Assembly: GCA_017482485.1 (NCBI GenBank)
Contig: JAFUMV010000056.1
Coordinates: forward strand, 1-60,461
Length of the DNA: 60,461 bases
Reading direction: 5' to 3'
DNA from: Lachnospiraceae bacterium
GTDB lineage: Bacteria > Bacillota > Clostridia > Lachnospirales > Lachnospiraceae
In this document: piece by piece, positions 1-60,461 of the stretch
Layout of the letters: the number at the start of each line of letters is the position of its first letter
Numbering within the stretch: the first letter of the stretch is position 1
The notes under the pieces: generated by a model
Seen by the model: only the letters and a program-made list of their open reading frames with translations
Databases searched by the model: none
What the model was told of the DNA's origin: nothing
Program-made: the position numbers and the translations under genes

Positions 1-260
1 ATATAGAGATTTTTTCTTTTAAAATACCCCCAAATAGCGTGTTTCGTCAGGGTTAGAGGTCTTCTGGGGGTATATACATTCAAATTTCTCAGAAATACCC
101 TGTATTTATAGTTTTTCCGGGGTATTTCCGCGAAATCTGGGTCCATATACCCTCATCCAGCCATTTTTAAAGATTTTTTGCATGAAATCAGGGTATTTTC
201 GGGAGTTTCGATCGCATATACCCTGGTATGGTTAAGCCGGCCAAGCAAAAGGCCGAACCG
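1..260 (+). repeat. Dispersed four-hairpin intergenic element, copy 1 (cut by the window edge)
   Basis: This is the first of three copies of a non-coding element seen in the window; the others are at 4285-4598 (inverted) and 52361-52675. The left end is missing. Alternating motifs are visible: ATACCC at 24-29, GGGGGTAT at 66-73, AATACCC at 94-100, GGGGTATTT at 119-127, ATATACCC at 145-152, GGGTATTTT at 191-199 and ATATACCC at 216-223. Sequence between the motifs also matches copy 3 closely, for example CATTCAAATTTCTC after the second motif. The reading frame open in the other copies has stops here, so I treat it as RNA or DNA structure and not as a gene. Confidence 0.8.
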
Positions 261-342
261 ATACCATGCGCCCGGCTGAACCGATACCCGGCGCGCGGCT
301 GAACCGATACCAGGTGCGCGGCTGAACCGATACCAGACGCGC
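251..342 (+). repeat. Tandem array, four 23-bp units
   Basis: Four consecutive 23-bp units start at 251, 274, 297 and 320. All share the core GAACCGATACC; the first three bases after it and the GC-rich end (GCGC) vary slightly. A decayed fifth start (GACCGAGCTG) follows at 343. There are no spacers between units, so this is a simple tandem repeat and not a CRISPR array. The array starts where the right end of the dispersed element ends (AAAGGCCGA in both this copy and copy 3) and stops 30 bp before the guaB -35 box. It may have grown by slippage from the end of the element. Confidence 0.85.
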
Positions 343-372
343 GACCGAGCTGTTACGGCGAATATTTTCTGG

Positions 373-401
373 TTGACATATTTAAGCAGGTTTGTTATAC
401 T
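373..401 (+). promoter_or_regulatory. guaB promoter
   Basis: A perfect -35 box TTGACA (373-378), a 17-bp spacer and a -10 box TATACT (396-401) form a near-consensus vegetative promoter. Transcription should start near 408, giving guaB a leader of about 190 nt. Confidence 0.85.
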
Positions 402-407
402 TTTTCA

Positions 408-2053
<1,646 letters not shown>

Positions 2054-2066
2054 CATAAATTTAAGC

Positions 2067-2095
2067 TTGCCATTTGGAAGTATTTTCGCTATATT
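2067..2095 (+). promoter_or_regulatory. Promoter of the purO-purH operon
   Basis: A -35 box TTGCCA (2067-2072), 17-bp spacer and -10 box TATATT (2090-2095) place the transcript start near 2102, right at the 5' edge of the ZTP riboswitch. That positional fit supports both calls. Confidence 0.7.
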
Positions 2096-2102
2096 AAAAA
2101 AG

Positions 2103-2207
2103 AGAGTATGTGACTGGCGGATTAGTGGAGTTCACCACGGGGAGCATACTTATAGGGAAACTATGTTGTGATCGGCAGCGTCGATTGCAATAGCCGACCG
2201 CCTGGGT
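2103..2207 (+). ncRNA. ZTP riboswitch (pfl motif)
   Basis: The sequence shows the hallmark parts of the pfl/ZTP aptamer: GTGACTGGCGGA (2109-2120), a GTGGAGTTCACCAC hairpin (2125-2138), GGGGAGCAT (2139-2147), then a variable region and the conserved 3' end GCCGACCGCCTGGGTA (2193-2208). ZTP/ZMP riboswitches sense AICAR ribotide and its triphosphate, which build up when 10-formyl-tetrahydrofolate is short. Here the element precedes the two genes that consume ZMP (AICAR) and complete IMP, so the ligand is the substrate of the regulated pathway. It is an on-switch: ligand binding should prevent the overlapping terminator at 2195-2256. Confidence 0.92.
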
Positions 2208-2256
2208 ATTTACTTATAATAGTAAACGTTATAAGTGGTATTCAGGCGGTCTTTTT
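2195..2256 (+). terminator. Riboswitch expression-platform terminator
   Basis: GACCGCCTG at 2196-2204, which is also the 3' part of the ZTP aptamer, is complementary to CAGGCGGTC at 2243-2251. An inner ACTTATAA/TTATAAGT stem adds to the hairpin, and CTTTTTAT follows. Sharing one strand between aptamer and terminator is the expected mutually exclusive switch. Confidence 0.88.
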
Positions 2257-2316
2257 ATATGGCAGGAAACGAAGTTACCTGTCGTCTGAAAAGACGAATC
2301 AGCAAAGGAGAAGAAA

Positions 2317-3030
2317 ATGCAGAAAAGAAATCTTGCGGAAGAATTGAAAGACAACGCATATCCGGGCCGCGGCATCGTGATCGGTAAATCAAAAGACGGT
2401 AAAAAGGCAGTAACGGCATATTTTATCATGGGCAGAAGCTCCAATTCCAGAAACCGCGTTTTTGTAAAAGAGGGAGAAGGCATCCGCACCCAGGCTTTTG
2501 ATCCGTCCAAACTGGAAGATCCCAGTCTGATCATTTATGCGCCGGTGAGAGTGCTGGGCAATAAGACAATTGTTACCAATGGCGATCAGACAGACACAAT
2601 TTATGAAGGCATGGACAAACAGCTGACTTTTGAACAGAGTCTGCGCAGCCGTGAGTTTGAGCCGGACGGACCCAATTATACCCCTCGTATTTCCGGCATC
2701 ATGCACATTGAAAACGGCAAATACAACTATGCAATGTCCATTTTAAAAAGCAACAACGGTGATCCTTCCTCCTGTAGCCGTTTCACTTTTGCTTATGAAA
2801 ATCCTGTGGCAGGAGAGGGTAGATTCATTCATACCTACATGCATGACGGAAATCCGCTTCCCAGCTTTGAAGGGGAACCCAAGCTGGTGGACATCGAAGG
2901 CGATATCGACAGCTTCACACAGATGCTTTGGGAAAATTTAAATGAAGAAAATAAGGTTTCTCTGTTTGTGCGCTATATTGACATTGAAAGCGGCGAATAC
3001 GAAACACGCATTGTGAATAAGAACAAATAA
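2317..3030 (+). CDS. purO: IMP cyclohydrolase, PurO-like
   Basis: This 237-residue protein resembles the PurO-type IMP cyclohydrolase family, which closes FAICAR to IMP, the last step of purine synthesis. It begins with a conserved-looking AYPGRGIVIGKS segment and contains YFIMGRSSNSRNR and YTPRISGI, which I associate with this family. The family was first described in archaea and also occurs in Clostridia, where it replaces the N-terminal domain of bacterial PurH. The next gene, 51 bp downstream, encodes only the transformylase half of PurH, which strongly supports the function. AAAGGAG at 2304-2310 sets the start. Transcription depends on the ZTP riboswitch. Confidence 0.9.
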   Translation: MQKRNLAEELKDNAYPGRGIVIGKSKDGKKAVTAYFIMGRSSNSRNRVFVKEGEGIRTQAFDPSKLEDPSLIIYAPVRVLGNKTIVTNGDQTDTIYEGMDKQLTFEQSLRSREFEPDGPNYTPRISGIMHIENGKYNYAMSILKSNNGDPSSCSRFTFAYENPVAGEGRFIHTYMHDGNPLPSFEGEPKLVDIEGDIDSFTQMLWENLNEENKVSLFVRYIDIESGEYETRIVNKNK

Positions 3031-3081
3031 ATTTGTGCATACCGGTCGCCAAAATGCGACGTAAGATGAAAGGATAAGACA

Positions 3082-4260
3082 ATGAACGAAATTCAGTTAA
3101 AATATGGATGTAACCCAAACCAGAAGCCTTCCCGCATTTTTATGGAAGACGGCAGCGAGTTGCCTGTAACTGTATTAAACGGCAAACCCGGCTATATCAA
3201 TTTCCTTGATGCTTTCAATGGCTGGCAGCTGGTTTCCGAATTGAAAAAAGCAACAGGACTTCCGGCAGCAACGTCCTTTAAGCACGTTTCTCCTGCCGGC
3301 GCAGCAGTAGGACTTCCGCTTTCTGAAACGCTGGCCAAGATTTACTGGGTGGAGGATCTGGGAGAATTGTCTCCTCTGGCATGTGCTTATGCAAGAGCGA
3401 GAGGCGCTGACAGAATGTCTTCTTTCGGTGATTTTATCGCACTGTCTGATGTCTGTGATGTGGACACCGCAAATCTGATCAAGAGAGAGGTATCCGATGG
3501 TGTGATCGCTCCCGGATATACGGAGGAAGCTCTTGCAATTTTAAAAGCGAAGAAGAAAGGAAACTACAACGTCATTCAGATCGATCTTTCCTATCAGCCT
3601 GCAGCGCTGGAAAGAAAGCAGGTTTACGGCATCACCTTTGAACAGGGTCGGAATGAGTTAAACATCGATCAGGATCTGCTTTCCAACTTTGTGACCGAAA
3701 ATAAAGAGGTTCCTGAAAGCGCTGTCATCGATATGAAGATTGCTCTGATCACCTTAAAATATACCCAGTCTAACTCCGTCTGCTATGTCAAAGACGGACA
3801 GGCAATCGGTATCGGCGCCGGCCAGCAGTCCAGAATTCACTGTACCAGACTGGCAGGTCAGAAGGCTGACAACTGGTGGTTAAGACAGTCCCCTCAGGTG
3901 CTTGGACTTCAGTTTGTAGATGGTCTGGGTCGTGCGGACAGAGATAATGCGATTGATGTTTACATGGGAGAGGAATGCGAGGATGTTCTTGCAGAGGGCG
4001 TATGGCAGACCAGATTCAAAGTAAAACCCCCTGTTTTCACAAGAGAAGAAAAAAGAGCATGGCTTGATAAGCTGGAAAATGTAACCCTGGGTTCCGATGC
4101 TTTCTTCCCCATCTCCGACAACATTGAAAGAGCGCATAAGAGCGGTGTAAAATATATTGCGCAGCCCGGAGGTTCTGTCAGAGATGACGCGGTAATCGAA
4201 TGCTGCAACAAATATGATATGGCGATGGTATTTACCGGTATTCGTCTGTTCCATCATTAA
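3082..4260 (+). CDS. purH: Stand-alone AICAR formyltransferase (PurH transformylase domain)
   Basis: The enzyme transfers a formyl group from 10-formyl-THF to AICAR (ZMP), giving FAICAR for the upstream cyclohydrolase. At 392 residues it matches only the transformylase part of bifunctional PurH (about 510-530 residues); the MGS-like cyclohydrolase domain is absent. LKYGCNPNQKP at residues 6-16 is the typical domain start. SFKHVSPAGAA carries the catalytic Lys67-His68 pair, and later segments such as SNSVCYVKDGQAIGIGAGQQ are characteristic. It forms an operon with the PurO-like gene under the ZTP riboswitch. No terminator with a T-run was seen directly after it; repeat copy 2 starts about 25 bp downstream. 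Confidence 0.95.
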   Translation: MNEIQLKYGCNPNQKPSRIFMEDGSELPVTVLNGKPGYINFLDAFNGWQLVSELKKATGLPAATSFKHVSPAGAAVGLPLSETLAKIYWVEDLGELSPLACAYARARGADRMSSFGDFIALSDVCDVDTANLIKREVSDGVIAPGYTEEALAILKAKKKGNYNVIQIDLSYQPAALERKQVYGITFEQGRNELNIDQDLLSNFVTENKEVPESAVIDMKIALITLKYTQSNSVCYVKDGQAIGIGAGQQSRIHCTRLAGQKADNWWLRQSPQVLGLQFVDGLGRADRDNAIDVYMGEECEDVLAEGVWQTRFKVKPPVFTREEKRAWLDKLENVTLGSDAFFPISDNIERAHKSGVKYIAQPGGSVRDDAVIECCNKYDMAMVFTGIRLFHH

Positions 4261-4284
4261 GAAGAAAAGAGGAGCGAACAGAAA

Positions 4285-4598
4285 CTGCTGTTGGGCCCTT
4301 TGTCCGGTTTAATTTTCTCGGGGTATATACAATTAAAACGACTGAAAATACCCCGATTTCATGCAGAAAGAGGTTGAAAATGCAGGGATCAGGGTATAGG
4401 GAAGGAGATTTCCCGAAAATACCCCGGAAAACATATCAATATGGGGTATTTCTGAAAAAATTGGATGCATATACCCTCTGAAGGCATATAGCCCTGGCAA
4501 AACTTGCGATTTTGGGGTATTTCAGATGGAAAATTCTGTATATGCCCTGATACCGCAGTCTGAACCACATTTGGCTGGATTTTCTGCAAGACTGCCTG
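4285..4598 (-). repeat. Dispersed four-hairpin intergenic element, copy 2 (inverted)
   Basis: Read on the minus strand, this copy aligns end to end with the copy at 52361-52675 (314 against 315 bp). Both begin CAGGCAG, carry four GGG(T/C)AT...AT(A/G)CCC units of 34-37 nt, and end in a TTAAA-type segment followed by an A-rich stretch and GGGCC/GGCC. Divergence is substantial but length is preserved. The minus strand here is open for about 128 codons and part of the translation resembles the frame of copy 3; stops in copies 1 and 3 argue against coding. It fills most of the gap between purH and the convergent membrane-protein gene. Confidence 0.85.
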
Positions 4599-4638
4599 AA
4601 TAACATGGCAGGCTGAATCGCAGTTGCACAATATTATG

Positions 4639-4678
4639 GCAAAGAAAAAGGAAATCCGCGGATTTCCTTTTTCTTTGC
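4639..4678. terminator. Bidirectional terminator, 40-nt perfect palindrome
   Basis: A perfect 40-base palindrome centred on CCGCGG (4656-4661) has AAAGAAAAAGG on one side and CCTTTTTCTTT on the other. It lies between purH (plus) and the DUF975-like gene (minus), which end toward each other. Transcripts from either side would form a long GC-capped hairpin followed by a U-rich run. Confidence 0.8.
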
Positions 4679-4710
4679 TTATAATATTTATTCTTGCGCT
4701 GCTTTTGAGC

Positions 4711-5454
4711 TTAGTTTTGTGAATAATCCGTATAGGAAGTAAATTCGGACTGGGCATCGGATGCACTTTGGGCATAGCCGGAATTCATTCTGTCATCAGC
4801 AGGTCCATACGTATCATCCACTGGCTTTAAGCTTAAGTAATAGCCGGCCATGGTAACGTTCATATAAGGAGAAACATACAAACCAGCAATACCGCAGGTT
4901 ACGCATACGAGCAGGATCCAGAGAATAAAGGAAAGCTCCAGTACAAAGTACTCCCACAGTCTGCCGCGCATGAGCTCCTTACTTTCGTTGACACATTCAC
5001 GAATGCCCTTGTCGGGATTTTCAGCCAGGACATAAAATGCCTGAGAATAACGCAGCGCAGCGATGATGCCGGGAATGTAGCACAGGCAGGACCACAGGAG
5101 CGTAAAAAGGCCGATCCATAAAGAAAGCCCGAAAATTTTGAGCATCATGGGGAAGTAAGAAAAAAGTTCCCCGATTCCGGTTTCTTCCTGTTTGAAAACC
5201 TTCAGTGAGTACACATAATAGCCAAACTGAATGGTTCCAAGCAGCAGACTGATCAGGATGGTGACAACCAGATACACCAAAATACCGATGAATCCTGCAT
5301 TGCCGGATTCATTGCCGGTGATGACGGAAATCACACCGAGAATCATGGAAGCAGCCAGGGAGACTGCAATGTATGCCAGAGTGACGAGAATCGGGCTGGG
5401 AGTGGCCATTCTCATGGCATCTTTGGCATCCTGTTTTAATAAAGCACGGTTCAT
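4711..5454 (-). CDS. DUF975-like integral membrane protein
   Basis: A protein of 247 residues with about five to six hydrophobic segments, beginning MNRALLKQDAKDAM and then a first membrane span near residue 25. The N-terminal R..LK.DAK pattern followed by multiple spans, and a central stretch with YSQAFYVLAENPD and a CVNESKELMRGR segment, fit the DUF975 family of Firmicutes membrane proteins of unknown function. An ATG at 5454 is preferred over an upstream TTG at 5460 because GGAGG lies 7 nt before the ATG and would almost touch the TTG. The C-terminus is polar (Ser, Asp, Tyr rich). It is transcribed alone, divergent from glnS. Confidence 0.75.
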   Translation of the reverse strand: MNRALLKQDAKDAMRMATPSPILVTLAYIAVSLAASMILGVISVITGNESGNAGFIGILVYLVVTILISLLLGTIQFGYYVYSLKVFKQEETGIGELFSYFPMMLKIFGLSLWIGLFTLLWSCLCYIPGIIAALRYSQAFYVLAENPDKGIRECVNESKELMRGRLWEYFVLELSFILWILLVCVTCGIAGLYVSPYMNVTMAGYYLSLKPVDDTYGPADDRMNSGYAQSASDAQSEFTSYTDYSQN

Positions 5455-5654
5455 GATCAAACCTCCTTCATAAGATAGTGATAAAATTTTGTCAAACCAA
5501 ATTATCGGTTCTATTTTATCATAAAGTGCTTTTCAATCATATAGAAATTTTTAGAAAATATTGTATTTTGTTGGTTTGTCTGATAAGATAGAAAAATAGA
5601 GCTGCCAGCCGGACAGTTATGGACGGCTGACAGAATGTTTGAAGAATGATCGAG

Positions 5655-5687
5655 AGGAGGGAGTCATCTTTTTTATAAGAAAAGATG
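5655..5687 (+). promoter_or_regulatory. Start-codon hairpin and displaced ribosome binding site of glnS
   Basis: AGGAGG at 5655-5660 is 24 nt before the first in-frame ATG (5685), much too far for a normal site. The intervening bases form a perfect 8-bp hairpin, CATCTTTT (5665-5672) with AAAAGATG (5680-5687), and its 3' arm contains the ATG itself. Folding would hide the ATG at 5685; a second in-frame ATG lies at 5700. The rest of the 5461-5684 gap holds another small inverted repeat (CAGCCG at 5606, CGGCTG at 5624) and no T-box core. Confidence 0.5.
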
Positions 5688-7394
5688 AACTTTATAATTA
5701 TGTGCAAAGAAAATCCTGCAGCAGAAGAAAAGAATGAAGTAGTTTCCAAGCATTTTATTGAGCAGATCATCGACAAGGATCTGGCGGAGGGCGTATATGA
5801 CACCGTTCATACCAGATTTCCTCCCGAACCCAACGGTTATCTGCATATCGGACATGCCAAGAGCATTCTGTTGAACTATGGACTGGCGCAGGAATACGGC
5901 GGCAAGTTCAATATGCGTTTTGACGATACCAACCCCACCAAGGAAAAGACGGAGTTTGTTGAGTCCATCATGGCTGACATCAAGTGGCTGGGTGCGGACT
6001 GGGAGGACAGACTGTTTTTTGCATCCAATTACTTCGGACAGATGTATGAAGCCGCCGTGAAGCTGATCAAGAAGGGCAAGGCTTATGTTTCCGATCTGAG
6101 TGCGGAGCAGATCCGTGAGTATCGCGGTACGCTGACGGAGCCCGGCAAGGAAGATCCCTCCAGCAAAAGAAGTATTGAAGAGAATCTGAAGCTGTTTGAA
6201 GAGATGAAGAACGGCGTTTATGCGGATGGTGAGAAGGTGCTTCGTGCCCGCATCGATATGGCAAGCCCCAATATGAACATGCGAGATCCTGTCATTTATC
6301 GTGTGGCACATATGCATCATCACAACACCGGAGATGCATGGTGCATTTATCCGATGTACGATTTCGCGCATCCCATCGAGGATGCGATTGAGGGAATTAC
6401 GCATTCCATCTGTACGCTGGAATTTGAAGATCACAGACCGCTGTATGACTGGGTGGTAAGAGAACTGGAATATCCTCATCCGCCTAAGCAGATCGAGTTT
6501 GCGAAAATGTATCTGACCAATGTTGTCACCGGCAAGCGTTATATCAAGAAGCTGGTGGAGGATGGCATCGTGGATGGCTGGGATGATCCCAGACTGGTTT
6601 CCATTGCGGCGCTCAGAAGAAGAGGCTTCACACCGGAATCCATCAAGATGTTTGTGGATCTGTGCGGTGTTTCCAAGAGTAATTCTTCCGTGGATTATGC
6701 AATGCTGGAGTACTGCATCAGAGAAGATCTGAAGCTGAAGCGTTCCAGAGTGATGGCTGTCATTGATCCTGTCAAACTGGTGATCGATAACTATCCGGAA
6801 GGACAGGTTGAGTATCTGGATGCTCCCAACAATCTGGAAAATGAAGCGCTGGGTTCCAGACAGGTTCCTTTTTCCAGAGAACTTTATATTGAAAGAGAAG
6901 ATTTCATGGAGGAGCCTCCGAAGAAATATTTCCGTCTGTTCCCGGGCAATGAAGTACGTCTGATGAACGCTTACTTTGTAAAATGCACCGGTTTTGAAAA
7001 GGATGAAAACGGCAATGTTACCGTCGTTCATGCAACCTATGATCCGGAAACCAAGTCCGGCAGCGGATTTGAAGGCCGTAAGGTAAAGGGAACCATCCAC
7101 TGGGTAGCCTGCAATACCGCGCTGAAAGCAACCGTTCGCCTGTATGAGAATATCATCGATGAGGAAAAGGGCGTATACAATGAGGATGGCTCTCTGAACT
7201 TAAATCCCAATTCCCTGACGGTAAAAGAGGCGTATCTGGAGCCTTCTTTAAAAGAAGCGAAGCCTTACGAAAGCTTCCAGTTTGTAAGACAGGGATATTT
7301 CTGTGTGGATTATAAGGATTCCAAAGAAGGTGCACCGGTATTTAACCGCATTGTATCCTTAAAGAGCTCCTTCAAACTGCCCAAGAAGGACTGA
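5685..7394 (+). CDS. glnS: Glutaminyl-tRNA synthetase
   Basis: GlnRS attaches glutamine to tRNA-Gln in the cytoplasm. The class I HIGH motif is at residues 54-57 (GYLHIGHAK). The second ATP motif is a variant, TGKRYIKKL near residues 282-290, in the place of MSK(R/S), followed by the GlnRS-typical GWDDPRL and LRRRGF. Residues 370-569 look like the anticodon-binding beta-barrels. Length is normal (569; E. coli enzyme about 554). Most Gram-positive bacteria make Gln-tRNA indirectly through GatCAB, so a GlnRS gene here fits the known horizontal spread of this enzyme. Translation starts at 5685 or 5700; see the start-codon hairpin. It is followed 19 bp later by a MocR regulator. Confidence 0.96.
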
Positions 7395-7413
7395 AGGATA
7401 AGAGGAAGAATGA

Positions 7414-8847
7414 ATGCAGGATCTGGTAATTAATTTCAGGGATGACGGAAGTCATCTGTATGAACAGATTTATCAGCATATTAAAGAAGAAATCAGAAAG
7501 GGGAAGCTTCTCTGCCATGAGAAGCTTCCCTCTACGCGTTCTTTGGCAGAATATCTTCAGGTATCGAGAAGTACGGTAGAAACCGCTTATGGGCAGCTGC
7601 TTTCGGAAGGGTATATTGAATCGATTCCTTACAGAGGCTACTTTGTTGCCAAAGTGGAGGAACTCTATCAGCTGCAGGATGACTTTCCGGAAAAGCGAAC
7701 CCGTGAAGGAAATGAGAAGATCCGCTTTCAAATTGATTTTTCACCGAATGCAATTGATATGCGGTATTTTCCTTTCGGCGTATGGCGCCGCATCAATAAA
7801 AACACATTGAGTCAGGACAAAAAGGAAACATTTTCCCTGGGAGAAGCGAAGGGCGATCAGAACCTGCGTGAGACCATTGCCCGTTATCTGCATGCATCCA
7901 GAGGCGTCAACTGTACGCCGGGCCAGATCATTGTAGGGGCTGGAAACGATTATCTGCTTCTGCTTTTGAGATATGTGCTGGGAGAGCATTGCAATGTGGC
8001 CTTTGAAAATCCTACCTATCCCAGGGCATACAAAATTTTCAGGATGTTCGCCGGCAGGCTGGTGACGGTCCGGTCGGACGAAGCGGGAATTCGGGTGGAT
8101 CAGCTGGAACAGTGCGATGCAGATGTGGTATATGTAATGCCTACGCATCAGTATCCCACAGGCGTGGTGATGCCGATCGGCAGACGGCTGGAGCTGCTGA
8201 AATGGGCCATGGAAAAGCCGGAGCGCTATATCATCGAAGACGACTATGACAGTGAATTTCGATATAAAGGAAAGCCGGTTCCCTCTCTTCAGGCATCGGA
8301 TACGGCGGAAAAAGTGATCTATATCGGTACGTTTTCAAAATCCATCGCGCCGGCGATTCGTGTCAGCTTTATGGTGCTGCCACAAAAGCTTCTGCATCGA
8401 TATGACAGTCAGTTTGCTGTATTTTCATCAACGGTTTCCCGTATCGATCAGGCAGTATTGGATGAATTCATCCGTGACGGCTTTTTTGAGCGACATCTGA
8501 ATCGAATGCGTAAAATTTACAAAGAAAAGCATGATTTTCTGTTGGATGGACTAAAACCTTTCCTGAAGGATTTTACGTTATCAGGTGAGCATGCCGGTCT
8601 GCATATCCTGCTGACGGACAAAAGAGGACGAAATGAGGCGCTGTTGAGAGAAGCCGCTGCAGAGGCAGGTGTGCGTGTTTATGGAATTTCGGAAGCGATG
8701 GTAGAGACAGAGAATGTGGAGTCTGAGCAAGAAACGGAACGTGTAAGCGACCTTCCGGCAGTTGTGATGCTGGGATTTGGCGGTTTGACAAAAGAAGAGA
8801 TTTCAGAAGGTCTGTCGCTGTTAAAAAAGGCATGGAATATCCCATGA
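7414..8847 (+). CDS. MocR-type (GntR/aminotransferase fusion) transcription regulator
   Basis: This 477-residue protein joins a GntR-type winged helix at residues 1-75 (LYEQIYQHIKEEI, LPSTRSLAEYLQVSRSTV) to a fold-type I aminotransferase domain. The likely PLP-binding lysine is Lys309 in GTFSKSIAPAIR, and DDYDSEFRY matches the conserved cofactor region. Known relatives (PdxR, GabR, TauR) sense PLP or amino-compounds and act as DNA-binding regulators, not as free transaminases. The target cannot be read here: no pdxST or gabT lies nearby. It follows glnS closely and may be cotranscribed. Between about residues 425 and 440 there is a Glu-rich insertion (ETENVESEQETE). Confidence 0.92.
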   Translation: MQDLVINFRDDGSHLYEQIYQHIKEEIRKGKLLCHEKLPSTRSLAEYLQVSRSTVETAYGQLLSEGYIESIPYRGYFVAKVEELYQLQDDFPEKRTREGNEKIRFQIDFSPNAIDMRYFPFGVWRRINKNTLSQDKKETFSLGEAKGDQNLRETIARYLHASRGVNCTPGQIIVGAGNDYLLLLLRYVLGEHCNVAFENPTYPRAYKIFRMFAGRLVTVRSDEAGIRVDQLEQCDADVVYVMPTHQYPTGVVMPIGRRLELLKWAMEKPERYIIEDDYDSEFRYKGKPVPSLQASDTAEKVIYIGTFSKSIAPAIRVSFMVLPQKLLHRYDSQFAVFSSTVSRIDQAVLDEFIRDGFFERHLNRMRKIYKEKHDFLLDGLKPFLKDFTLSGEHAGLHILLTDKRGRNEALLREAAAEAGVRVYGISEAMVETENVESEQETERVSDLPAVVMLGFGGLTKEEISEGLSLLKKAWNIP

Positions 8848-8870
8848 AAACAGAATTTTGCAGAGCAAAA

Positions 8871-8902
8871 AAGCCGCTCAGGTTTCATTGCCCGAGCGGC
8901 TT
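8871..8902. terminator. Bidirectional terminator
   Basis: AAGCCGCTCAGG and CCCGAGCGGCTT form a stem of about 12 bp around an eight-base loop. AAAA precedes it and a TTAAAATTTTT tract follows, so it can end both the MocR gene and the convergent gene at 8910-9680. Confidence 0.88.
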
Positions 8903-8909
8903 AAAATTT

Positions 8910-9680
8910 TTAAAGTTCTTTTTCCAGTGAATCGATCACGTCGGCAACCTGATCGGAAACATCATCGGTGGCTTTCGCAACAGCATCAGCGGCGTCGTCA
9001 ATGCCGTTCTTTACCGCCTCGGAAACATTCTCGGCAGCGTCGGCCACATCATCAGCGATTTCTTCTGCGGGAGCTTTGTCAGAAACATCTGCTGCAATGT
9101 CTTCAGCGGTCGCTTCAAATTCTTCGACAAGATCCTCTGCAGCATCAGATACTTCCTGCGCCACTTCCTCTGCGGCATCCTTGGCTTTGTGAAAAGCAGC
9201 GGTAAGATGCTCATCCAGGGTATGGTATTCGTCGCTGTTTTTAATTTTATGAACCGTTTCGGAAATTTTGCCGCTGACAGCTTCATATTCACTGCTGGAT
9301 TTGATCTTGCTGACGGTTTCACCGACTTTGTTTGCCATATTGCCATACAGGTGGGTGGCTTTGTCCTGAGCGGCCTTTAAGTCCAAAGTAACATAGGTAT
9401 GTCCATGATCGTCAGTGCCTTTTGTAAAAATACGGGACTGAGAATCCGCATGCAAGGGCTGGCTTTCATCCTCGAAATCATCATCGTCAAAATCACTGTC
9501 ATCAAAATCGGAATCTTCAAAAGAAGCTTCGTCCTCTTCATCCAGCGGATCATCGAAGAATTCATCTTCTGCTTCCTTTTCGTCTTTTGCTTTCTTATTC
9601 TGCAGATAGTAGTAAGTACCGGCTGCTGCTGCGCCTGCGGCTACTGCAAAGAGCAGATATTTTCCAAATTTTTTAGACAT
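8910..9680 (-). CDS. Membrane-anchored acidic amphipathic-helix protein
   Basis: I do not recognise a named family. The 256-residue protein starts with a short basic tip and one membrane span (YLLFAVAAGAAAAGTYYYL, about residues 8-27) and a basic stop (NKKAKDEK). A very acidic stretch of Asp, Glu and Phe follows to about residue 75, and then about 160 residues rich in Ala, Asp, Glu, Lys and Val. The last part has 11-residue-like periodicity (ADDVADAAENV, VADAAED) similar to LEA or apolipoprotein-type amphipathic helices. Segments KIKSSSEYEAVSGKISETV and KIKNSDEYHTLDEHL look like an internal repeat. A Gly/Ala-rich anchor plus such helices resembles YtxH-like stress proteins. It is monocistronic. 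Confidence 0.6.
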   Translation of the reverse strand: MSKKFGKYLLFAVAAGAAAAGTYYYLQNKKAKDEKEAEDEFFDDPLDEEDEASFEDSDFDDSDFDDDDFEDESQPLHADSQSRIFTKGTDDHGHTYVTLDLKAAQDKATHLYGNMANKVGETVSKIKSSSEYEAVSGKISETVHKIKNSDEYHTLDEHLTAAFHKAKDAAEEVAQEVSDAAEDLVEEFEATAEDIAADVSDKAPAEEIADDVADAAENVSEAVKNGIDDAADAVAKATDDVSDQVADVIDSLEKEL

Positions 9681-9792
9681 AATTTCCCTCCAAGATTAAT
9701 TCTGCGTTATTTTTCGTAATTACAGTTGATTCTATTGTAATACTATTTTACGGAATTGAAAAGAGAGTATGTATAAAAAATCTCTAAAGTTA

Positions 9793-9825
9793 GCGGTTGA
9801 ACCGCAGGTTTTGATATGTTATCAT
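9793..9825 (+). promoter_or_regulatory. Promoter and possible operator of the TetR gene
   Basis: TTGAAC (9797-9802), a 17-bp spacer and TATCAT (9820-9825) form a plausible promoter. The -35 box lies inside a 13-base inverted repeat, GCGGTT-G-AACCGC (9793-9805), placed where a repressor would block polymerase. Autoregulation by the TetR protein encoded next is a reasonable inference. Confidence 0.5.
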
Positions 9826-9872
9826 AAGGTATCGACTAAAAAGGTCAATCTCTGCGGTAACGGGGTTTTGTT

Positions 9873-10481
9873 ATGAATGATAAGTTTTTTGATTTAAAAC
9901 AGGAGAAGCAGGACCGGATGATCAATGCGGCTCTGAAGATATTCGCCAGAAGCGGCTACAGGCATGCCAGCACAGACGATATCGTAAAAGAGGCTGGCAT
10001 CAGCAAGGGACTGCTTTTTCATTATTTTGAGAGTAAAATCGGCCTATATACATTTGTTTTTAACTATAGTGTGCGTTTTATGCTGCTGGAGTTGTCCAGA
10101 GAAGTCAAAAAGACAGAGACGGATTTTTTTGAACTGACCAGGCAGATGGAACGGGCCAGAATGCAGGTGATGAAGCTGTATCCTTATATGCAGCAGTTTT
10201 TAAATGCTGCCATGAGGGAGGAATGCATTGATGTGCAGGAGGAGACTGCTGACCGCAGAGAAGAGTATCGTGAGCGGATGCAGGCCTATACCATGCAGGC
10301 GGATTACAGCGTTTTTGCAAATGTGGGGGATTCGGAGAGAATTATCCGGCTGATGCGTTATACCATCAGCGGGATTACGCAGGAGCTGACAAGCCGTTAT
10401 GATTTCACACCGGAAAAATTGTATCAGGAAATCTGTGCATATATCGAAATACTCAAACGGGGTTTGAAAGGAGCAAATTAG
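9873..10481 (+). CDS. TetR/AcrR family transcription regulator
   Basis: A 202-residue protein with a TetR-type helix-turn-helix at residues 14-60: RMINAALKIFARSGYRHAS, DDIVKEAGISKGLLFHYFESK. The C-terminal ligand/dimerisation domain is divergent, so the inducer cannot be inferred. It is translated with the following DUF6062 gene: only two bases separate its stop codon from the next ATG. The ribosome binding site is weak (ACGGGG). An inverted repeat over its -35 box suggests self-repression. No efflux pump is adjacent; the operon partners are the DUF6062 protein and a uracil permease. Confidence 0.92.
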   Translation: MNDKFFDLKQEKQDRMINAALKIFARSGYRHASTDDIVKEAGISKGLLFHYFESKIGLYTFVFNYSVRFMLLELSREVKKTETDFFELTRQMERARMQVMKLYPYMQQFLNAAMREECIDVQEETADRREEYRERMQAYTMQADYSVFANVGDSERIIRLMRYTISGITQELTSRYDFTPEKLYQEICAYIEILKRGLKGAN

Positions 10482-10483
10482 TT

Positions 10484-11242
10484 ATGAAAGAGAAGCTGTA
10501 CACCATACCGCTTAACGATGCGGTGAATGCAAATGATGAATGTCCCTTCTGTTTTATCGAACGAAATGTGGAGCAGGATTTGCTGGATTTTGCGCTGGGA
10601 TCCTGCGCATCCTATATGGAGAGCGATGTTCGGGAGGACACCGACAAGGCGGGTTTTTGCCGGGCTCATATGAAGAAGATGTTTGATTATGGCAATACGC
10701 TGGGGAACGGCTGGATTTTAAAGACCTATTACAAGCGTCTTTTAAAGGAAATGGAAGGTGAATTCAAGCAGTTCAAACCCGGTAAGACTTCCATGATGGA
10801 TCGCTTCAAAAAGACGGTGCAGAATAATGCAATCGGTCAGTGGGTCGTGGAAAAAGAGAGTACCTGCTACATCTGTGACCGGTTTAAAAAGGATTATGAT
10901 CGTTATATTGACACCTTTTTTTATCTGATGAAAAATGACCCTGCATTCGTGGAAAAGATCAAAAACGGCAAGGGCTTTTGTCTGCATCATTTTGGCGATA
11001 TCTGCAGCGGAGCGGATACCCGTGTGGCAGATAAGGAGAAAGAAGCGTTTTATGAACTGATCTTTGATGTAATGTTAAAGAATATGCAGCGCATGTCTGA
11101 GGATGTGGACTGGCTGGTTGAGAAATTTGACTACCGTTACAAGGATGCGGACTGGAAGAATTCCAAAGATGCGGTGCAGCGCGGGATGCAGAAGATCCGC
11201 GGCGGTTATCCCGCAGACCCGGTCTATAAAATGAATAAATAA
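10484..11242 (+). CDS. DUF6062-like protein with duplicated Cys/His motif
   Basis: A soluble 252-residue protein that resembles the clostridial DUF6062 family; the function is unknown. It shows an internal duplication. Residues 20-62 contain CPFC...GFCRAH (Cys20, Cys23, Cys59, His62) and residues 128-169 contain CYIC...GFCLHH (Cys128, Cys131, Cys166, His168/169). The CxxC to GFC distance is 39 residues in the first and 38 in the second. Each half could bind one metal ion, probably zinc, or form a redox site. The start sits 2 bp after the tetR stop, so the two products probably work together. uraA follows 18 bp downstream. Confidence 0.7.
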   Translation: MKEKLYTIPLNDAVNANDECPFCFIERNVEQDLLDFALGSCASYMESDVREDTDKAGFCRAHMKKMFDYGNTLGNGWILKTYYKRLLKEMEGEFKQFKPGKTSMMDRFKKTVQNNAIGQWVVEKESTCYICDRFKKDYDRYIDTFFYLMKNDPAFVEKIKNGKGFCLHHFGDICSGADTRVADKEKEAFYELIFDVMLKNMQRMSEDVDWLVEKFDYRYKDADWKNSKDAVQRGMQKIRGGYPADPVYKMNK

Positions 11243-11260
11243 TTGAAAAGGAGAAGAAGA

Positions 11261-12532
11261 ATGAACGAAAGAACCCTGAGCCAGAAGATTATTCTGGGAA
11301 TCCAGCATACGCTGGCAATGTTTGGAGCAACTGTCCTGGTACCGACGCTGACCGGACTGAATGTTTCCATTACCCTGTTTTGTGCCGGTCTGGGCACATT
11401 GCTGTTTCATTGGATCACGAAGAAAAAGGTACCTGTCTTTCTGGGATCCAGCTTTGCGTTTATGGCCGGCATCATGGCGGTGATCGGAGATTCCCGCGTG
11501 GGTGATCCGGACTATCTGGACAAGCTGTCCGCATTAAAGGGAGCACTGATTGTGGCAGGACTTGTGTATGCAGTTTTTGCACTGTTAATCAAAGTTTTCG
11601 GTTATGAAAAGGTGAATAAGCTTTTGCCTCCCATCGTGACCGGTCCCGTGATTATTGTCATCGGTCTTCGTTTGTCCGCGACCGCCATCAGCAGCGCTTT
11701 TTATTACAATGGGGAATTCAGCATGAAGTCCGTGCTTGTGACGGTGGTGATACTGGCGACAGTAGTTGTCATTTCCATTTATGCAAAGGGAATTTTCAAT
11801 CTGATGCCGATTCTGTTTGCAATTATTGTAGGCTATCTGGTATGTCTGCCCCTCGGCTTTTGTGATTTTACCGCAGTGAAAGAGGCACACTGGATTTCCT
11901 TTTTGGATGAAAATATTTATTCGCAGTTGTTATGTGTGCCTGTTTTCAGGTTGGATGCGATTATTGCGGTGGCGCCCATCGCAGTGGTGACCATGATTGA
12001 GCATGTGGGTGACATTACAACAAACGGAGCGGTGGTTGGAAAGAACTTCTTTAAAGATCCCGGTGTGCACCGCACCCTTTTGGGAGATGGTCTTGCAACA
12101 GCGCTGGCAGGTCTTCTGGGCGGCCCCGCAAATACCACTTATGGTGAAAATACCGGCGTGCTTGCGGTGACGAAGGTTTATGATCCTTCTGTAATCCGCA
12201 TTGCTGCCGTATTCGCCATGATTCTCGGTGTCATCGGCAAGTTCGGCGGTTTTATCACAAGTATCCCCGGTCCTGTGACCGGCGCCATCAGTATTGTACT
12301 TTACGGTATGATTTCCGCAGTTGGCGTTCGTATTCTGATCAATGCCAGACTGAACTTCGGTGACAGCAGGAACCTGCTGACTGCAGCGATTATTCTGGTG
12401 CTGGGCATCGGCTGTGACAGCATTCCCGTGACGGATACCGTGACCATTTCCGGTCTGGCGCTGGCAGCGGTGGTTGGCATCATTATGGCTCTGATACTGC
12501 CGGAGGGAGAAAACAGCGTGCTGAAGGACTGA
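11261..12532 (+). CDS. uraA: Uracil permease, NCS2 family
   Basis: This membrane transporter of the nucleobase-cation symporter-2 family should import uracil with protons. The 423-residue chain has about 12 to 14 hydrophobic segments. GIQHTLAMFGATVLVP near the start is the conserved QH region of the first span. LGGPANTTYGENTGVLAVTK is the family signature and matches UraA-type more than xanthine-type members. ATG 11261 is chosen because AAAGGAG lies 7 nt before it; an in-frame TTG at 11243 would place the ribosome site inside the gene. It could be cotranscribed with the tetR-DUF6062 pair. Confidence 0.92.
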   Translation: MNERTLSQKIILGIQHTLAMFGATVLVPTLTGLNVSITLFCAGLGTLLFHWITKKKVPVFLGSSFAFMAGIMAVIGDSRVGDPDYLDKLSALKGALIVAGLVYAVFALLIKVFGYEKVNKLLPPIVTGPVIIVIGLRLSATAISSAFYYNGEFSMKSVLVTVVILATVVVISIYAKGIFNLMPILFAIIVGYLVCLPLGFCDFTAVKEAHWISFLDENIYSQLLCVPVFRLDAIIAVAPIAVVTMIEHVGDITTNGAVVGKNFFKDPGVHRTLLGDGLATALAGLLGGPANTTYGENTGVLAVTKVYDPSVIRIAAVFAMILGVIGKFGGFITSIPGPVTGAISIVLYGMISAVGVRILINARLNFGDSRNLLTAAIILVLGIGCDSIPVTDTVTISGLALAAVVGIIMALILPEGENSVLKD

Positions 12533-12539
12533 AAAAAAT

Positions 12540-12640
12540 ATCATGGCTGTGCAATGACAAACAGTGTTGAAGATGTGGCGAAAGCGGCAGAATATATTTG
12601 TGATGATGTGGCAGAAGTGATTCAACGTATTTTAAGCTGA
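12540..12640 (+). pseudogene. Remnant of a Cof-type HAD phosphatase C-terminus
   Basis: Immediately after the uraA stop, in the same frame, about 33 codons read HGCAMTNSVEDV...AAEYICDDVAEVIQ and end at a stop at 12638-12640. This resembles the last helices of Cof-type (HAD-IIB) phosphatases, where a GxAMGNAxxxVKxxA segment follows the last catalytic Asp. No ribosome site or upstream HAD body exists here. It is best read as the leftover 3' end of a deleted gene, although an independent 28-residue peptide from the ATG at 12554 cannot be excluded. Confidence 0.45.
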
Positions 12641-12660
12641 ACAAACAGCTGCCGGAAGAA

Positions 12661-12697
12661 AAATTCCCGTCTATTTCTCTGGAATAGGCGGGAATTT
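12661..12697 (+). terminator. Terminator after uraA
   Basis: AAATTCCCGTCTATT pairs with AATAGGCGGGAATTT around a seven-base loop, giving a 15-bp stem with one G-T pair. The tail (TTTCTAAAAC) is only weakly T-rich, so termination may be partial and addB may be read from upstream. Confidence 0.65.
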
Positions 12698-12782
12698 CTA
12701 AAACGAAATAAAGTGAAATATGGAAGTCATATTTGACAGAACAGTATCTGAAAAGAAAACGCTGATAAAGAGGTTGAGGAAC

Positions 12783-15700
12783 ATGTCATTTCGGCTGGTA
12801 GCAGGCGCCAGCGGCGCAGGAAAAAGTACATATCTGTATAAAGAGATGATTGTGCGGGCACAAAACGATCCGTTGGGCAGCTATTTCATCATTGTGCCGG
12901 ATCAGTTCACCATGCAGACCCAGATGGATCTGGTAACCATGCATGAAAAGAAGGGAATCATGAACATTGATGTGCTCAGCTTCGGACGACTGACCCACCG
13001 GATATTTGAAGAACTGGGCTCAGGAGATCGCCCCATGCTGGACGATACGGGAAAGAGTCTGATCATCCGCAGGGTGGCTGCCGGACTGAAGGAACAGATG
13101 CCGCTGATCGGGGCAAATTTGAGTAAAACCGGTTATGTTCATGAGGTCAAGTCCGCCCTTTCCGAATTCATGCAGTATGGTGTGGGAATGAAGGAACTGG
13201 AAGAGCTGACTGTATTTTCGCAGAAAAGAGGACAGCTCTTCCAAAAGCTTAAGGACCTGCAGGTAATTTATCAGGGATATTTAGACTACATTCATGAGCG
13301 TTTCCTGACGGTGGAAGAATCGCTGGAAGCGCTGGCAGCGCTGATTCCGGGATCGCAGCTGTTAAAGGACAGTGTGATCGTTTTCGATGGCTTTACCGGT
13401 TTTACACCCGTACAGAATAAGGTCATCGCAAAGCTGATGGAATATGCTGCAGAAGTGACCGTTTCTGTGACCATTGATGCAAAAGAGGCACTTTTTGTCC
13501 AAAAGGGAGAGCAGGAGCTTTTTTCCTTAAGCAAAAAAACAATTCAGAGCCTGATGCGCCTGGCCCAGGAGACACAGACGCAGATTCGGGAGCCGATCAT
13601 CCTGAATCCGAAAGTCAGTCCCCGTTTTGCGAATGCACCTGCCATTTCCCATCTGGAACAGCAGCTGTTTCGCTATCCGGTAAAACCGTATACAGAAGAA
13701 GGAAGCGAAATTCGGATTCTGGAAGCGTCCACGCAGAAGGAGGAGGTGCGTCAGATTTGCATCGGCATCAAAGAGCTGGTGCGCACCGGCGATTACTGTT
13801 ACCGGGATATTGCGGTGATCTGCGGGGATTTTGATACCTATGCCAGCAGTTTTGAACAGGCTTTTACGGAATATGACATTCCCGCCTATCTGGACAAGAC
13901 CAGAAAAATTGTGTTAAATCCCTTTATCGAGTATATCAAAAGCGCTCTTCAGATACGGGTGGACAATTACAGCTATGAAGCGGTATTTCGCTATCTGCGA
14001 AGCGGGCTTGCGGATTTTTCGGAGGAGGAGACGGATCGGCTGGAACGCTATGCGAAAGCGCTGGGCATTCGAGGACGCAAAAAGTGGGAAACCATGTTTG
14101 TATCACAGATAAAGAACATGGTTAATCCTGCAGAAGAACTGGAAGAATTGAATCGGCTGCGCTGTCGGCTTGTGGAGCAGATGGAGCCCCTTTACGGAAG
14201 CTACAAAAAGACCGGCGAATTTGCACAGGGATTATATCGATTTATCGTCCATAACCAGGTGCAGCTTAAGCTGAAACATTTTGAAGAGAAATTTGAGGCA
14301 TGCGGGGACGCCGTTCGGGCCAAGGAATATGCTCAGATTTATCGGCTGGTGATGGATTTGCTGGATCAGATCGTGAGCCTGATTGGGGAGGAGCCTGCAA
14401 AGCCGGAGGAATTTTTGAAAATTCTGGAAGCCGGATTTGAGGAAATTCAGGTGGGAACCATTCCCCAGAACGTGGACCGGGTCATGGTGGGGAATATGGA
14501 GAGAACCCGTCTAAAACAGGTGAAGGTTCTGTTTTTTGCGGGTGTTAATGATGCCTATATTCCGAAAAACGCAGGAAAGGGCGGCATTATTTCCGACCTG
14601 GACAGAGAGTTTCTGATGGATTCGGGCAAGGAGCTTGCGCCCACACCGCGCCAGCAGATGTATATCCAAAAGTTTTATCTGTACCTGAATCTGACCAAAC
14701 CTTCCGAAAAACTGGTACTTTCCTATGCCAGAATGAATGCAGAAGGAAGAGCCATGCGGCCCAGTTTCCTGATCGGACAGCTAAAACGGCTGTTTCCGGC
14801 AATGAATATTGAGCAGCCGGAAAAAAAGCCGGTGCTGTCAAAGATTCAGTCTTTTGCAGACGGAAAGGAATATCTGACGGCCGGGCTGCGCAGCTATGCG
14901 GACGGGACGCTTGCGAAGGAAGAAGAAGCTTCCTTTTTTACCCTGTATCAACTGTATGGGGAGAGTGATGTGCACAGACTTTGGACCGGGCAGCTGACCG
15001 ATACCGCCTTTTTACATTATGAGGAATCCCGTCTGGGCAGGGCGGTGGCAGCGGCTTTGTATGGGCAGACGCTTTCCGGCAGCATCAGCCGGCTGGAGCA
15101 GTTTGCGGCCTGTGCCTATTCTCATTTTCTGCGGTATGGACTGAATCTGAAGCAGCAGGATGAGTATTCCTTTGAAGCGGTCGACCTGGGGAATATTTTC
15201 CATGGCGTGTTGGAAATTTTTGCGGATAAATTAAAAGAAAACGGCTATACCTGGTTTGATTTTTCCAAAGAAGAGGGCGAACGAATTGTGGAGGAGTCGG
15301 TGGATGCCTATACCGTAACTTACAATAATACGGTGCTGTATGACAGTGCCCGCAACGCCTACATGATCACACGGATCAAGCGCATTATGAAACGAACCGT
15401 GGCCGCCATGCAGTATCAGCTCAAAAAGGGCAGCTTTGTACCGGAGCAGTTTGAGGTGTCTTTTTCCGTGCTGGAAGAACTGGAATCGGTCAATATCGCG
15501 CTGACAGACAGGGAAAAAATGCGCCTGCGGGGCAGAATTGACCGTATGGATATCAAGGAAGATGCAGAGCATGTCTATGTAAAAGTGGTGGATTACAAGT
15601 CCGGCAGTCGGGACTTTTCGCTGGCAGCGCTGTATTACGGACTGCAGCTGCAGCTGGTGGTGTATCTGAATGCGGCCATGGAAATCGCCTCCAAAAAGCA

Positions 15701-16217
15701 CCCCCAAAAACAGGTGGTACCTGCGGCTATGCTTTATTATCGGGTGCAGGATCCTGTCATCGAGCTGGAAACAGAGAGCAGTCCCGAGGAGATCAACAGG
15801 CAGATTTTAAAAGCGCTCAGAACTACCGGTGTGGTGAATGCAGATGAAGCGGTGGTGCAGGGACTGGACAGCACATTTTCTGACAAATCCGATGTAGTGC
15901 CGCTGGAACGCAAAAAGGACGGCAGTTTTTCAGCAAGATCCGGCGTTTTATCAGAAGGCGATTTTTATGCGGTTTCCGAGTATGTGAATCGGAAAATCCG
16001 GGCCGCAGGGCGCAGCATTTTGGAGGGAAAAATTACGCTGGATCCTTATGCGCAGGCAAACAGAAGCGCCTGTGATTATTGTCCTTATAAAAAGGTCTGT
16101 GGTTTTGATAAAAAAATCGATGGTTACGTGCTTCGCGAGCTGGAAAATTTGAAGGATGACGAAGCGCTTTTGCGTATCAGAAAGGAGACGGCCCATGGGG
16201 ATGAAATTCACACCTGA
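12783..16217 (+). CDS. addB: ATP-dependent helicase/deoxyribonuclease subunit B
   Basis: AddB is the partner of AddA in the Gram-positive counterpart of RecBCD, which resects double-strand ends for RecA. Walker A is GASGAGKST at residues 8-16. The C-terminal nuclease has VVDYKSGS with Asp937 and Lys939. The four iron-sulfur cysteines are visible: Cys777 (AACAYSHF) and Cys1097, Cys1100 and Cys1106 (CDYCPYKKVC). ATG 12783 is preferred to an upstream ATG at 12720: TTGAGGA precedes it, family members begin within a few residues of the Walker loop, and 12720 lacks a ribosome site. The resulting 1144 residues fit the family. Its 3' end overlaps addA by 23 bp. Confidence 0.95.
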   Translation: MSFRLVAGASGAGKSTYLYKEMIVRAQNDPLGSYFIIVPDQFTMQTQMDLVTMHEKKGIMNIDVLSFGRLTHRIFEELGSGDRPMLDDTGKSLIIRRVAAGLKEQMPLIGANLSKTGYVHEVKSALSEFMQYGVGMKELEELTVFSQKRGQLFQKLKDLQVIYQGYLDYIHERFLTVEESLEALAALIPGSQLLKDSVIVFDGFTGFTPVQNKVIAKLMEYAAEVTVSVTIDAKEALFVQKGEQELFSLSKKTIQSLMRLAQETQTQIREPIILNPKVSPRFANAPAISHLEQQLFRYPVKPYTEEGSEIRILEASTQKEEVRQICIGIKELVRTGDYCYRDIAVICGDFDTYASSFEQAFTEYDIPAYLDKTRKIVLNPFIEYIKSALQIRVDNYSYEAVFRYLRSGLADFSEEETDRLERYAKALGIRGRKKWETMFVSQIKNMVNPAEELEELNRLRCRLVEQMEPLYGSYKKTGEFAQGLYRFIVHNQVQLKLKHFEEKFEACGDAVRAKEYAQIYRLVMDLLDQIVSLIGEEPAKPEEFLKILEAGFEEIQVGTIPQNVDRVMVGNMERTRLKQVKVLFFAGVNDAYIPKNAGKGGIISDLDREFLMDSGKELAPTPRQQMYIQKFYLYLNLTKPSEKLVLSYARMNAEGRAMRPSFLIGQLKRLFPAMNIEQPEKKPVLSKIQSFADGKEYLTAGLRSYADGTLAKEEEASFFTLYQLYGESDVHRLWTGQLTDTAFLHYEESRLGRAVAAALYGQTLSGSISRLEQFAACAYSHFLRYGLNLKQQDEYSFEAVDLGNIFHGVLEIFADKLKENGYTWFDFSKEEGERIVEESVDAYTVTYNNTVLYDSARNAYMITRIKRIMKRTVAAMQYQLKKGSFVPEQFEVSFSVLEELESVNIALTDREKMRLRGRIDRMDIKEDAEHVYVKVVDYKSGSRDFSLAALYYGLQLQLVVYLNAAMEIASKKHPQKQVVPAAMLYYRVQDPVIELETESSPEEINRQILKALRTTGVVNADEAVVQGLDSTFSDKSDVVPLERKKDGSFSARSGVLSEGDFYAVSEYVNRKIRAAGRSILEGKITLDPYAQANRSACDYCPYKKVCGFDKKIDGYVLRELENLKDDEALLRIRKETAHGDEIHT

Positions 16218-19200
16218 GCAGCAGCGGGTGATCGATTTAAGAAACTGCAATATTTTAGTATCTGCAGCGGCCGGATCCGGAAAAACGGCGGTGCTTGTGG
16301 AAAGAATTGTGCAGCGGGTGAGCGACCCGGCAGCAGGCTGCGACATCGACCGGCTTTTGGTGGTGACCTTTACCAATGCGGCGGCGGCTCAGATGAGGGA
16401 ACGTTTGTCAGCAGCACTTTCCAGAAAAGCAGAAGAGGATCCCGACAACGGGCATCTGCAGCGGCAGCTGACGCTGGTGCATAACGCGCAGATCACCACC
16501 ATAGACAGTTTTTGCCTGCAGCTGATCAAAAATCATTTCAACGATATCGGACTGGATCCGGATTTTTGTACCGCCGATGACGGTGAGATGAAGCTGATGC
16601 GCAGGGATGTGTTAAAGGCGCTTCTGGAAGAGGAATTTGCACGAAAGACCCCTGAATTTTTACACTGCGTGGAATGCTTTACGCCCGGCGGTTTGGAAGC
16701 GCGGCTGGAGGAACTGATTCTTAAGCTTTATGAGTTTGCCATGAGTTATCCCTGGCCCGAACGCTGGCTGCTTGACCATCGGGAGGACTATGCAGTGGTG
16801 GATGTTTCGGAATTGGAGCAGCAGCCCTGGTACGGGGAACTGAAAAAGAGCGTTGACGAAACGTTAAAAGAATGCCGGCAGCAGAATCTGGAAACGCTGA
16901 AACTGTGCGAACAGCCTGACGGCCCTCACATGTACGCTGCCGCGCTGGAAGCAGATCGGGAGCTGATTGAGGGATTGTGCAGAAACGCAAGCGATCTTGA
17001 CAGCCTTTCTCAGAGACTTGAAACACTGTCCTTTGCAAAGCTGAGCACCAAAAAGGATCTCTCCGTGTCTGTGGAAAAGAGAGAACAGGCCAAAAAGGAG
17101 CGGGAACGTGTCAAGGGCATGCTCAGTGGGTTAAAGCAGGAGTATCTGAGCGCTTCGATGGAAAATCAGGTGCAGGACATGCACAAGGCATCGGCAGCGC
17201 TGCAGACGCTGGTGGATTTGACCCTTGCTTTCAAGGAAAAGCTGGACTGCAGAAAGCGGGAAAAAAATCTGCTGGATTTCCATGACATGGAGCACATGGC
17301 ACTGCAGATTCTGATCGGAGAGGATGGCAAGCCCACCCGGACCGCCCAGGAGTATCGGGAGTATTTCAAAGAGATTCTGATTGATGAATATCAGGACTCC
17401 AATCTGGTACAGGAATTTTTGCTGCAGAGCATTTCGGGAGAAGAAGAAGGGGTTTATAACCGTTTCATGGTAGGAGATGTGAAGCAGAGTATTTACAAAT
17501 TCCGCCTGGCCAGGCCCGAACTTTTCATGGAAAAATTCGATACCTATACAAAAGAAGACGGCGACTGTGTCCGTGTGGACTTAAAGCGGAATTTCCGAAG
17601 CCGTCATGAGGTGACGGACTGCGTCAACGATGTGTTTTATCAGATCATGCACAGAGAGCTCGGCGGCGTGGAGTATGATACGGACGCAGCACTCTATCCG
17701 GCGGCGCAGTTTCCGGAACCGCTTATGGAAGAGGAGACAGGCGCAGCAGATCAGAATGATGTCCCGATGGCTAAACAAAAAAGAGATATGCAGCAGTCCG
17801 TCTATGAACCGGAATTTCTCATCGCACTTTCTGATCGGGACGAAGAAAATGACCGGGTCAGAGAGGCCAGAATGATTGCGGAGCGCATGCATCAGCTGGT
17901 GGGAAAATTCCCGGTCAGGGACAAGGAAACGGGAGAGCTGCGGCCGGCCCAATACAAAGATATGGTGATTTTGCTTCGTACCACGTCAGGCTGGGATGAG
18001 GAATTTAAAAATGTTTTGCAAAAATCCCAGATTCCGGTGCATGTGACCTCCAAAACCGGCTATTTTGCGGCGCAGGAGATTCAGAATGTGCTGAATTTTC
18101 TGCGGGTGCTGGATAATCCGCTGCAGGATATTCCCCTGTTTGGCGTGCTCCATTCGGTGATCGGTAATTTTTCAGATGAAGAGATTGCTCTGCTGCGCAC
18201 GGCGGATGAGACCCAAAAACGCAGTCTTTATGAGTGTATGAAATCCATGGCGTCGAAAGAGGAAGCCGGCCTGTCAAAAAAATGTCAGCAGTTTGCGGAA
18301 CTGATCGGACGGTTTCGGGAATATGCAGTTTACCTGCCAATCCACAGCCTGATGGAAAAGTTTCTGGAAGAAACCGGATATCTGTATACTGTCAGCGCCA
18401 TGCCCGGCGGTAGCCAGCGGAAAACCAACGTGGAAATGCTGCTGGCAAAGGCGGAAAGCTATGAGAAAACCAGCTATACCGGATTGTTTCATTTCATTCG
18501 TTATATTGAGCAGCTGGAAAAATATGATGTGGATTACGGTGAAGCGGGAATGGAAGATGAGAATGCGGATGTGGTGCGTATCATGAGCATACATAAAAGC
18601 AAAGGTCTGGAATTTCCGATCTGCTTTGTGGCCGGCTTGTCCAAACGCTTTAATCGGCAGGATGCGGTACAGCCGGTGATCATGGATATGGATCTGGGAC
18701 TTGCGACAGACTGCCTGGACCCGGTTGCCAGAACAAAAAAGGGCACCTTAAAAAAGAGTGTGCTGGCGCAGAAGCTGGTGGCAGACAGTCTGGGCGAAGA
18801 ACTCCGTGTTCTTTACGTGGCCATGACCAGAGCGGAGGAAAAGCTGATTCTTACCGCATGCTGCAGGCCGGACAAAGGGCCCCGACAGGACGCTTTAGCA
18901 GTCGAAAAAAAGCAGCTTTTGGCGATCTCGCCGGTTCGCCTGCTGGAAACCACAAGCTTTTATGATATCGTACTGCCTGCCTGGCAGGCAGCGGGACGGG
19001 CGGTGACATGCATGGACACCAGCGATTTTTTACAGGAAGAGCTTTCCAGAACTGCTGAGGGACTGCATACAAAGCAGGCATTGCAGCAGCTGATAAAAGA
19101 CGGCAGCCAAAAGCGTAAGAAGTCGGACGAAGAAGCGGAGCCGATGACGAAACAGGACGAAATTCGTCTGAAACTGCTCAGGCGCATGAACAGTCCTTAC

Positions 19201-19884
19201 CTTCACGAAAATTTAAAGGACCTCTTTGTAAAGACCACGGTTTCCGAATTGAAAAAAGCAGGTATGCAGGAGGAGCTTGAGCCTGGTGCCGAGCTTTTTG
19301 CGGAACCGGAAATCATTCCCTATTTGCCGCGCTTTGTGAGAGAACAGGAAGAGGAAGTGACCGGATCGGCCCGGGGCAGCGCTTATCACAGGCTGCTGCA
19401 GCTTTGGCCCTTTGAAAGTGATGAGACTGCATGGAATCGGCAGTATGTGCAGAATGTCATGGAAGAAAAGCAAAGGACCGGTGAATTGACTGCAGAATAC
19501 GGGGCCGTCATTCGTCCCTGGAAGATCGCTTCCTTTCTTGGAACGAAGCTTGCGCACAGGATGCATCTTTCCGCTGTGGATGGACTGCTGCGCAAAGAGC
19601 AGCCCTTTGTGCTTGGAATTTGCGCCAGTCAGTTAAAGCCCAATCTGCCTGAATCAGAAACGGTTCTGATTCAGGGAATCATTGACGTTTTCTTTGAAGA
19701 GGACGGTGAACTGGTGCTGGCCGATTATAAAACGGATGCGGTGAAAGAGCCTTGGGAACTGGTTCGCCGTTATCAGATACAGCTGGATTATTATGCGCAG
19801 GCGCTGGAGCAGCTGTGCGGAAAAAAGGTGAAGGAAAAGATCATCTATTCCTTCGCCCTGGAACAGGAAATCTATTTGAAATAA
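16195..19884 (+). CDS. addA: ATP-dependent helicase/nuclease subunit A
   Basis: AddA supplies the UvrD-type helicase motor and one nuclease of the AddAB complex. Helicase motifs appear in order: Walker A SAAAGSGKTA with Lys30, LLVVTFTNAAA, LIDEYQDSN (motif II), GDVKQSIYKFR, MSIHKSKGLEF and LYVAMTRAE. The C-terminal nuclease motif is ADYKTD near residues 1176-1181. ATG 16195 is chosen because AAAGGAG (16181-16187) lies 7 nt before it; an in-frame ATG at 16156 has no such site. The start overlaps the end of addB, which indicates translational coupling. Length, 1229 residues, is normal. Confidence 0.96.
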   Translation: MGMKFTPEQQRVIDLRNCNILVSAAAGSGKTAVLVERIVQRVSDPAAGCDIDRLLVVTFTNAAAAQMRERLSAALSRKAEEDPDNGHLQRQLTLVHNAQITTIDSFCLQLIKNHFNDIGLDPDFCTADDGEMKLMRRDVLKALLEEEFARKTPEFLHCVECFTPGGLEARLEELILKLYEFAMSYPWPERWLLDHREDYAVVDVSELEQQPWYGELKKSVDETLKECRQQNLETLKLCEQPDGPHMYAAALEADRELIEGLCRNASDLDSLSQRLETLSFAKLSTKKDLSVSVEKREQAKKERERVKGMLSGLKQEYLSASMENQVQDMHKASAALQTLVDLTLAFKEKLDCRKREKNLLDFHDMEHMALQILIGEDGKPTRTAQEYREYFKEILIDEYQDSNLVQEFLLQSISGEEEGVYNRFMVGDVKQSIYKFRLARPELFMEKFDTYTKEDGDCVRVDLKRNFRSRHEVTDCVNDVFYQIMHRELGGVEYDTDAALYPAAQFPEPLMEEETGAADQNDVPMAKQKRDMQQSVYEPEFLIALSDRDEENDRVREARMIAERMHQLVGKFPVRDKETGELRPAQYKDMVILLRTTSGWDEEFKNVLQKSQIPVHVTSKTGYFAAQEIQNVLNFLRVLDNPLQDIPLFGVLHSVIGNFSDEEIALLRTADETQKRSLYECMKSMASKEEAGLSKKCQQFAELIGRFREYAVYLPIHSLMEKFLEETGYLYTVSAMPGGSQRKTNVEMLLAKAESYEKTSYTGLFHFIRYIEQLEKYDVDYGEAGMEDENADVVRIMSIHKSKGLEFPICFVAGLSKRFNRQDAVQPVIMDMDLGLATDCLDPVARTKKGTLKKSVLAQKLVADSLGEELRVLYVAMTRAEEKLILTACCRPDKGPRQDALAVEKKQLLAISPVRLLETTSFYDIVLPAWQAAGRAVTCMDTSDFLQEELSRTAEGLHTKQALQQLIKDGSQKRKKSDEEAEPMTKQDEIRLKLLRRMNSPYLHENLKDLFVKTTVSELKKAGMQEELEPGAELFAEPEIIPYLPRFVREQEEEVTGSARGSAYHRLLQLWPFESDETAWNRQYVQNVMEEKQRTGELTAEYGAVIRPWKIASFLGTKLAHRMHLSAVDGLLRKEQPFVLGICASQLKPNLPESETVLIQGIIDVFFEEDGELVLADYKTDAVKEPWELVRRYQIQLDYYAQALEQLCGKKVKEKIIYSFALEQEIYLK

Positions 19885-19908
19885 TTAAAAATATATAAGG
19901 AGGATCTC

Positions 19909-20784
19909 ATGATTTACACAATTGAAAACGAAGCATTAAAAGTGCAGATTTCAGACAGAGGTGCAGAACTCTGGTCGATTCAGACCAGGGACGGAAACGA
20001 ATATCTCTGGCAGGGAGACGAAACCTACTGGGCGGACCGCGCCATGAACCTGTTTCCCTACATTGCCCGTCTGACAGAGGGAAAATACGTTCTGGACGGT
20101 AAAACCTATGAAATGACCATTCACGGATTCGCAAATTATTCCACGTTTAGCGTTGCCAAACAGGAAAAAGACCATATTGTTTTTGAACTGACTGACAGCG
20201 AAGAGACTGGAAAAATGTATCCCTACGCATTTGCTTTTCGCGTGGACTTTAGCCTGGGCCAAAATAAGCTGCTGGTGAAATACGAAGTGGAAAACCGCAG
20301 CGACGGCGTGATGTATTTCGGTGTGGGCGGACATCCGGGCTTCAACGTGCCGATGGAAAAGGGTTTGAAATTTGAAGATTACTATCTTGAATTTGACAAA
20401 GCTGAAAATCCGGTTCGGGTAGGCTTTACCGAGACCTGCTTCTTAAATGGGGAAGACAAAGAATATGCGCTTTCCGAAGGCGGAAAGATTCTGATGAACC
20501 ACAACCTGTTCGATGAGGATGCCATCGTGCTTCGTGATATGGCAAAGAGTGTGACCTTAAAGTCCGACAAATCCGATCGCTATGTGAAGGTGGAATATCC
20601 CGAAATGGACTATCTTGGCATCTGGCATATGCCCTGCACCGATGCACCCTATGTCTGCATCGAGCCCTGGTCTTCTTTGCCTTCCAGACAGGATGTGATC
20701 GAAGATCTGGCCAAAAAAGAGGACCTGATTGCGCTTGAGGGCGGTAAGGTCTATGAAAATACATGGACGATTGAGATTGGCTGA
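19909..20784 (+). CDS. Aldose 1-epimerase family protein (LacX-like)
   Basis: A 291-residue galactose-mutarotase-fold protein that probably interconverts sugar anomers in the cytoplasm. TIHGFA and GVGGHPGFNVP carry the His residues expected at the active site, and IEPWSSLPSRQD near the C-terminus is typical of the LacX-like subgroup. The substrate cannot be deduced, but the glycosidase genes downstream make hexose anomers likely. AGGAGG lies 7 bases before the ATG. It starts 24 bp after addA and is followed 44 bp later by a second mutarotase-fold gene, so the two may form a unit. Confidence 0.88.
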   Translation: MIYTIENEALKVQISDRGAELWSIQTRDGNEYLWQGDETYWADRAMNLFPYIARLTEGKYVLDGKTYEMTIHGFANYSTFSVAKQEKDHIVFELTDSEETGKMYPYAFAFRVDFSLGQNKLLVKYEVENRSDGVMYFGVGGHPGFNVPMEKGLKFEDYYLEFDKAENPVRVGFTETCFLNGEDKEYALSEGGKILMNHNLFDEDAIVLRDMAKSVTLKSDKSDRYVKVEYPEMDYLGIWHMPCTDAPYVCIEPWSSLPSRQDVIEDLAKKEDLIALEGGKVYENTWTIEIG

Positions 20785-20828
20785 GAAAGACAGCATGATG
20801 AATTCTGATTCAGAAAAGGAATCGCAAA

Positions 20829-21713
20829 ATGAAAACAGTAATTCTGGAAAATGATGTTTTAAAAATTGAACTGCTGCCCGGGCTGGGAGGAAAAATCATC
20901 TCCTTTTTTCAAAAAGACAAGGCGTTTGAACTGGCTGCCCAACCGGAGCGTGAAATGAAAAGCAGTCCTGATAAAGAAATGCGCTTTTCTGATTATGCCT
21001 ATGGAATGGATGACACCTTTCCGAATATTGACAGTGAAATTCTGCACTGGAAGGGGAAAACATTTGATTTTCCGGACCATGGAGAAATCTGGAAAAGTTC
21101 GCTGACGGCAGTGAAACAAAAACCCCATGAAGTGACTCTTTCGATGAAAAGCGAGGCGTTTTCCTTCGAATACGAAAAAACGCTGGTGCTGGAAGAGGAC
21201 AGGCTTCGGATGAAGTACCGGATTGTCAATTTTGGAAATCATGAGCTTCCCTGCCTGTGGACCTGGCATGGACTTTTGCATTATGAGGAAGATATGGTGC
21301 TGACACTGCCGAAAGAAATCACGCATTTTCGCAATGTGCTGGCAGACAGCTGCCTTGGAGACGTGGGAACTGTTTATCCGAAGCAGAATCCGGTTTACGA
21401 TTTTGAAAAGGTGCCGAAAGCCGAAAGCTTAAGCATGGTGAAGTTTTACGGAGAAGAGGCGGTAAAGAACGGAATTTGCGAAATTTTCTATCCGAAGCAG
21501 CAGGTGAGCTGTAAGCTTAGCTATGATGCACAGGCACTTCCCTATCTGGGCGTGTGGATCACAGCAGGCGGATTTTGCGGCGATTATAACCTGGCCGTGG
21601 AACCTTCCAGCGGATTTTATGACAGCGTCAGCAAGGCCAGGGAGAACGGAAAGCTGCCGGTCCTGGGCGCCGGTGATGTGATGGAATTTGAAGTTTCGAT
21701 TTCCTTGCGGTAA
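20829..21713 (+). CDS. Divergent mutarotase-fold protein, function unknown
   Basis: This 294-residue protein has the beta-sandwich pattern of the galactose-mutarotase superfamily: MKTVILENDVLKIELLPGLGGKI at the start, WTWHGLLHYEED centrally and VEPSSGFYDS near the end. It differs clearly from the preceding LacX-like protein and lacks the HPGF motif. LLPGLGGKI resembles the N-terminal strand of DUF5107-type proteins such as the one at 22873. A role in carbohydrate binding or epimerisation is likely from fold and context only. A terminator hairpin follows. Confidence 0.65.
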   Translation: MKTVILENDVLKIELLPGLGGKIISFFQKDKAFELAAQPEREMKSSPDKEMRFSDYAYGMDDTFPNIDSEILHWKGKTFDFPDHGEIWKSSLTAVKQKPHEVTLSMKSEAFSFEYEKTLVLEEDRLRMKYRIVNFGNHELPCLWTWHGLLHYEEDMVLTLPKEITHFRNVLADSCLGDVGTVYPKQNPVYDFEKVPKAESLSMVKFYGEEAVKNGICEIFYPKQQVSCKLSYDAQALPYLGVWITAGGFCGDYNLAVEPSSGFYDSVSKARENGKLPVLGAGDVMEFEVSISLR

Positions 21714-21759
21714 GTTGGAAATCGTTTTTATCTTTGGTCGTGTTGTGAGAGATGCGGAG

Positions 21760-21794
21760 TGGGCGTGGGGAGTATTTATTTAGTCCCACGCCCA
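21760..21794. terminator. Hairpin between convergent genes
   Basis: TGGGCGTGGG and CCCACGCCCA form a perfect 10-bp stem with a 15-base AT-rich loop. It lies between the mutarotase-fold gene and the AraC gene, which converge. There is no strong T-run on either side. Confidence 0.6.
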
Positions 21795-21849
21795 TCCTGA
21801 CTATATTGGTGAATACACTAAGTGTAAAACGAACCGGAAAAGCAATGCA

Positions 21850-22698
21850 TCACTCCTCCATCAGCGCCCGATACTGGGCCGGCGTCATAGCCTGATGGCG
21901 TTTAAAAGCGGAGCAGAATACACTTTCGCAGGAAAAGCCCGAATCAAAGCAGATGTTTTTGACGGACAGCCTGGTGTTTTTCAGCAGATATTTCGCAGTG
22001 GCAATCCGGGTGTTGACGATGTATTCGTGGGGCGTGTATCCGGTTTCCTTTTTGAAGGTCCGGATGAAATGATACTGGCTTAGGCCGACTCTGTCTGCCA
22101 GCATTTCCACAGTGATGTCTTCCCGGAAATGCTCGTTGATATAGGTGATGGTTTCCTCCGCCATGCTGACATAATTATGGGATTTTTCGTTCTGCGGTGT
22201 CTGCAGCATGAAGGCGGTCAGAATATCGGTCAGAAGCTTTGACATCAGAGGTTCCCGAACCGGATGTCCTGAGCAAAAAATATCAAAGACAGACTGCAGC
22301 TTATTGATTGTGCCATATGGCTCCTGCAGGGAAAAAATGCTGCCGGAATGGGAAAGGATATTTTCAAACCAGGAACGGGCCAAGGGGCCGTCGAAATGGC
22401 ACCAGAGACATTCGCAGCCGGAATCGGAATAGTAGGAGTGGCTCTTATAGCAGTCCAGGAGCACGAAATGACCCTGGCGGGCGCAGGAAACGGCATCATC
22501 GAATTCCATGGTAAGTTCTCCGTTTTGGATATACATCAGAAGAAAACTGTCATAGGACTCCCGATGCAGAAAATAACCCGGCTCATAAATGAAATGCCCG
22601 CACTGCAGCGGATAAAAAAACATTTCGAGCGCACTTTTGCTGGGGGAATAGATGAAATAGTCCGATGATTCAGCAACAAATTTTTCGCAGGATTTCAA
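21850..22698 (-). CDS. AraC family transcription regulator
   Basis: A regulator of about 282 residues with an N-terminal cupin-like sensing domain (GHFIYEPGYFLHRESYDSFLL, then ARQGHFVLLD) and a C-terminal double helix-turn-helix (ITVEMLADRVGLSQYHFIRTFKKETGYTP, then ICFDSGFSCESVFCSAFKR). This arrangement is that of sugar-responsive AraC/XylS activators. A TTG start at 22698 is favoured because AGAGG lies 8 nt before it; a GTG at 22707 would overlap the ribosome site. It is divergent from the DUF5107-TPR gene, so it probably controls that gene and the GH2 and GH36 genes beyond it. Confidence 0.9.
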   Translation of the reverse strand: MKSCEKFVAESSDYFIYSPSKSALEMFFYPLQCGHFIYEPGYFLHRESYDSFLLMYIQNGELTMEFDDAVSCARQGHFVLLDCYKSHSYYSDSGCECLWCHFDGPLARSWFENILSHSGSIFSLQEPYGTINKLQSVFDIFCSGHPVREPLMSKLLTDILTAFMLQTPQNEKSHNYVSMAEETITYINEHFREDITVEMLADRVGLSQYHFIRTFKKETGYTPHEYIVNTRIATAKYLLKNTRLSVKNICFDSGFSCESVFCSAFKRHQAMTPAQYRALMEE

Positions 22699-22872
22699 AA
22701 GAAGCACCTCTCTAATCTACATTCTTTTCCAATATAATAGACAAATTTTCTTAAAAGAACAAGAGCAAAAAATATAAACGACTGAGCAAATCTGCATAAT
22801 GTGTTCTGCCCCAAATGCCTGTATATTGAACGCAGAAGGCAATCGAAAACATCAGTTTTTCAGGAGGTATTT
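22699..22872. promoter_or_regulatory. Divergent control region between the AraC and DUF5107 genes
   Basis: This AT-rich gap holds promoters for both directions. On the minus strand TATATT (plus 22731-22736) is a fair -10 box for the AraC gene. On the plus side AGGAGG at 22862-22867 precedes the DUF5107 start. I could not identify a convincing pair of direct repeats for AraC binding. Confidence 0.35.
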
Positions 22873-25800
22873 ATGGGGAATGTAAACATCTGGGTGGAAA
22901 AAACAATCATCCCCACCTATGAAGTGGGAGAAGCGGAAAAAAATCCGATTTTTCTGGACAAGCGTGTTTATCAGGGCAGCAGCGGCAAGGTCTATCCTTA
23001 TCCCACCATTGAGAAAATCAGCGGGGAAAAGACGGACAAGGAATATACCGCGGTGTACATGGAAAATGAGTATCTGAAAGTCATGGTGCTGCCGGAATTG
23101 GGCGGCAGAATCCAGCGGGCCTATGACAAGACAAACGGATATGACTTTGTTTATTACAATCAGGTGATCAAGCCGGCGCTGGTGGGTCTGTGCGGTCCGT
23201 GGATCAGCGGAGGCATTGAATTTAACTGGCCCCAGCATCACAGGCCGACCACATTTATGCCGGTGGATTATGAAATTGCAGAAAATGGGGACGGCAGCAA
23301 ATCCCTGCTCTGCCATGACGTGGATCAGATGTATGGAACCAAGGGAATCGCAAAGTTCACGCTGTATCCGGGCAAAGCTTACATCGAAATCACCGGACAG
23401 CTGTATAACCGCACGTCCATGCCCCAGACCTTTTTATGGTGGGCAAATCCTGCGGTTGCGGTGAATGAAAATACCCAATCGGTCTTTCCGCCGGATGTGC
23501 ATGCGGTGATGGATCACGGCAAACGCGATGTATCCAGGTTCCCCATCGCCACCGGGGTATATTATAAGAAAGATTACAGCGAAGGTGTGGATATTTCCCG
23601 CTATAAAAACATTCCGGTTCCCACCTCTTATATGGCGGAAAAGTCAAAATATGATTTCGTGGGCGGCTACGATTACGGAAAAGAGGCAGGAATCCTGCAT
23701 GTGGCGGACCATCACATTTCACCCGGCAAAAAGCAGTGGACCTGGGGCTGCGGCGATTTCGGCTTCGCCTGGGACCGCAATCTGACGGATGAAGACGGTC
23801 CCTACGTGGAACTGATGACGGGGGTATTTACGGACAATCAGCCGGACTTTACCTGGTTAAAACCCTTTGAGGAGAAAACCTTTCAGCAGTATTTTATGCC
23901 TTATAAGGGCGTGGGACAGGTAAAAAATGCCACCACGGAAGCGGTGGTTCATCTTTCTTATGACAAAAAAGCTGCGAAGGTCATCGTCTATGCCACCGGC
24001 GTTTATGAAAATGCCAACATCGTGCTGACCGCAAAGGGCCGGAAAGTGCTGGATGTGAATGCGAAAATCTCACCTGTGGATATTTATGAAACGGTTCTGG
24101 CGCTGACGGATATCAAAGAAGAAGACCTCCATCTGGCCGTCTATGCGGAGGGAAGATGTCTGGTGGAATATCAGCCGGAAGCGGCAGGAATCGCTCAATT
24201 GCCGGAGCCTGCAAAGGCGGCAAAGGCGCCGGAAGAGATCATGTACAATGAGGAGCTGTATCTGACCGGCCAGCATATCGAACAGTACCGCCATGCCACT
24301 TATCAGCCCGATCCCTATTATCTGGAAGGCTTAAAGAGAGATCCCGGCGATATCCGGATCAATAATGCATACGGTCTGCTTCTGATGAGAAGAGGGCAGT
24401 TTGAAAAAGCGGAAAAATATTTTCGGAAAGCCCTGGAACGCCTGATCGAGAGAAATCCCAATCCCTATAACAGCGAAAGCTATTATCTGCTGGGTCTGAC
24501 GCTGTTTTATCAGGAAAAAGATCAGGAAGCTTATGACGCCTTTTACAAAGCGACCTGGAGCAGTGAGCAGCAGGAGATGTCCTTTTATTATCTGGCTGCC
24601 ATCGATGCGAAATACAAAAAGTTTGAAAAGGCTTACCGGCATGTGGAGAAGGCTCTGGTGAAGAATGCCCATAACATCAAGGCGAGAGGCTTAAAAGCCT
24701 ATCTTTTGAGAAAACTGGGAAAAACGGAAGCAGCAAAATGCTGGACCCGGGAAAATCTGGCGCTGGATCCCTTTGATTTCGTGTCCGGAAATGAAGCCGT
24801 GCTGCTTGATGGAAACGATGCGTCAGAACGTTTCGCGCTGAATGAAAAGATGCGCAATTTCCATGAAAATTATCTGATGACGGCGAGAGATTATGCGGAA
24901 GCAGGCGCTTATGAGGAAGCCATCGGAGTGCTTTTGCAGTGCAGCAAAGAGTATCCGCTTTTGTATTACTATGAGGCATATTATAGAAACAAATTGGGGG
25001 AAGATGTGACAAAGCTTTTGCAGACCGCGGAAAGCTGCGCGCCGGATTACTGTTTCCCCAACAAGCTGGAGGATATCGGGGTATTGCGCTTTGCGATTGG
25101 AAACGGATGTCGGGCAAAAGCCGGATATTATCTGGGCAACCTGTTTTATGACAAGCTGCAGTGGGAAGAATCCGTGGCACTCTGGGAAGCATCGGCTGAG
25201 GAAGACCCTGATTTTCCTACCGTACACAGAAATCTGTCCCTGGCTTACTATAACAAATTAAAAGATGCAGCCCGTGCAAAGGCTTCCATGGAAAAGGCTT
25301 TTGAATTAAATCCTTCGGATGTGCGCATTTTTCTGGAGCTGGATCAGTTATATAAAAAGCTTGGCTGGACATTTGAGCAAAGATTAAAAAATTATGAAGC
25401 GCACAAAGAGCTGATCGACGGCCGGGATGATCTTTACATCGAATACATCACCCTGGTGAATCTGACAGGCAATCATGAAAAAGCCTATGCCTGCATCATG
25501 AATCATCAGTTCCATCCCTGGGAGGGCGGCGAAGGAAAGATCACCGCGCAGTATACGATCGCCCTTCTGGAAATGGCGAAAAAGGCGCAGAAAGCGGGAA
25601 ATTTTGCGGAAGCGGAAGAGTTGCTGAAAAAAGCCCTTGTATATCCCGAAAATCTGGGCGAGGGAAAACTGGAAGGCACGAAAGACAATCATTTATACTA
25701 TCATCTTGGCCTGTCAATGGAGGCCCAGGGAAGATTGGATGAGGCCAAACACTTTTTTGAAAGTGCAACCATCGGAACGGATGAGCCCGCCGGGGCCATG

Positions 25801-26142
25801 TATTATAACGATCAGCCCGCCGATATGATCATGTATCAGGGCCTGGCGTTTTTGAAGCTTGGAAAAGTGAGAGAAGCCAAATCCCGCTTTTACCGCCTGA
25901 TCGATTATGGAGAACAGCATCTTGAGGATCAGGTGAAAATTGAGTACTTTGCGGTTTCATTGCCGGAATTTTTAATCTTTGATGAGGACTATACGATGAG
26001 AAACAGAGCCCATTGCTACTATCTGATGGCGCTTGGTAATCTCGGTATGGGAGAAAAGGAAAAAGCGGCTGAATTTCTGCAGAAAGCGACCGAAATCGAA
26101 CCCTCACACATGATGTGCAGAGTTTACCGGAATATGCTGTAA
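22873..26142 (+). CDS. DUF5107 domain protein with TPR repeats
   Basis: A large cytoplasmic protein of 1089 residues with no signal peptide. Residues 1-400 match the DUF5107 pattern: LKVMVLPELGGRIQRAYDKT, then GPWISGGIEFNWPQHHRP and TWGCGDFGFAWDRN, in a mutarotase-like beta-sandwich. From about residue 470 to the end there are many tetratricopeptide-type helix pairs (GQFEKAEKYFRKALE, GRLDEAKHFFESAT, EKEKAAEFLQKATEIEP). The family is found in glycan-utilisation loci and its biochemical role is not settled. ATG 22873 is chosen for the AGGAGG 5 bases upstream, not the longer frame from 22801. It heads the GH2-GH36 stretch. Confidence 0.85.
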   Translation: MGNVNIWVEKTIIPTYEVGEAEKNPIFLDKRVYQGSSGKVYPYPTIEKISGEKTDKEYTAVYMENEYLKVMVLPELGGRIQRAYDKTNGYDFVYYNQVIKPALVGLCGPWISGGIEFNWPQHHRPTTFMPVDYEIAENGDGSKSLLCHDVDQMYGTKGIAKFTLYPGKAYIEITGQLYNRTSMPQTFLWWANPAVAVNENTQSVFPPDVHAVMDHGKRDVSRFPIATGVYYKKDYSEGVDISRYKNIPVPTSYMAEKSKYDFVGGYDYGKEAGILHVADHHISPGKKQWTWGCGDFGFAWDRNLTDEDGPYVELMTGVFTDNQPDFTWLKPFEEKTFQQYFMPYKGVGQVKNATTEAVVHLSYDKKAAKVIVYATGVYENANIVLTAKGRKVLDVNAKISPVDIYETVLALTDIKEEDLHLAVYAEGRCLVEYQPEAAGIAQLPEPAKAAKAPEEIMYNEELYLTGQHIEQYRHATYQPDPYYLEGLKRDPGDIRINNAYGLLLMRRGQFEKAEKYFRKALERLIERNPNPYNSESYYLLGLTLFYQEKDQEAYDAFYKATWSSEQQEMSFYYLAAIDAKYKKFEKAYRHVEKALVKNAHNIKARGLKAYLLRKLGKTEAAKCWTRENLALDPFDFVSGNEAVLLDGNDASERFALNEKMRNFHENYLMTARDYAEAGAYEEAIGVLLQCSKEYPLLYYYEAYYRNKLGEDVTKLLQTAESCAPDYCFPNKLEDIGVLRFAIGNGCRAKAGYYLGNLFYDKLQWEESVALWEASAEEDPDFPTVHRNLSLAYYNKLKDAARAKASMEKAFELNPSDVRIFLELDQLYKKLGWTFEQRLKNYEAHKELIDGRDDLYIEYITLVNLTGNHEKAYACIMNHQFHPWEGGEGKITAQYTIALLEMAKKAQKAGNFAEAEELLKKALVYPENLGEGKLEGTKDNHLYYHLGLSMEAQGRLDEAKHFFESATIGTDEPAGAMYYNDQPADMIMYQGLAFLKLGKVREAKSRFYRLIDYGEQHLEDQVKIEYFAVSLPEFLIFDEDYTMRNRAHCYYLMALGNLGMGEKEKAAEFLQKATEIEPSHMMCRVYRNML

Positions 26143-26301
26143 GCAAGATGGAGATGCCGGGCTGTTACGGGAGTTTCAATTTTTATAGTTTCTTTCGAAT
26201 AGGATGGTTATGTTTCCTGGGGCTATTTTCTTCCTTTTTTGAGGCCGATATAATCAGAGTGACAAAGAAAAATTACAGCTGACAAAAAAGATGGAGGCAT
26301 T

Positions 26302-28794
26302 ATGGAACAGATCAGATTACATGAAAACTGGAGCATGCGGGACACTGCGGAAACCGAATTTATTCCGGCAACGGTGCCCGGCAGCGTTTATCAGGACTAT
26401 TTGAACAATGGAAAAATGGAAGATCCTTTTTACCGTGCCAACGAGTTAAAGGCGCTGGAACTGATGAAAAAGGACTTCGAATACCGTACCGTATTTGCGG
26501 TGCCCGAAAGCCTGTTAAAAAAAGAGCAGGTGATCCTGCATTTTGACGGCATTGATACCGTGGGAGATATCTGGCTAAACGGCACTTATCTGGGTCGGGT
26601 TGACAATATGCACCGGATCTGGGAATATCGGGTGAAGGAGCTTTTAGAACCCGAAGAAAATGAACTGCGCATCGTGCTCACTTCTCCGGTGAACTACATT
26701 TATGATTTATATGAAAAGGATCCCCTGATTGTGGGCAGTGTGGATGCCATGAAGGGAAGTCCCTATCTGAGAAAGGCCCACTGTATGTATGGATGGGACT
26801 GGGGCCCGCGCCTTCCTGATGCGGGAATCTGGAGAGACGTGGTGCTCATGGGGGCAGACCATGGGCGTCTGGACAATGTTTATATCACACAGGTGCATGA
26901 AGCCAAAAAGGTGAAGCTGACGATCGCTGCCTGGGCGGAAATTTTCGGCAAAAAGGAGCTTTGCAGGGTCGGCGGTATGGAGCCGGAAGCTTTGGAACTG
27001 CTGGCGGAAGGTTTTTCTTTAAACACTGTGATCACTGCGCCCGATGGCAGCCGGACAGAGCTGAAAAACGCTGTGGAAGCTGTGATTGAAAATCCGCAGC
27101 TCTGGTGGCCCAACGGTTTTGGAGCACAGCCTCTTTACAGCGTGCGTGTGGAACTGTACAAGGACGGCGAGATTCTGGATGTGTGGGAGAAAAAGATCGG
27201 CCTTCGCACTGTGACCATCGTTCGGGAAAAGGATGAATGGGGCGAATGCTTCTGCCATGAGGTAAACGGCGTGCGCATTTTTGCCATGGGTGCGGACTAC
27301 ATACCGGAAGATAACGTGCTGCCCAGAGTGACGCCCGAAAGAACCTACAATCTGCTTTTACAGGCGAAAAATGCGCATCATAACTGTGTGCGCGTGTGGG
27401 GCGGCGGTCATTATCCCTCCGATGCTTTTTATGATGCCTGCGACGAGCTGGGGCTTTTGGTATGGCAGGATTTCATGTTCGCCTGCAGTGTCTATGACCT
27501 GACCCCGGAATTTGAACAGAGCATCCGGGCAGAATTTATTGATAACATCAAGAGAATCCGTCATCATGCCAGCCTGGCACTGTGGTGCGGCAACAATGAA
27601 ATGGAACTGTTTTTAGAGGATAATGCAGCGGGATGGTGCTTAAAGCCCAGCCAGTTCTCCGACTATTTCAAGATGTATGAATACATCCTTCCGACGATAT
27701 TGAAGGAATATGATCCGAACACCTATTACTGGCCTGCCAGCCCTTCTTCGGGCGGCGGCTTTGATGCGCCCAATGATGAGAACCGGGGCGATGTGCATTA
27801 CTGGGATGTGTGGCACGGAAACAAGCCGATCACGGAATTTAGAAAGTTCTATTTCCGCTACCTTTCCGAGTTCGGCTTCCAGTCCTTCCCCTGTCTGGAA
27901 ACGGTAAAGACCTTTACAGAACCTGCTGACCGCAATATTTTCTCCTATGTGATGGAAAAGCATCAGAGAAATAATTCCTGCAACGGCAAGATGATGAACT
28001 ATATGGGACAGACTTTTTTGTATCCTTCCGATTTCGGAACCCTGCTGTACGCGTCCCAGCTGATGCAGGCGGAAGCGATGCGCTACGGCGTGGAACATTT
28101 CCGCAGAAACCGCGGCAGATGCATGGGAACCGTCATCTGGCAGTTAAATGACTGCTGGCCCACAGCGAGCTGGTCCATGATCGACTATGAAGGACGCTGG
28201 AAAGCGGTTCAGTACTATTCCAAGCGCTTCTTTGCGCCGCTTATGCTTTCCTGTGATGAAGAGAGCATTCTGACCCAGGACCCCAATGTCAATGCGGAGC
28301 CCTATGAGCTGAAAAAGTCCATCCGGCTGTGCGTTTCCAATGAAACCATGGAGGACAGGGATGTGACAGTCACCTGGCAGCTGCGTGATGCATCCGGTGC
28401 CGTAAAAGAAAGCGCAAGTGAAGCAGTGCATGTAAAAGCCCTGTCCTCCTGCTGGCTTGACCGGGTATCCATGCAGCATGCGGATACTTACCGCGATTAT
28501 GTTTCCTATGAAATGGAAGCGGACGGATGCGTGGTTTCTGCGGGCACGATTTTATTCTCTGCGCCCAAGCATTTTAACTTTGCAGATCCGAAGCTTCGTG
28601 TGGAAGCGGTCAGCGGGGATGAAGTTCTTGTGACCGCAAGCGCTTATGCCAAGAGTGTGGAAATTTTAAACGGGGATGACACCATGCTTTTAGAGGATAA
28701 CTATTTTGATATGAATCCGGGAAGCAGAAGACTGAAAGTGATAAAAGGAAAACCGGAAAATCTGCGTGTAAGAAGCGTATTTGACATCCGGTAA
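26302..28794 (+). CDS. Beta-mannosidase, GH2 family
   Basis: An 830-residue GH2 enzyme that should release mannose from the non-reducing ends of beta-mannosides, in the cytoplasm because no signal peptide is present. The N-terminal sugar-binding domain includes GSVYQDYLNNG and the beta-mannosidase-type CMYGWDWGPRLPDAGIW. The barrel carries the acid/base Glu433 in WCGNNEME and the nucleophile Glu523 in SEFGFQSFP. Arrangement and length match bacterial beta-mannosidases more than beta-galactosidases. GH36 follows 68 bp later, a pairing that fits degradation of galactomannan oligosaccharides. A TATAAT at 26249 may be its own -10 box. Confidence 0.92.
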   Translation: MEQIRLHENWSMRDTAETEFIPATVPGSVYQDYLNNGKMEDPFYRANELKALELMKKDFEYRTVFAVPESLLKKEQVILHFDGIDTVGDIWLNGTYLGRVDNMHRIWEYRVKELLEPEENELRIVLTSPVNYIYDLYEKDPLIVGSVDAMKGSPYLRKAHCMYGWDWGPRLPDAGIWRDVVLMGADHGRLDNVYITQVHEAKKVKLTIAAWAEIFGKKELCRVGGMEPEALELLAEGFSLNTVITAPDGSRTELKNAVEAVIENPQLWWPNGFGAQPLYSVRVELYKDGEILDVWEKKIGLRTVTIVREKDEWGECFCHEVNGVRIFAMGADYIPEDNVLPRVTPERTYNLLLQAKNAHHNCVRVWGGGHYPSDAFYDACDELGLLVWQDFMFACSVYDLTPEFEQSIRAEFIDNIKRIRHHASLALWCGNNEMELFLEDNAAGWCLKPSQFSDYFKMYEYILPTILKEYDPNTYYWPASPSSGGGFDAPNDENRGDVHYWDVWHGNKPITEFRKFYFRYLSEFGFQSFPCLETVKTFTEPADRNIFSYVMEKHQRNNSCNGKMMNYMGQTFLYPSDFGTLLYASQLMQAEAMRYGVEHFRRNRGRCMGTVIWQLNDCWPTASWSMIDYEGRWKAVQYYSKRFFAPLMLSCDEESILTQDPNVNAEPYELKKSIRLCVSNETMEDRDVTVTWQLRDASGAVKESASEAVHVKALSSCWLDRVSMQHADTYRDYVSYEMEADGCVVSAGTILFSAPKHFNFADPKLRVEAVSGDEVLVTASAYAKSVEILNGDDTMLLEDNYFDMNPGSRRLKVIKGKPENLRVRSVFDIR

Positions 28795-28862
28795 TTGTAC
28801 GGGGCTTTTGATTTGGCATCACGAATATCTTTGCGGCCCCGATCGTAAAAGGGAGAAAAAAG

Positions 28863-30953
28863 ATGGCAATCAACATATATCAGGACAAAATTTTTGCGCT
28901 GCAGACGAAAAATAATTCCTATCTCCTAAAAAAGGATGAGAACGGTCTGCTTTCCCATGTGTACTGGGGAAAACGGATCGACTGCATTGCCGATTTTGAT
29001 GAAACGACACAGAGAAGTGAAAACAGCTATCATCTGCATGTAGATCAGACGATGGAGGAATATGCGCCCTTTGGCGGCATGCGCTATAAGGAGACTGCCC
29101 TGAAGCTGGAATTTTGTGACGGGACAAAGGATTTTCGCTATCGGCTGACAGGGTACGAAGCGGACGAAAATCGTCTGGAGCTGATTCTGGAAGATGTTTT
29201 TTATCCCTGCAGAGTGCGTCTGATCTATCAGGTCTATGAAGCGGAAGACATCATTCGCCGCCATACGGTGGTGGAAAATTTCGGTACGGAAGATATCGTG
29301 CTGGAAAAATGTGCCTCCGCGCAGTTTGGACTGGCCGGCTGTGATTATAGGAGCATTCAGTTTAACGGCACCTGGGCCAAGGAATTTTTCAGACAGGAAG
29401 ACTCTGTCAGGGGCGGAAAAAAAGTCTATGAGAGCATGCGCGGCAGCACTGCCCATGTGGCCAATCCCTGCTTTATTCTGCACAGAGAAGCCGATGAGGA
29501 AAAAGGAGAGGTCTATTTCGGCCTTCTGGCATATTCCGGCAATTTCAAGGTGACGGTGGAGGCCACTCCCTATGACTGGACAAATGTGGTGATCGGCATC
29601 AATGATACGGATTTTTCCTGGGTTTTAAAGCCCGGAGAGAGTCTGGAAACACCTGCTGTGTATGCCGGCTACAGTGCGGAGGGATTCACCGGCATGTCCC
29701 AAAGACTGCATCGGATACAACACAGATATCTGATGCCGAAGAAGCTGGCGGATCAGCCTTTGAAGGTGTTATACAATTCCTGGTATGCCACATATTTTGA
29801 TGTGCGCTGCGAGGAACAGAAAAAATTGGCCGAAAAGGCGGCATCCATCGGCGTGGAGCTTTTTGTGGTGGATGACGGCTGGTTTCTGGGACGAAAGGAT
29901 GATACAAGAGCGCTGGGCGACTGGACGCCGGATCCGGACAAATTCCCCAACGGCCTAAATGAGCTGATCGATCATGTGAAAAGTCTGGGCATGGAATTCG
30001 GACTCTGGATTGAGCCGGAGATGGTCAACGAAAACAGCAGACTGTATCGTGAACATCCTGACTGGATTTACCGCTTTCCCAACCGCAGCGTGTTAAAGGG
30101 CCGCAATCAGTATGTGTTGGATCTGACGAAGGAAGAAGTGGTCAGCTGGATGATCGGAATGCTTGACAAATTGCTTTCCGACCATGATATCAGATACCTG
30201 AAATGGGACATGAACCGGGCCATCGGAGAAAACGGCGTTTACGGAAAGCACAGCGCCGAACATAAAATGATGTGGCACACCCATATGCTGAATTTCTATC
30301 GGGTGGTGAAAACGCTTCGCGAAAGGCATCCGGATGTGGAAATCGAAGCCTGCGCTTCCGGCGGCGGAAGAGCGGATCTGGGCGCCATGACTTATTTTGA
30401 TGAATACTGGACCAGCGACAATACGGATCCTCTGGACCGTCTTTCCATACAGGAAAGCTACAGCCTGTTATATCCTGCAAAATACATGCGCGCCTGGGTG
30501 ACGGACAGCCCAGAGGAACGAAAAGTTTCGCTTCGATTTGCGCTGCATGCTGCCATGTGCGGCAGCCTCGGCATCGGGTGCAACTTAAATGCGCTTCGCC
30601 GGGAGGAACTGGAGCTTTTAAAGGAGCAGATCACGGTTTATAAAAAAATCCGTATGACAGTCCAGTTCGGAGAACTTTACCGACTCAAATCTTTTGAAAC
30701 AGACGGTATTCAGGCAGTGGAATATCTGCGGGGAGCGGAAGGCGTTGTTTTTGCATTCCTGCCTGCCGGCCGTTACGGAAAAAATCCTTACTGCGTGAAG
30801 CTGCGCGGGCTGAGGGCAGACGGCACTTATCGTGTAAACTGTCAGGGCCGCGTACTGGAAAAGAGCGGGGCTTATCTGATGGAAGTCGGGATTAAAATAC
30901 AGCTGCATGGTGACTATGACAGCTGCATGATACAGATCAACAATATGGTATAG
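28863..30953 (+). CDS. Alpha-galactosidase, GH36 family
   Basis: A 696-residue GH36 enzyme, without a signal peptide, that should remove alpha-1,6-galactose from raffinose-type sugars or galactomannan oligosaccharides. The barrel has FVVDDGWFLGRKDD, GLWIEPEMVNE, the nucleophile Asp449 in KWDMNR and the acid/base Asp519 in TSDNTDP. An N-terminal beta-sandwich domain fills about residues 1-290. AAAGGGAG precedes the start. It is probably cotranscribed with the beta-mannosidase: together they would strip galactose and then cleave mannose. A clear terminator follows. Confidence 0.95.
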   Translation: MAINIYQDKIFALQTKNNSYLLKKDENGLLSHVYWGKRIDCIADFDETTQRSENSYHLHVDQTMEEYAPFGGMRYKETALKLEFCDGTKDFRYRLTGYEADENRLELILEDVFYPCRVRLIYQVYEAEDIIRRHTVVENFGTEDIVLEKCASAQFGLAGCDYRSIQFNGTWAKEFFRQEDSVRGGKKVYESMRGSTAHVANPCFILHREADEEKGEVYFGLLAYSGNFKVTVEATPYDWTNVVIGINDTDFSWVLKPGESLETPAVYAGYSAEGFTGMSQRLHRIQHRYLMPKKLADQPLKVLYNSWYATYFDVRCEEQKKLAEKAASIGVELFVVDDGWFLGRKDDTRALGDWTPDPDKFPNGLNELIDHVKSLGMEFGLWIEPEMVNENSRLYREHPDWIYRFPNRSVLKGRNQYVLDLTKEEVVSWMIGMLDKLLSDHDIRYLKWDMNRAIGENGVYGKHSAEHKMMWHTHMLNFYRVVKTLRERHPDVEIEACASGGGRADLGAMTYFDEYWTSDNTDPLDRLSIQESYSLLYPAKYMRAWVTDSPEERKVSLRFALHAAMCGSLGIGCNLNALRREELELLKEQITVYKKIRMTVQFGELYRLKSFETDGIQAVEYLRGAEGVVFAFLPAGRYGKNPYCVKLRGLRADGTYRVNCQGRVLEKSGAYLMEVGIKIQLHGDYDSCMIQINNMV

Positions 30954-30967
30954 AAACAGTGAAGTAT

Positions 30968-31003
30968 AAAGGCGTGACTGATATAAAAAGGGTCACGCCT
31001 TTT
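30968..31003. terminator. Bidirectional terminator
   Basis: AAAGGCGTGAC and GTCACGCCTTTT form an 11-bp stem ending in T4, located between the GH36 gene and the convergent histidine kinase gene. The A-run on the other side makes it usable in both directions. Confidence 0.85.
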
Positions 31004-31009
31004 AACTGT

Positions 31010-32767
31010 TTAGGACAACTGTGAAGCTTTGTGCTTTAGAATCACGGTAGTACCCCGTCCGGGCACCGATTCCATCTGCATGGATGCCTGATTTCCAAAA
31101 ACCAGCTTCAGACGCTGCGCGATATTGATGATCCCGATGCTGTCAGAGGTTTCATTTCTCAGCTGACGAATGGCGGTATTTAGTTTGGAAAGATTTTCCG
31201 GAGCAATACCGTTTCCATTATCGGAGATTTCAAATACGAGAAAACCATTTTCCAGTCGGCAGCGCAGGCAGATCTGCCAGTCATCCGGCTTCCCCTTCAG
31301 TCCGTGAATGATGCTGTTTTCAATGAGAGGCTGAAGAATCAGCTTCAGCGTCTGAAATTCCAGACATGATTCATCGATATCGGTAATAACCTGCAGGCGG
31401 TTCTTATAACGGACTTTCTGAATATCCAGATATTTCAAAGTATATTTCAGTTCCTGTTCCACAGAGATTGCATAGTGCTCGGTATCATAGGAGTAATGCA
31501 GCAGATCGGAAAGCTGGGAAATGAGTTTGGCAGCGATTGTATCTCGCTTCATTTCCTTTAATATGCTGAAATTGATCAGCTGCAGGGTATTGAACAGAAA
31601 GTGCGGATTGATCTGGGCCTGGAGCGCCGCAATCTGTGATTTCTTGAGAGCGATGATCTTTTCATCCAGTTCATTGCTGATGGTGGTATTTTTCTGAGAA
31701 ATATCAGAAATTGTGTGAGAAATATAGAAAAACTCACTCAGCATCTGATTGCTTGTTCTGCTCAGTTTTTCAGGGTCATCCAGTGTATTCATGACAGCTG
31801 TGACAGAACGATAATGGCTCATGGATATGAACAGAGCCAGGCTCAGAGACAAAACCAGGATTGCGATGGCGCTGATCAGAAGCAGCGTGGAAAAAATGGA
31901 AAGATCCTTCACCAGATGTTCTCTTGTGTTATAAGAGATTAACATCAGGTTGGAGGTGCTGCTCTTTGCAACGGAAATGACCATGTCATCATAAAAAATA
32001 CTGTTCCCCTCCAGCGCTTTGGCGGAGTTGAAAGCGGTGTACAGATCCGGCTGCTCGAACATCAGCGTATTGATCAGCTCGGGAGTATCGCTGTACAAAA
32101 TGAGGCCGATGTCGCTGACGATAAAAATGCGGTCGGGTTTTTCTTCAAAGGATCGGTTAATAATGTCCGTAAACTCCGAGTAATTGAGCTTGGCGCCGAA
32201 AACTCCGGGATATGACTGTCCGGGAAAAGAAAGCTCGGCACAAACGTAGATGAAATTAAAATCATCTGAATGTTCCTTTCGCGGAAACATCAGGAAAGGA
32301 AGTTTGGTGGAGGAATATGTGAGCGTCCAGCTATAGTTGGACGGGTCAGCAACGCCAGAAAGAGAAGAGAGAAGATGATTCGCTTTCGGATCATAAAGGA
32401 AGGTTTCTTCTATGACTTCGGAATCCTGACTCATGGCGTAAAGCAGATTCAAACAGGTGGAATATGTGCTTTCCGAGGGCTGATCCTGGTTGAAAAAGTT
32501 CTGAATCTGCGCATTATTGGCAGCAAATCGATAATCCACGAAAAATTCCGAGGTCAGCAGATCGAAAATTTCTCTGGACTTGAGCGCAATCGTGGTGGAC
32601 TGAGAGGCAATTTCTTTCTCCTGAACATAGTCCATATAAGAATAGGTCAACAGATTATACGGGATGAAAATGATGAGGATGATAAGGAAAAAGCCCGAAA
32701 GATATCTAAAAAAAACGCTTCGCCAGCGGTACTGACGGATGAATGAAAAAATCCCCTGTTTTTTCAT
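31010..32767 (-). CDS. YesM-type sensor histidine kinase (module 1)
   Basis: A 585-residue membrane kinase. Residues about 18-40 and 290-312 are membrane spans that flank an extracellular sensor domain of about 250 residues. The kinase part begins AALQAQINPHFLFNTLQ with phospho-acceptor His389. ILQPLIENSIIHG is the N box and ISDNGNGI the G box of the ATPase, so it belongs to the LytS/YesM class. It faces away from the sugar ABC operon starting at 33027, whose distal gene encodes an AraC-type response regulator without a neighbouring kinase; the two are probably partners. AAGGAGG precedes the ATG. The leader carries a 31-bp direct duplication. Confidence 0.93.
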   Translation of the reverse strand: MKKQGIFSFIRQYRWRSVFFRYLSGFFLIILIIFIPYNLLTYSYMDYVQEKEIASQSTTIALKSREIFDLLTSEFFVDYRFAANNAQIQNFFNQDQPSESTYSTCLNLLYAMSQDSEVIEETFLYDPKANHLLSSLSGVADPSNYSWTLTYSSTKLPFLMFPRKEHSDDFNFIYVCAELSFPGQSYPGVFGAKLNYSEFTDIINRSFEEKPDRIFIVSDIGLILYSDTPELINTLMFEQPDLYTAFNSAKALEGNSIFYDDMVISVAKSSTSNLMLISYNTREHLVKDLSIFSTLLLISAIAILVLSLSLALFISMSHYRSVTAVMNTLDDPEKLSRTSNQMLSEFFYISHTISDISQKNTTISNELDEKIIALKKSQIAALQAQINPHFLFNTLQLINFSILKEMKRDTIAAKLISQLSDLLHYSYDTEHYAISVEQELKYTLKYLDIQKVRYKNRLQVITDIDESCLEFQTLKLILQPLIENSIIHGLKGKPDDWQICLRCRLENGFLVFEISDNGNGIAPENLSKLNTAIRQLRNETSDSIGIINIAQRLKLVFGNQASMQMESVPGRGTTVILKHKASQLS

Positions 32768-32780
32768 GAAGAATGCCTCC

Positions 32781-32870
32781 TTTTTAAGAAGTAGCGCCAG
32801 CAGGCAAAGCCATACGGGAACCTTCTCAAAAAGCTGCGCTTTTTAAGAAGTAGCGCCAGCAGGCAAAGCC
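32781..32870 (-). repeat. 31-bp direct repeat in the kinase leader
   Basis: The same 31 bases begin at 32781 and at 32840, 59 bp apart (both contain AAGAAGTAGCGCCAGCAGGC). The second copy extends into a perfect hairpin, GCCAGCAGGC-AAA-GCCTGCTGGC (32855-32877). In the first copy the hairpin's other arm is replaced by unrelated bases. The repeat borders the kinase ribosome site (32778-32784 on the minus strand). It could be a recent tandem duplication or a duplicated leader hairpin. Confidence 0.75.
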
Positions 32871-32970
32871 TGCTGGCTTGATTATATCACAGAAAGCGGT
32901 GCGGCAAAACGAAAAGGATGCAATTTTGCAAACCGATAAAAAAGGGGTACCAAATGTAAAATGGGCGGGA

Positions 32971-32999
32971 TTTACGAAAATGGATATCGTTTGTAAAAT
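32971..32999 (+). promoter_or_regulatory. Promoter of sugar-uptake operon 1
   Basis: TTTACG (32971-32976), a 17-bp spacer and TAAAAT (32994-32999) give a plausible promoter with a weak -35 box, as expected for an activated gene. TGTAAAAT occurs at 32955-32962 and again at 32992-32999, 37 bp apart, which may be relevant to AraC-type regulator binding. Confidence 0.5.
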
Positions 33000-33026
33000 A
33001 GACTCAACAAGATGCACAAAGGAGTG

Positions 33027-33956
33027 ATGGATTTGAAAAGATTTACTGAGCTATATAGACAACGGGGATTTCGGCTGTTTTTAATGATATTGCCATTATT
33101 GCTGCTGATTTTTATTTTTTCCTACCTGCCATTGTACGGTTGGATATACGCTTTTTTCGATTACAAACCGGGCAGAGATCTGCTGGACTGTGAATTCGTT
33201 GGATTCGGCAATTTTAAGCGGATGGTGATGGACAAATATGCGCTTGAAGAGTTAATCAATGTGATGAAGAACACCTTCGGCATGAGTTTCTTAGGCATTC
33301 TGACTTCTCCGCTCCCGATGATATTTGCCATCTTTCTAGGAGAAATCGGCAATATGCCCTTCCGGAAATGCGTGCAGACGCTGACCACCATTCCGAACTT
33401 CATCAGCTGGGTTTTGGTATATTCCGTGGCATATGCGATGTTTTCTGTCAATGACGGTTTTGTGAACCGTCTGCTGATGAACTGGGGAATCATCGATGAA
33501 GGAATCAATTTCCTGGCATCGGGCGACCATGTGTGGCTGACCATGTGGGCCTGGGCGACCTGGAAGTCGCTGGGATGGAGCGCAATCATGTACATCGCAT
33601 GTATGGCCAGCATAGACGGTGAGCAGTATGAGGCGGCCAAGGTGGACGGCGCAAGCCGGATGCAGCGAATCTGGTATGTGACGATTCCGGGGCTTTTGCC
33701 TACCTACTTCGTGCTGCTGCTTTTGTCCATTGCCAATCTGATCAACAACGGCATGGAGCAGTACTTCGTTTTCCAGAATGCGATGAACAAATCAAGCATT
33801 GAGGTCCTGGACCTTTATGTTTACAACCAGGGTATGGCCGGCATCAATTATTCCTATGCCACTGCGGTCAGCATGCTGAAATCTGTTGTGAGCATTACAC
33901 TTTTGTTCTTTGCGAATAAGATGTCAAAGCTGATTCGCGGAGAAAGCGTTTTTTAG
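33027..33956 (+). CDS. Sugar ABC transporter permease (LplB-type)
   Basis: A 309-residue integral membrane permease with six predicted spans. The EAA loop typical of sugar importer permeases is EAAKVDGASRMQRIWYVTIPGLLP, which docks the ATPase. Similarity is to LplB/YteP-type permeases that serve oligosaccharide importers of Firmicutes. The start is uncertain: AAAGGAG (33018-33024) is only 2 nt from ATG 33027 but 8 nt from TTG 33033, so the TTG may be the real start. The partner permease follows 13 bp later. No ATPase gene is present in the operon. Confidence 0.9.
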   Translation: MDLKRFTELYRQRGFRLFLMILPLLLLIFIFSYLPLYGWIYAFFDYKPGRDLLDCEFVGFGNFKRMVMDKYALEELINVMKNTFGMSFLGILTSPLPMIFAIFLGEIGNMPFRKCVQTLTTIPNFISWVLVYSVAYAMFSVNDGFVNRLLMNWGIIDEGINFLASGDHVWLTMWAWATWKSLGWSAIMYIACMASIDGEQYEAAKVDGASRMQRIWYVTIPGLLPTYFVLLLLSIANLINNGMEQYFVFQNAMNKSSIEVLDLYVYNQGMAGINYSYATAVSMLKSVVSITLLFFANKMSKLIRGESVF

Positions 33957-33969
33957 GCAGGAGGGTGAC

Positions 33970-34875
33970 ATGAAACGAAGAAAATCCATAACAGCAGGGG
34001 AAGCGCTTTTTCAAATCATTAACTATCTGATCTTTGGTTTGTTCACACTGATATGCGTGCTCCCGTTTTACTATCTCTTTATCAATACGATCAGTGACAA
34101 CAGCCTTGTTTCCAAGGGCATGATTTTATGGCTGCCAAAAGGGATTCATTTTGAAAATTACAAAAATGTGCTGGAGATCAAGGGACTCGGGCATTCTGCA
34201 CTGGTATCTCTTGGCAGAACGGTATTCGGTACGATTCTGAATGTGGTCGGAACTTCTTTTTTGGGTTATGCGCTTTGCAAAGAGGAGCTTTGGCACAGAA
34301 AGTTCTGGTATAAGTTTGTAGTCATTACCATGTATTTCAATGCCGGAATTATCCCCTGGTTTATCAATATGAAAAATCTGGGGCTGACAAATAACTATCT
34401 GGCGTATATCATTCCTGGCATTGTGTCCCCGTTCTCCATGATCCTGTTTAAGACTTATGTGGAAAGCCTGCCGGCGTCTCTGGAGGAATCGGCACAGCTG
34501 GACGGTGCCGGATATCTGGTCACTTTTACGAAGATCGTATTTCCATTATGTAAGCCGATTGTAGCAACCATTGCGGTATTTTCCGCGGTGGGACAGTGGA
34601 ACTCTTTTACGGACACCCTGTTTTTGATGAGCGATTCCGAATATTATACGCTGCAGTTCATGCTGTATCAGTACTTAAATGAAGCGAACGCGCTGGCAAA
34701 TACCATGAGAAGCGCATTGAGCAGCGGCATTGCCGTAGATCCTTCCCTGTTGATAACGCCTACCGCAGTCAAGATGACGGTTTCTCTGATCGTGGTATTC
34801 CCGATTCTGTTTGTATATCCCTTTTTTCAGAAATATTTTGTGGGCGGCATCATGATCGGCGCAGTGAAAGGCTGA
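33970..34875 (+). CDS. Sugar ABC transporter permease (LplC-type)
   Basis: The second permease of module 1: 301 residues with six spans. Its EAA-type loop is EESAQLDGAGYLVTFTKIVFPLCKP, and the C-terminus FFQKYFVGGIMIGAVKG is the usual ending of LplC/YtcP-type proteins. With the preceding permease it should form the membrane channel for the lipoprotein binding protein encoded two genes downstream. AGGAGG precedes the start by a normal distance. Confidence 0.9.
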   Translation: MKRRKSITAGEALFQIINYLIFGLFTLICVLPFYYLFINTISDNSLVSKGMILWLPKGIHFENYKNVLEIKGLGHSALVSLGRTVFGTILNVVGTSFLGYALCKEELWHRKFWYKFVVITMYFNAGIIPWFINMKNLGLTNNYLAYIIPGIVSPFSMILFKTYVESLPASLEESAQLDGAGYLVTFTKIVFPLCKPIVATIAVFSAVGQWNSFTDTLFLMSDSEYYTLQFMLYQYLNEANALANTMRSALSSGIAVDPSLLITPTAVKMTVSLIVVFPILFVYPFFQKYFVGGIMIGAVKG

Positions 34876-34936
34876 GTGTCAGGGATTTTTTCAAAACATC
34901 TTTCTAAAGATTAGAATGAAAAGGATGGAGCTTACG

Positions 34937-37039
34937 ATGAGAAAAGAAGAAATCGGGAGAGCGCGGGTAAAAGAGCTGATTTCACAGATGACTCTGGAAG
35001 AAAAAGCGGGACTTTTGACCTATCGCGCTCAGGCAGTTGAAAGGCTGGGCATTCCGGAATACAACTGGTGGAACGAAGCGCTGCACGGTGTTGCACGTGC
35101 GGGAACGGCAACCAGCTTCCCGCAGGCGATCGGGCTGGCGGCCACTTTTGATGAAGAACTGCTTCATGAGGTGGCGGATGCCATCGCAACGGAAGGCCGC
35201 GCCAAGTATCACGAGAGCGTTCGCCTGGGTGATCGGGATCAGTATAAGGGACTTACCTTCTGGTGTCCCAATATCAATATTTTCCGGGATCCCCGCTGGG
35301 GAAGAGGGCATGAGACCTTTGGAGAGGATCCTTATCTGACATCCCGGCTCGGCGTTTCCTATGTGAAAGGCCTGCAGGGCGACTCGGAGCATTTAAAAAC
35401 AGCGGCCTGCGCGAAGCATTTTGCAGTGCACAGCGGTCCGGAGAAGGAAAGACATTCTTTCGATGCGGTGGTTTCCAAAAAAGACCTTTGGGAAACCTAC
35501 CTGCCTGCCTTTGAGGCCTGTGTCAAAGAGGCCAAAGCGGAAGGTGTCATGGGCGCCTATAACCGGGTAAACGGCGAAGCCAGCTGTGCCAGCCAAACGC
35601 TGCTGAAGGATATTCTGCGGGGCAAATGGGGCTTTGACGGGTATGTGGTTTCCGACTGCGGCGCGATTGCGGATATCCACAGAAACCATAAGCTGACCAA
35701 TACGGAGGAAGAATCCGCTGCGCTGGCGCTGAATGCGGGCTGTGATTTAAACTGCGGCAATGTATATCTGGCTGTGCAGCGGGCGGTACAAAAAGGACTT
35801 CTTTCAGAAGAAAAGGTGGATGAGGCTGCAGAACATCTGCTGATGACACAGATGCGTCTGGGCATGTTTGAAGAGACGGAATATGACGGCATTCCTTACG
35901 AAGCGGTGGAATGTGAGGAGCATTTGAAGCTTTCTTACGATGCTGCTGTCAGAAGCATGGTGCTGTTAAAAAATGACGGCATTCTGCCGCTGGCCAAAGA
36001 AAACATAAAGACCATCGGCGTCATCGGACCAAATGCGGACAGCAGGGAAGCCCTCTGGGGAAATTATTTCGGAACATCTTCCCATAACACTACGGTTCTG
36101 GAGGGCATCAGGGAAGCTGCCGGCAAAGATATCCGGGTGCTCTATTCGGTGGGAAGCCATCTGTATCTGCCCAGCGTGGAATACGGTGTTTGGGAAAATG
36201 ACAGGCTCTGTGAGGCGATCAGCGTGGCTAAGCGCAGCGATGCGGTGGTGCTGTGTCTGGGACTGGATGCGAATGTGGAAGGGGAAGAAGGCGATCCCAA
36301 TAATCCCTATGCCTCCGGCGATAAAACCTCTCTGGCTCTGCCGGCGTGTCAGCAGGTGCTGCTTGAAAAGATCGCAGAGCTGAACAAACCTACAGTGCTT
36401 GTGATGATGGCGGGCAGTTCCATGGATCTTCGCTTTGCCGACAGCCATGTGAATGCGATTCTGCAGGCCTGGTATCCCGGTGCTTTGGGCGGAAAAGCGG
36501 CAGCGGACATCCTTTTTGGAAATGCCGCCCCTTCCGGCAAGCTTCCGGTGACCTTCTACAATTCCATTGAAGATTTGCCGGCCTTTGAAGATTACAGCAT
36601 GAAGGGGAGAACCTATCGTTATGTTGAAAAAGAGGTGCTCTATCCCTTCGGCTTTGGCTTAAATTATGGAGACACTTACTGCAGCGATGCTGCATGTCAG
36701 ATACAAAAAGACGGTTCCGTATTGATTGAGGCGCAGGTGAAAAATGACAGCCCCAGGGCAGCCGGAGATGTTTTGCAGATTTATGTGAAAAATCTGGATT
36801 CTCCTCATGCGGTACCAAACTACAGTCTCTGCGGCATGAAGGCCTTTAAACTTGACGGCGGTGAAACCAAAAAGCTTTCTGTTGTTGTGGACAGGAGAGC
36901 GCTGGAAGTGGTGGATGAAGAGGGGCAGAGAAAACTTGATGGTAAGAATTTCATTTTCTATGCAGGCTGCAGTCAGCCGGATGTAAGAAGTGAAGCGCTT
37001 ACCGGGAAAAAAACAGTGCAAATGAAGTGTCAAATTTGA
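34937..37039 (+). CDS. Glycoside hydrolase family 3 (beta-xylosidase/beta-glucosidase type)
   Basis: A cytoplasmic GH3 enzyme of about 700 residues. NWWNEALHGVARAG near the start is most typical of the xylosidase-like GH3 branch. The nucleophile is Asp240 in VVSDCGAI, and KHFAVHSGPEKERHSF contains the conserved KH motif. The middle (alpha/beta)6 domain and a C-terminal fibronectin-III-like domain (QVKNDSPRAAGDVLQIYV) are complete. ATG 34937 is preferred because GGAG (34927-34930) is 6 nt upstream; an in-frame ATG at 34916 lies before that site. Placed inside the transporter operon, it should hydrolyse the imported beta-linked oligosaccharide. Beta-xyloside or beta-glucoside specificity cannot be settled here. 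Confidence 0.9.
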   Translation: MRKEEIGRARVKELISQMTLEEKAGLLTYRAQAVERLGIPEYNWWNEALHGVARAGTATSFPQAIGLAATFDEELLHEVADAIATEGRAKYHESVRLGDRDQYKGLTFWCPNINIFRDPRWGRGHETFGEDPYLTSRLGVSYVKGLQGDSEHLKTAACAKHFAVHSGPEKERHSFDAVVSKKDLWETYLPAFEACVKEAKAEGVMGAYNRVNGEASCASQTLLKDILRGKWGFDGYVVSDCGAIADIHRNHKLTNTEEESAALALNAGCDLNCGNVYLAVQRAVQKGLLSEEKVDEAAEHLLMTQMRLGMFEETEYDGIPYEAVECEEHLKLSYDAAVRSMVLLKNDGILPLAKENIKTIGVIGPNADSREALWGNYFGTSSHNTTVLEGIREAAGKDIRVLYSVGSHLYLPSVEYGVWENDRLCEAISVAKRSDAVVLCLGLDANVEGEEGDPNNPYASGDKTSLALPACQQVLLEKIAELNKPTVLVMMAGSSMDLRFADSHVNAILQAWYPGALGGKAAADILFGNAAPSGKLPVTFYNSIEDLPAFEDYSMKGRTYRYVEKEVLYPFGFGLNYGDTYCSDAACQIQKDGSVLIEAQVKNDSPRAAGDVLQIYVKNLDSPHAVPNYSLCGMKAFKLDGGETKKLSVVVDRRALEVVDEEGQRKLDGKNFIFYAGCSQPDVRSEALTGKKTVQMKCQI

Positions 37040-37068
37040 TACTATCATAAATAAAAGGAGGAAAAGGT

Positions 37069-38811
37069 ATGAGATTTAAGAGAGCGATGGCACTTTTACT
37101 GACAGCAGGACTTATCGCTGCGGGATGCGGCAGTCAGACAGCAGAGAGCCAGACAACAGGAGCGCAGACGGATGCGACAGCGGCTGAGCAGCCGGCGGAA
37201 AATGTAGCGGAGGAAGCTGCGGACAGCCAGGAAGTGGTTACATTAAAGGTATTTTCCATGCCGTCCAACACATCCGGCGTTGTAGAAGGCTGGTGGGCTG
37301 ACATTTTAAGAGAAGAGGTCGGCGTTGAACTGGAAATTCTGCCCAGCGGAAACGAAGGCGTGCAGAAGCTGCAGGCGCTGATGGCCAGCGGAGAACTGCC
37401 GGATATCGTGGTATTTAACGACAACAAGCTGGTGGAAAATGCGGTTGCAGGAAAGATGCTTCTGGCATATGACGATTATAAGGATCTGCTGCCTAACCTG
37501 TACGAAAACGCAGAAAACTCTCTCAACTACTATGCGGACAATGTCAGCGACGGACAGGGAAAGGCTTATTCCGTAGGAACCAGAATTTTAAACAATCTGC
37601 CCACAAAGGGATCCATGAACTGGGGACCTTACCTGAGATATGACCTTTATAAACAGATCGGTTCTCCGGAAATCAAGACCTCTGAGGATTATCTGGATGT
37701 TTTAAAGCAGATGCATGAAATTTATTCCGAAAATGAAGATGGTCAGAAGGTATACGCTTTCTCTCTGTGGAGTGACTGGGACGGAAACAGAATGTCACTG
37801 GCAGACCTTCTGGGCAATATCAATGGAACTTCCTATGATCTTTGCGGTTATTTCCAGGAACTGGATCTGGAAACCAATGAAATTACCTCTATTTTTGACG
37901 AGAACAGCTGGTATCAGAAAACCCTTCGCCTTTATTATGATGCAAATCAGCTGGGACTTCTGGATCCCGACTCCATGACACAGCGTTTTGACGATGCGAC
38001 CGGTAAAGCCGGAGCAGGCAGAACCTTATTCTCCTGGTGGGGATGGGCGACCGGCGGATTTGACACCGCAGAAAGACGTGCCCAGGGCATCGGCTTTATG
38101 CCCGTGGAAGCAGAAGATATCAAGATTCTGCATCAGGGCCTGCAGCCGATCGGCAAAAACTGGTCCATTTCCGTCAGCTCTGCAACAGAGTATCCGGAAA
38201 AGGCGATGGAATTTATCAACTATTTCTTCTCCGAAGATGCGGATATGATCCTGCATAACGGTCCTCAGGGTATTGTATGGGATCTGGACGAAAACGGCAA
38301 GCCTTATGTAACAAAAGAAGGATATGATTATATTCTGGATGGAACCAAAGAACTGCCCGGCGGAGGCAGCTTGACCTACGCGAGAAATACGATGAATGTT
38401 TTGGCATTTGAAGATGCGGAGATCAGCGATACATACGGTGTACCTTTTGAGTATTCTTACTGGGATAAGCCCGACTATGCTCCGGAAGATGATGCGCTGA
38501 CCAAACAGTGGCAGGAAGACTATGGCGCAGTAGATCAGATCGACTATCTGACACAGCATGACGGCATTGCAGTCGCACCGTTTGCGCCGGTTGCTCCCAT
38601 TCCGGATGATCTGGAGCAGATTTCCAGCCGCGTGGGCGAAGTGGTAAGAACTTATTCCTGGAAGATGGTTATGGCAAAGGATGATGCGGAATACGAGCAG
38701 TTAAGACAGGAAATGACCGAAAAAGCCATCGGCATGGAAGTGGAAAAGGTCAACGAATGGTATAAAGAGCAGTATCAGGAAGCATACGAATTCGGACAGA
38801 AGTATTCTTGA
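37069..38811 (+). CDS. Sugar-binding lipoprotein of ABC transporter (module 1)
   Basis: A 580-residue extracellular solute-binding protein. The signal peptide ends in LIAAGCG with lipidated Cys20, followed by a Gln/Thr/Ala-rich linker to about residue 55. The rest matches the large binding proteins that pair with LplB/LplC permeases. Its position after the GH3 gene is unusual, since binding-protein genes normally precede the permeases. AAAGGAGG lies before the start. A hairpin with T-run is found 35 bp after its stop codon. Confidence 0.93.
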   Translation: MRFKRAMALLLTAGLIAAGCGSQTAESQTTGAQTDATAAEQPAENVAEEAADSQEVVTLKVFSMPSNTSGVVEGWWADILREEVGVELEILPSGNEGVQKLQALMASGELPDIVVFNDNKLVENAVAGKMLLAYDDYKDLLPNLYENAENSLNYYADNVSDGQGKAYSVGTRILNNLPTKGSMNWGPYLRYDLYKQIGSPEIKTSEDYLDVLKQMHEIYSENEDGQKVYAFSLWSDWDGNRMSLADLLGNINGTSYDLCGYFQELDLETNEITSIFDENSWYQKTLRLYYDANQLGLLDPDSMTQRFDDATGKAGAGRTLFSWWGWATGGFDTAERRAQGIGFMPVEAEDIKILHQGLQPIGKNWSISVSSATEYPEKAMEFINYFFSEDADMILHNGPQGIVWDLDENGKPYVTKEGYDYILDGTKELPGGGSLTYARNTMNVLAFEDAEISDTYGVPFEYSYWDKPDYAPEDDALTKQWQEDYGAVDQIDYLTQHDGIAVAPFAPVAPIPDDLEQISSRVGEVVRTYSWKMVMAKDDAEYEQLRQEMTEKAIGMEVEKVNEWYKEQYQEAYEFGQKYS

Positions 38812-38846
38812 AATACGCAGTGCAAAGTTATATGATAAGCGCAGAA

Positions 38847-38871
38847 AGATTGCCTTTAGGGCAGTCTTTTT
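38847..38871 (+). terminator. Terminator or attenuator between the binding protein and response regulator genes
   Basis: AGATTGCC pairs with GGCAGTCT around a five-base loop, followed by T5. It ends most transcripts after the binding protein. It also argues against a response-regulator start at 38808, because the coding frame from there would run through the hairpin. Confidence 0.7.
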
Positions 38872-38916
38872 GCGCAACGGGAAACGCTGTTTGTGATCGG
38901 GAGAGTGTAGGGAGAT

Positions 38917-39698
38917 ATGTATCGGTTTATTTTCGTGATGATGAGGATTTTATAAGAGAGCTGTTTACGGAAATCATGGATTTTTCGGAATATGGATTTG
39001 AACTGGCGGCGACATTTTCTTCGGCGGAGCAGGCCCTTTCTTATCTGAAGGCCGGAAATCTGGTGGATGCTGTGCTGACGGATATCCGTATGGGCGATAT
39101 GTCAGGGCTGGAACTGAGCGAATATCTCCATCAGAATGCGCCGGAGGTGGAGATTGTGATCATTTCCGGCTACGGTGAATTCGAATATGCCCAGAAAGCG
39201 ATCAAATGCAGTGTGTTCGACTATCTGTTAAAACCCACATCGCTGGAAGATTTGGACAGGCTGTTTGTATCTTTGAAAAACCGTCTGGATGAAAAAAAGG
39301 GCATAACAGAAGAGGATGCCGAGGAAAATACCGATGAATATTATAGGAATATCATTCAGAAGGTGCAGGAATATGTGGAAAACAATTATTCCAGTGATCT
39401 TTCTCTGGATGAGATCGCTGATCAGGTGGGCATGAATTCTGCCTATCTGAGCAGATATTTCAAACAGCGCACAGGACAGACCTTTATGGATTATCGGTCC
39501 AGGGTTCGTGTGAACAAAGCGATGGGGCTTTTGAAGGATCCCACCATAAAAGTTTACGAGGTCGGAGAAATGGTAGGGTACAGAAGCCTGAAGCATTTTT
39601 ATAAAATCTTTAAGAAATATACCCAGGTGACGCCGAGTCAGTATCGGGAACAGCTTGAGAGCGGAGGAAAACGAAATGAGAGAAATGCTGACGGGTAA
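38917..39698 (+). CDS. AraC-type response regulator with a probable frameshift (module 1)
   Basis: YesN-like regulator: receiver domain plus C-terminal AraC helix-turn-helix (LSLDEIADQVGMNSAYLSRYFKQRTG, YEVGEMVGYRSLKHFYKIFKKY). From ATG 38917 the sequence reads MYRFIFV and then leaves the frame; adding one base near 38937 would give MYRFIFVDDEDFIREL, an ideal receiver start like MFKLLIVDDEP in the regulator at 50012. The continuous frame actually begins at TTG 38808 and yields 37 unrelated residues reading through the terminator. With the shift, Asp56 (LTDIRMGD) is the phosphorylation site. Either a sequencing error, a real mutation or recoding explains it. Partner kinase is probably at 31010-32767. 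Confidence 0.8.
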
Positions 39699-41520
39699 TG
39701 GAAGAACGGTGTTATGTCCGGGCGAAAGCAGGGCGGAAATTGTCGTGGAAAGGCCCATTCAGAGTGGCTGTGTTACCGGATTTTATCGCCCGGCTTTTGA
39801 AATTACCGGAGAGGAATATGTATTTTTGCCTGCCTGTTGTTATAACGGCAACCGGTTTAAGAGTCTGAAAAAAGAGTATCCGCCCATGTTTCTGGCAGAA
39901 GAAGCGGACATTGATATGCCGATCACACAGACGGATGTGATCCGGCTCAATGAAGATGGAAGCGGGCGCATCGAAGTGACCACGGGAGATGTCAGCGTTC
40001 CCTGCATCGGCATCTTTTCAAAGCGGGAAAAGAGAGCGGTTCTTTTATTTACGGTTCAGCAGATTCAGGGCGAAAATCTGGGACTTACCTGTGAGAACGG
40101 AGCGTTGGAAATTCAGTATCCTCATTACAGACAGAAAAAGCAGTATCGTGCGTTCTGTATGAAAGAGATTTCGGATCCGGGAAAAGATTTCGGAGCCGGA
40201 GAGAAGATAGTGATTCCTTATCGTTTGTTGGAATTTGACTGCGAAAATATGGAGCAGTTTTATCATGTTTTTTTTGAAAACAGAAAGTGTATGGGCCTGG
40301 ATGACAGTCTGCCGGAAGTGCTTTCCTTTGCAGAGCAGTTTGCAATTCAGCGGGAGAAATTTAACAGCCTTAACTGGAGAAAGCGGGGACGCTTTTACGG
40401 TGTGGGCATCACGGATGAAGGAACTCAGGTCTGGCAGCCCGGCTGGGTGGGCGGAGGCATGTCCTCTTTTGCGATGATGAAGCTGGGAGAACGGTTGGAA
40501 TGGGAGCGAGGAATGGACACGCTGCGGTTTCTGTTTCAGAATCAGGGTGCCAGCGGTCTGTTTTACGGCGTCTGCAGCGGAGACGGAAGCCATCACAATG
40601 ATGGTTTTGGACAGAAAGAGAACGAAAACTGGGTGTTGATCCGCAAGTCCGCAGATGTGCTGTATTTTCTGTTCAAGCATTTTCGGCTGATACAGGAAAG
40701 AGGAGAAGAGATACCGGAAGAGTTTCTGCGAGGAACACGTCTTCTTGCGGATCGGTTCGTGAGTCTGTGGAAAGAGTATGGACAGTTCGGTCAGTTTGTG
40801 GATGTGGAAACCGGCAGAATCGCTGTTGGTGGGACCACCAGTGCGGGCATTGCTCCTGCGGGGCTGGTCTGCGCTTACGAGTTTTGGCAGGATGACAAAT
40901 ATCTGCAGACGGCAAAGGAAAGTGCACAGCATTTTTATGACAGAGATCTTTCCTGCGGTTATACCAACGGAGGACCGGGGGAAATTCTGCAGGGCACAGA
41001 CAGCGAGAGCGCTTTCGGCCTTCTGGAAAGCTATGTGAAGCTGTATGAAGTGACGAAGGAGGAAAAGTGGCTTCGCTATGCGGTGTTCTGTGCAGATTAC
41101 TGCAGCAGCTGGGTGGTGCCTTATAATTATGTTTTCCCGAAGGAAAGTGAATTCGGACGTCTGGAGATGAAGGCGGTGGGCAGCGTATTTGCAAATGTGC
41201 AGAATAAACACTCTGCTCCCGGCATCTGTACCCTGTCAGGAGACAGTCTTTATAAACTGTATCAGTGGACCAAAGATGTGCGGTATCTGCAGTTGTTGAA
41301 GGAAATCAGCCTCACGATCAGTCAGTATATGTCAAGAGAAGATCGACCGATCTATTCCTGGGATGAAAAACCGGAGAAGCTGCTTCCGGGCGTGATCTGT
41401 GAACGGGTAAATCTGTCGGACTGGGAAGGTGCTGATAAGGTTGGCGGCGTGTTTAACGGAAGCTGCTGGAGTGAGACGAGCAATCTTTTAATGTTGGCGG
41501 AAGTGGCAGAATTGTTGTAA
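39676..41520 (+). CDS. Putative (alpha/alpha)6-barrel glycan-active protein, family not recognised
   Basis: A 614-residue protein with no signal peptide. I do not recognise its family. Residues 1-190 look beta-rich. The rest is helical with repeated aromatic/Gly segments typical of (alpha/alpha)6 toroids: GWVGGGMSSFAMMKLGERL, FYGVCSGDG, DVLYFLFKHF, TNGGPGEILQGTDSESAFGLLESY, VFANVQNKHSAPGICTLSGD. The last is suggestive of an active-site edge in unclassified glycosidase-like families. ATG 39676 is chosen because GGAGG lies 9 bases upstream; it overlaps the response-regulator gene by 23 bp. It probably acts on a sugar fragment imported by module 1. A strong terminator follows. Confidence 0.6.
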   Translation: MREMLTGNGRTVLCPGESRAEIVVERPIQSGCVTGFYRPAFEITGEEYVFLPACCYNGNRFKSLKKEYPPMFLAEEADIDMPITQTDVIRLNEDGSGRIEVTTGDVSVPCIGIFSKREKRAVLLFTVQQIQGENLGLTCENGALEIQYPHYRQKKQYRAFCMKEISDPGKDFGAGEKIVIPYRLLEFDCENMEQFYHVFFENRKCMGLDDSLPEVLSFAEQFAIQREKFNSLNWRKRGRFYGVGITDEGTQVWQPGWVGGGMSSFAMMKLGERLEWERGMDTLRFLFQNQGASGLFYGVCSGDGSHHNDGFGQKENENWVLIRKSADVLYFLFKHFRLIQERGEEIPEEFLRGTRLLADRFVSLWKEYGQFGQFVDVETGRIAVGGTTSAGIAPAGLVCAYEFWQDDKYLQTAKESAQHFYDRDLSCGYTNGGPGEILQGTDSESAFGLLESYVKLYEVTKEEKWLRYAVFCADYCSSWVVPYNYVFPKESEFGRLEMKAVGSVFANVQNKHSAPGICTLSGDSLYKLYQWTKDVRYLQLLKEISLTISQYMSREDRPIYSWDEKPEKLLPGVICERVNLSDWEGADKVGGVFNGSCWSETSNLLMLAEVAELL

Positions 41521-41541
41521 ATATTTGTTATGCCGGGATAG

Positions 41542-41593
41542 CTCCTGGGCTTTGATATGGCGAGAAGCCGATGTCAAAGCCCAGGAGTTTTTT
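41542..41593 (+). terminator. Strong terminator after module 1
   Basis: CTCCTGGGCTTTGA and TCAAAGCCCAGGAG form a perfect 14-bp stem, followed by T6. Confidence 0.92.
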
Positions 41594-41900
41594 GTTTATA
41601 TTTTAGGTTATAAAGATGGCTGCTTTTGATATGAGCGAGGTGTTTTTACGCCCTCAGCATGTAAAAAACGAGAAAAGCAGCACCAAAACGTGCATTTTGC
41701 ACGTTCGTGTGCATCGAAAAGAACGGAGTGAACAGCAATAAATATAGTTTTTATAATGTCCTATAATTATTTAAATTGTTTAAAAAACATTTATGTTTTA
41801 CTATAATTATAGTAAATATGGCGGAAAAAAACGCTGTTTCTACTCCCGGCCGGAAAAGAAAATATTTACAAAGAGAAGAAAAAAATGGGAGGTATGTTAA
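41594..41900 (+). promoter_or_regulatory. Control region and promoter of sugar-uptake operon 2
   Basis: No gene is seen in this 300-bp gap. A perfect inverted repeat AACGTGCA-TTT-TGCACGTT lies at 41687-41705. The promoter is TTTAAA (41779-41784), a 17-bp spacer and TATAAT (41802-41807). The -10 box sits inside the palindrome ACTATAATTATAGT. CTATAATTAT occurs at 41761-41770 and again at 41801-41810, about four helical turns apart, which would suit binding by an AraC-type regulator such as the one encoded at 50012. Confidence 0.5.
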
Positions 41901-43742
41901 ATGAAGAACAAATGGTTACGTCTTATGGCGCTCACAATGTCCGCAGTTATGGCATTTTCCGTGGCAGGATGCGGTGATAAAGCGGCTTCCGATACCACAG
42001 CTTCCAAAGATGACAGCGCTGCTGTAAAGGCAGAAGCTGACGGCGCAGAGGTAGCAGAGGACGAAGTTGTTACCCTGAAAATGTTCATCAGAAACTCATC
42101 CAAATATACCGGTCTGCAGGAAGATCCGGTGGCAAAATATATCGAAGAGAAACTGGGTATCCGCATTGAGCTGACAGTTGACTCCAGCCTTGGAAGCACA
42201 ACTGCTCAGGCATCCACTTTCGATGAACTGCTGGCAACAAAGCTTGCAACCAACGATATGGATGATATCATGGACTTCGGATCCACATCCGGTAATCCCG
42301 AATGTGTTACGAACTTACAGAATGCAGCAGAGGCAGGAATGATTATGCCCCTGGATGATCTGGTTGCAGAATATACAACAAATCTTTCTTCCGATCCCAG
42401 ACTGACAGTCAGAAATGATTACCGTCGTGAAAATATGTACAGCGATGGCAAGTTTTACAGCGTAGGCGGCTGGGGCGGCATGGGTCTGGATCAGCTTCCC
42501 GGCGCAGCGGTATGGATCAGATGGGATGCTTATAAAGAAATGGGCTATCCGGAAATCAAATCGGATGATCAGCTCCTTGAAGTGCTTGCACAGATGCAGG
42601 AAAAATATCCTGAAACACCCGCAGGAGATAAGATCTATGCTGTGGGCGGCGGTTTCGCAGATGCACAGGGCATGGGCGATGGTTTCTTAAACCGTGACTA
42701 TCCGCTGACCAAAGGTTACGAATCTCTGGAAGGCAACTATGCAGTGTACTTCAATCATGCAACCAGAGAAGTGGAAAATCTCTTGTCTGATGCGGACAGT
42801 GTTTTCTGGAACGGTGTAGAATTCTACTTCAAGGCAAACCAGATGGGACTTCTGGATCCCGGCGCTATGACCATGAGCAGCTCCGAATATTCCGAAAAGG
42901 TGAACAAGGGCCAGTATCTTGCCGGTTACAACGGATGGACATTTATGGGTAAGGAAGCCGTTCTGGAAGGCCTTGGCATGGCAGATTCCGGCTACATGCC
43001 TCTGGATCCGTTTGACGATGTTGAATCTATGGCTTTATATTGGGAATCCGTGCTGGGCGGCAACGAATTTGCAATTTCCAGCACTTGTGAACATCCCGAC
43101 AAGGCAATCCAGTTCCTTGACTGGTGTATGTCCGAAGAAGGTTCCCGTATGATCACGCAGGGTGCAGAAGGCCTTGCATATACCGTTGATGAAAACGGAA
43201 CTCCTTCCCTGACAGAGCAGTTTAAGACCGACAATGCTGAAGGCGTAGTTGATATGGCGGAAGCATACGGCAAGTGGAAATATGCAGGTATCAATGCATT
43301 CCAGCACATCGACACAGATGCTAACGGCAATTACATCCAGCCCGAACAGACACCTGATGTTGAGAATTATTCTGCAGTGAAGAAGGACGCTCTGGCTAAC
43401 TACTACAAGGCAGACAGCTTCACCGAACATTTCACCACCTTAAAAACGGCTGACGGTGAAGATCTTCCTACCATCCTGTGGGGTTCCTATGCGGCAGCGA
43501 TCGGCACAAAGCCCGATGATATCAAACAGAAATATGGTCAGATCAATGACTTTATGTACAAGCAGATCTTCAAAATGGTTTATGCAGCAGATGAGGCAGA
43601 ATATGAAACTCTGAAAGCAGAGGCTATTGAAGAAGTGAATAATCTGGGCATTGACGATGTATTCAACTGGTACGACACCCGTATGAAGGAGATCAGAGGG
43701 AACCTGGATGCGCTGATTGACGAAGCTGTTAAAGCATATTAA
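41901..43742 (+). CDS. Sugar-binding lipoprotein of ABC transporter (module 2)
   Basis: A 613-residue solute-binding lipoprotein. The signal peptide ends in FSVAGCG, with lipidated Cys24, and is followed by an acidic linker to about residue 55. The mature part resembles LplA-like binding proteins, and the segment EDEVVTLKMF corresponds to EVVTLKVF in the module 1 protein, so the two are paralogues. GGGAGG precedes the start. Here the gene leads its operon, the common arrangement. A hairpin separates it from the permeases. Confidence 0.94.
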   Translation: MKNKWLRLMALTMSAVMAFSVAGCGDKAASDTTASKDDSAAVKAEADGAEVAEDEVVTLKMFIRNSSKYTGLQEDPVAKYIEEKLGIRIELTVDSSLGSTTAQASTFDELLATKLATNDMDDIMDFGSTSGNPECVTNLQNAAEAGMIMPLDDLVAEYTTNLSSDPRLTVRNDYRRENMYSDGKFYSVGGWGGMGLDQLPGAAVWIRWDAYKEMGYPEIKSDDQLLEVLAQMQEKYPETPAGDKIYAVGGGFADAQGMGDGFLNRDYPLTKGYESLEGNYAVYFNHATREVENLLSDADSVFWNGVEFYFKANQMGLLDPGAMTMSSSEYSEKVNKGQYLAGYNGWTFMGKEAVLEGLGMADSGYMPLDPFDDVESMALYWESVLGGNEFAISSTCEHPDKAIQFLDWCMSEEGSRMITQGAEGLAYTVDENGTPSLTEQFKTDNAEGVVDMAEAYGKWKYAGINAFQHIDTDANGNYIQPEQTPDVENYSAVKKDALANYYKADSFTEHFTTLKTADGEDLPTILWGSYAAAIGTKPDDIKQKYGQINDFMYKQIFKMVYAADEAEYETLKAEAIEEVNNLGIDDVFNWYDTRMKEIRGNLDALIDEAVKAY

Positions 43743-43796
43743 TCAGACCTTTAAGGAAATTTCGACTTGAATAATGTAATAGATACATGATGGATA

Positions 43797-43820
43797 CGGG
43801 ACTGGAATTTTCCAGTCCCG
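43797..43820 (+). promoter_or_regulatory. Intercistronic hairpin between binding protein and permeases
   Basis: CGGGACTGGAA and TTCCAGTCCCG form a perfect 11-bp stem with a two-base spacer, 55 bp after the binding protein stop. It has no T-run. Such hairpins commonly protect the upstream message so that binding protein outnumbers permease; that role is inferred. Confidence 0.7.
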
Positions 43821-43847
43821 CATTTATCAAAAAGGAGGAGCAAGCTT

Positions 43848-44789
43848 ATGAAACAGGCACGTGTGAAGGAAAATAAATTCCGTAACGCAAAGGCTGCTGA
43901 AAAGAGAAAACTGTTTCTGATCAGCATTCCCTTTTTAATCTTTATTACCGCATTCAGCTATGTGCCGCTGTTAGGCTGGGTTATTTCATTTTTTATATAT
44001 TATCCGGGAATTCCGTTCAGTAAAATGGAGTTTGTGGGACTGAAGAATTTTGAAGCTTTCTTTTATAATAAAAAACAGGTTATTACCGTAGTGCGAAATA
44101 CCTTTGTGCTCAGCGGTCTGATTATTTTAACGCTGCCGCTGCCGGCAATCTTTGCGATTCTGCTTAACGAAATCCGGAATCTGAAGTTTAAAAAGCTGGT
44201 ACAGACATTTTCAACGATCCCTTATTTTATTTCTTATGTATTGTTATACCTGGCATTTACAACCATTCTCTCACCCTCAGATGGTATGCTCAATACCCTT
44301 CTTGTGGATAATCTGGGAATACTTGACAAGCCCTTAAATGTGCTGACAAATGAGAAAATTGCATGGACGGTGCAGACTGCAACCTACCTGTTTAAGAACC
44401 TGGGATACAACGCAATTCTTTATCTTTCTGCAATCGCAAGCATTGACACGCAGCTTTACGAAGCGGCAGAGGTGGATGGTGCGGGCAGGTTCGATAAAAT
44501 CTGGCATATCACTGTGCCCGGACTTCTTCCTACTTTCGTAGTGCTTCTTGTATTGCAGATCGGAAGCGTACTTTCCGGCGCAGGCTTTGAACAGTACTAT
44601 GTATTCGGAAACGGCATGATCATGGACAAACTGGAAGTAATTGATACCTATACATACAAAATGGGTATTGTGCAGGGAAATTATTCCTTCGGTACCGCGA
44701 TGAGCATGATGAAATCCGTATTGAGTGTAGGTTTGATGCTGATTGCCAATACCCTTGTGAAAAAGATCCGCGGATCATCGATTTTCTAA
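43848..44789 (+). CDS. Sugar ABC transporter permease (LplB-type)
   Basis: The first permease of module 2, 313 residues with six spans. The EAA loop is EAAEVDGAGRFDKIWHITVPGLLP. It is a paralogue of the permease at 33027 with the same ending style (LIANTLVKKIRGSSIF against LFFANKMSKLIRGESVF). AAAGGAGGAGC precedes the start. The LplC-type partner follows 13 bp later, as in module 1. Confidence 0.93.
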   Translation: MKQARVKENKFRNAKAAEKRKLFLISIPFLIFITAFSYVPLLGWVISFFIYYPGIPFSKMEFVGLKNFEAFFYNKKQVITVVRNTFVLSGLIILTLPLPAIFAILLNEIRNLKFKKLVQTFSTIPYFISYVLLYLAFTTILSPSDGMLNTLLVDNLGILDKPLNVLTNEKIAWTVQTATYLFKNLGYNAILYLSAIASIDTQLYEAAEVDGAGRFDKIWHITVPGLLPTFVVLLVLQIGSVLSGAGFEQYYVFGNGMIMDKLEVIDTYTYKMGIVQGNYSFGTAMSMMKSVLSVGLMLIANTLVKKIRGSSIF

Positions 44790-44802
44790 GGAGGTAAGAG
44801 TC

Positions 44803-45690
44803 ATGAAAACAAAAAAGAAAAAAAAGAAGCTTACCATATTTGATGTCATCAACTATACATTTATGGCGGTGATACTGATCTGCTGCATTTATCCTTTTTA
44901 TTCCTTACTTGTCAGCTCTGTCAGTGATCCGAAAAAACTGGAGCAGTGGTTTTTAATCTTTCCTCTGAATGTGACATTCTCCAGCTATCGGGAAATTTTT
45001 GCAAACAACAGAATTCTGCTGCCTATTTTCATTTCGGCAGCGAGAGCGTTTGTGGGAACCGTGATTACCCTGATCTGCTGCAGTATGTTCGCCTTCCTGG
45101 TGACGCAGAGGCTTCTGCCTTTTAAAAAATTCATTTACAAATATGTGGTAATCACAATGTATCTGAATGCGGGAATGATTCCCTGGGTTTTGACCATGGT
45201 AACCTATGGCCTGAAAAATAACTTCTGGGTATATGTGGTGCCTTCTGCAATGTCCGCTTACTATATTATTCTGATTAAAACATATTTTGAAAGCATTCCG
45301 GCGGAGCTGGAAGAATCCGCAAGAATGGATGGAGCCGGATTTTTTACCATCTTTTTTAAGGTGATTCTGCCGCTGTCCGGTCCAATCCTGGGCGCAATTG
45401 CCATGTTCTCCGCAGTCGGCCAGTGGAACTCCTGGTATGATAATCTGATGCTGGTGCAGAAAAATGAATTAAAAACGCTGCAGCTGATGCTTTATCAGGT
45501 GATTCAGAATATGAACGTGGTTATGAATGACCCCAAAACGGCTGCAACTGCACAGGTGGTGAACAGACCTTCCATCATGTCGGTTCGTTCCGCAATCGCT
45601 ATGGTGACAGTTATCCCGATCCTGTGTGTGTATCCTTTCATGCAGCGGTATTTCGCATCCGGTATTATGGTAGGTGCGGTGAAAGGATAA
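44803..45690 (+). CDS. Sugar ABC transporter permease (LplC-type)
   Basis: The second permease of module 2: 295 residues, six spans, a strongly basic N-terminus (KTKKKKKK) and an EAA loop EESARMDGAGFFTIFFKVILPLSGP. It ends RYFASGIMVGAVKG like its module 1 paralogue. It should form a heterodimeric channel with the preceding permease. The ATPase must come from elsewhere. Confidence 0.93.
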   Translation: MKTKKKKKKLTIFDVINYTFMAVILICCIYPFYSLLVSSVSDPKKLEQWFLIFPLNVTFSSYREIFANNRILLPIFISAARAFVGTVITLICCSMFAFLVTQRLLPFKKFIYKYVVITMYLNAGMIPWVLTMVTYGLKNNFWVYVVPSAMSAYYIILIKTYFESIPAELEESARMDGAGFFTIFFKVILPLSGPILGAIAMFSAVGQWNSWYDNLMLVQKNELKTLQLMLYQVIQNMNVVMNDPKTAATAQVVNRPSIMSVRSAIAMVTVIPILCVYPFMQRYFASGIMVGAVKG

Positions 45691-45708
45691 ATATGTTATG
45701 ATAAGAAC

Positions 45709-45735
45709 GCGCATGCGGTTTGGAATCGTATGCGC
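45709..45735 (+). promoter_or_regulatory. Intercistronic hairpin before the GH95 gene
   Basis: GCGCATGCG (45709-45717) pairs with CGTATGCGC (45727-45735), one G-U pair included, around a nine-base loop. No T-run follows, so readthrough into the glycosidase gene is likely. Confidence 0.55.
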
Positions 45736-45767
45736 ATACTTTCTATAAGGATAAAAGGAGAGCAGCG

Positions 45768-48047
45768 ATGAAAAAAGATATTTTCTGGTATAAACAGCCT
45801 GCGGATAAATGGATCGAAGCCCTTCCTCTGGGAAACGGGCGTATGGGAGCCATGGTTTACGGCGGTGCTTTGGAAGAAACGATTCAGATTGATGAATCTT
45901 CCTTCTGGTCGGGAGCAGCTTCTTCGGAAAATAACAGAAGTGACAGCTATGAACTGATGTGGAAAATCCGCAGAGAGCTGCTGAATGAAAATTATGAAGA
46001 GGCGGACAGGCTGGGCCATGATTTTATAGGGCGTAAAAATCAGTATGGAACCAATATGCCTGTGGGCAACCTGAAAATGACTCTTCTGGATGTTGATCAG
46101 AGAGTGAGCGGTTATGAGAGAAGTCTTTCCCTGGCACAGGGAATCGCAACGACTCAGTTTCATGCAGGAAATATCGGGTTTGAGAGAGAAGTTTTTGTAT
46201 CCAATCCCGCTTCGGTGGCTGCAGTCAGAATACATGGTGATGGCCGTTTTTCCATGTGCATTCGCTATGAAGGGATCGGTCATGATGCCCGGATTGAAAA
46301 CCAGCTTTCTCTAAAAGATGCCGTTTGCTGCAGGATTGTGGGAGATGCGAGGGAGAGTCTGCACAGCAACGGAAACTGCGGTGTGCATCTGGAAGGCTGC
46401 ATACTGGCAGCAGGGGATGGAGAATTTGCATTTGCAGACGGCAGTATGTATCTGAAAAGCTGTACAGATGTCACGCTGTTTATCGACCTGGAAACAGATA
46501 TGTTTCTGAAAAATCCTGCGGGTCTGGCGCTTGAAAGAGTACAGGCAGCATTTCAGAAGGGGTATGAGCGTTTAAAGCAGGAGCATATTGCAGATGTAGA
46601 GCCTTTATATAAAAGAATGTCTCTTTCTCTCGGCGGAGAAGAAAAATGCAGTATTCCTACCGATGAGCGAATTGCGAAAGTCGCAGCGGGAGAACCGGAT
46701 CCGGATCTGTACCGCCTCATGTTTTCCTATGGAAGATATCTGCTGATTGCGTCCTCAAGAGAGGACTCGCCGCTTCCCACACATATGGGCGGTATCTGGA
46801 ACGACAATATATATAACAACATTGACTGTACACAGGACATGCATGTGGATATGAACCTGCAGATGCAGTACTGGGCGGCGGCGCAGTGTAATCTGCCGGA
46901 ATGTTATACCCCATATTTTAAGTATCTGGAAAATATTGTGATTCCTTCCGGTCGGCAGGCTGCGAAAGAAGTTTATCATGCCAGAGGATGGGCAGCCCAT
47001 GTGGTGACCAATCCCTGGGGATTTGCTTCGCTGGGCTGGTCTTATAACTGGGGCGTATTCTCATTGGGCGGCGTCTGGCTGGCACTGCTTGCCTGGGACT
47101 ATTATGAATATACCAACGATCTGGAATGGCTTAAAAATACCGGGTTTTCCATTCTGGAGGGTGCGGCAGCGTTTGCTGTGGATTATTGTTTTTATGATGA
47201 GAAAAGCGGTTATTACATGGCCGGTCCTTCTTACTCGCCGGAAAACATGTTCCGGACAAACGGCAAAGATTATTTCCTTTCCCTTTCGACAACCTGTGAT
47301 GTGCTGCTGATCCGGGAAATCCTGGAAGTTTATCGGAAAGCATCTCTGGTGGTTGGAAAAGAAAATGATTCGCTGGCAGAGGAGGCCAAAAAGGTGGCGG
47401 AAAAGCTGCCGCCCTATCAGATCGGAAAATACGGACAGCTCATGGAATGGTTCCATGATTTTGAGGAACCGATTCCGAATCATCGCCACACCTCTCATCT
47501 GCTCGGTATTTATCCGTTCCGCCAGATTGTTCCCGAATGCGATAAGGAGCTTGCAGAAGCGGTGAAAGTCACCATATTAAGACGGCATGAGGACTTTGAA
47601 ATCACATCCTGGGGAATGAACATGCTGGTTGGCTACTATGCGCGCCTGGGCATGGGACAAAAAGCGCATGAGATGATTACAGAAACTTTCCAGAGAATTG
47701 TAAAACCCAATATGGCGGCGGTGATGAGCGATGAAACATCCATGTGGTGCGGTACCTGGGAACTGGACGGAAATACCGGACTGACATCTGCGATGGCAGA
47801 GATGCTGGTGCAGAGTTTTGAGGATGAGATCATTCTTCTGCCTGCACTGCCGAAGGAATGGCCCGATGGCAGTCTGGAAGGTGTTCGCATAAAGGGCGGT
47901 CACGAATTAAATCTCATATGGAAGGATTCAAAACCGGTTCGAATGGAGCTTCATGCGGCTTCAGACGGAAAGAAGAGTATTGTTTATGCCGGAAAGAAGA
48001 CGGAAATTGCGTTTCTGGACGGTGATAAAGTGATTTTACTGTTATAA
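45768..48047 (+). CDS. Glycoside hydrolase family 95 (alpha-L-fucosidase type)
   Basis: A 759-residue enzyme without signal peptide. The start IFWYKQPADKWIEALPLGNGRMGAMVYGG is the hallmark of GH95, as are IDESSFWSG and MHVDMNLQMQYWAA. The (alpha/alpha)6 domain contains HRHTSHLLGIYPFRQI with the conserved HRH(x)SHL. Family members cleave alpha-1,2-fucose or alpha-L-galactose. ATG 45768 is favoured by AAAGGAG 8 bases upstream. As the enzyme of module 2 it would cleave the sugar imported by the adjacent transporter, perhaps a fucosylated host or plant xyloglucan fragment; specificity is inference. Confidence 0.93.
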   Translation: MKKDIFWYKQPADKWIEALPLGNGRMGAMVYGGALEETIQIDESSFWSGAASSENNRSDSYELMWKIRRELLNENYEEADRLGHDFIGRKNQYGTNMPVGNLKMTLLDVDQRVSGYERSLSLAQGIATTQFHAGNIGFEREVFVSNPASVAAVRIHGDGRFSMCIRYEGIGHDARIENQLSLKDAVCCRIVGDARESLHSNGNCGVHLEGCILAAGDGEFAFADGSMYLKSCTDVTLFIDLETDMFLKNPAGLALERVQAAFQKGYERLKQEHIADVEPLYKRMSLSLGGEEKCSIPTDERIAKVAAGEPDPDLYRLMFSYGRYLLIASSREDSPLPTHMGGIWNDNIYNNIDCTQDMHVDMNLQMQYWAAAQCNLPECYTPYFKYLENIVIPSGRQAAKEVYHARGWAAHVVTNPWGFASLGWSYNWGVFSLGGVWLALLAWDYYEYTNDLEWLKNTGFSILEGAAAFAVDYCFYDEKSGYYMAGPSYSPENMFRTNGKDYFLSLSTTCDVLLIREILEVYRKASLVVGKENDSLAEEAKKVAEKLPPYQIGKYGQLMEWFHDFEEPIPNHRHTSHLLGIYPFRQIVPECDKELAEAVKVTILRRHEDFEITSWGMNMLVGYYARLGMGQKAHEMITETFQRIVKPNMAAVMSDETSMWCGTWELDGNTGLTSAMAEMLVQSFEDEIILLPALPKEWPDGSLEGVRIKGGHELNLIWKDSKPVRMELHAASDGKKSIVYAGKKTEIAFLDGDKVILLL

Positions 48048-48062
48048 ATACGGAGCATTTCA

Positions 48063-48104
48063 GGGGTAAAAGGCGTATGTCAAAGAAAAACAGCCTTTTA
48101 CTCC
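48063..48104 (+). terminator. Hairpin after the GH95 gene
   Basis: GGGGTAAAAGGC and GCCTTTTACTCC form a stem of about 12 bp with one mismatch. The tail is not T-rich. It separates the GH95 gene from the two-component genes. Confidence 0.55.
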
Positions 48105-48207
48105 TACTGCCATTTATGCAGAAAGTTTTGGCAGGAACAGAGCGTTTTGTGATAGTATAGAGTTAAGCAGCAGCTGCCTGAAAATGGGATGAAGGGGAAA
48201 TGCGGTT

Positions 48208-50034
48208 ATGACGCGAATATTTTACGGAATCAAAAAGATCTGGCAAAAATATTTCAGCAGGAGCTTTTTTCGAAAGATGTTTCTGGTATATCTGGGGATC
48301 ACGCTTGCAACGGAGCTCATTCTTTATGTTACGCTCAGTCATAACCTTATTTCCATAAAGTATGATCAGGCCCTGATTATGAGTGATCAGTGTATTTTGA
48401 CAGTGGATACCTATCTGGAAAATAAGCTGGATAATGCCGTTGCAATTCATAAGCGGCTGTATCAGGATACCGTACACTGGCGGAATATGACGCTGGAACT
48501 TGAAAATCCGGGAAACAGGGATATGGATGCATGGCAGCAGCAGGAGATGCGGACGACTGTCATAAACACATTTTATGGAATTGACAGAGAATTCAACGGT
48601 CTGATGCTGGGCAGTTATGCGGATGGCGGTATTTATTCCTTCGGAAACGGAGATATGTCGGCAGAAAAGCTGCGATTTAAAGAATGTCTGGAAAAGTGCC
48701 GTGCCGGGGAAGGGCTGGATGGAATTGTCTCCGGCCGGATGGAGAGAAGCCGTGGCAATGCTTTTTCAATCTTTTTTCTTTCGAATGTAAAATCAGAAGA
48801 TTTCAAACGGGATATCGGATGCATAGGGGTATATTTCAGTGCCATGAATATTCGACAGTGTTATCGGCAGTATGAGGAGTATCTGAAAGGGAGTATCTAT
48901 GTATTCGACAGGGATTGCGAAATGCTGTATGATTCCGGCGAGAAATATGTGCTGGAGAAGGATTTCCCGCTTGATCAGCTGCTGACGGGCAAAAGCGGAG
49001 TAAAAACCATAGAGGATCAGGTCTATAATGTTTTATATTCCAGTGCTGACGGCTATTATGTTATAAACGCTTTTCCGGTATCTGCAGTACTGGAAGATGT
49101 AAAAATTCCGCAGCACACCATGCTGATGGTTTTTCTGCTGGCTCTGATATTTGCAGTGCTGCTTAACTATCTGAGCACGCAGATCTTCGCAAAGCGTTTA
49201 AAACCCATCACAGATACAATTAAGCAGGTGCGCGACGGACATCTGACCTCATTTCCCATTCAGAAAAAATATGATGACGAGGTGGGCTACATATACACGG
49301 AATTGCTGAGAATGTGTGCGTCCTTAGATGATCACATTCAGAAGGAGTATGTTTACAAGCTGGAGCAGAAGGAAATGGAGCTCTATGCGTTACAGGCACA
49401 GATTGATCCGCATTTTCTTTACAATACGCTGGAAGCCATACGCATGAAACTTTACGTCACAGGGGAGACCGAAGCGAGCAAAATGATATGGATTCTTTCA
49501 GATCTGTTCCGCAATCTGATGAAAAAGGATGCCGTTGTGACGAATCGGGAAGAGGTAAATTATCTGCACTCTTATCTGGAACTGTTCCAATTCCGTCTCG
49601 GCAGCAGGATGCAGTTTACCTTTGAGGTGGAGGATGAAGTTTACCGTTATGCCACAATCAAGCATATTCTGCAGCCGATTGTGGAGAATGCGCTGGTGCA
49701 TGGAATTGAGGATACGGGAACCTGCGAACATCCATGTACGATTACCATTGAGGGGAGAAAAGAAAAAGAGGACATTGTCTTTGTTATCCGGGATGATGGA
49801 TGTGGGATTTCGCAAGACAAGCTCAGCGAAATCCGAAGTAAACTGGATCGGGATGAGCTGTTCCAGAAATCCATCGGAATTTATAATGTGAGCAGTCGTC
49901 TGAGAATTGTATACGGTTCCGCTTATCGATTGAAGATTGACAGCAGGGAAGGGGAAGGGACTGTTGTGACTGCCAGAATTAAGGCAATGAAAAAGAGGGA
50001 GCTGGAAGAGTATGTTCAAACTGTTGATCGTTGA
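48208..50034 (+). CDS. YesM-type sensor histidine kinase (module 2)
   Basis: A 608-residue membrane kinase with spans near residues 25-47 and 303-325 around an extracellular sensing domain. A HAMP-like segment follows (KRLKPITDTIKQVRDGHLTSFPIQ). The phospho-acceptor is His402 in QAQIDPHFLYNTLEA, and ILQPIVENALVHG and IRDDGCGIS are the ATPase boxes. It is paired with the response regulator at 50012, whose start overlaps its 3' end by 23 bp, and should sense the sugar or its binding protein. Confidence 0.94.
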   Translation: MTRIFYGIKKIWQKYFSRSFFRKMFLVYLGITLATELILYVTLSHNLISIKYDQALIMSDQCILTVDTYLENKLDNAVAIHKRLYQDTVHWRNMTLELENPGNRDMDAWQQQEMRTTVINTFYGIDREFNGLMLGSYADGGIYSFGNGDMSAEKLRFKECLEKCRAGEGLDGIVSGRMERSRGNAFSIFFLSNVKSEDFKRDIGCIGVYFSAMNIRQCYRQYEEYLKGSIYVFDRDCEMLYDSGEKYVLEKDFPLDQLLTGKSGVKTIEDQVYNVLYSSADGYYVINAFPVSAVLEDVKIPQHTMLMVFLLALIFAVLLNYLSTQIFAKRLKPITDTIKQVRDGHLTSFPIQKKYDDEVGYIYTELLRMCASLDDHIQKEYVYKLEQKEMELYALQAQIDPHFLYNTLEAIRMKLYVTGETEASKMIWILSDLFRNLMKKDAVVTNREEVNYLHSYLELFQFRLGSRMQFTFEVEDEVYRYATIKHILQPIVENALVHGIEDTGTCEHPCTITIEGRKEKEDIVFVIRDDGCGISQDKLSEIRSKLDRDELFQKSIGIYNVSSRLRIVYGSAYRLKIDSREGEGTVVTARIKAMKKRELEEYVQTVDR

Positions 50035-51235
50035 TGATGAACCAATGATATTGGAGGGGCTGAGCGCTTATGCAAGGCGGCTGTGGCCCCAGGAGGCGGA
50101 ATGGGTTTTAAGTGCCTGCAGCGGCGAACAGGCCTGGAAGCTGATTGAGGAGGGAAAGGTGCCGGATATTCTGATTACGGACATCCGTATGCCTCATGGG
50201 GACGGAATTGACCTGCTGCGCAGGATTCGAAAACAGGAGCTGGGCGTCAAAACAATCGTGCTCAGCGGCTATAATGATTTTGAATATGTCCGGGATATGG
50301 CGCGCCTCGGAATCGAAAATTATCTGCTCAAGCCGGTAAATGAGGAGGAACTTGTGTCCACCGTCAATAACACGCTGTGGAAGATAAAAAAGGAAAAAGA
50401 ACTGCGTCTGCGGGCAGAGCTGAATGCGGGACTGATTCGGGAAAACATCATTAACCGCTGGATTTACGGTTCAATCGGGGAAGGGGAACTGGTGGAACGT
50501 GCGGAGTTTCTGGGACTGGATCTGGAAGCGGAGGACTATCGCCCCTGCTGTCTGCGTCTTCTGGTGACTGAAAAGGAAAAAAATGCTGCTCTGTTTGGTA
50601 AGGTTTATGAGATTTGTCGGGAGATTCTGGATTCTTTTTCAGACTGTTATCTTTCACGCAATTACAGCGGTGAAATCATTGCGGTTTTTTGTAACTGCAA
50701 AGCGCAGGAGAATCGGATGGCAGAGCTGTTAAACACCTGTCTGGATGCCATAAGGGAAAAAACCGGTCAAAAAGCATATGTACTTCTGGGCGACTGCGTG
50801 GAAGATTACTGGAAGGTTTCAGACAGCTTTAGCCATGCTATCACCAACGGTGTCCATATCGACCGAATAGAAATGAAACAGGAAAGGGAAACAACAGACG
50901 GCAGTAATACATCCCCCTTCTCGCTGCGGCTTGCCCAATATGTGCTGGAGCATTATCACGAAGATTTGTCCTTAAAGTCTCTTGCGGCATACTTCAGAGG
51001 AAATGCAGCTTATATCGGACAGGTTTTCAAGCGCGATATGGATAAATCCTTTTCGGATTATTTAAAGGATTTACGCATTGAAAAAGCAAAGGAATTTCTG
51101 ATTCGGAGTGATCTGAGTGCGAAGGAGATTGCAATGAGGGTCGGTTTTGCGAACACAACATATTTCAGCACCGTTTTTAAAAAGGAAACGGGGTTGAGTC
51201 CAGACAGATATCGCAAGGAATTTGGAAAAAAATAG
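50012..51235 (+). CDS. YesN-type response regulator with AraC domain (module 2)
   Basis: A 407-residue regulator. The receiver domain has the acidic pair Asp8-Asp9 region (LLIVDDEP), phosphorylation site Asp57 (LITDIRMP), conserved LSGYNDFEY and Lys in LLKPVNEEEL. A middle region of about 170 residues has no obvious motif. The AraC helix-turn-helix spans about residues 307-407 (LKSLAAYFRGNAAYIGQVFKRD, AMRVGFANTTYFSTVFKKETG). The start overlaps the kinase gene, so the pair is coupled. It is the likely activator of the operon at 41901. Confidence 0.94.
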   Translation: MFKLLIVDDEPMILEGLSAYARRLWPQEAEWVLSACSGEQAWKLIEEGKVPDILITDIRMPHGDGIDLLRRIRKQELGVKTIVLSGYNDFEYVRDMARLGIENYLLKPVNEEELVSTVNNTLWKIKKEKELRLRAELNAGLIRENIINRWIYGSIGEGELVERAEFLGLDLEAEDYRPCCLRLLVTEKEKNAALFGKVYEICREILDSFSDCYLSRNYSGEIIAVFCNCKAQENRMAELLNTCLDAIREKTGQKAYVLLGDCVEDYWKVSDSFSHAITNGVHIDRIEMKQERETTDGSNTSPFSLRLAQYVLEHYHEDLSLKSLAAYFRGNAAYIGQVFKRDMDKSFSDYLKDLRIEKAKEFLIRSDLSAKEIAMRVGFANTTYFSTVFKKETGLSPDRYRKEFGKK

Positions 51236-51265
51236 ACCGGATGGGGAAAGAACGATCAGAGATAA

Positions 51266-51355
51266 GATAGAGCGTAGATAGGGGAGTGCATAGATAGGGT
51301 AGAGCATAGATAAAGAGCGCAAGGGTAGAGTATAGGTAAAGAGCGTATAGATAAA
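51266..51355. repeat. Degenerate tandem repeat, about 16-bp units
   Basis: About six imperfect units with consensus GAGCRTAGATARR fill the space after the response-regulator gene, for example GTAGAGCATAGATAAA at 51299-51314 and GTAGAGTATAGGTAAA at 51325-51340. It has no spacers or gene content. The array directly abuts the terminator hairpin. Confidence 0.65.
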
Positions 51356-51399
51356 GGAGAGTGCAGCAAACGAACTTTTGCATATACTCTCCTTTTTTA
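51356..51399 (+). terminator. Terminator after the module 2 response regulator
   Basis: GGAGAGT (51356-51362) pairs with ACTCTCC (51386-51392), with an additional inner GCAAA/TTTGC pairing, and is followed by T6. Confidence 0.85.
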
Positions 51400-51437
51400 T
51401 GGAATAAGGATGGCCCACAGGAGGGCGGCATCCATTG

Positions 51438-52001
51438 TTATTCAGTTGCAAGCACTTTAATGCGGTTCAGTACTTTATTCACAGGCGGCAGCGCGATCAG
51501 AACCAGTGTCAGAATCATTTCCGGCAGAATATAACTCATGTTATAAACGGTAGAAGCCCAGATAGCTGTCATATTTGCACCAAAATCACCGGACACATAA
51601 GTGGTGTAGAAAATATAACCGGAAATATTGTGCATGATAAGTCTTCCGAGCACGCCGACAACGTAGCCTTTCAGCAAACCGTTTTTGGATTTCCAGAAAA
51701 ATCCGGACAGACCCAGTGCACCGAAAGCAAGAGGATAATCAAGCAGAACCTGTACGGGATGTACCACATAAGGGCCTGTGATAAACTGTAAGATGCCGTA
51801 AGCAAAAGCGGTGATCAGACCGACGGTCGGACCGTACCAGTAGCCGGTAAGACAGATGATCAGCATGGAAAACAGCGTAACAGAACCGCCGTTTGGCAGG
51901 CTGGGCAGTTTGATGACCACAGAGATCACTGTGGCGAGTGCGATTGCCATCGCGCAGAAAACAAGTCGCTTTGTCTGGATAGATGTTGTGTTTTTGGACA
52001 T
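51438..52001 (-). CDS. thiT: Thiamine ECF transporter substrate-binding subunit
   Basis: ThiT is the thiamine-binding S component of an energy-coupling factor transporter. The product has 187 residues and about six spans (FCAMAIALATVISVV, MLIICLTGYWYGPTVGLITAFAYGILQF, ILPEMILTLVLIAL). The start MSKNTTSIQTKRLVF at 52001 is chosen because AGGAGG lies 7 bases upstream; a longer open frame to 52148 would cover the riboswitch platform. A TPP riboswitch on the same strand confirms the thiamine link. The EcfA/EcfT partners are not in this window. Confidence 0.93.
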   Translation of the reverse strand: MSKNTTSIQTKRLVFCAMAIALATVISVVIKLPSLPNGGSVTLFSMLIICLTGYWYGPTVGLITAFAYGILQFITGPYVVHPVQVLLDYPLAFGALGLSGFFWKSKNGLLKGYVVGVLGRLIMHNISGYIFYTTYVSGDFGANMTAIWASTVYNMSYILPEMILTLVLIALPPVNKVLNRIKVLATE

Positions 52002-52035
52002 AAAAAAACCTCCTAGTTTTGGACCGGAGGGGTTT
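52002..52035 (-). promoter_or_regulatory. Ribosome-site-masking hairpin of the thiT riboswitch
   Basis: On the minus strand AAACCCCTCC (52035-52026) can pair with the GGAGG of the thiT ribosome site (52013-52009), followed by T7 directly before the ATG. The hairpin could therefore block translation and possibly also terminate transcription when TPP is bound. Confidence 0.6.
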
Positions 52036-52156
52036 ATCGCCTTATTGCAAACACAAAAGAAATCATGATAGAAGGTATGAAAACATGTAATATGTAATCG
52101 TTTTGCTGTATCGGTTATTCCGACAGCATATGTTTCCTTTGCATTCACAAAAGTCT

Positions 52157-52259
52157 GCCTCCCTACGCCGGCATTATCCGGGTCAGGTAGTGAGGGTTAG
52201 AACCTCAGAACATCCTCTGATGTCTCTTCAGTTCAATCTCAGCAATAGCTCCCCTGGCT
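52157..52259 (-). ncRNA. TPP riboswitch (THI element)
   Basis: On the minus strand the conserved parts appear in order: GGGGAGCT, GCTGAGATTGAAC, the variable arm, ACCC, TACCTGACCCGGATAATG and CCGGCGTAGGGAGGCAG. This is the thiamine pyrophosphate aptamer. It lies about 155 nt before thiT and should lower ThiT synthesis when TPP is abundant. Its promoter is at 52278-52307. Confidence 0.96.
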
Positions 52260-52277
52260 AATATTTTGTTCGGGCTT

Positions 52278-52307
52278 ACTATACATCGGTTCCATGGATT
52301 TTGTCAA
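52278..52307 (-). promoter_or_regulatory. thiT promoter
   Basis: On the minus strand a perfect TTGACA (52307-52302), an 18-bp spacer and TATAGT (52283-52278) place the transcript start about 12 bases before the aptamer. Confidence 0.8.
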
Positions 52308-52360
52308 GTGATTTTTGAAAGCTTTTTGAAAGACCTCTTTTTGCCTCATTTTGAAAGATA

Positions 52361-52675
52361 CAGGCAGGTCCTGCAGAAATTATCGGCCGATTTGGTTCAT
52401 ACTGCAGTCCCGGGGCATATACAGTTTTTTTATGCTAAAATACCCCAAAATAGCGTGTTTTACCAGGTTTAGATGCCTTCAGGGGGTATATACATTCAAA
52501 TTTCTCAAAAATGCCCCGTATTTATAGGTTATCCGGGGTATTTCCAGAAAATTTGCTTCCATATGCCCTCACACCAGTTTTTTTTAATGATTTTGCTTGA
52601 AATCAGGGTATTTTCGGCAGTTTTGATTGTATATACCCCGGCAGAGTTAAACGACTGAACGAAAGGCCGAGTGCC
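52361..52675 (+). repeat. Dispersed four-hairpin intergenic element, copy 3 (complete)
   Basis: The best-preserved full copy. Four inverted-repeat units lie at 52412-52446, 52483-52517, 52535-52568 and 52606-52639, each 34-35 nt, with GGGG(T/C)AT at the left and AT(A/G)CCCC at the right. Start-to-start distances are 71, 52 and 71 nt. CAGGCAG marks the left end and AAAGGCCGA the right end. It fills most of the gap between the divergent thiT promoter and the HAD-CPBP gene. Two short open frames here are separated by a stop and have no ribosome sites, so coding is unlikely. Confidence 0.85.
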
Positions 52676-52786
52676 CCCGGCAGTCCAGCCCGGTCACTGT
52701 TCACAAAAAATTCATGGCAGTCCATGACAATTTCTGGTATGATAGTAACATTGGAATGAGGGATATATGCTGAAAGGAGAAGAATC

Positions 52787-54598
52787 ATGTTTTCTTATAT
52801 TCTGTTTGATCTGGACGGAACGATCAGCGATCCGAAGCAGGGAATCTGCAGCTGTGTGCAGTATGCGCTGCAAAGTTTTGGAATTGAGGAGCCGGATTTG
52901 AGCAAACTGGAGCCTTTTATCGGACCGCCTCTTCGGGACAGTTTTATGCAGTTTTACGGTTTTTCTGCGGAGCAGGCACAGGTCGCGGTTGACAAGTATC
53001 GGGAGCGTTTTTCTGTCATCGGCAAGTATGAAAATACGCTGTATCCGGGGATGAAGGAGTTGCTTGAAGATCTTTGCCGGGCAGGAGCACATCTGGCAAT
53101 TGCATCCAGCAAACCAACCGTATTTGTGGAAGATATTTTGAATTATTTCAAAATTCGCCAGTGCTTTGAAATCGTGGTTGGAAGTGAACTGGACGGAACA
53201 AGAGATAAAAAGGAAGAAGTGGTTGCCGAAGTACTCAAGCAGTTTGGTGCAATCATGACAGCGGAAAAGGCAAATGGCAGCACAGCGGATTTGTCCAAAG
53301 TTGTCATGATCGGTGACAGGAAGTTTGATATTGAAGGTGCCAAAGCGGCGGGAACTCATCATATTGGTGTTGCATATGGCTATGCGCTGCCCGGCGAACT
53401 TCGGGAAGCCGGTGCGGAAATAATTGTGCAGAATGTAGAGGGACTGCGCCGGGTGCTTCTGGGGTATACGCCGCTATCTGCCGGCAAAGCAGCCATGGAT
53501 GTACGTGAAGCTGCAGAGGCCGATGGAAAGGCCGGCGAAATCACCCAGCCCGCGGATGAAACGAAAGTAGGGGTCAGCGAAATCACCCAGCCCGTGGATG
53601 AAACGAAAGTAAGGGTCGGAGAAGCCGCCGGGCCCCTACGGGAGGCTACAGAACCGCAAAGCAAAAATCCAGGCGGTCCTCAGTCTATTTTTTACGGACG
53701 GCCCAGACCAAAAGCCTCTGACGCAGATGAATTTCAACAGTCTATGCCACAGCGCAGCGCCCGCCAGGGAGTGTATTCCGGCAATTTTGATCGTTATCGA
53801 CAGCCGGCGCCGGAAAGCAATTTGAAAAAGGGCCTTAAGGCGATAGGAACCTGTCTGCTGGCAATGATTGTCTATTTGGCTGTTAATGTTATTGTGGCGA
53901 ATCTGGCCGTGATACCGGGAATTTTTCTGGGAAATGTTTATCATTCGGAAGAAAGCTACAGCTTTTGGGTGAATCTGGGCAATGCGGCGGGAACCATCGC
54001 AGGATTTGCAGTATGTTATGGAATCTGGCATAAGAAAATGACAATTCGGGCGACAAAGCCGGTGGACAGGCTCTCACTTCTGCCCATGGCAGTATTGGCG
54101 GCTTCTCTGGCAGTCGGTATGAATGGATTTCTGTCTCTGGTTGAGCTGTATAAATATTCTCCTGCTTTTCAGGAAATTTCGGAGATTCAGTTTGATATTC
54201 CGATCTGGCTGGGAATCTTATCTTATGGAATTTTGGCGCCGCTGGGAGAGGAGGTTTTATTCCGCGGCATCGTTTACGGACAGCTAAAGCGAGTGAGCAA
54301 TGCGCCTGTTGCCATTGTGACTTCTGGGATTTTGTTTGGTCTGTTCCATGGAAATCTGGTTCAGTTTGTTTATGCGACAGTGATTGGCATTGCGCTGGCT
54401 CTGGTTTATGAAATCTATGGCGGACTGTTTTATCCTATCCTGTTTCATGGAATTGCCAACCTGTTTGTCTATGTGATGCTGGACCTGACAGAGTTTGGCG
54501 GTGCGTTTGTAATGCCGCTTTCCTGTATGGTATTTCTGGTGATGGCTGTGGTGAGTCTGGCGTTGATGCTGAAATGGCAGTCAGGGAAAAATAGGTGA
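52787..54598 (+). CDS. HAD phosphatase fused to CPBP intramembrane protease
   Basis: Two enzymes in one 603-residue frame. Residues 1-225 are a phosphoglycolate-phosphatase-like HAD domain: nucleophile Asp8 in FDLDGTI, AIASSKPT, and VVMIGDRKFDIEGAKAAG. Residues 235-345 form a polar linker with a near-exact repeat (EITQPADETKV, EITQPVDETKV). Residues 350-603 hold about seven membrane spans and the CPBP/Abi motifs: Glu488-Glu489 and Arg493 in EEVLFRG and His521 in LFGLFHGN. The frame is continuous. CPBP proteins process prenylated or peptide substrates or give bacteriocin immunity; joining to a HAD domain is not an arrangement I know. AAAGGAG precedes the start. Confidence 0.85.
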   Translation: MFSYILFDLDGTISDPKQGICSCVQYALQSFGIEEPDLSKLEPFIGPPLRDSFMQFYGFSAEQAQVAVDKYRERFSVIGKYENTLYPGMKELLEDLCRAGAHLAIASSKPTVFVEDILNYFKIRQCFEIVVGSELDGTRDKKEEVVAEVLKQFGAIMTAEKANGSTADLSKVVMIGDRKFDIEGAKAAGTHHIGVAYGYALPGELREAGAEIIVQNVEGLRRVLLGYTPLSAGKAAMDVREAAEADGKAGEITQPADETKVGVSEITQPVDETKVRVGEAAGPLREATEPQSKNPGGPQSIFYGRPRPKASDADEFQQSMPQRSARQGVYSGNFDRYRQPAPESNLKKGLKAIGTCLLAMIVYLAVNVIVANLAVIPGIFLGNVYHSEESYSFWVNLGNAAGTIAGFAVCYGIWHKKMTIRATKPVDRLSLLPMAVLAASLAVGMNGFLSLVELYKYSPAFQEISEIQFDIPIWLGILSYGILAPLGEEVLFRGIVYGQLKRVSNAPVAIVTSGILFGLFHGNLVQFVYATVIGIALALVYEIYGGLFYPILFHGIANLFVYVMLDLTEFGGAFVMPLSCMVFLVMAVVSLALMLKWQSGKNR

Positions 54599-54650
54599 TC
54601 CGGCGGTATCCCCGGCCTGGATATCGAGTTGATAGCGGGAATTGTCCAAT

Positions 54651-54714
54651 CCCATATAGAAAAAAGCTGCTCTGCGGATTATGTACCGCAGACACAGCTT
54701 TTTTTCTATATGGG
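54651..54714. terminator. Long bidirectional terminator
   Basis: CCCATATAGAAAAAAGCTG pairs with CAGCTTTTTTTCTATATGGG, and an inner TCTGCGG/CCGCAGA extends the stem. It lies between the convergent HAD-CPBP and asnA genes and supplies T-runs in both directions. Confidence 0.85.
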
Positions 54715-54737
54715 AAATTCCGCTTTCTATCGTTCAG

Positions 54738-55748
54738 TTACAGCAGTGAAATGCCGTTCTTTGCAGCCTCTTTCCGAATTTCTTCCGGCCAGATAGAGCA
54801 CTGCACCTCACCGATGTGGGCTTTCCGCAAAAAGAACATACAGATACGGGACTGACCGATACCGCCGCCGATGGTGAACGGTACTTCTTCATTTAACACC
54901 GCTTTCTGGAAAGGAAGTTCTGCCCGTTCGGGGCAGCCTGCTTTTTGAAGCTGGGAAAGCAGCGCTTCACGATCCACACGGATGCCCATGGAGGACAGCT
55001 CCAGCGAAATATCCAGAACAGGATAGTAAACGATGATGTCGGCATTTAATGCCCAGTCATCATAGTCGGGAGCGCGGCCGTCGTGAGGTTCGCCATTTTC
55101 CAGTTTGTCACCGATCTGCATGATGCAGACGGCACCCTTTGCTTTGGCAATATAATATTCTCTCTCCTTGGGTGTGTAATCCGGGAACATGTCAGCCAGT
55201 TCCTGGGTCGTGATGAAAAATATTTCCTTGGGGAGAATCTCTTCAATGTAATCGTACTGGATGGCCATATACATTTCTGTCTTGCGCAGTGCCTTGTAAA
55301 CATCGCGGACAGTTGCCTTAAGAGTATCGATGGTGCGTTCCTCTTTGGAGATGATTTTTTCCCAGTCCCACTGATCCACGAAAATGGAGTGGATATTGTC
55401 TGTGGTTTCATCCCGACGGATCGCATTCATATCCGTATACAGCCCTTCGCCGTGTGAAAATCCGTATTCCTTGAGTGCGTAACGTTTCCATTTCGCAAGG
55501 GAATGAACCACTTCAGCCTCGTAGTCGTTCTGTTCCTTGATGCCGAAGGAAACCGGACGTTCGTAACCGTTTAAGTTGTCATTTAAACCGGAAGCGGGAT
55601 CCACGAAAAGCGGAGCGGATACGCGCAGCAGATTCAAATGCTTTACGAGAAGGCTCTGGAAAAAGTCCTTCACCGTTTTGATGCCGATCTGGGTATCGTG
55701 CAGATTCAGCTCGGCATGATAATTCTTTGGTATAATCAAATGTTCCAT
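54738..55748 (-). CDS. asnA: Aspartate-ammonia ligase
   Basis: AsnA makes asparagine from aspartate, ammonia and ATP in the cytoplasm; it is related to class II aminoacyl-tRNA synthetases. The 336-residue length is normal. Family segments include HLNLLRVSAPLFVDP, GLNDNLNGYERPVSF, EAEVVHSLAKWKR, GLYTDMNAIRRDE, IHSIFVDQWDWEK and the C-terminal TIGGGIGQSRICM. It is monocistronic; its ribosome site is GAAAGAGGTCAT on the minus strand, an AGAGG 7 bases before the ATG. Confidence 0.97.
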   Translation of the reverse strand: MEHLIIPKNYHAELNLHDTQIGIKTVKDFFQSLLVKHLNLLRVSAPLFVDPASGLNDNLNGYERPVSFGIKEQNDYEAEVVHSLAKWKRYALKEYGFSHGEGLYTDMNAIRRDETTDNIHSIFVDQWDWEKIISKEERTIDTLKATVRDVYKALRKTEMYMAIQYDYIEEILPKEIFFITTQELADMFPDYTPKEREYYIAKAKGAVCIMQIGDKLENGEPHDGRAPDYDDWALNADIIVYYPVLDISLELSSMGIRVDREALLSQLQKAGCPERAELPFQKAVLNEEVPFTIGGGIGQSRICMFFLRKAHIGEVQCSIWPEEIRKEAAKNGISLL

Positions 55749-55840
55749 ATGACCTCTTTCTGCCGCCCTTCACAGGCGGAATGTTCTATCAAACCCTTAA
55801 TCATCTTAATACCGCGTTAAAGTGCTGTCAAGTCTGCTTT

Positions 55841-58456
55841 TTAGGAGTGTGAAGCGTTTTTTGTCCTGCTTTGTGAAGGCCTGCGCAGCAGCCAGTGCAA
55901 TACGAGAAAGGCGCTCAGGCTTGTAAGGCTGATGAGGATGCCTGCATGGAGTCCGGCAGGAACGAAGGTCAGTTCTATGGTATGCTCCCCTTCGGAAAGC
56001 TCTGTGGAGATGAACATGCTGTCATACAGATCAATTTCCGCTTCCTGACCGTCCACTTTTAATGTCCATCCCGGTTCGTAGGCAATGGAAAGAACCAGCT
56101 TTCCGGGAGTGGTAACTGTGATATGACCGTTTACATGAGTATCATCATGGGAATCCACCTCAAAGGATTGTCTGCCGATGTGATCAAGGGTATGGGAGAG
56201 AACTTCCTGATTCAGCCTGCAGACTGTTACTTCCAGCGCTCCCTCTTCCTGATTCTCCAGGGTGATCGCATCGCCTGCCTCATGCCTGCCAAGATCCAGA
56301 ATGTAATCATATTTGATTTTTTTAAAGGTTTTATTTACGCTGTCAGAGGTGAGCTTTACGGTGTCTACCTTGGAACGGCTGCAGTAAGCATAATAATGGC
56401 CGGTTTCTGAGGCCGTAAACTGTGCTTCCCCGTCGTATTCGCTGACCTCTACGGTTTCAAACAGCTTGCCGGGAGCACCTGTGGAAAGCGCGATCCGATT
56501 CTGCAGCTCAAAAGGAGTGGAGCAGGAGTCTTCCAGCGTTTCAGAAGAAAGATTCCAGCTGCTGTCTGCGATGTAACCTGCAGGCAGTGTATAATTGCAG
56601 CGGTACAGATAGACATTATCTTGCTGATCGATCAGGGTATATAAATCCGGATCTTCGTCCGCGGTGCGGGAGAACATATAGCGCACATTTAAAAGTGCGG
56701 AGGACAGAGGTGTCTGCCCGTCAAAGCAGTAAAATACCTTGCTTTCACTTAAGCCCATCCGGTCGTACCAGTTTTCCACGTTTGCATTCGCTGTGGAAGA
56801 AAAAAGCGATGCGGTGGGGTAACCTGCCAGCGTACCGTCGTTTTTTGTCACCCGGCTGAACTTTTCGAAACGGTAAAAATCGGGATCAGATTCCAAGGTT
56901 TTTTCTGCCAGTACCTCATAGGCAGGTAAAGCCTCCAGATATTTGCTTCGACTGGTGGTGGAAACGCTGGTGTAAGCCATGTTGAAGGTGGCTTCAAAAG
57001 CAACCAGACCGACAGCTGCCAGCGCCAACAGACGTTTCCGATCCATCGCTTTATTGACAGCAGAACTGTCAGAAGCACCTGCCGAAGCTGCCTGAGCGCT
57101 GAAATATTTTTTGTAAAGATAAAGAAGCAATGCGTAACTGGCGATCAGTGCAGCACTGAGCACAAAAATGCCGGGTGAGAATGCATCATCTTCCACCAGC
57201 TTTTCCGCCAGCAGAATAAAAAACAGGCCAAATGCGCTGCAGCGAAGCAGCGTCGGAACAGAAAAACCGTCCAGCCGATGAATTGCTTCAAAGCACATGG
57301 TCAGCACCAGCAGAATGTACAAAAAGGACTGGCGGCAGGGCAGGGAGTCAGGGTAGTTAAAACCGTGCCAGATGAAATTCAGTGTATTGACCGAAAAACT
57401 TACGATCAGAAAGGCGCATAATAAAATTTTGCCGATTTTTTCCCGAAGCTTTATTTTGGTGTTGCAGATGTAGAGCGGAATCAGGAAAAAGACAGCGGAA
57501 GAACAGAAAATATTGGGCCAGTGGTCCAGTCCGGTTTCCTTTTTGACACCTGTTGCATGGCGGGCAATCACATCTAGGAAAGAAAAATACCAGTTGACCT
57601 TCTGCGGAAAATTAAATTCCGAAAACTCCGTGAAATTCAGCGCTTCCAGTTCCGGCAGCAGCAAAACGGCCGCCATCCCGGCTGCGAGAATGGAAAACAG
57701 CGCAAAACGTCCGACGGCCAGCAGCACATTTTGCAGGAATGTTTTTATGCTTTTTCCTTCGGCAAGTTCCGGAAGAAGAATGACGAAGTAGAGGCATAAA
57801 AAGATGCAGATCATGATGGAAATATAGTAGTTGGACAAAATGGAGAAAGCCAGCGCAAGGCAGTACAGACTACAGCGCCCCTGTCTGACAAGCCGCTCCA
57901 GACCAAGGAGGATCAGCGGGGCAAGCACAAGGCAGTCGATCCACATGACATTCCAGTTATAAGCTGCCACAAAACCGGACATGGCGTAAAATACGGAAAA
58001 CAGCAGAATGGTAAAATCCTTTGTGGCAAATTTTTCCTTCAGAAAATAAGCGAAGGTAAAACCGCAGAAACCGATTTTCAGGACTACCATATAGCTCATA
58101 AATTCAATGAGATACTGCGCAGGAACAAGAAGCATCAGCCAGTTTAAGGGACTGGCGCTGTAGTAAACATAAAGGGCCAGATAATTGGAACCCATGCCCA
58201 CGTTCCAGGAGTAATAAAGCGGATCTCCTTCTTTCACCTTGCGAAGAAATTCTTCCAAAAAAGGCACATACTGATGATACATATCGGAGTGCATAAAACT
58301 GCCGTCCCCAAAGGGATAGATTTCGTTGCCGATAAAGATGGCCAACATGGAAAGAAAAGGCAGTAAAAATGATAAAAAGCAGATTTTGTTGTCTGCAGTC
58401 CAGCGGCAGAGCTTCTCTGAGCAGCCACGCAAAGCCGCGGTCAGATTTTTTTTCAT
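55841..58456 (-). CDS. YfhO family membrane protein
   Basis: An integral membrane protein of 871 residues with about 12-13 spans in the first 500 residues and an extracellular C-terminal beta-rich domain. The first loop, GDGSFMHSDMYHQYVPFLEEF, and YYSWNVGMGSNYLALYVYY match the YfhO family, GT-C-fold proteins linked to glycosylation of lipoteichoic acid or other cell-wall polymers. ATG 58456 is chosen because GGAGG sits 7 nt upstream; an ATG at 58468 overlaps that site. It follows an LtaS-like gene by 42 bp, and the pair is probably one operon for envelope polymer synthesis or decoration. Confidence 0.88.
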   Translation of the reverse strand: MKKNLTAALRGCSEKLCRWTADNKICFLSFLLPFLSMLAIFIGNEIYPFGDGSFMHSDMYHQYVPFLEEFLRKVKEGDPLYYSWNVGMGSNYLALYVYYSASPLNWLMLLVPAQYLIEFMSYMVVLKIGFCGFTFAYFLKEKFATKDFTILLFSVFYAMSGFVAAYNWNVMWIDCLVLAPLILLGLERLVRQGRCSLYCLALAFSILSNYYISIMICIFLCLYFVILLPELAEGKSIKTFLQNVLLAVGRFALFSILAAGMAAVLLLPELEALNFTEFSEFNFPQKVNWYFSFLDVIARHATGVKKETGLDHWPNIFCSSAVFFLIPLYICNTKIKLREKIGKILLCAFLIVSFSVNTLNFIWHGFNYPDSLPCRQSFLYILLVLTMCFEAIHRLDGFSVPTLLRCSAFGLFFILLAEKLVEDDAFSPGIFVLSAALIASYALLLYLYKKYFSAQAASAGASDSSAVNKAMDRKRLLALAAVGLVAFEATFNMAYTSVSTTSRSKYLEALPAYEVLAEKTLESDPDFYRFEKFSRVTKNDGTLAGYPTASLFSSTANANVENWYDRMGLSESKVFYCFDGQTPLSSALLNVRYMFSRTADEDPDLYTLIDQQDNVYLYRCNYTLPAGYIADSSWNLSSETLEDSCSTPFELQNRIALSTGAPGKLFETVEVSEYDGEAQFTASETGHYYAYCSRSKVDTVKLTSDSVNKTFKKIKYDYILDLGRHEAGDAITLENQEEGALEVTVCRLNQEVLSHTLDHIGRQSFEVDSHDDTHVNGHITVTTPGKLVLSIAYEPGWTLKVDGQEAEIDLYDSMFISTELSEGEHTIELTFVPAGLHAGILISLTSLSAFLVLHWLLRRPSQSRTKNASHS

Positions 58457-58498
58457 AATTTCCTCCATTTCGAAGCGATTTTGGCATAATGCTTCGAA

Positions 58499-60343
58499 TC
58501 AATGATCAAATAAGAGATAGTATTGCAGGGCCCGGTAGTCGTTTAACAGCTCCTTCTGGTCTTTGGCATATGTGAAGGTGCCGTCGGCAAGCCTGACATG
58601 ACTGGCCGAAATTACAGAAACCTGTTCCTTGAGGGTATCCAGAAAATTGAAATAAGCCGGAAGCGGCAAACCAGCTGCCTTCAGGGTTTTGGCAGCGAGA
58701 AAGTTCGCGCTGGTATTTACGTCTGTTTCTTCCTCTATATCATAGTTTGCCCAGATGAAATAGGGCACCTCGTAGCGGAGCGTTTCTTCCTCCGCAGAAA
58801 GGTCTGAACAGGTTCTGCCTTGAAGTTTCAGGACCGGATTCACAACAGAGTCAGTTGGCTGATGGTCTCCGAAAAAGACGATGATCGTTTTTTCCTCTTC
58901 CATGGAAAAATAATTTACCAGCTCCTCGATTGCCTGATCTGACAGCTTCATTAAAGAAAGGTAAGCGGGGAGCAGTTTGGAGTCGGAACCATTTACACTG
59001 ATGTCCAATGAAAAGTTATCATAGTCATTCCAGTCGCTGTAGGAGGAGTGATTCTGCATGGTGACGTTGAATAAAAATAACGGTTCTCCATCCGCCTTAT
59101 TTTCATAAACTTCCAGAATTTTCTCATAATCAGCTTTATCGCTTACATATTTGCGGATTTTTTCGGAATTCTTATAAAATTCCAGAAAATGGGTTTCCTC
59201 AAAGCCGAAATTGGGATAAACTGTGTCGCGATCCCAGCCCGTAGCGTAATAGGGATGCATGGCAACCGTGCGGTATCCCAGCGCTTTTAAATGAGAGGCG
59301 ATGGTAGGTGTCTCATTCTTCACATACTGCTGATACGGAATGCTTCCATAAGGAAGAAAAGCCATGGTGGAGCCGGTCAGATATTCAAATTCGGTGTTTG
59401 CCGTATTGCCTCCTTTGACGGAAACATTCAGCATGCCGGAAATTGTGTTTTCGGCCCCGTCAAGCATACTGTGAACAAAGGGCATATAATCCTCGTTTGT
59501 GGTGAACTCGCCCAGAACCGCAGGATCGGAAAATGCTTCATTCATGATCACGATGATGTTGGGCGTATCTGTGACTGCTGTTTCGGAGCCCGCATAAGCA
59601 TCCAGAAGCTCTGCAGCCTTTTCTTTGGAGTAATGGTCAGGTTTTTCAACGGATACATACTGCAGTTCCATGAGAAAGGCCGTAAGGGTTCCGTTTTTAT
59701 ACTGGATGGTGGTGGGCGTGAAAAGCTTGTCATACAGACGCAGTTTATTCTGGACGATATCTTCGTTATGAAGCATTTTTGTGTAGCCAAAGAGGATCAG
59801 TCCAAAAAAAACAGCGAGTGCCAGCCGCATCTGCCAGGGCCTGATCTTTCGCTTTGCGGATTGTGCGGTTTCCTCCCCGGCTGAGAGGTCCGGGATGTCC
59901 TTTTTGGGTTTGTTCTTTGAAAAACCGGCCTTCTGGAAAAAGGAAATCAGCAAAATGAAAACAAAGCCGGCCAGAACCAGGATAGAAGTCCGATCCAGCT
60001 TATACTCGTAGTTGTCCGCCACGCTGGCCGCAGTGCTGATGGACAGGATATCCCAGGGCTGAATCGGCGCCCCCCGAAATTCCAGAACAAAATAGCCTGC
60101 CAGTCCGTAGATGGCACAGAACAGAGTCTGGAGAATCAACGCAATATTGATGCGCCCCGTGAGCGCATATAAAAAAAGAGCCATTGCTTCAAAAAGAACA
60201 ATGTTCATGATGTGCACGTTCAGCTTCATGGTGGTGAACGGATTGTGGGTGTAGAATTCCATCAGATAAAAATTGCAGATGGGAATGATCCACAAAAAAA
60301 AGTAAGGACCGTATTTTTTGAGACGGTCAGTGAGTTTTGTCAT
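58499..60343 (-). CDS. LtaS-like sulfatase-fold membrane enzyme
   Basis: A 614-residue protein with five spans in the first 170 residues and an extracellular alkaline-phosphatase/sulfatase domain. Metal ligands appear in IVIMNEAFSDP and FFGDHQP. GGNTANTEFEYLTG holds Thr314, the position of the catalytic threonine in lipoteichoic acid synthase (GKTSDAE-type motif). It could polymerise glycerol phosphate on a glycolipid or transfer another phospho-alcohol. Compared with classical LtaS the threonine motif is clearly divergent, so the exact substrate is open. It is upstream of, and probably cotranscribed with, the YfhO gene. Confidence 0.87.
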   Translation of the reverse strand: MTKLTDRLKKYGPYFFLWIIPICNFYLMEFYTHNPFTTMKLNVHIMNIVLFEAMALFLYALTGRINIALILQTLFCAIYGLAGYFVLEFRGAPIQPWDILSISTAASVADNYEYKLDRTSILVLAGFVFILLISFFQKAGFSKNKPKKDIPDLSAGEETAQSAKRKIRPWQMRLALAVFFGLILFGYTKMLHNEDIVQNKLRLYDKLFTPTTIQYKNGTLTAFLMELQYVSVEKPDHYSKEKAAELLDAYAGSETAVTDTPNIIVIMNEAFSDPAVLGEFTTNEDYMPFVHSMLDGAENTISGMLNVSVKGGNTANTEFEYLTGSTMAFLPYGSIPYQQYVKNETPTIASHLKALGYRTVAMHPYYATGWDRDTVYPNFGFEETHFLEFYKNSEKIRKYVSDKADYEKILEVYENKADGEPLFLFNVTMQNHSSYSDWNDYDNFSLDISVNGSDSKLLPAYLSLMKLSDQAIEELVNYFSMEEEKTIIVFFGDHQPTDSVVNPVLKLQGRTCSDLSAEEETLRYEVPYFIWANYDIEEETDVNTSANFLAAKTLKAAGLPLPAYFNFLDTLKEQVSVISASHVRLADGTFTYAKDQKELLNDYRALQYYLLFDH

Positions 60344-60461
60344 ATTGTCCCTTCTTTCTGAAATATACGGCTTTTGAAACCCTCAGAGTACAATGGGACA
60401 CGCGCCCTGTACAGGGAGAATATCGCCGTTAGATTTCATAATAGTCAGCTAATTTGCGGAT

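Follow-up and report, generated by a model that had tools for sequence, protein, structure and literature searches.

The described systems closest to the repeats reported here are the REP, BIME and REPIN elements, which according to PMC2817692, PMC3116915 and PMC3733652 are short extragenic inverted-repeat units in a fixed opposed arrangement, with copy numbers that differ between genomes. According to the same sources, the RAYT (TnpA-REP) gene is flanked by its repeats, and enzyme and repeat co-vary. Our element shares with REP/RAYT systems the opposed extragenic inverted-repeat units, the genome-variable copy number and, in form though with a different enzyme, a gene flanked by co-varying cognate repeats. 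It differs in that the array-linked enzyme is PD-(D/E)XK-like and not a Y1 (IS200/IS605-type) tyrosine transposase, and in that the array units lie mostly whole helical turns apart, up to 17 in a row. By the defining feature of REP/RAYT the element falls outside that group, because no Y1 transposase was found in the source genome: PF01797 gave 0 matches there and in two further genomes (G257 and G179), and short fragments only in G236 and G316; among 14 control genomes, 5 were positive. The GTAG/CGTC foot tag is absent at most unit feet of the source-genome consensus, though some of the copies have a GTAG after unit 4 (unscored), and CGTCG arms were seen at one other locus.

The window, meaning the whole stretch of 60,461 nucleotides analysed, corresponds to C20:1-60461 of a draft genome of a Lachnospiraceae bacterium, so the truncation of the first copy reflects the contig edge only. 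Repeat comparison within the window bears out the three copies reported by the first-pass annotation, which are laid out as follows.

1 to about 260, plus strand: array copy 1, with unit 1 cut by the contig edge and units 2-4 at about 67-101, 119-153 and 190-224
4285-4598, minus strand: array copy 2, with four units at about 4514-4548, 4443-4477, 4391-4425 and 4320-4354
52361-52675, plus strand: array copy 3, with a left flank of about 50 nt partly shared with other copies, four units, and a partly shared right flank of about 36 nt
52412-52446, plus strand: copy 3 unit 1, forward orientation, GGGGCATATAC...AAATACCCC
52483-52517, plus strand: copy 3 unit 2, forward orientation
52535-52569, minus strand: copy 3 unit 3, reversed orientation
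52605-52639, minus strand: copy 3 unit 4, reversed orientation

Each complete copy holds four regularly spaced inverted-repeat units, as had been described, with a 35-nt consensus of GGGGTATAT-N16-GAAATACCCC. The GGGGTAT-N5-30-ATACCC pattern has 7 matches in the window against 0.01 expected. Copy 2 shows a 71-52-71 spacing on the minus strand; for copy 3, where the same series had been given, the 71 and 52 stand and the last interval is 70, or 71 when unit 4 is counted without its reduced first G. Overlooked in the first-pass annotation was the orientation of the units, with 1 and 2 pointing one way and 3 and 4 the other, so that a profile built from the element hits its own sequence on both strands. 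Copy 1 lies upstream of an IMP dehydrogenase gene (599-2053), and copy 2 is flanked by a PurH-like formyltransferase gene (3082-4260) and a 249-aa ORF (4711-5460). Array copy 1 is directly adjoined, at 251-343, by a 23-bp tandem repeat (GGCTGAACCGATACCAGGCGCGC) in four copies, and a similar tandem of the element end, of about 33 nt, adjoins an array at another locus of our collection (L017, about 2400-2525).

The genome-wide search for further copies that the first-pass annotation proposed returned 39 blast matches in the source genome, among them one overlapping pair that represents both strands of a single copy. When the fetched stretches were searched with an iterated profile, 39 hits with less than half overlap were likewise obtained, 25 being close to full length, and the genome copy count is probably low since several copies sit at contig ends. 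Blast with the element found no match in 60 relatives, 12 of them congeners. The genes flanking copy 2 are kept adjacent in 4 of 11 matched congeners (G005, G007, G009 and G011), where the gap between the matched gene parts is 116-178 bp as against 546-566 in the source genome, making the intergenic region 377-430 bp longer in the latter; in the remaining 7 the second flanking gene was located elsewhere or not found. Counts of GGGTAT units in congeners G005, G006 and G008 were 2, 3 and 2, against 1, 3 and 1 for controls. Taken together, the matches confined by blast to the source genome and the shorter region in four congeners lend partial support to the mobile-element option raised earlier. 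In an unsystematic reading of the copy borders, which are ragged, no clean target duplications were seen. Under a rough ORF rule, convergent gene pairs outnumber divergent ones by 11 to 2 at the arrays of G257 and G236 (p 0.02), and the corresponding counts in the source genome are 6 convergent and 11 divergent. A terminal-inverted-repeat transposon was considered and rejected: the CAGTTCAGCCTTC end pattern is enriched in the source genome (77+93 versus 16+22), with many matches that look coding by eye, and 19 of 20 regions read with this pattern had no array match.

The same architecture occurs in other genera, where GGGTAT-N22-ATACCC arrays keep the 51/52 and 71/72 spacing around unrelated interiors. 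The double-unit pattern was found in 4 of 397 genomes of the family (the source genome, G257, G236 and G122), with no controls among the matches listed, and units outnumber control-pattern matches by 31 to 1 in G257, 40 to 1 in G236 and 7 to 2 in G122. Interiors vary from unit to unit in G257 and G236, and in stretches from these two genomes all 102 counted unit distances equal 50-52, 69-72, 81-83, 121-124, 132-134 or 144, with none from the control pattern. The double-unit pattern also matched nine viral contigs, while the exact unit pattern matched three stretches of genomic contigs, as single units only. In G122 (L129, contig C23, about 2489-2831) seven GGGTAT-type units stand in tandem at 51-52 bp, and in G393 (contig C94, 9767-10019) four GGGTATAG units of identical sequence lie 73 bp apart, away from the two protein matches listed for that genome. 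Two of the three single-unit stretches we take to resemble copper-sensor operators, and in Erysipelotrichaceae (L057 and L059) GGGGTAT/ATACCCC units stand beside putative copper-sensor genes, presumably of CsoR type. Among the matches listed from open-licence full text, we found no name for such regularly spaced intergenic repeats or for such a system.

Comparison of the genes beside arrays in three genomes gave several cross-genome matches, of which seven other pairs belonged to other gene families and the one chosen lay between arrays. This gene lies between two arrays in the source genome (L017), in G236 (L117) and again in G179, and a third copy (L107) adjoins an array. As a nuclease-like gene it is the main new fact beyond the first-pass annotation, which named no enzyme. 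Its product, encoded on contig C40 of the source genome, is an uncharacterised protein of 254 aa (about 254 aa in the family), for which Pfam, NCBIfam and PDB sequence searches gave no convincing match. Matches at E ≤ 0.001 were obtained in 128 of the 397 family genomes, often as several diverged copies; most of those listed span most of the protein and a few only part. Of 239 genomes sampled from the phylum, 10 gave a match: three from the same family at full length and the other seven partially, mostly over the C-terminus and usually within much longer frames.

Profile, alignment and structure-model comparison identify the C-terminal domain as PD-(D/E)XK-like. The predicted fold of a homologous helicase C-terminus, which was the only part modelled, has the characteristic alpha/beta core (pLDDT 82.9), and its best structural matches are I-Bth0305I, Bax1, Vsr, TnsA and Hjc. 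By way of this model, the array-linked protein would resemble in fold the Vsr-like homing endonuclease I-Bth0305I and the TnsA protein of Tn7; unlike these, it has an N-terminal half with no consistent Pfam or NCBIfam match. In an alignment of 26 of the 30 protein loci (L141, L147, L148 and L153 left out), the candidate active-site residues E152, D182 and H198 are invariant (26/26) and E197 is nearly so, with no lysine after E197 in respect of the D-(D/E)xK motif.

The association of these protein genes with cognate arrays is well supported. We scanned 62 loci de novo, namely L017, L117 and 60 around homologues taken mostly from the top of the family-genome match list, for groups of three or more units with a common 5-nt arm lying no more than 900 bp from the gene; 92 windows from the same loci served as control. 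Arrays were present at 34/62 protein loci and 3/92 control windows (Fisher p 8e-14); the proportion is 31/59 without the three loci that suggested the link (p 1e-12) and 29/59 when two weak arrays are dropped as well (p 1e-11). Units at protein loci are inverted repeats of about 31-38 nt, and their arms differ among loci and between protein subfamilies (GGGTAT, GGGGTC, TGGGCCTG, GGGTAC, GGTCA, TGGGGAGC, CGTCG, CGACT and others). After L189 and L199 had been dropped from the 34 array loci for this and the modal-spacing tests, arm similarity was found to track protein identity (Mantel r 0.395, p 0.0002, 32 arrays; r 0.391, p 0.0002 with same-genome pairs removed), a correlation to which shared descent of host and element can contribute. 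Mean arm similarity was 1.27 for six same-genome pairs and 2.23 for 78 cross-genome pairs above 45% identity. In the two same-genome pairs with 51% identical proteins, the arms are alike in one (G236, 3.00) and unlike in the other (G324, 0.99).

How far the arrays extend beyond the gene depends on the genome. Same-motif arrays are scattered in the source genome, G257, G236 and G316, the last with TGGGCAT unit pairs at 51, 81, 82, 93, 133 and 144 bp, by a pair pattern that is permissive (41 matches versus 13 controls in G008). In G179 and G249, arrays lie only or mainly at the protein gene: all four exact GGGTAT units of G179 are found there, as are eight TGGGC units of G249 out of 12 genome matches, and the three other G249 matches listed lie elsewhere and are not of the TGGGCCTG form.

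Spacings per locus cluster at 50-54, 61-63, 69-75, 80-86 and 91-94 bp, with 4 of 53 at 41-47 bp, and mostly amount to whole helical turns (about 5, 6, 7, 8 or 9). Modal spacings at 32 loci, which are not fully independent, have a period of 10.15 bp (R 0.60), and 19 tandem arrays a period of 10.30 bp (R 0.82); in both sets 0 of 2000 random sets reached the observed R. At one locus (L223, G139 contig C28), a single protein gene is flanked by 17 units to its one side and 8 to its other, spaced at 51-53 bp; these arrays look CRISPR-like, yet are made of inverted-repeat units. The simplest reading of the phasing is that the units present themselves on one face of B-form DNA and would be bound there by protein. 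Of the options offered by the first-pass annotation, the multi-site protein-binding array is therefore favoured and, as a prediction from sequence, well supported, because spacing is conserved around unrelated interiors, phasing is helical, and the arms follow the adjacent protein.

With a probability of roughly 0.55, we read the element as a non-autonomous copy of a predicted binding-site array belonging with the PD-(D/E)XK-like protein of about 254 aa, which would bind, cut and disperse such arrays. Dispersal by the protein is the best explanation we can infer, as yet unproven. The protein would assemble as a phased multimer along a single face of the DNA, binding the arms probably through its N-terminal half, which at a guess from the sequence may hold an AP2-like arm-binding domain, and its C-terminal nuclease domain would cut; cutting followed by repair or insertion would copy arrays into new intergenic places, and in some lineages the protein may have spread its cognate arrays through the genome. 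Such a system would by analogy function like RAYT/REP, but its enzyme is unrelated and its recognition array would be double-stranded and helix-phased. At slightly worse than even odds, it represents a selfish or domesticated system of a new class, in which a Vsr/homing-endonuclease-like protein assembles on phased arrays and copies them around the chromosome, enzyme and motif co-diversifying into many orthogonal pairs within one family. If true, the RAYT/REP lifestyle would have been arrived at a second time and independently, with a nuclease fold known from homing endonucleases and Tn7; the many enzyme-array pairs with different arms would constitute a natural sequence-specific DNA-recognition code readable from genomes, and one class of intergenic repeats with regular spacing in these bacteria would be explained.

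The most serious competitor, though an unlikely one, gives the protein the role of a DNA-binding regulator or chromosome organiser, with phased arrays serving as its operators both at its own promoter and at sites scattered elsewhere; the nuclease fold would then play no part in dispersal, and the arrays would spread by ordinary duplication and recombination. Arrays lie only 5′ of the gene at 19/34 loci, where the unit closest to the gene often stands 75-250 bp ahead of the matched start, and helical phasing would fit cooperative binding. That spacing is fixed in G257 and G236 despite extreme divergence suggests a retained function, and one duplicated array belongs to a duplication that runs well past the array itself. 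A regulator, however, accounts less readily for arrays that are 3′ only at 8/34 loci and on both sides at 7/34, or for the conservation of the candidate active site, and the 39 matches in the source genome against none by blast in 12 congeners look like a copying burst.

Distinctly less probable is a defence system, in which the nuclease would attack foreign DNA and the arrays would serve as loading sites, a regulator or a self-mark on the host chromosome. All 26 aligned members match the C-terminal domain, of about 120 residues, of the PDC-S68 candidate defence helicases (PADLOC), and this domain is also found in viral-contig helicases. All 10 homologue loci on viral contigs (L161-L170) are C-termini of large helicase-like ORFs of 747-1141 aa, some cut by contig ends and about 1000-1140 aa where uncut, from which the array-linked protein differs in its length of about 254 aa, its own N-terminal half and its adjacent arrays; single-protein and N-terminal queries found no homologue among viral contigs. 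Nine plasmid records gave partial matches, eight annotated as ATPases or helicases. The patchy distribution, with several divergent paralogues per genome, would suit a defence role, as would homologues in three unannotated human-gut phage records (MT839528.1, MT837260.1 and MT839248.1; 81-91% of the protein covered, 27-32% identity, E 5e-19 to 2e-9). Against it, the PDC-S68 label is that of a candidate and comes from a profile match of one domain, and G179 has no scattered GGGTAT units.

We consider it very improbable that an unseen transposase mobilises the element as a miniature inverted-repeat transposable element and that the nuclease gene is a passenger. The dispersed similar copies in the source genome, some with a 10-12-bp end repeat, are what such an element would leave, but the same architecture with unrelated arms accompanies the nuclease family, and the source genome has no match to Y1, the transposase class searched.

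A structured RNA, also proposed from the first reading, is scarcely credible and not supported, because covariation, within units or across them, was absent in 22 aligned copies and Rfam gave no match to the element. Arrays at eight protein loci likewise had no Rfam match. Changes in the paired ends had been said mostly to keep pairing; over the 22 copies the paired fractions equal the shuffled values (0.843 versus 0.844 within units, and 0.948 versus 0.949 for the long, cross-unit hairpin), and the 7 within-unit and 1 cross-unit double changes were matched by 89 and 469 of 500 shuffles, respectively. On both strands the element does fold better than shuffled sequence (z -4.9 and -4.2), but its low folding energy and long-hairpin fold follow from the opposed units. 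Similarly, within-unit complementarity exceeds that of shuffles in 40 distinct 34-nt units from G236 (z 3.4), a signal absent from the 33-nt units of the same genome (z -0.9) and from G257 units, and below the shuffled level in the source genome.

Two known RNA elements were observed elsewhere in the window: a TPP riboswitch at 52143-52265 on the minus strand, before a thiT-like gene, and a ZMP/ZTP riboswitch at 2100-2214 on the plus strand, before an ORF at 2317-3030.
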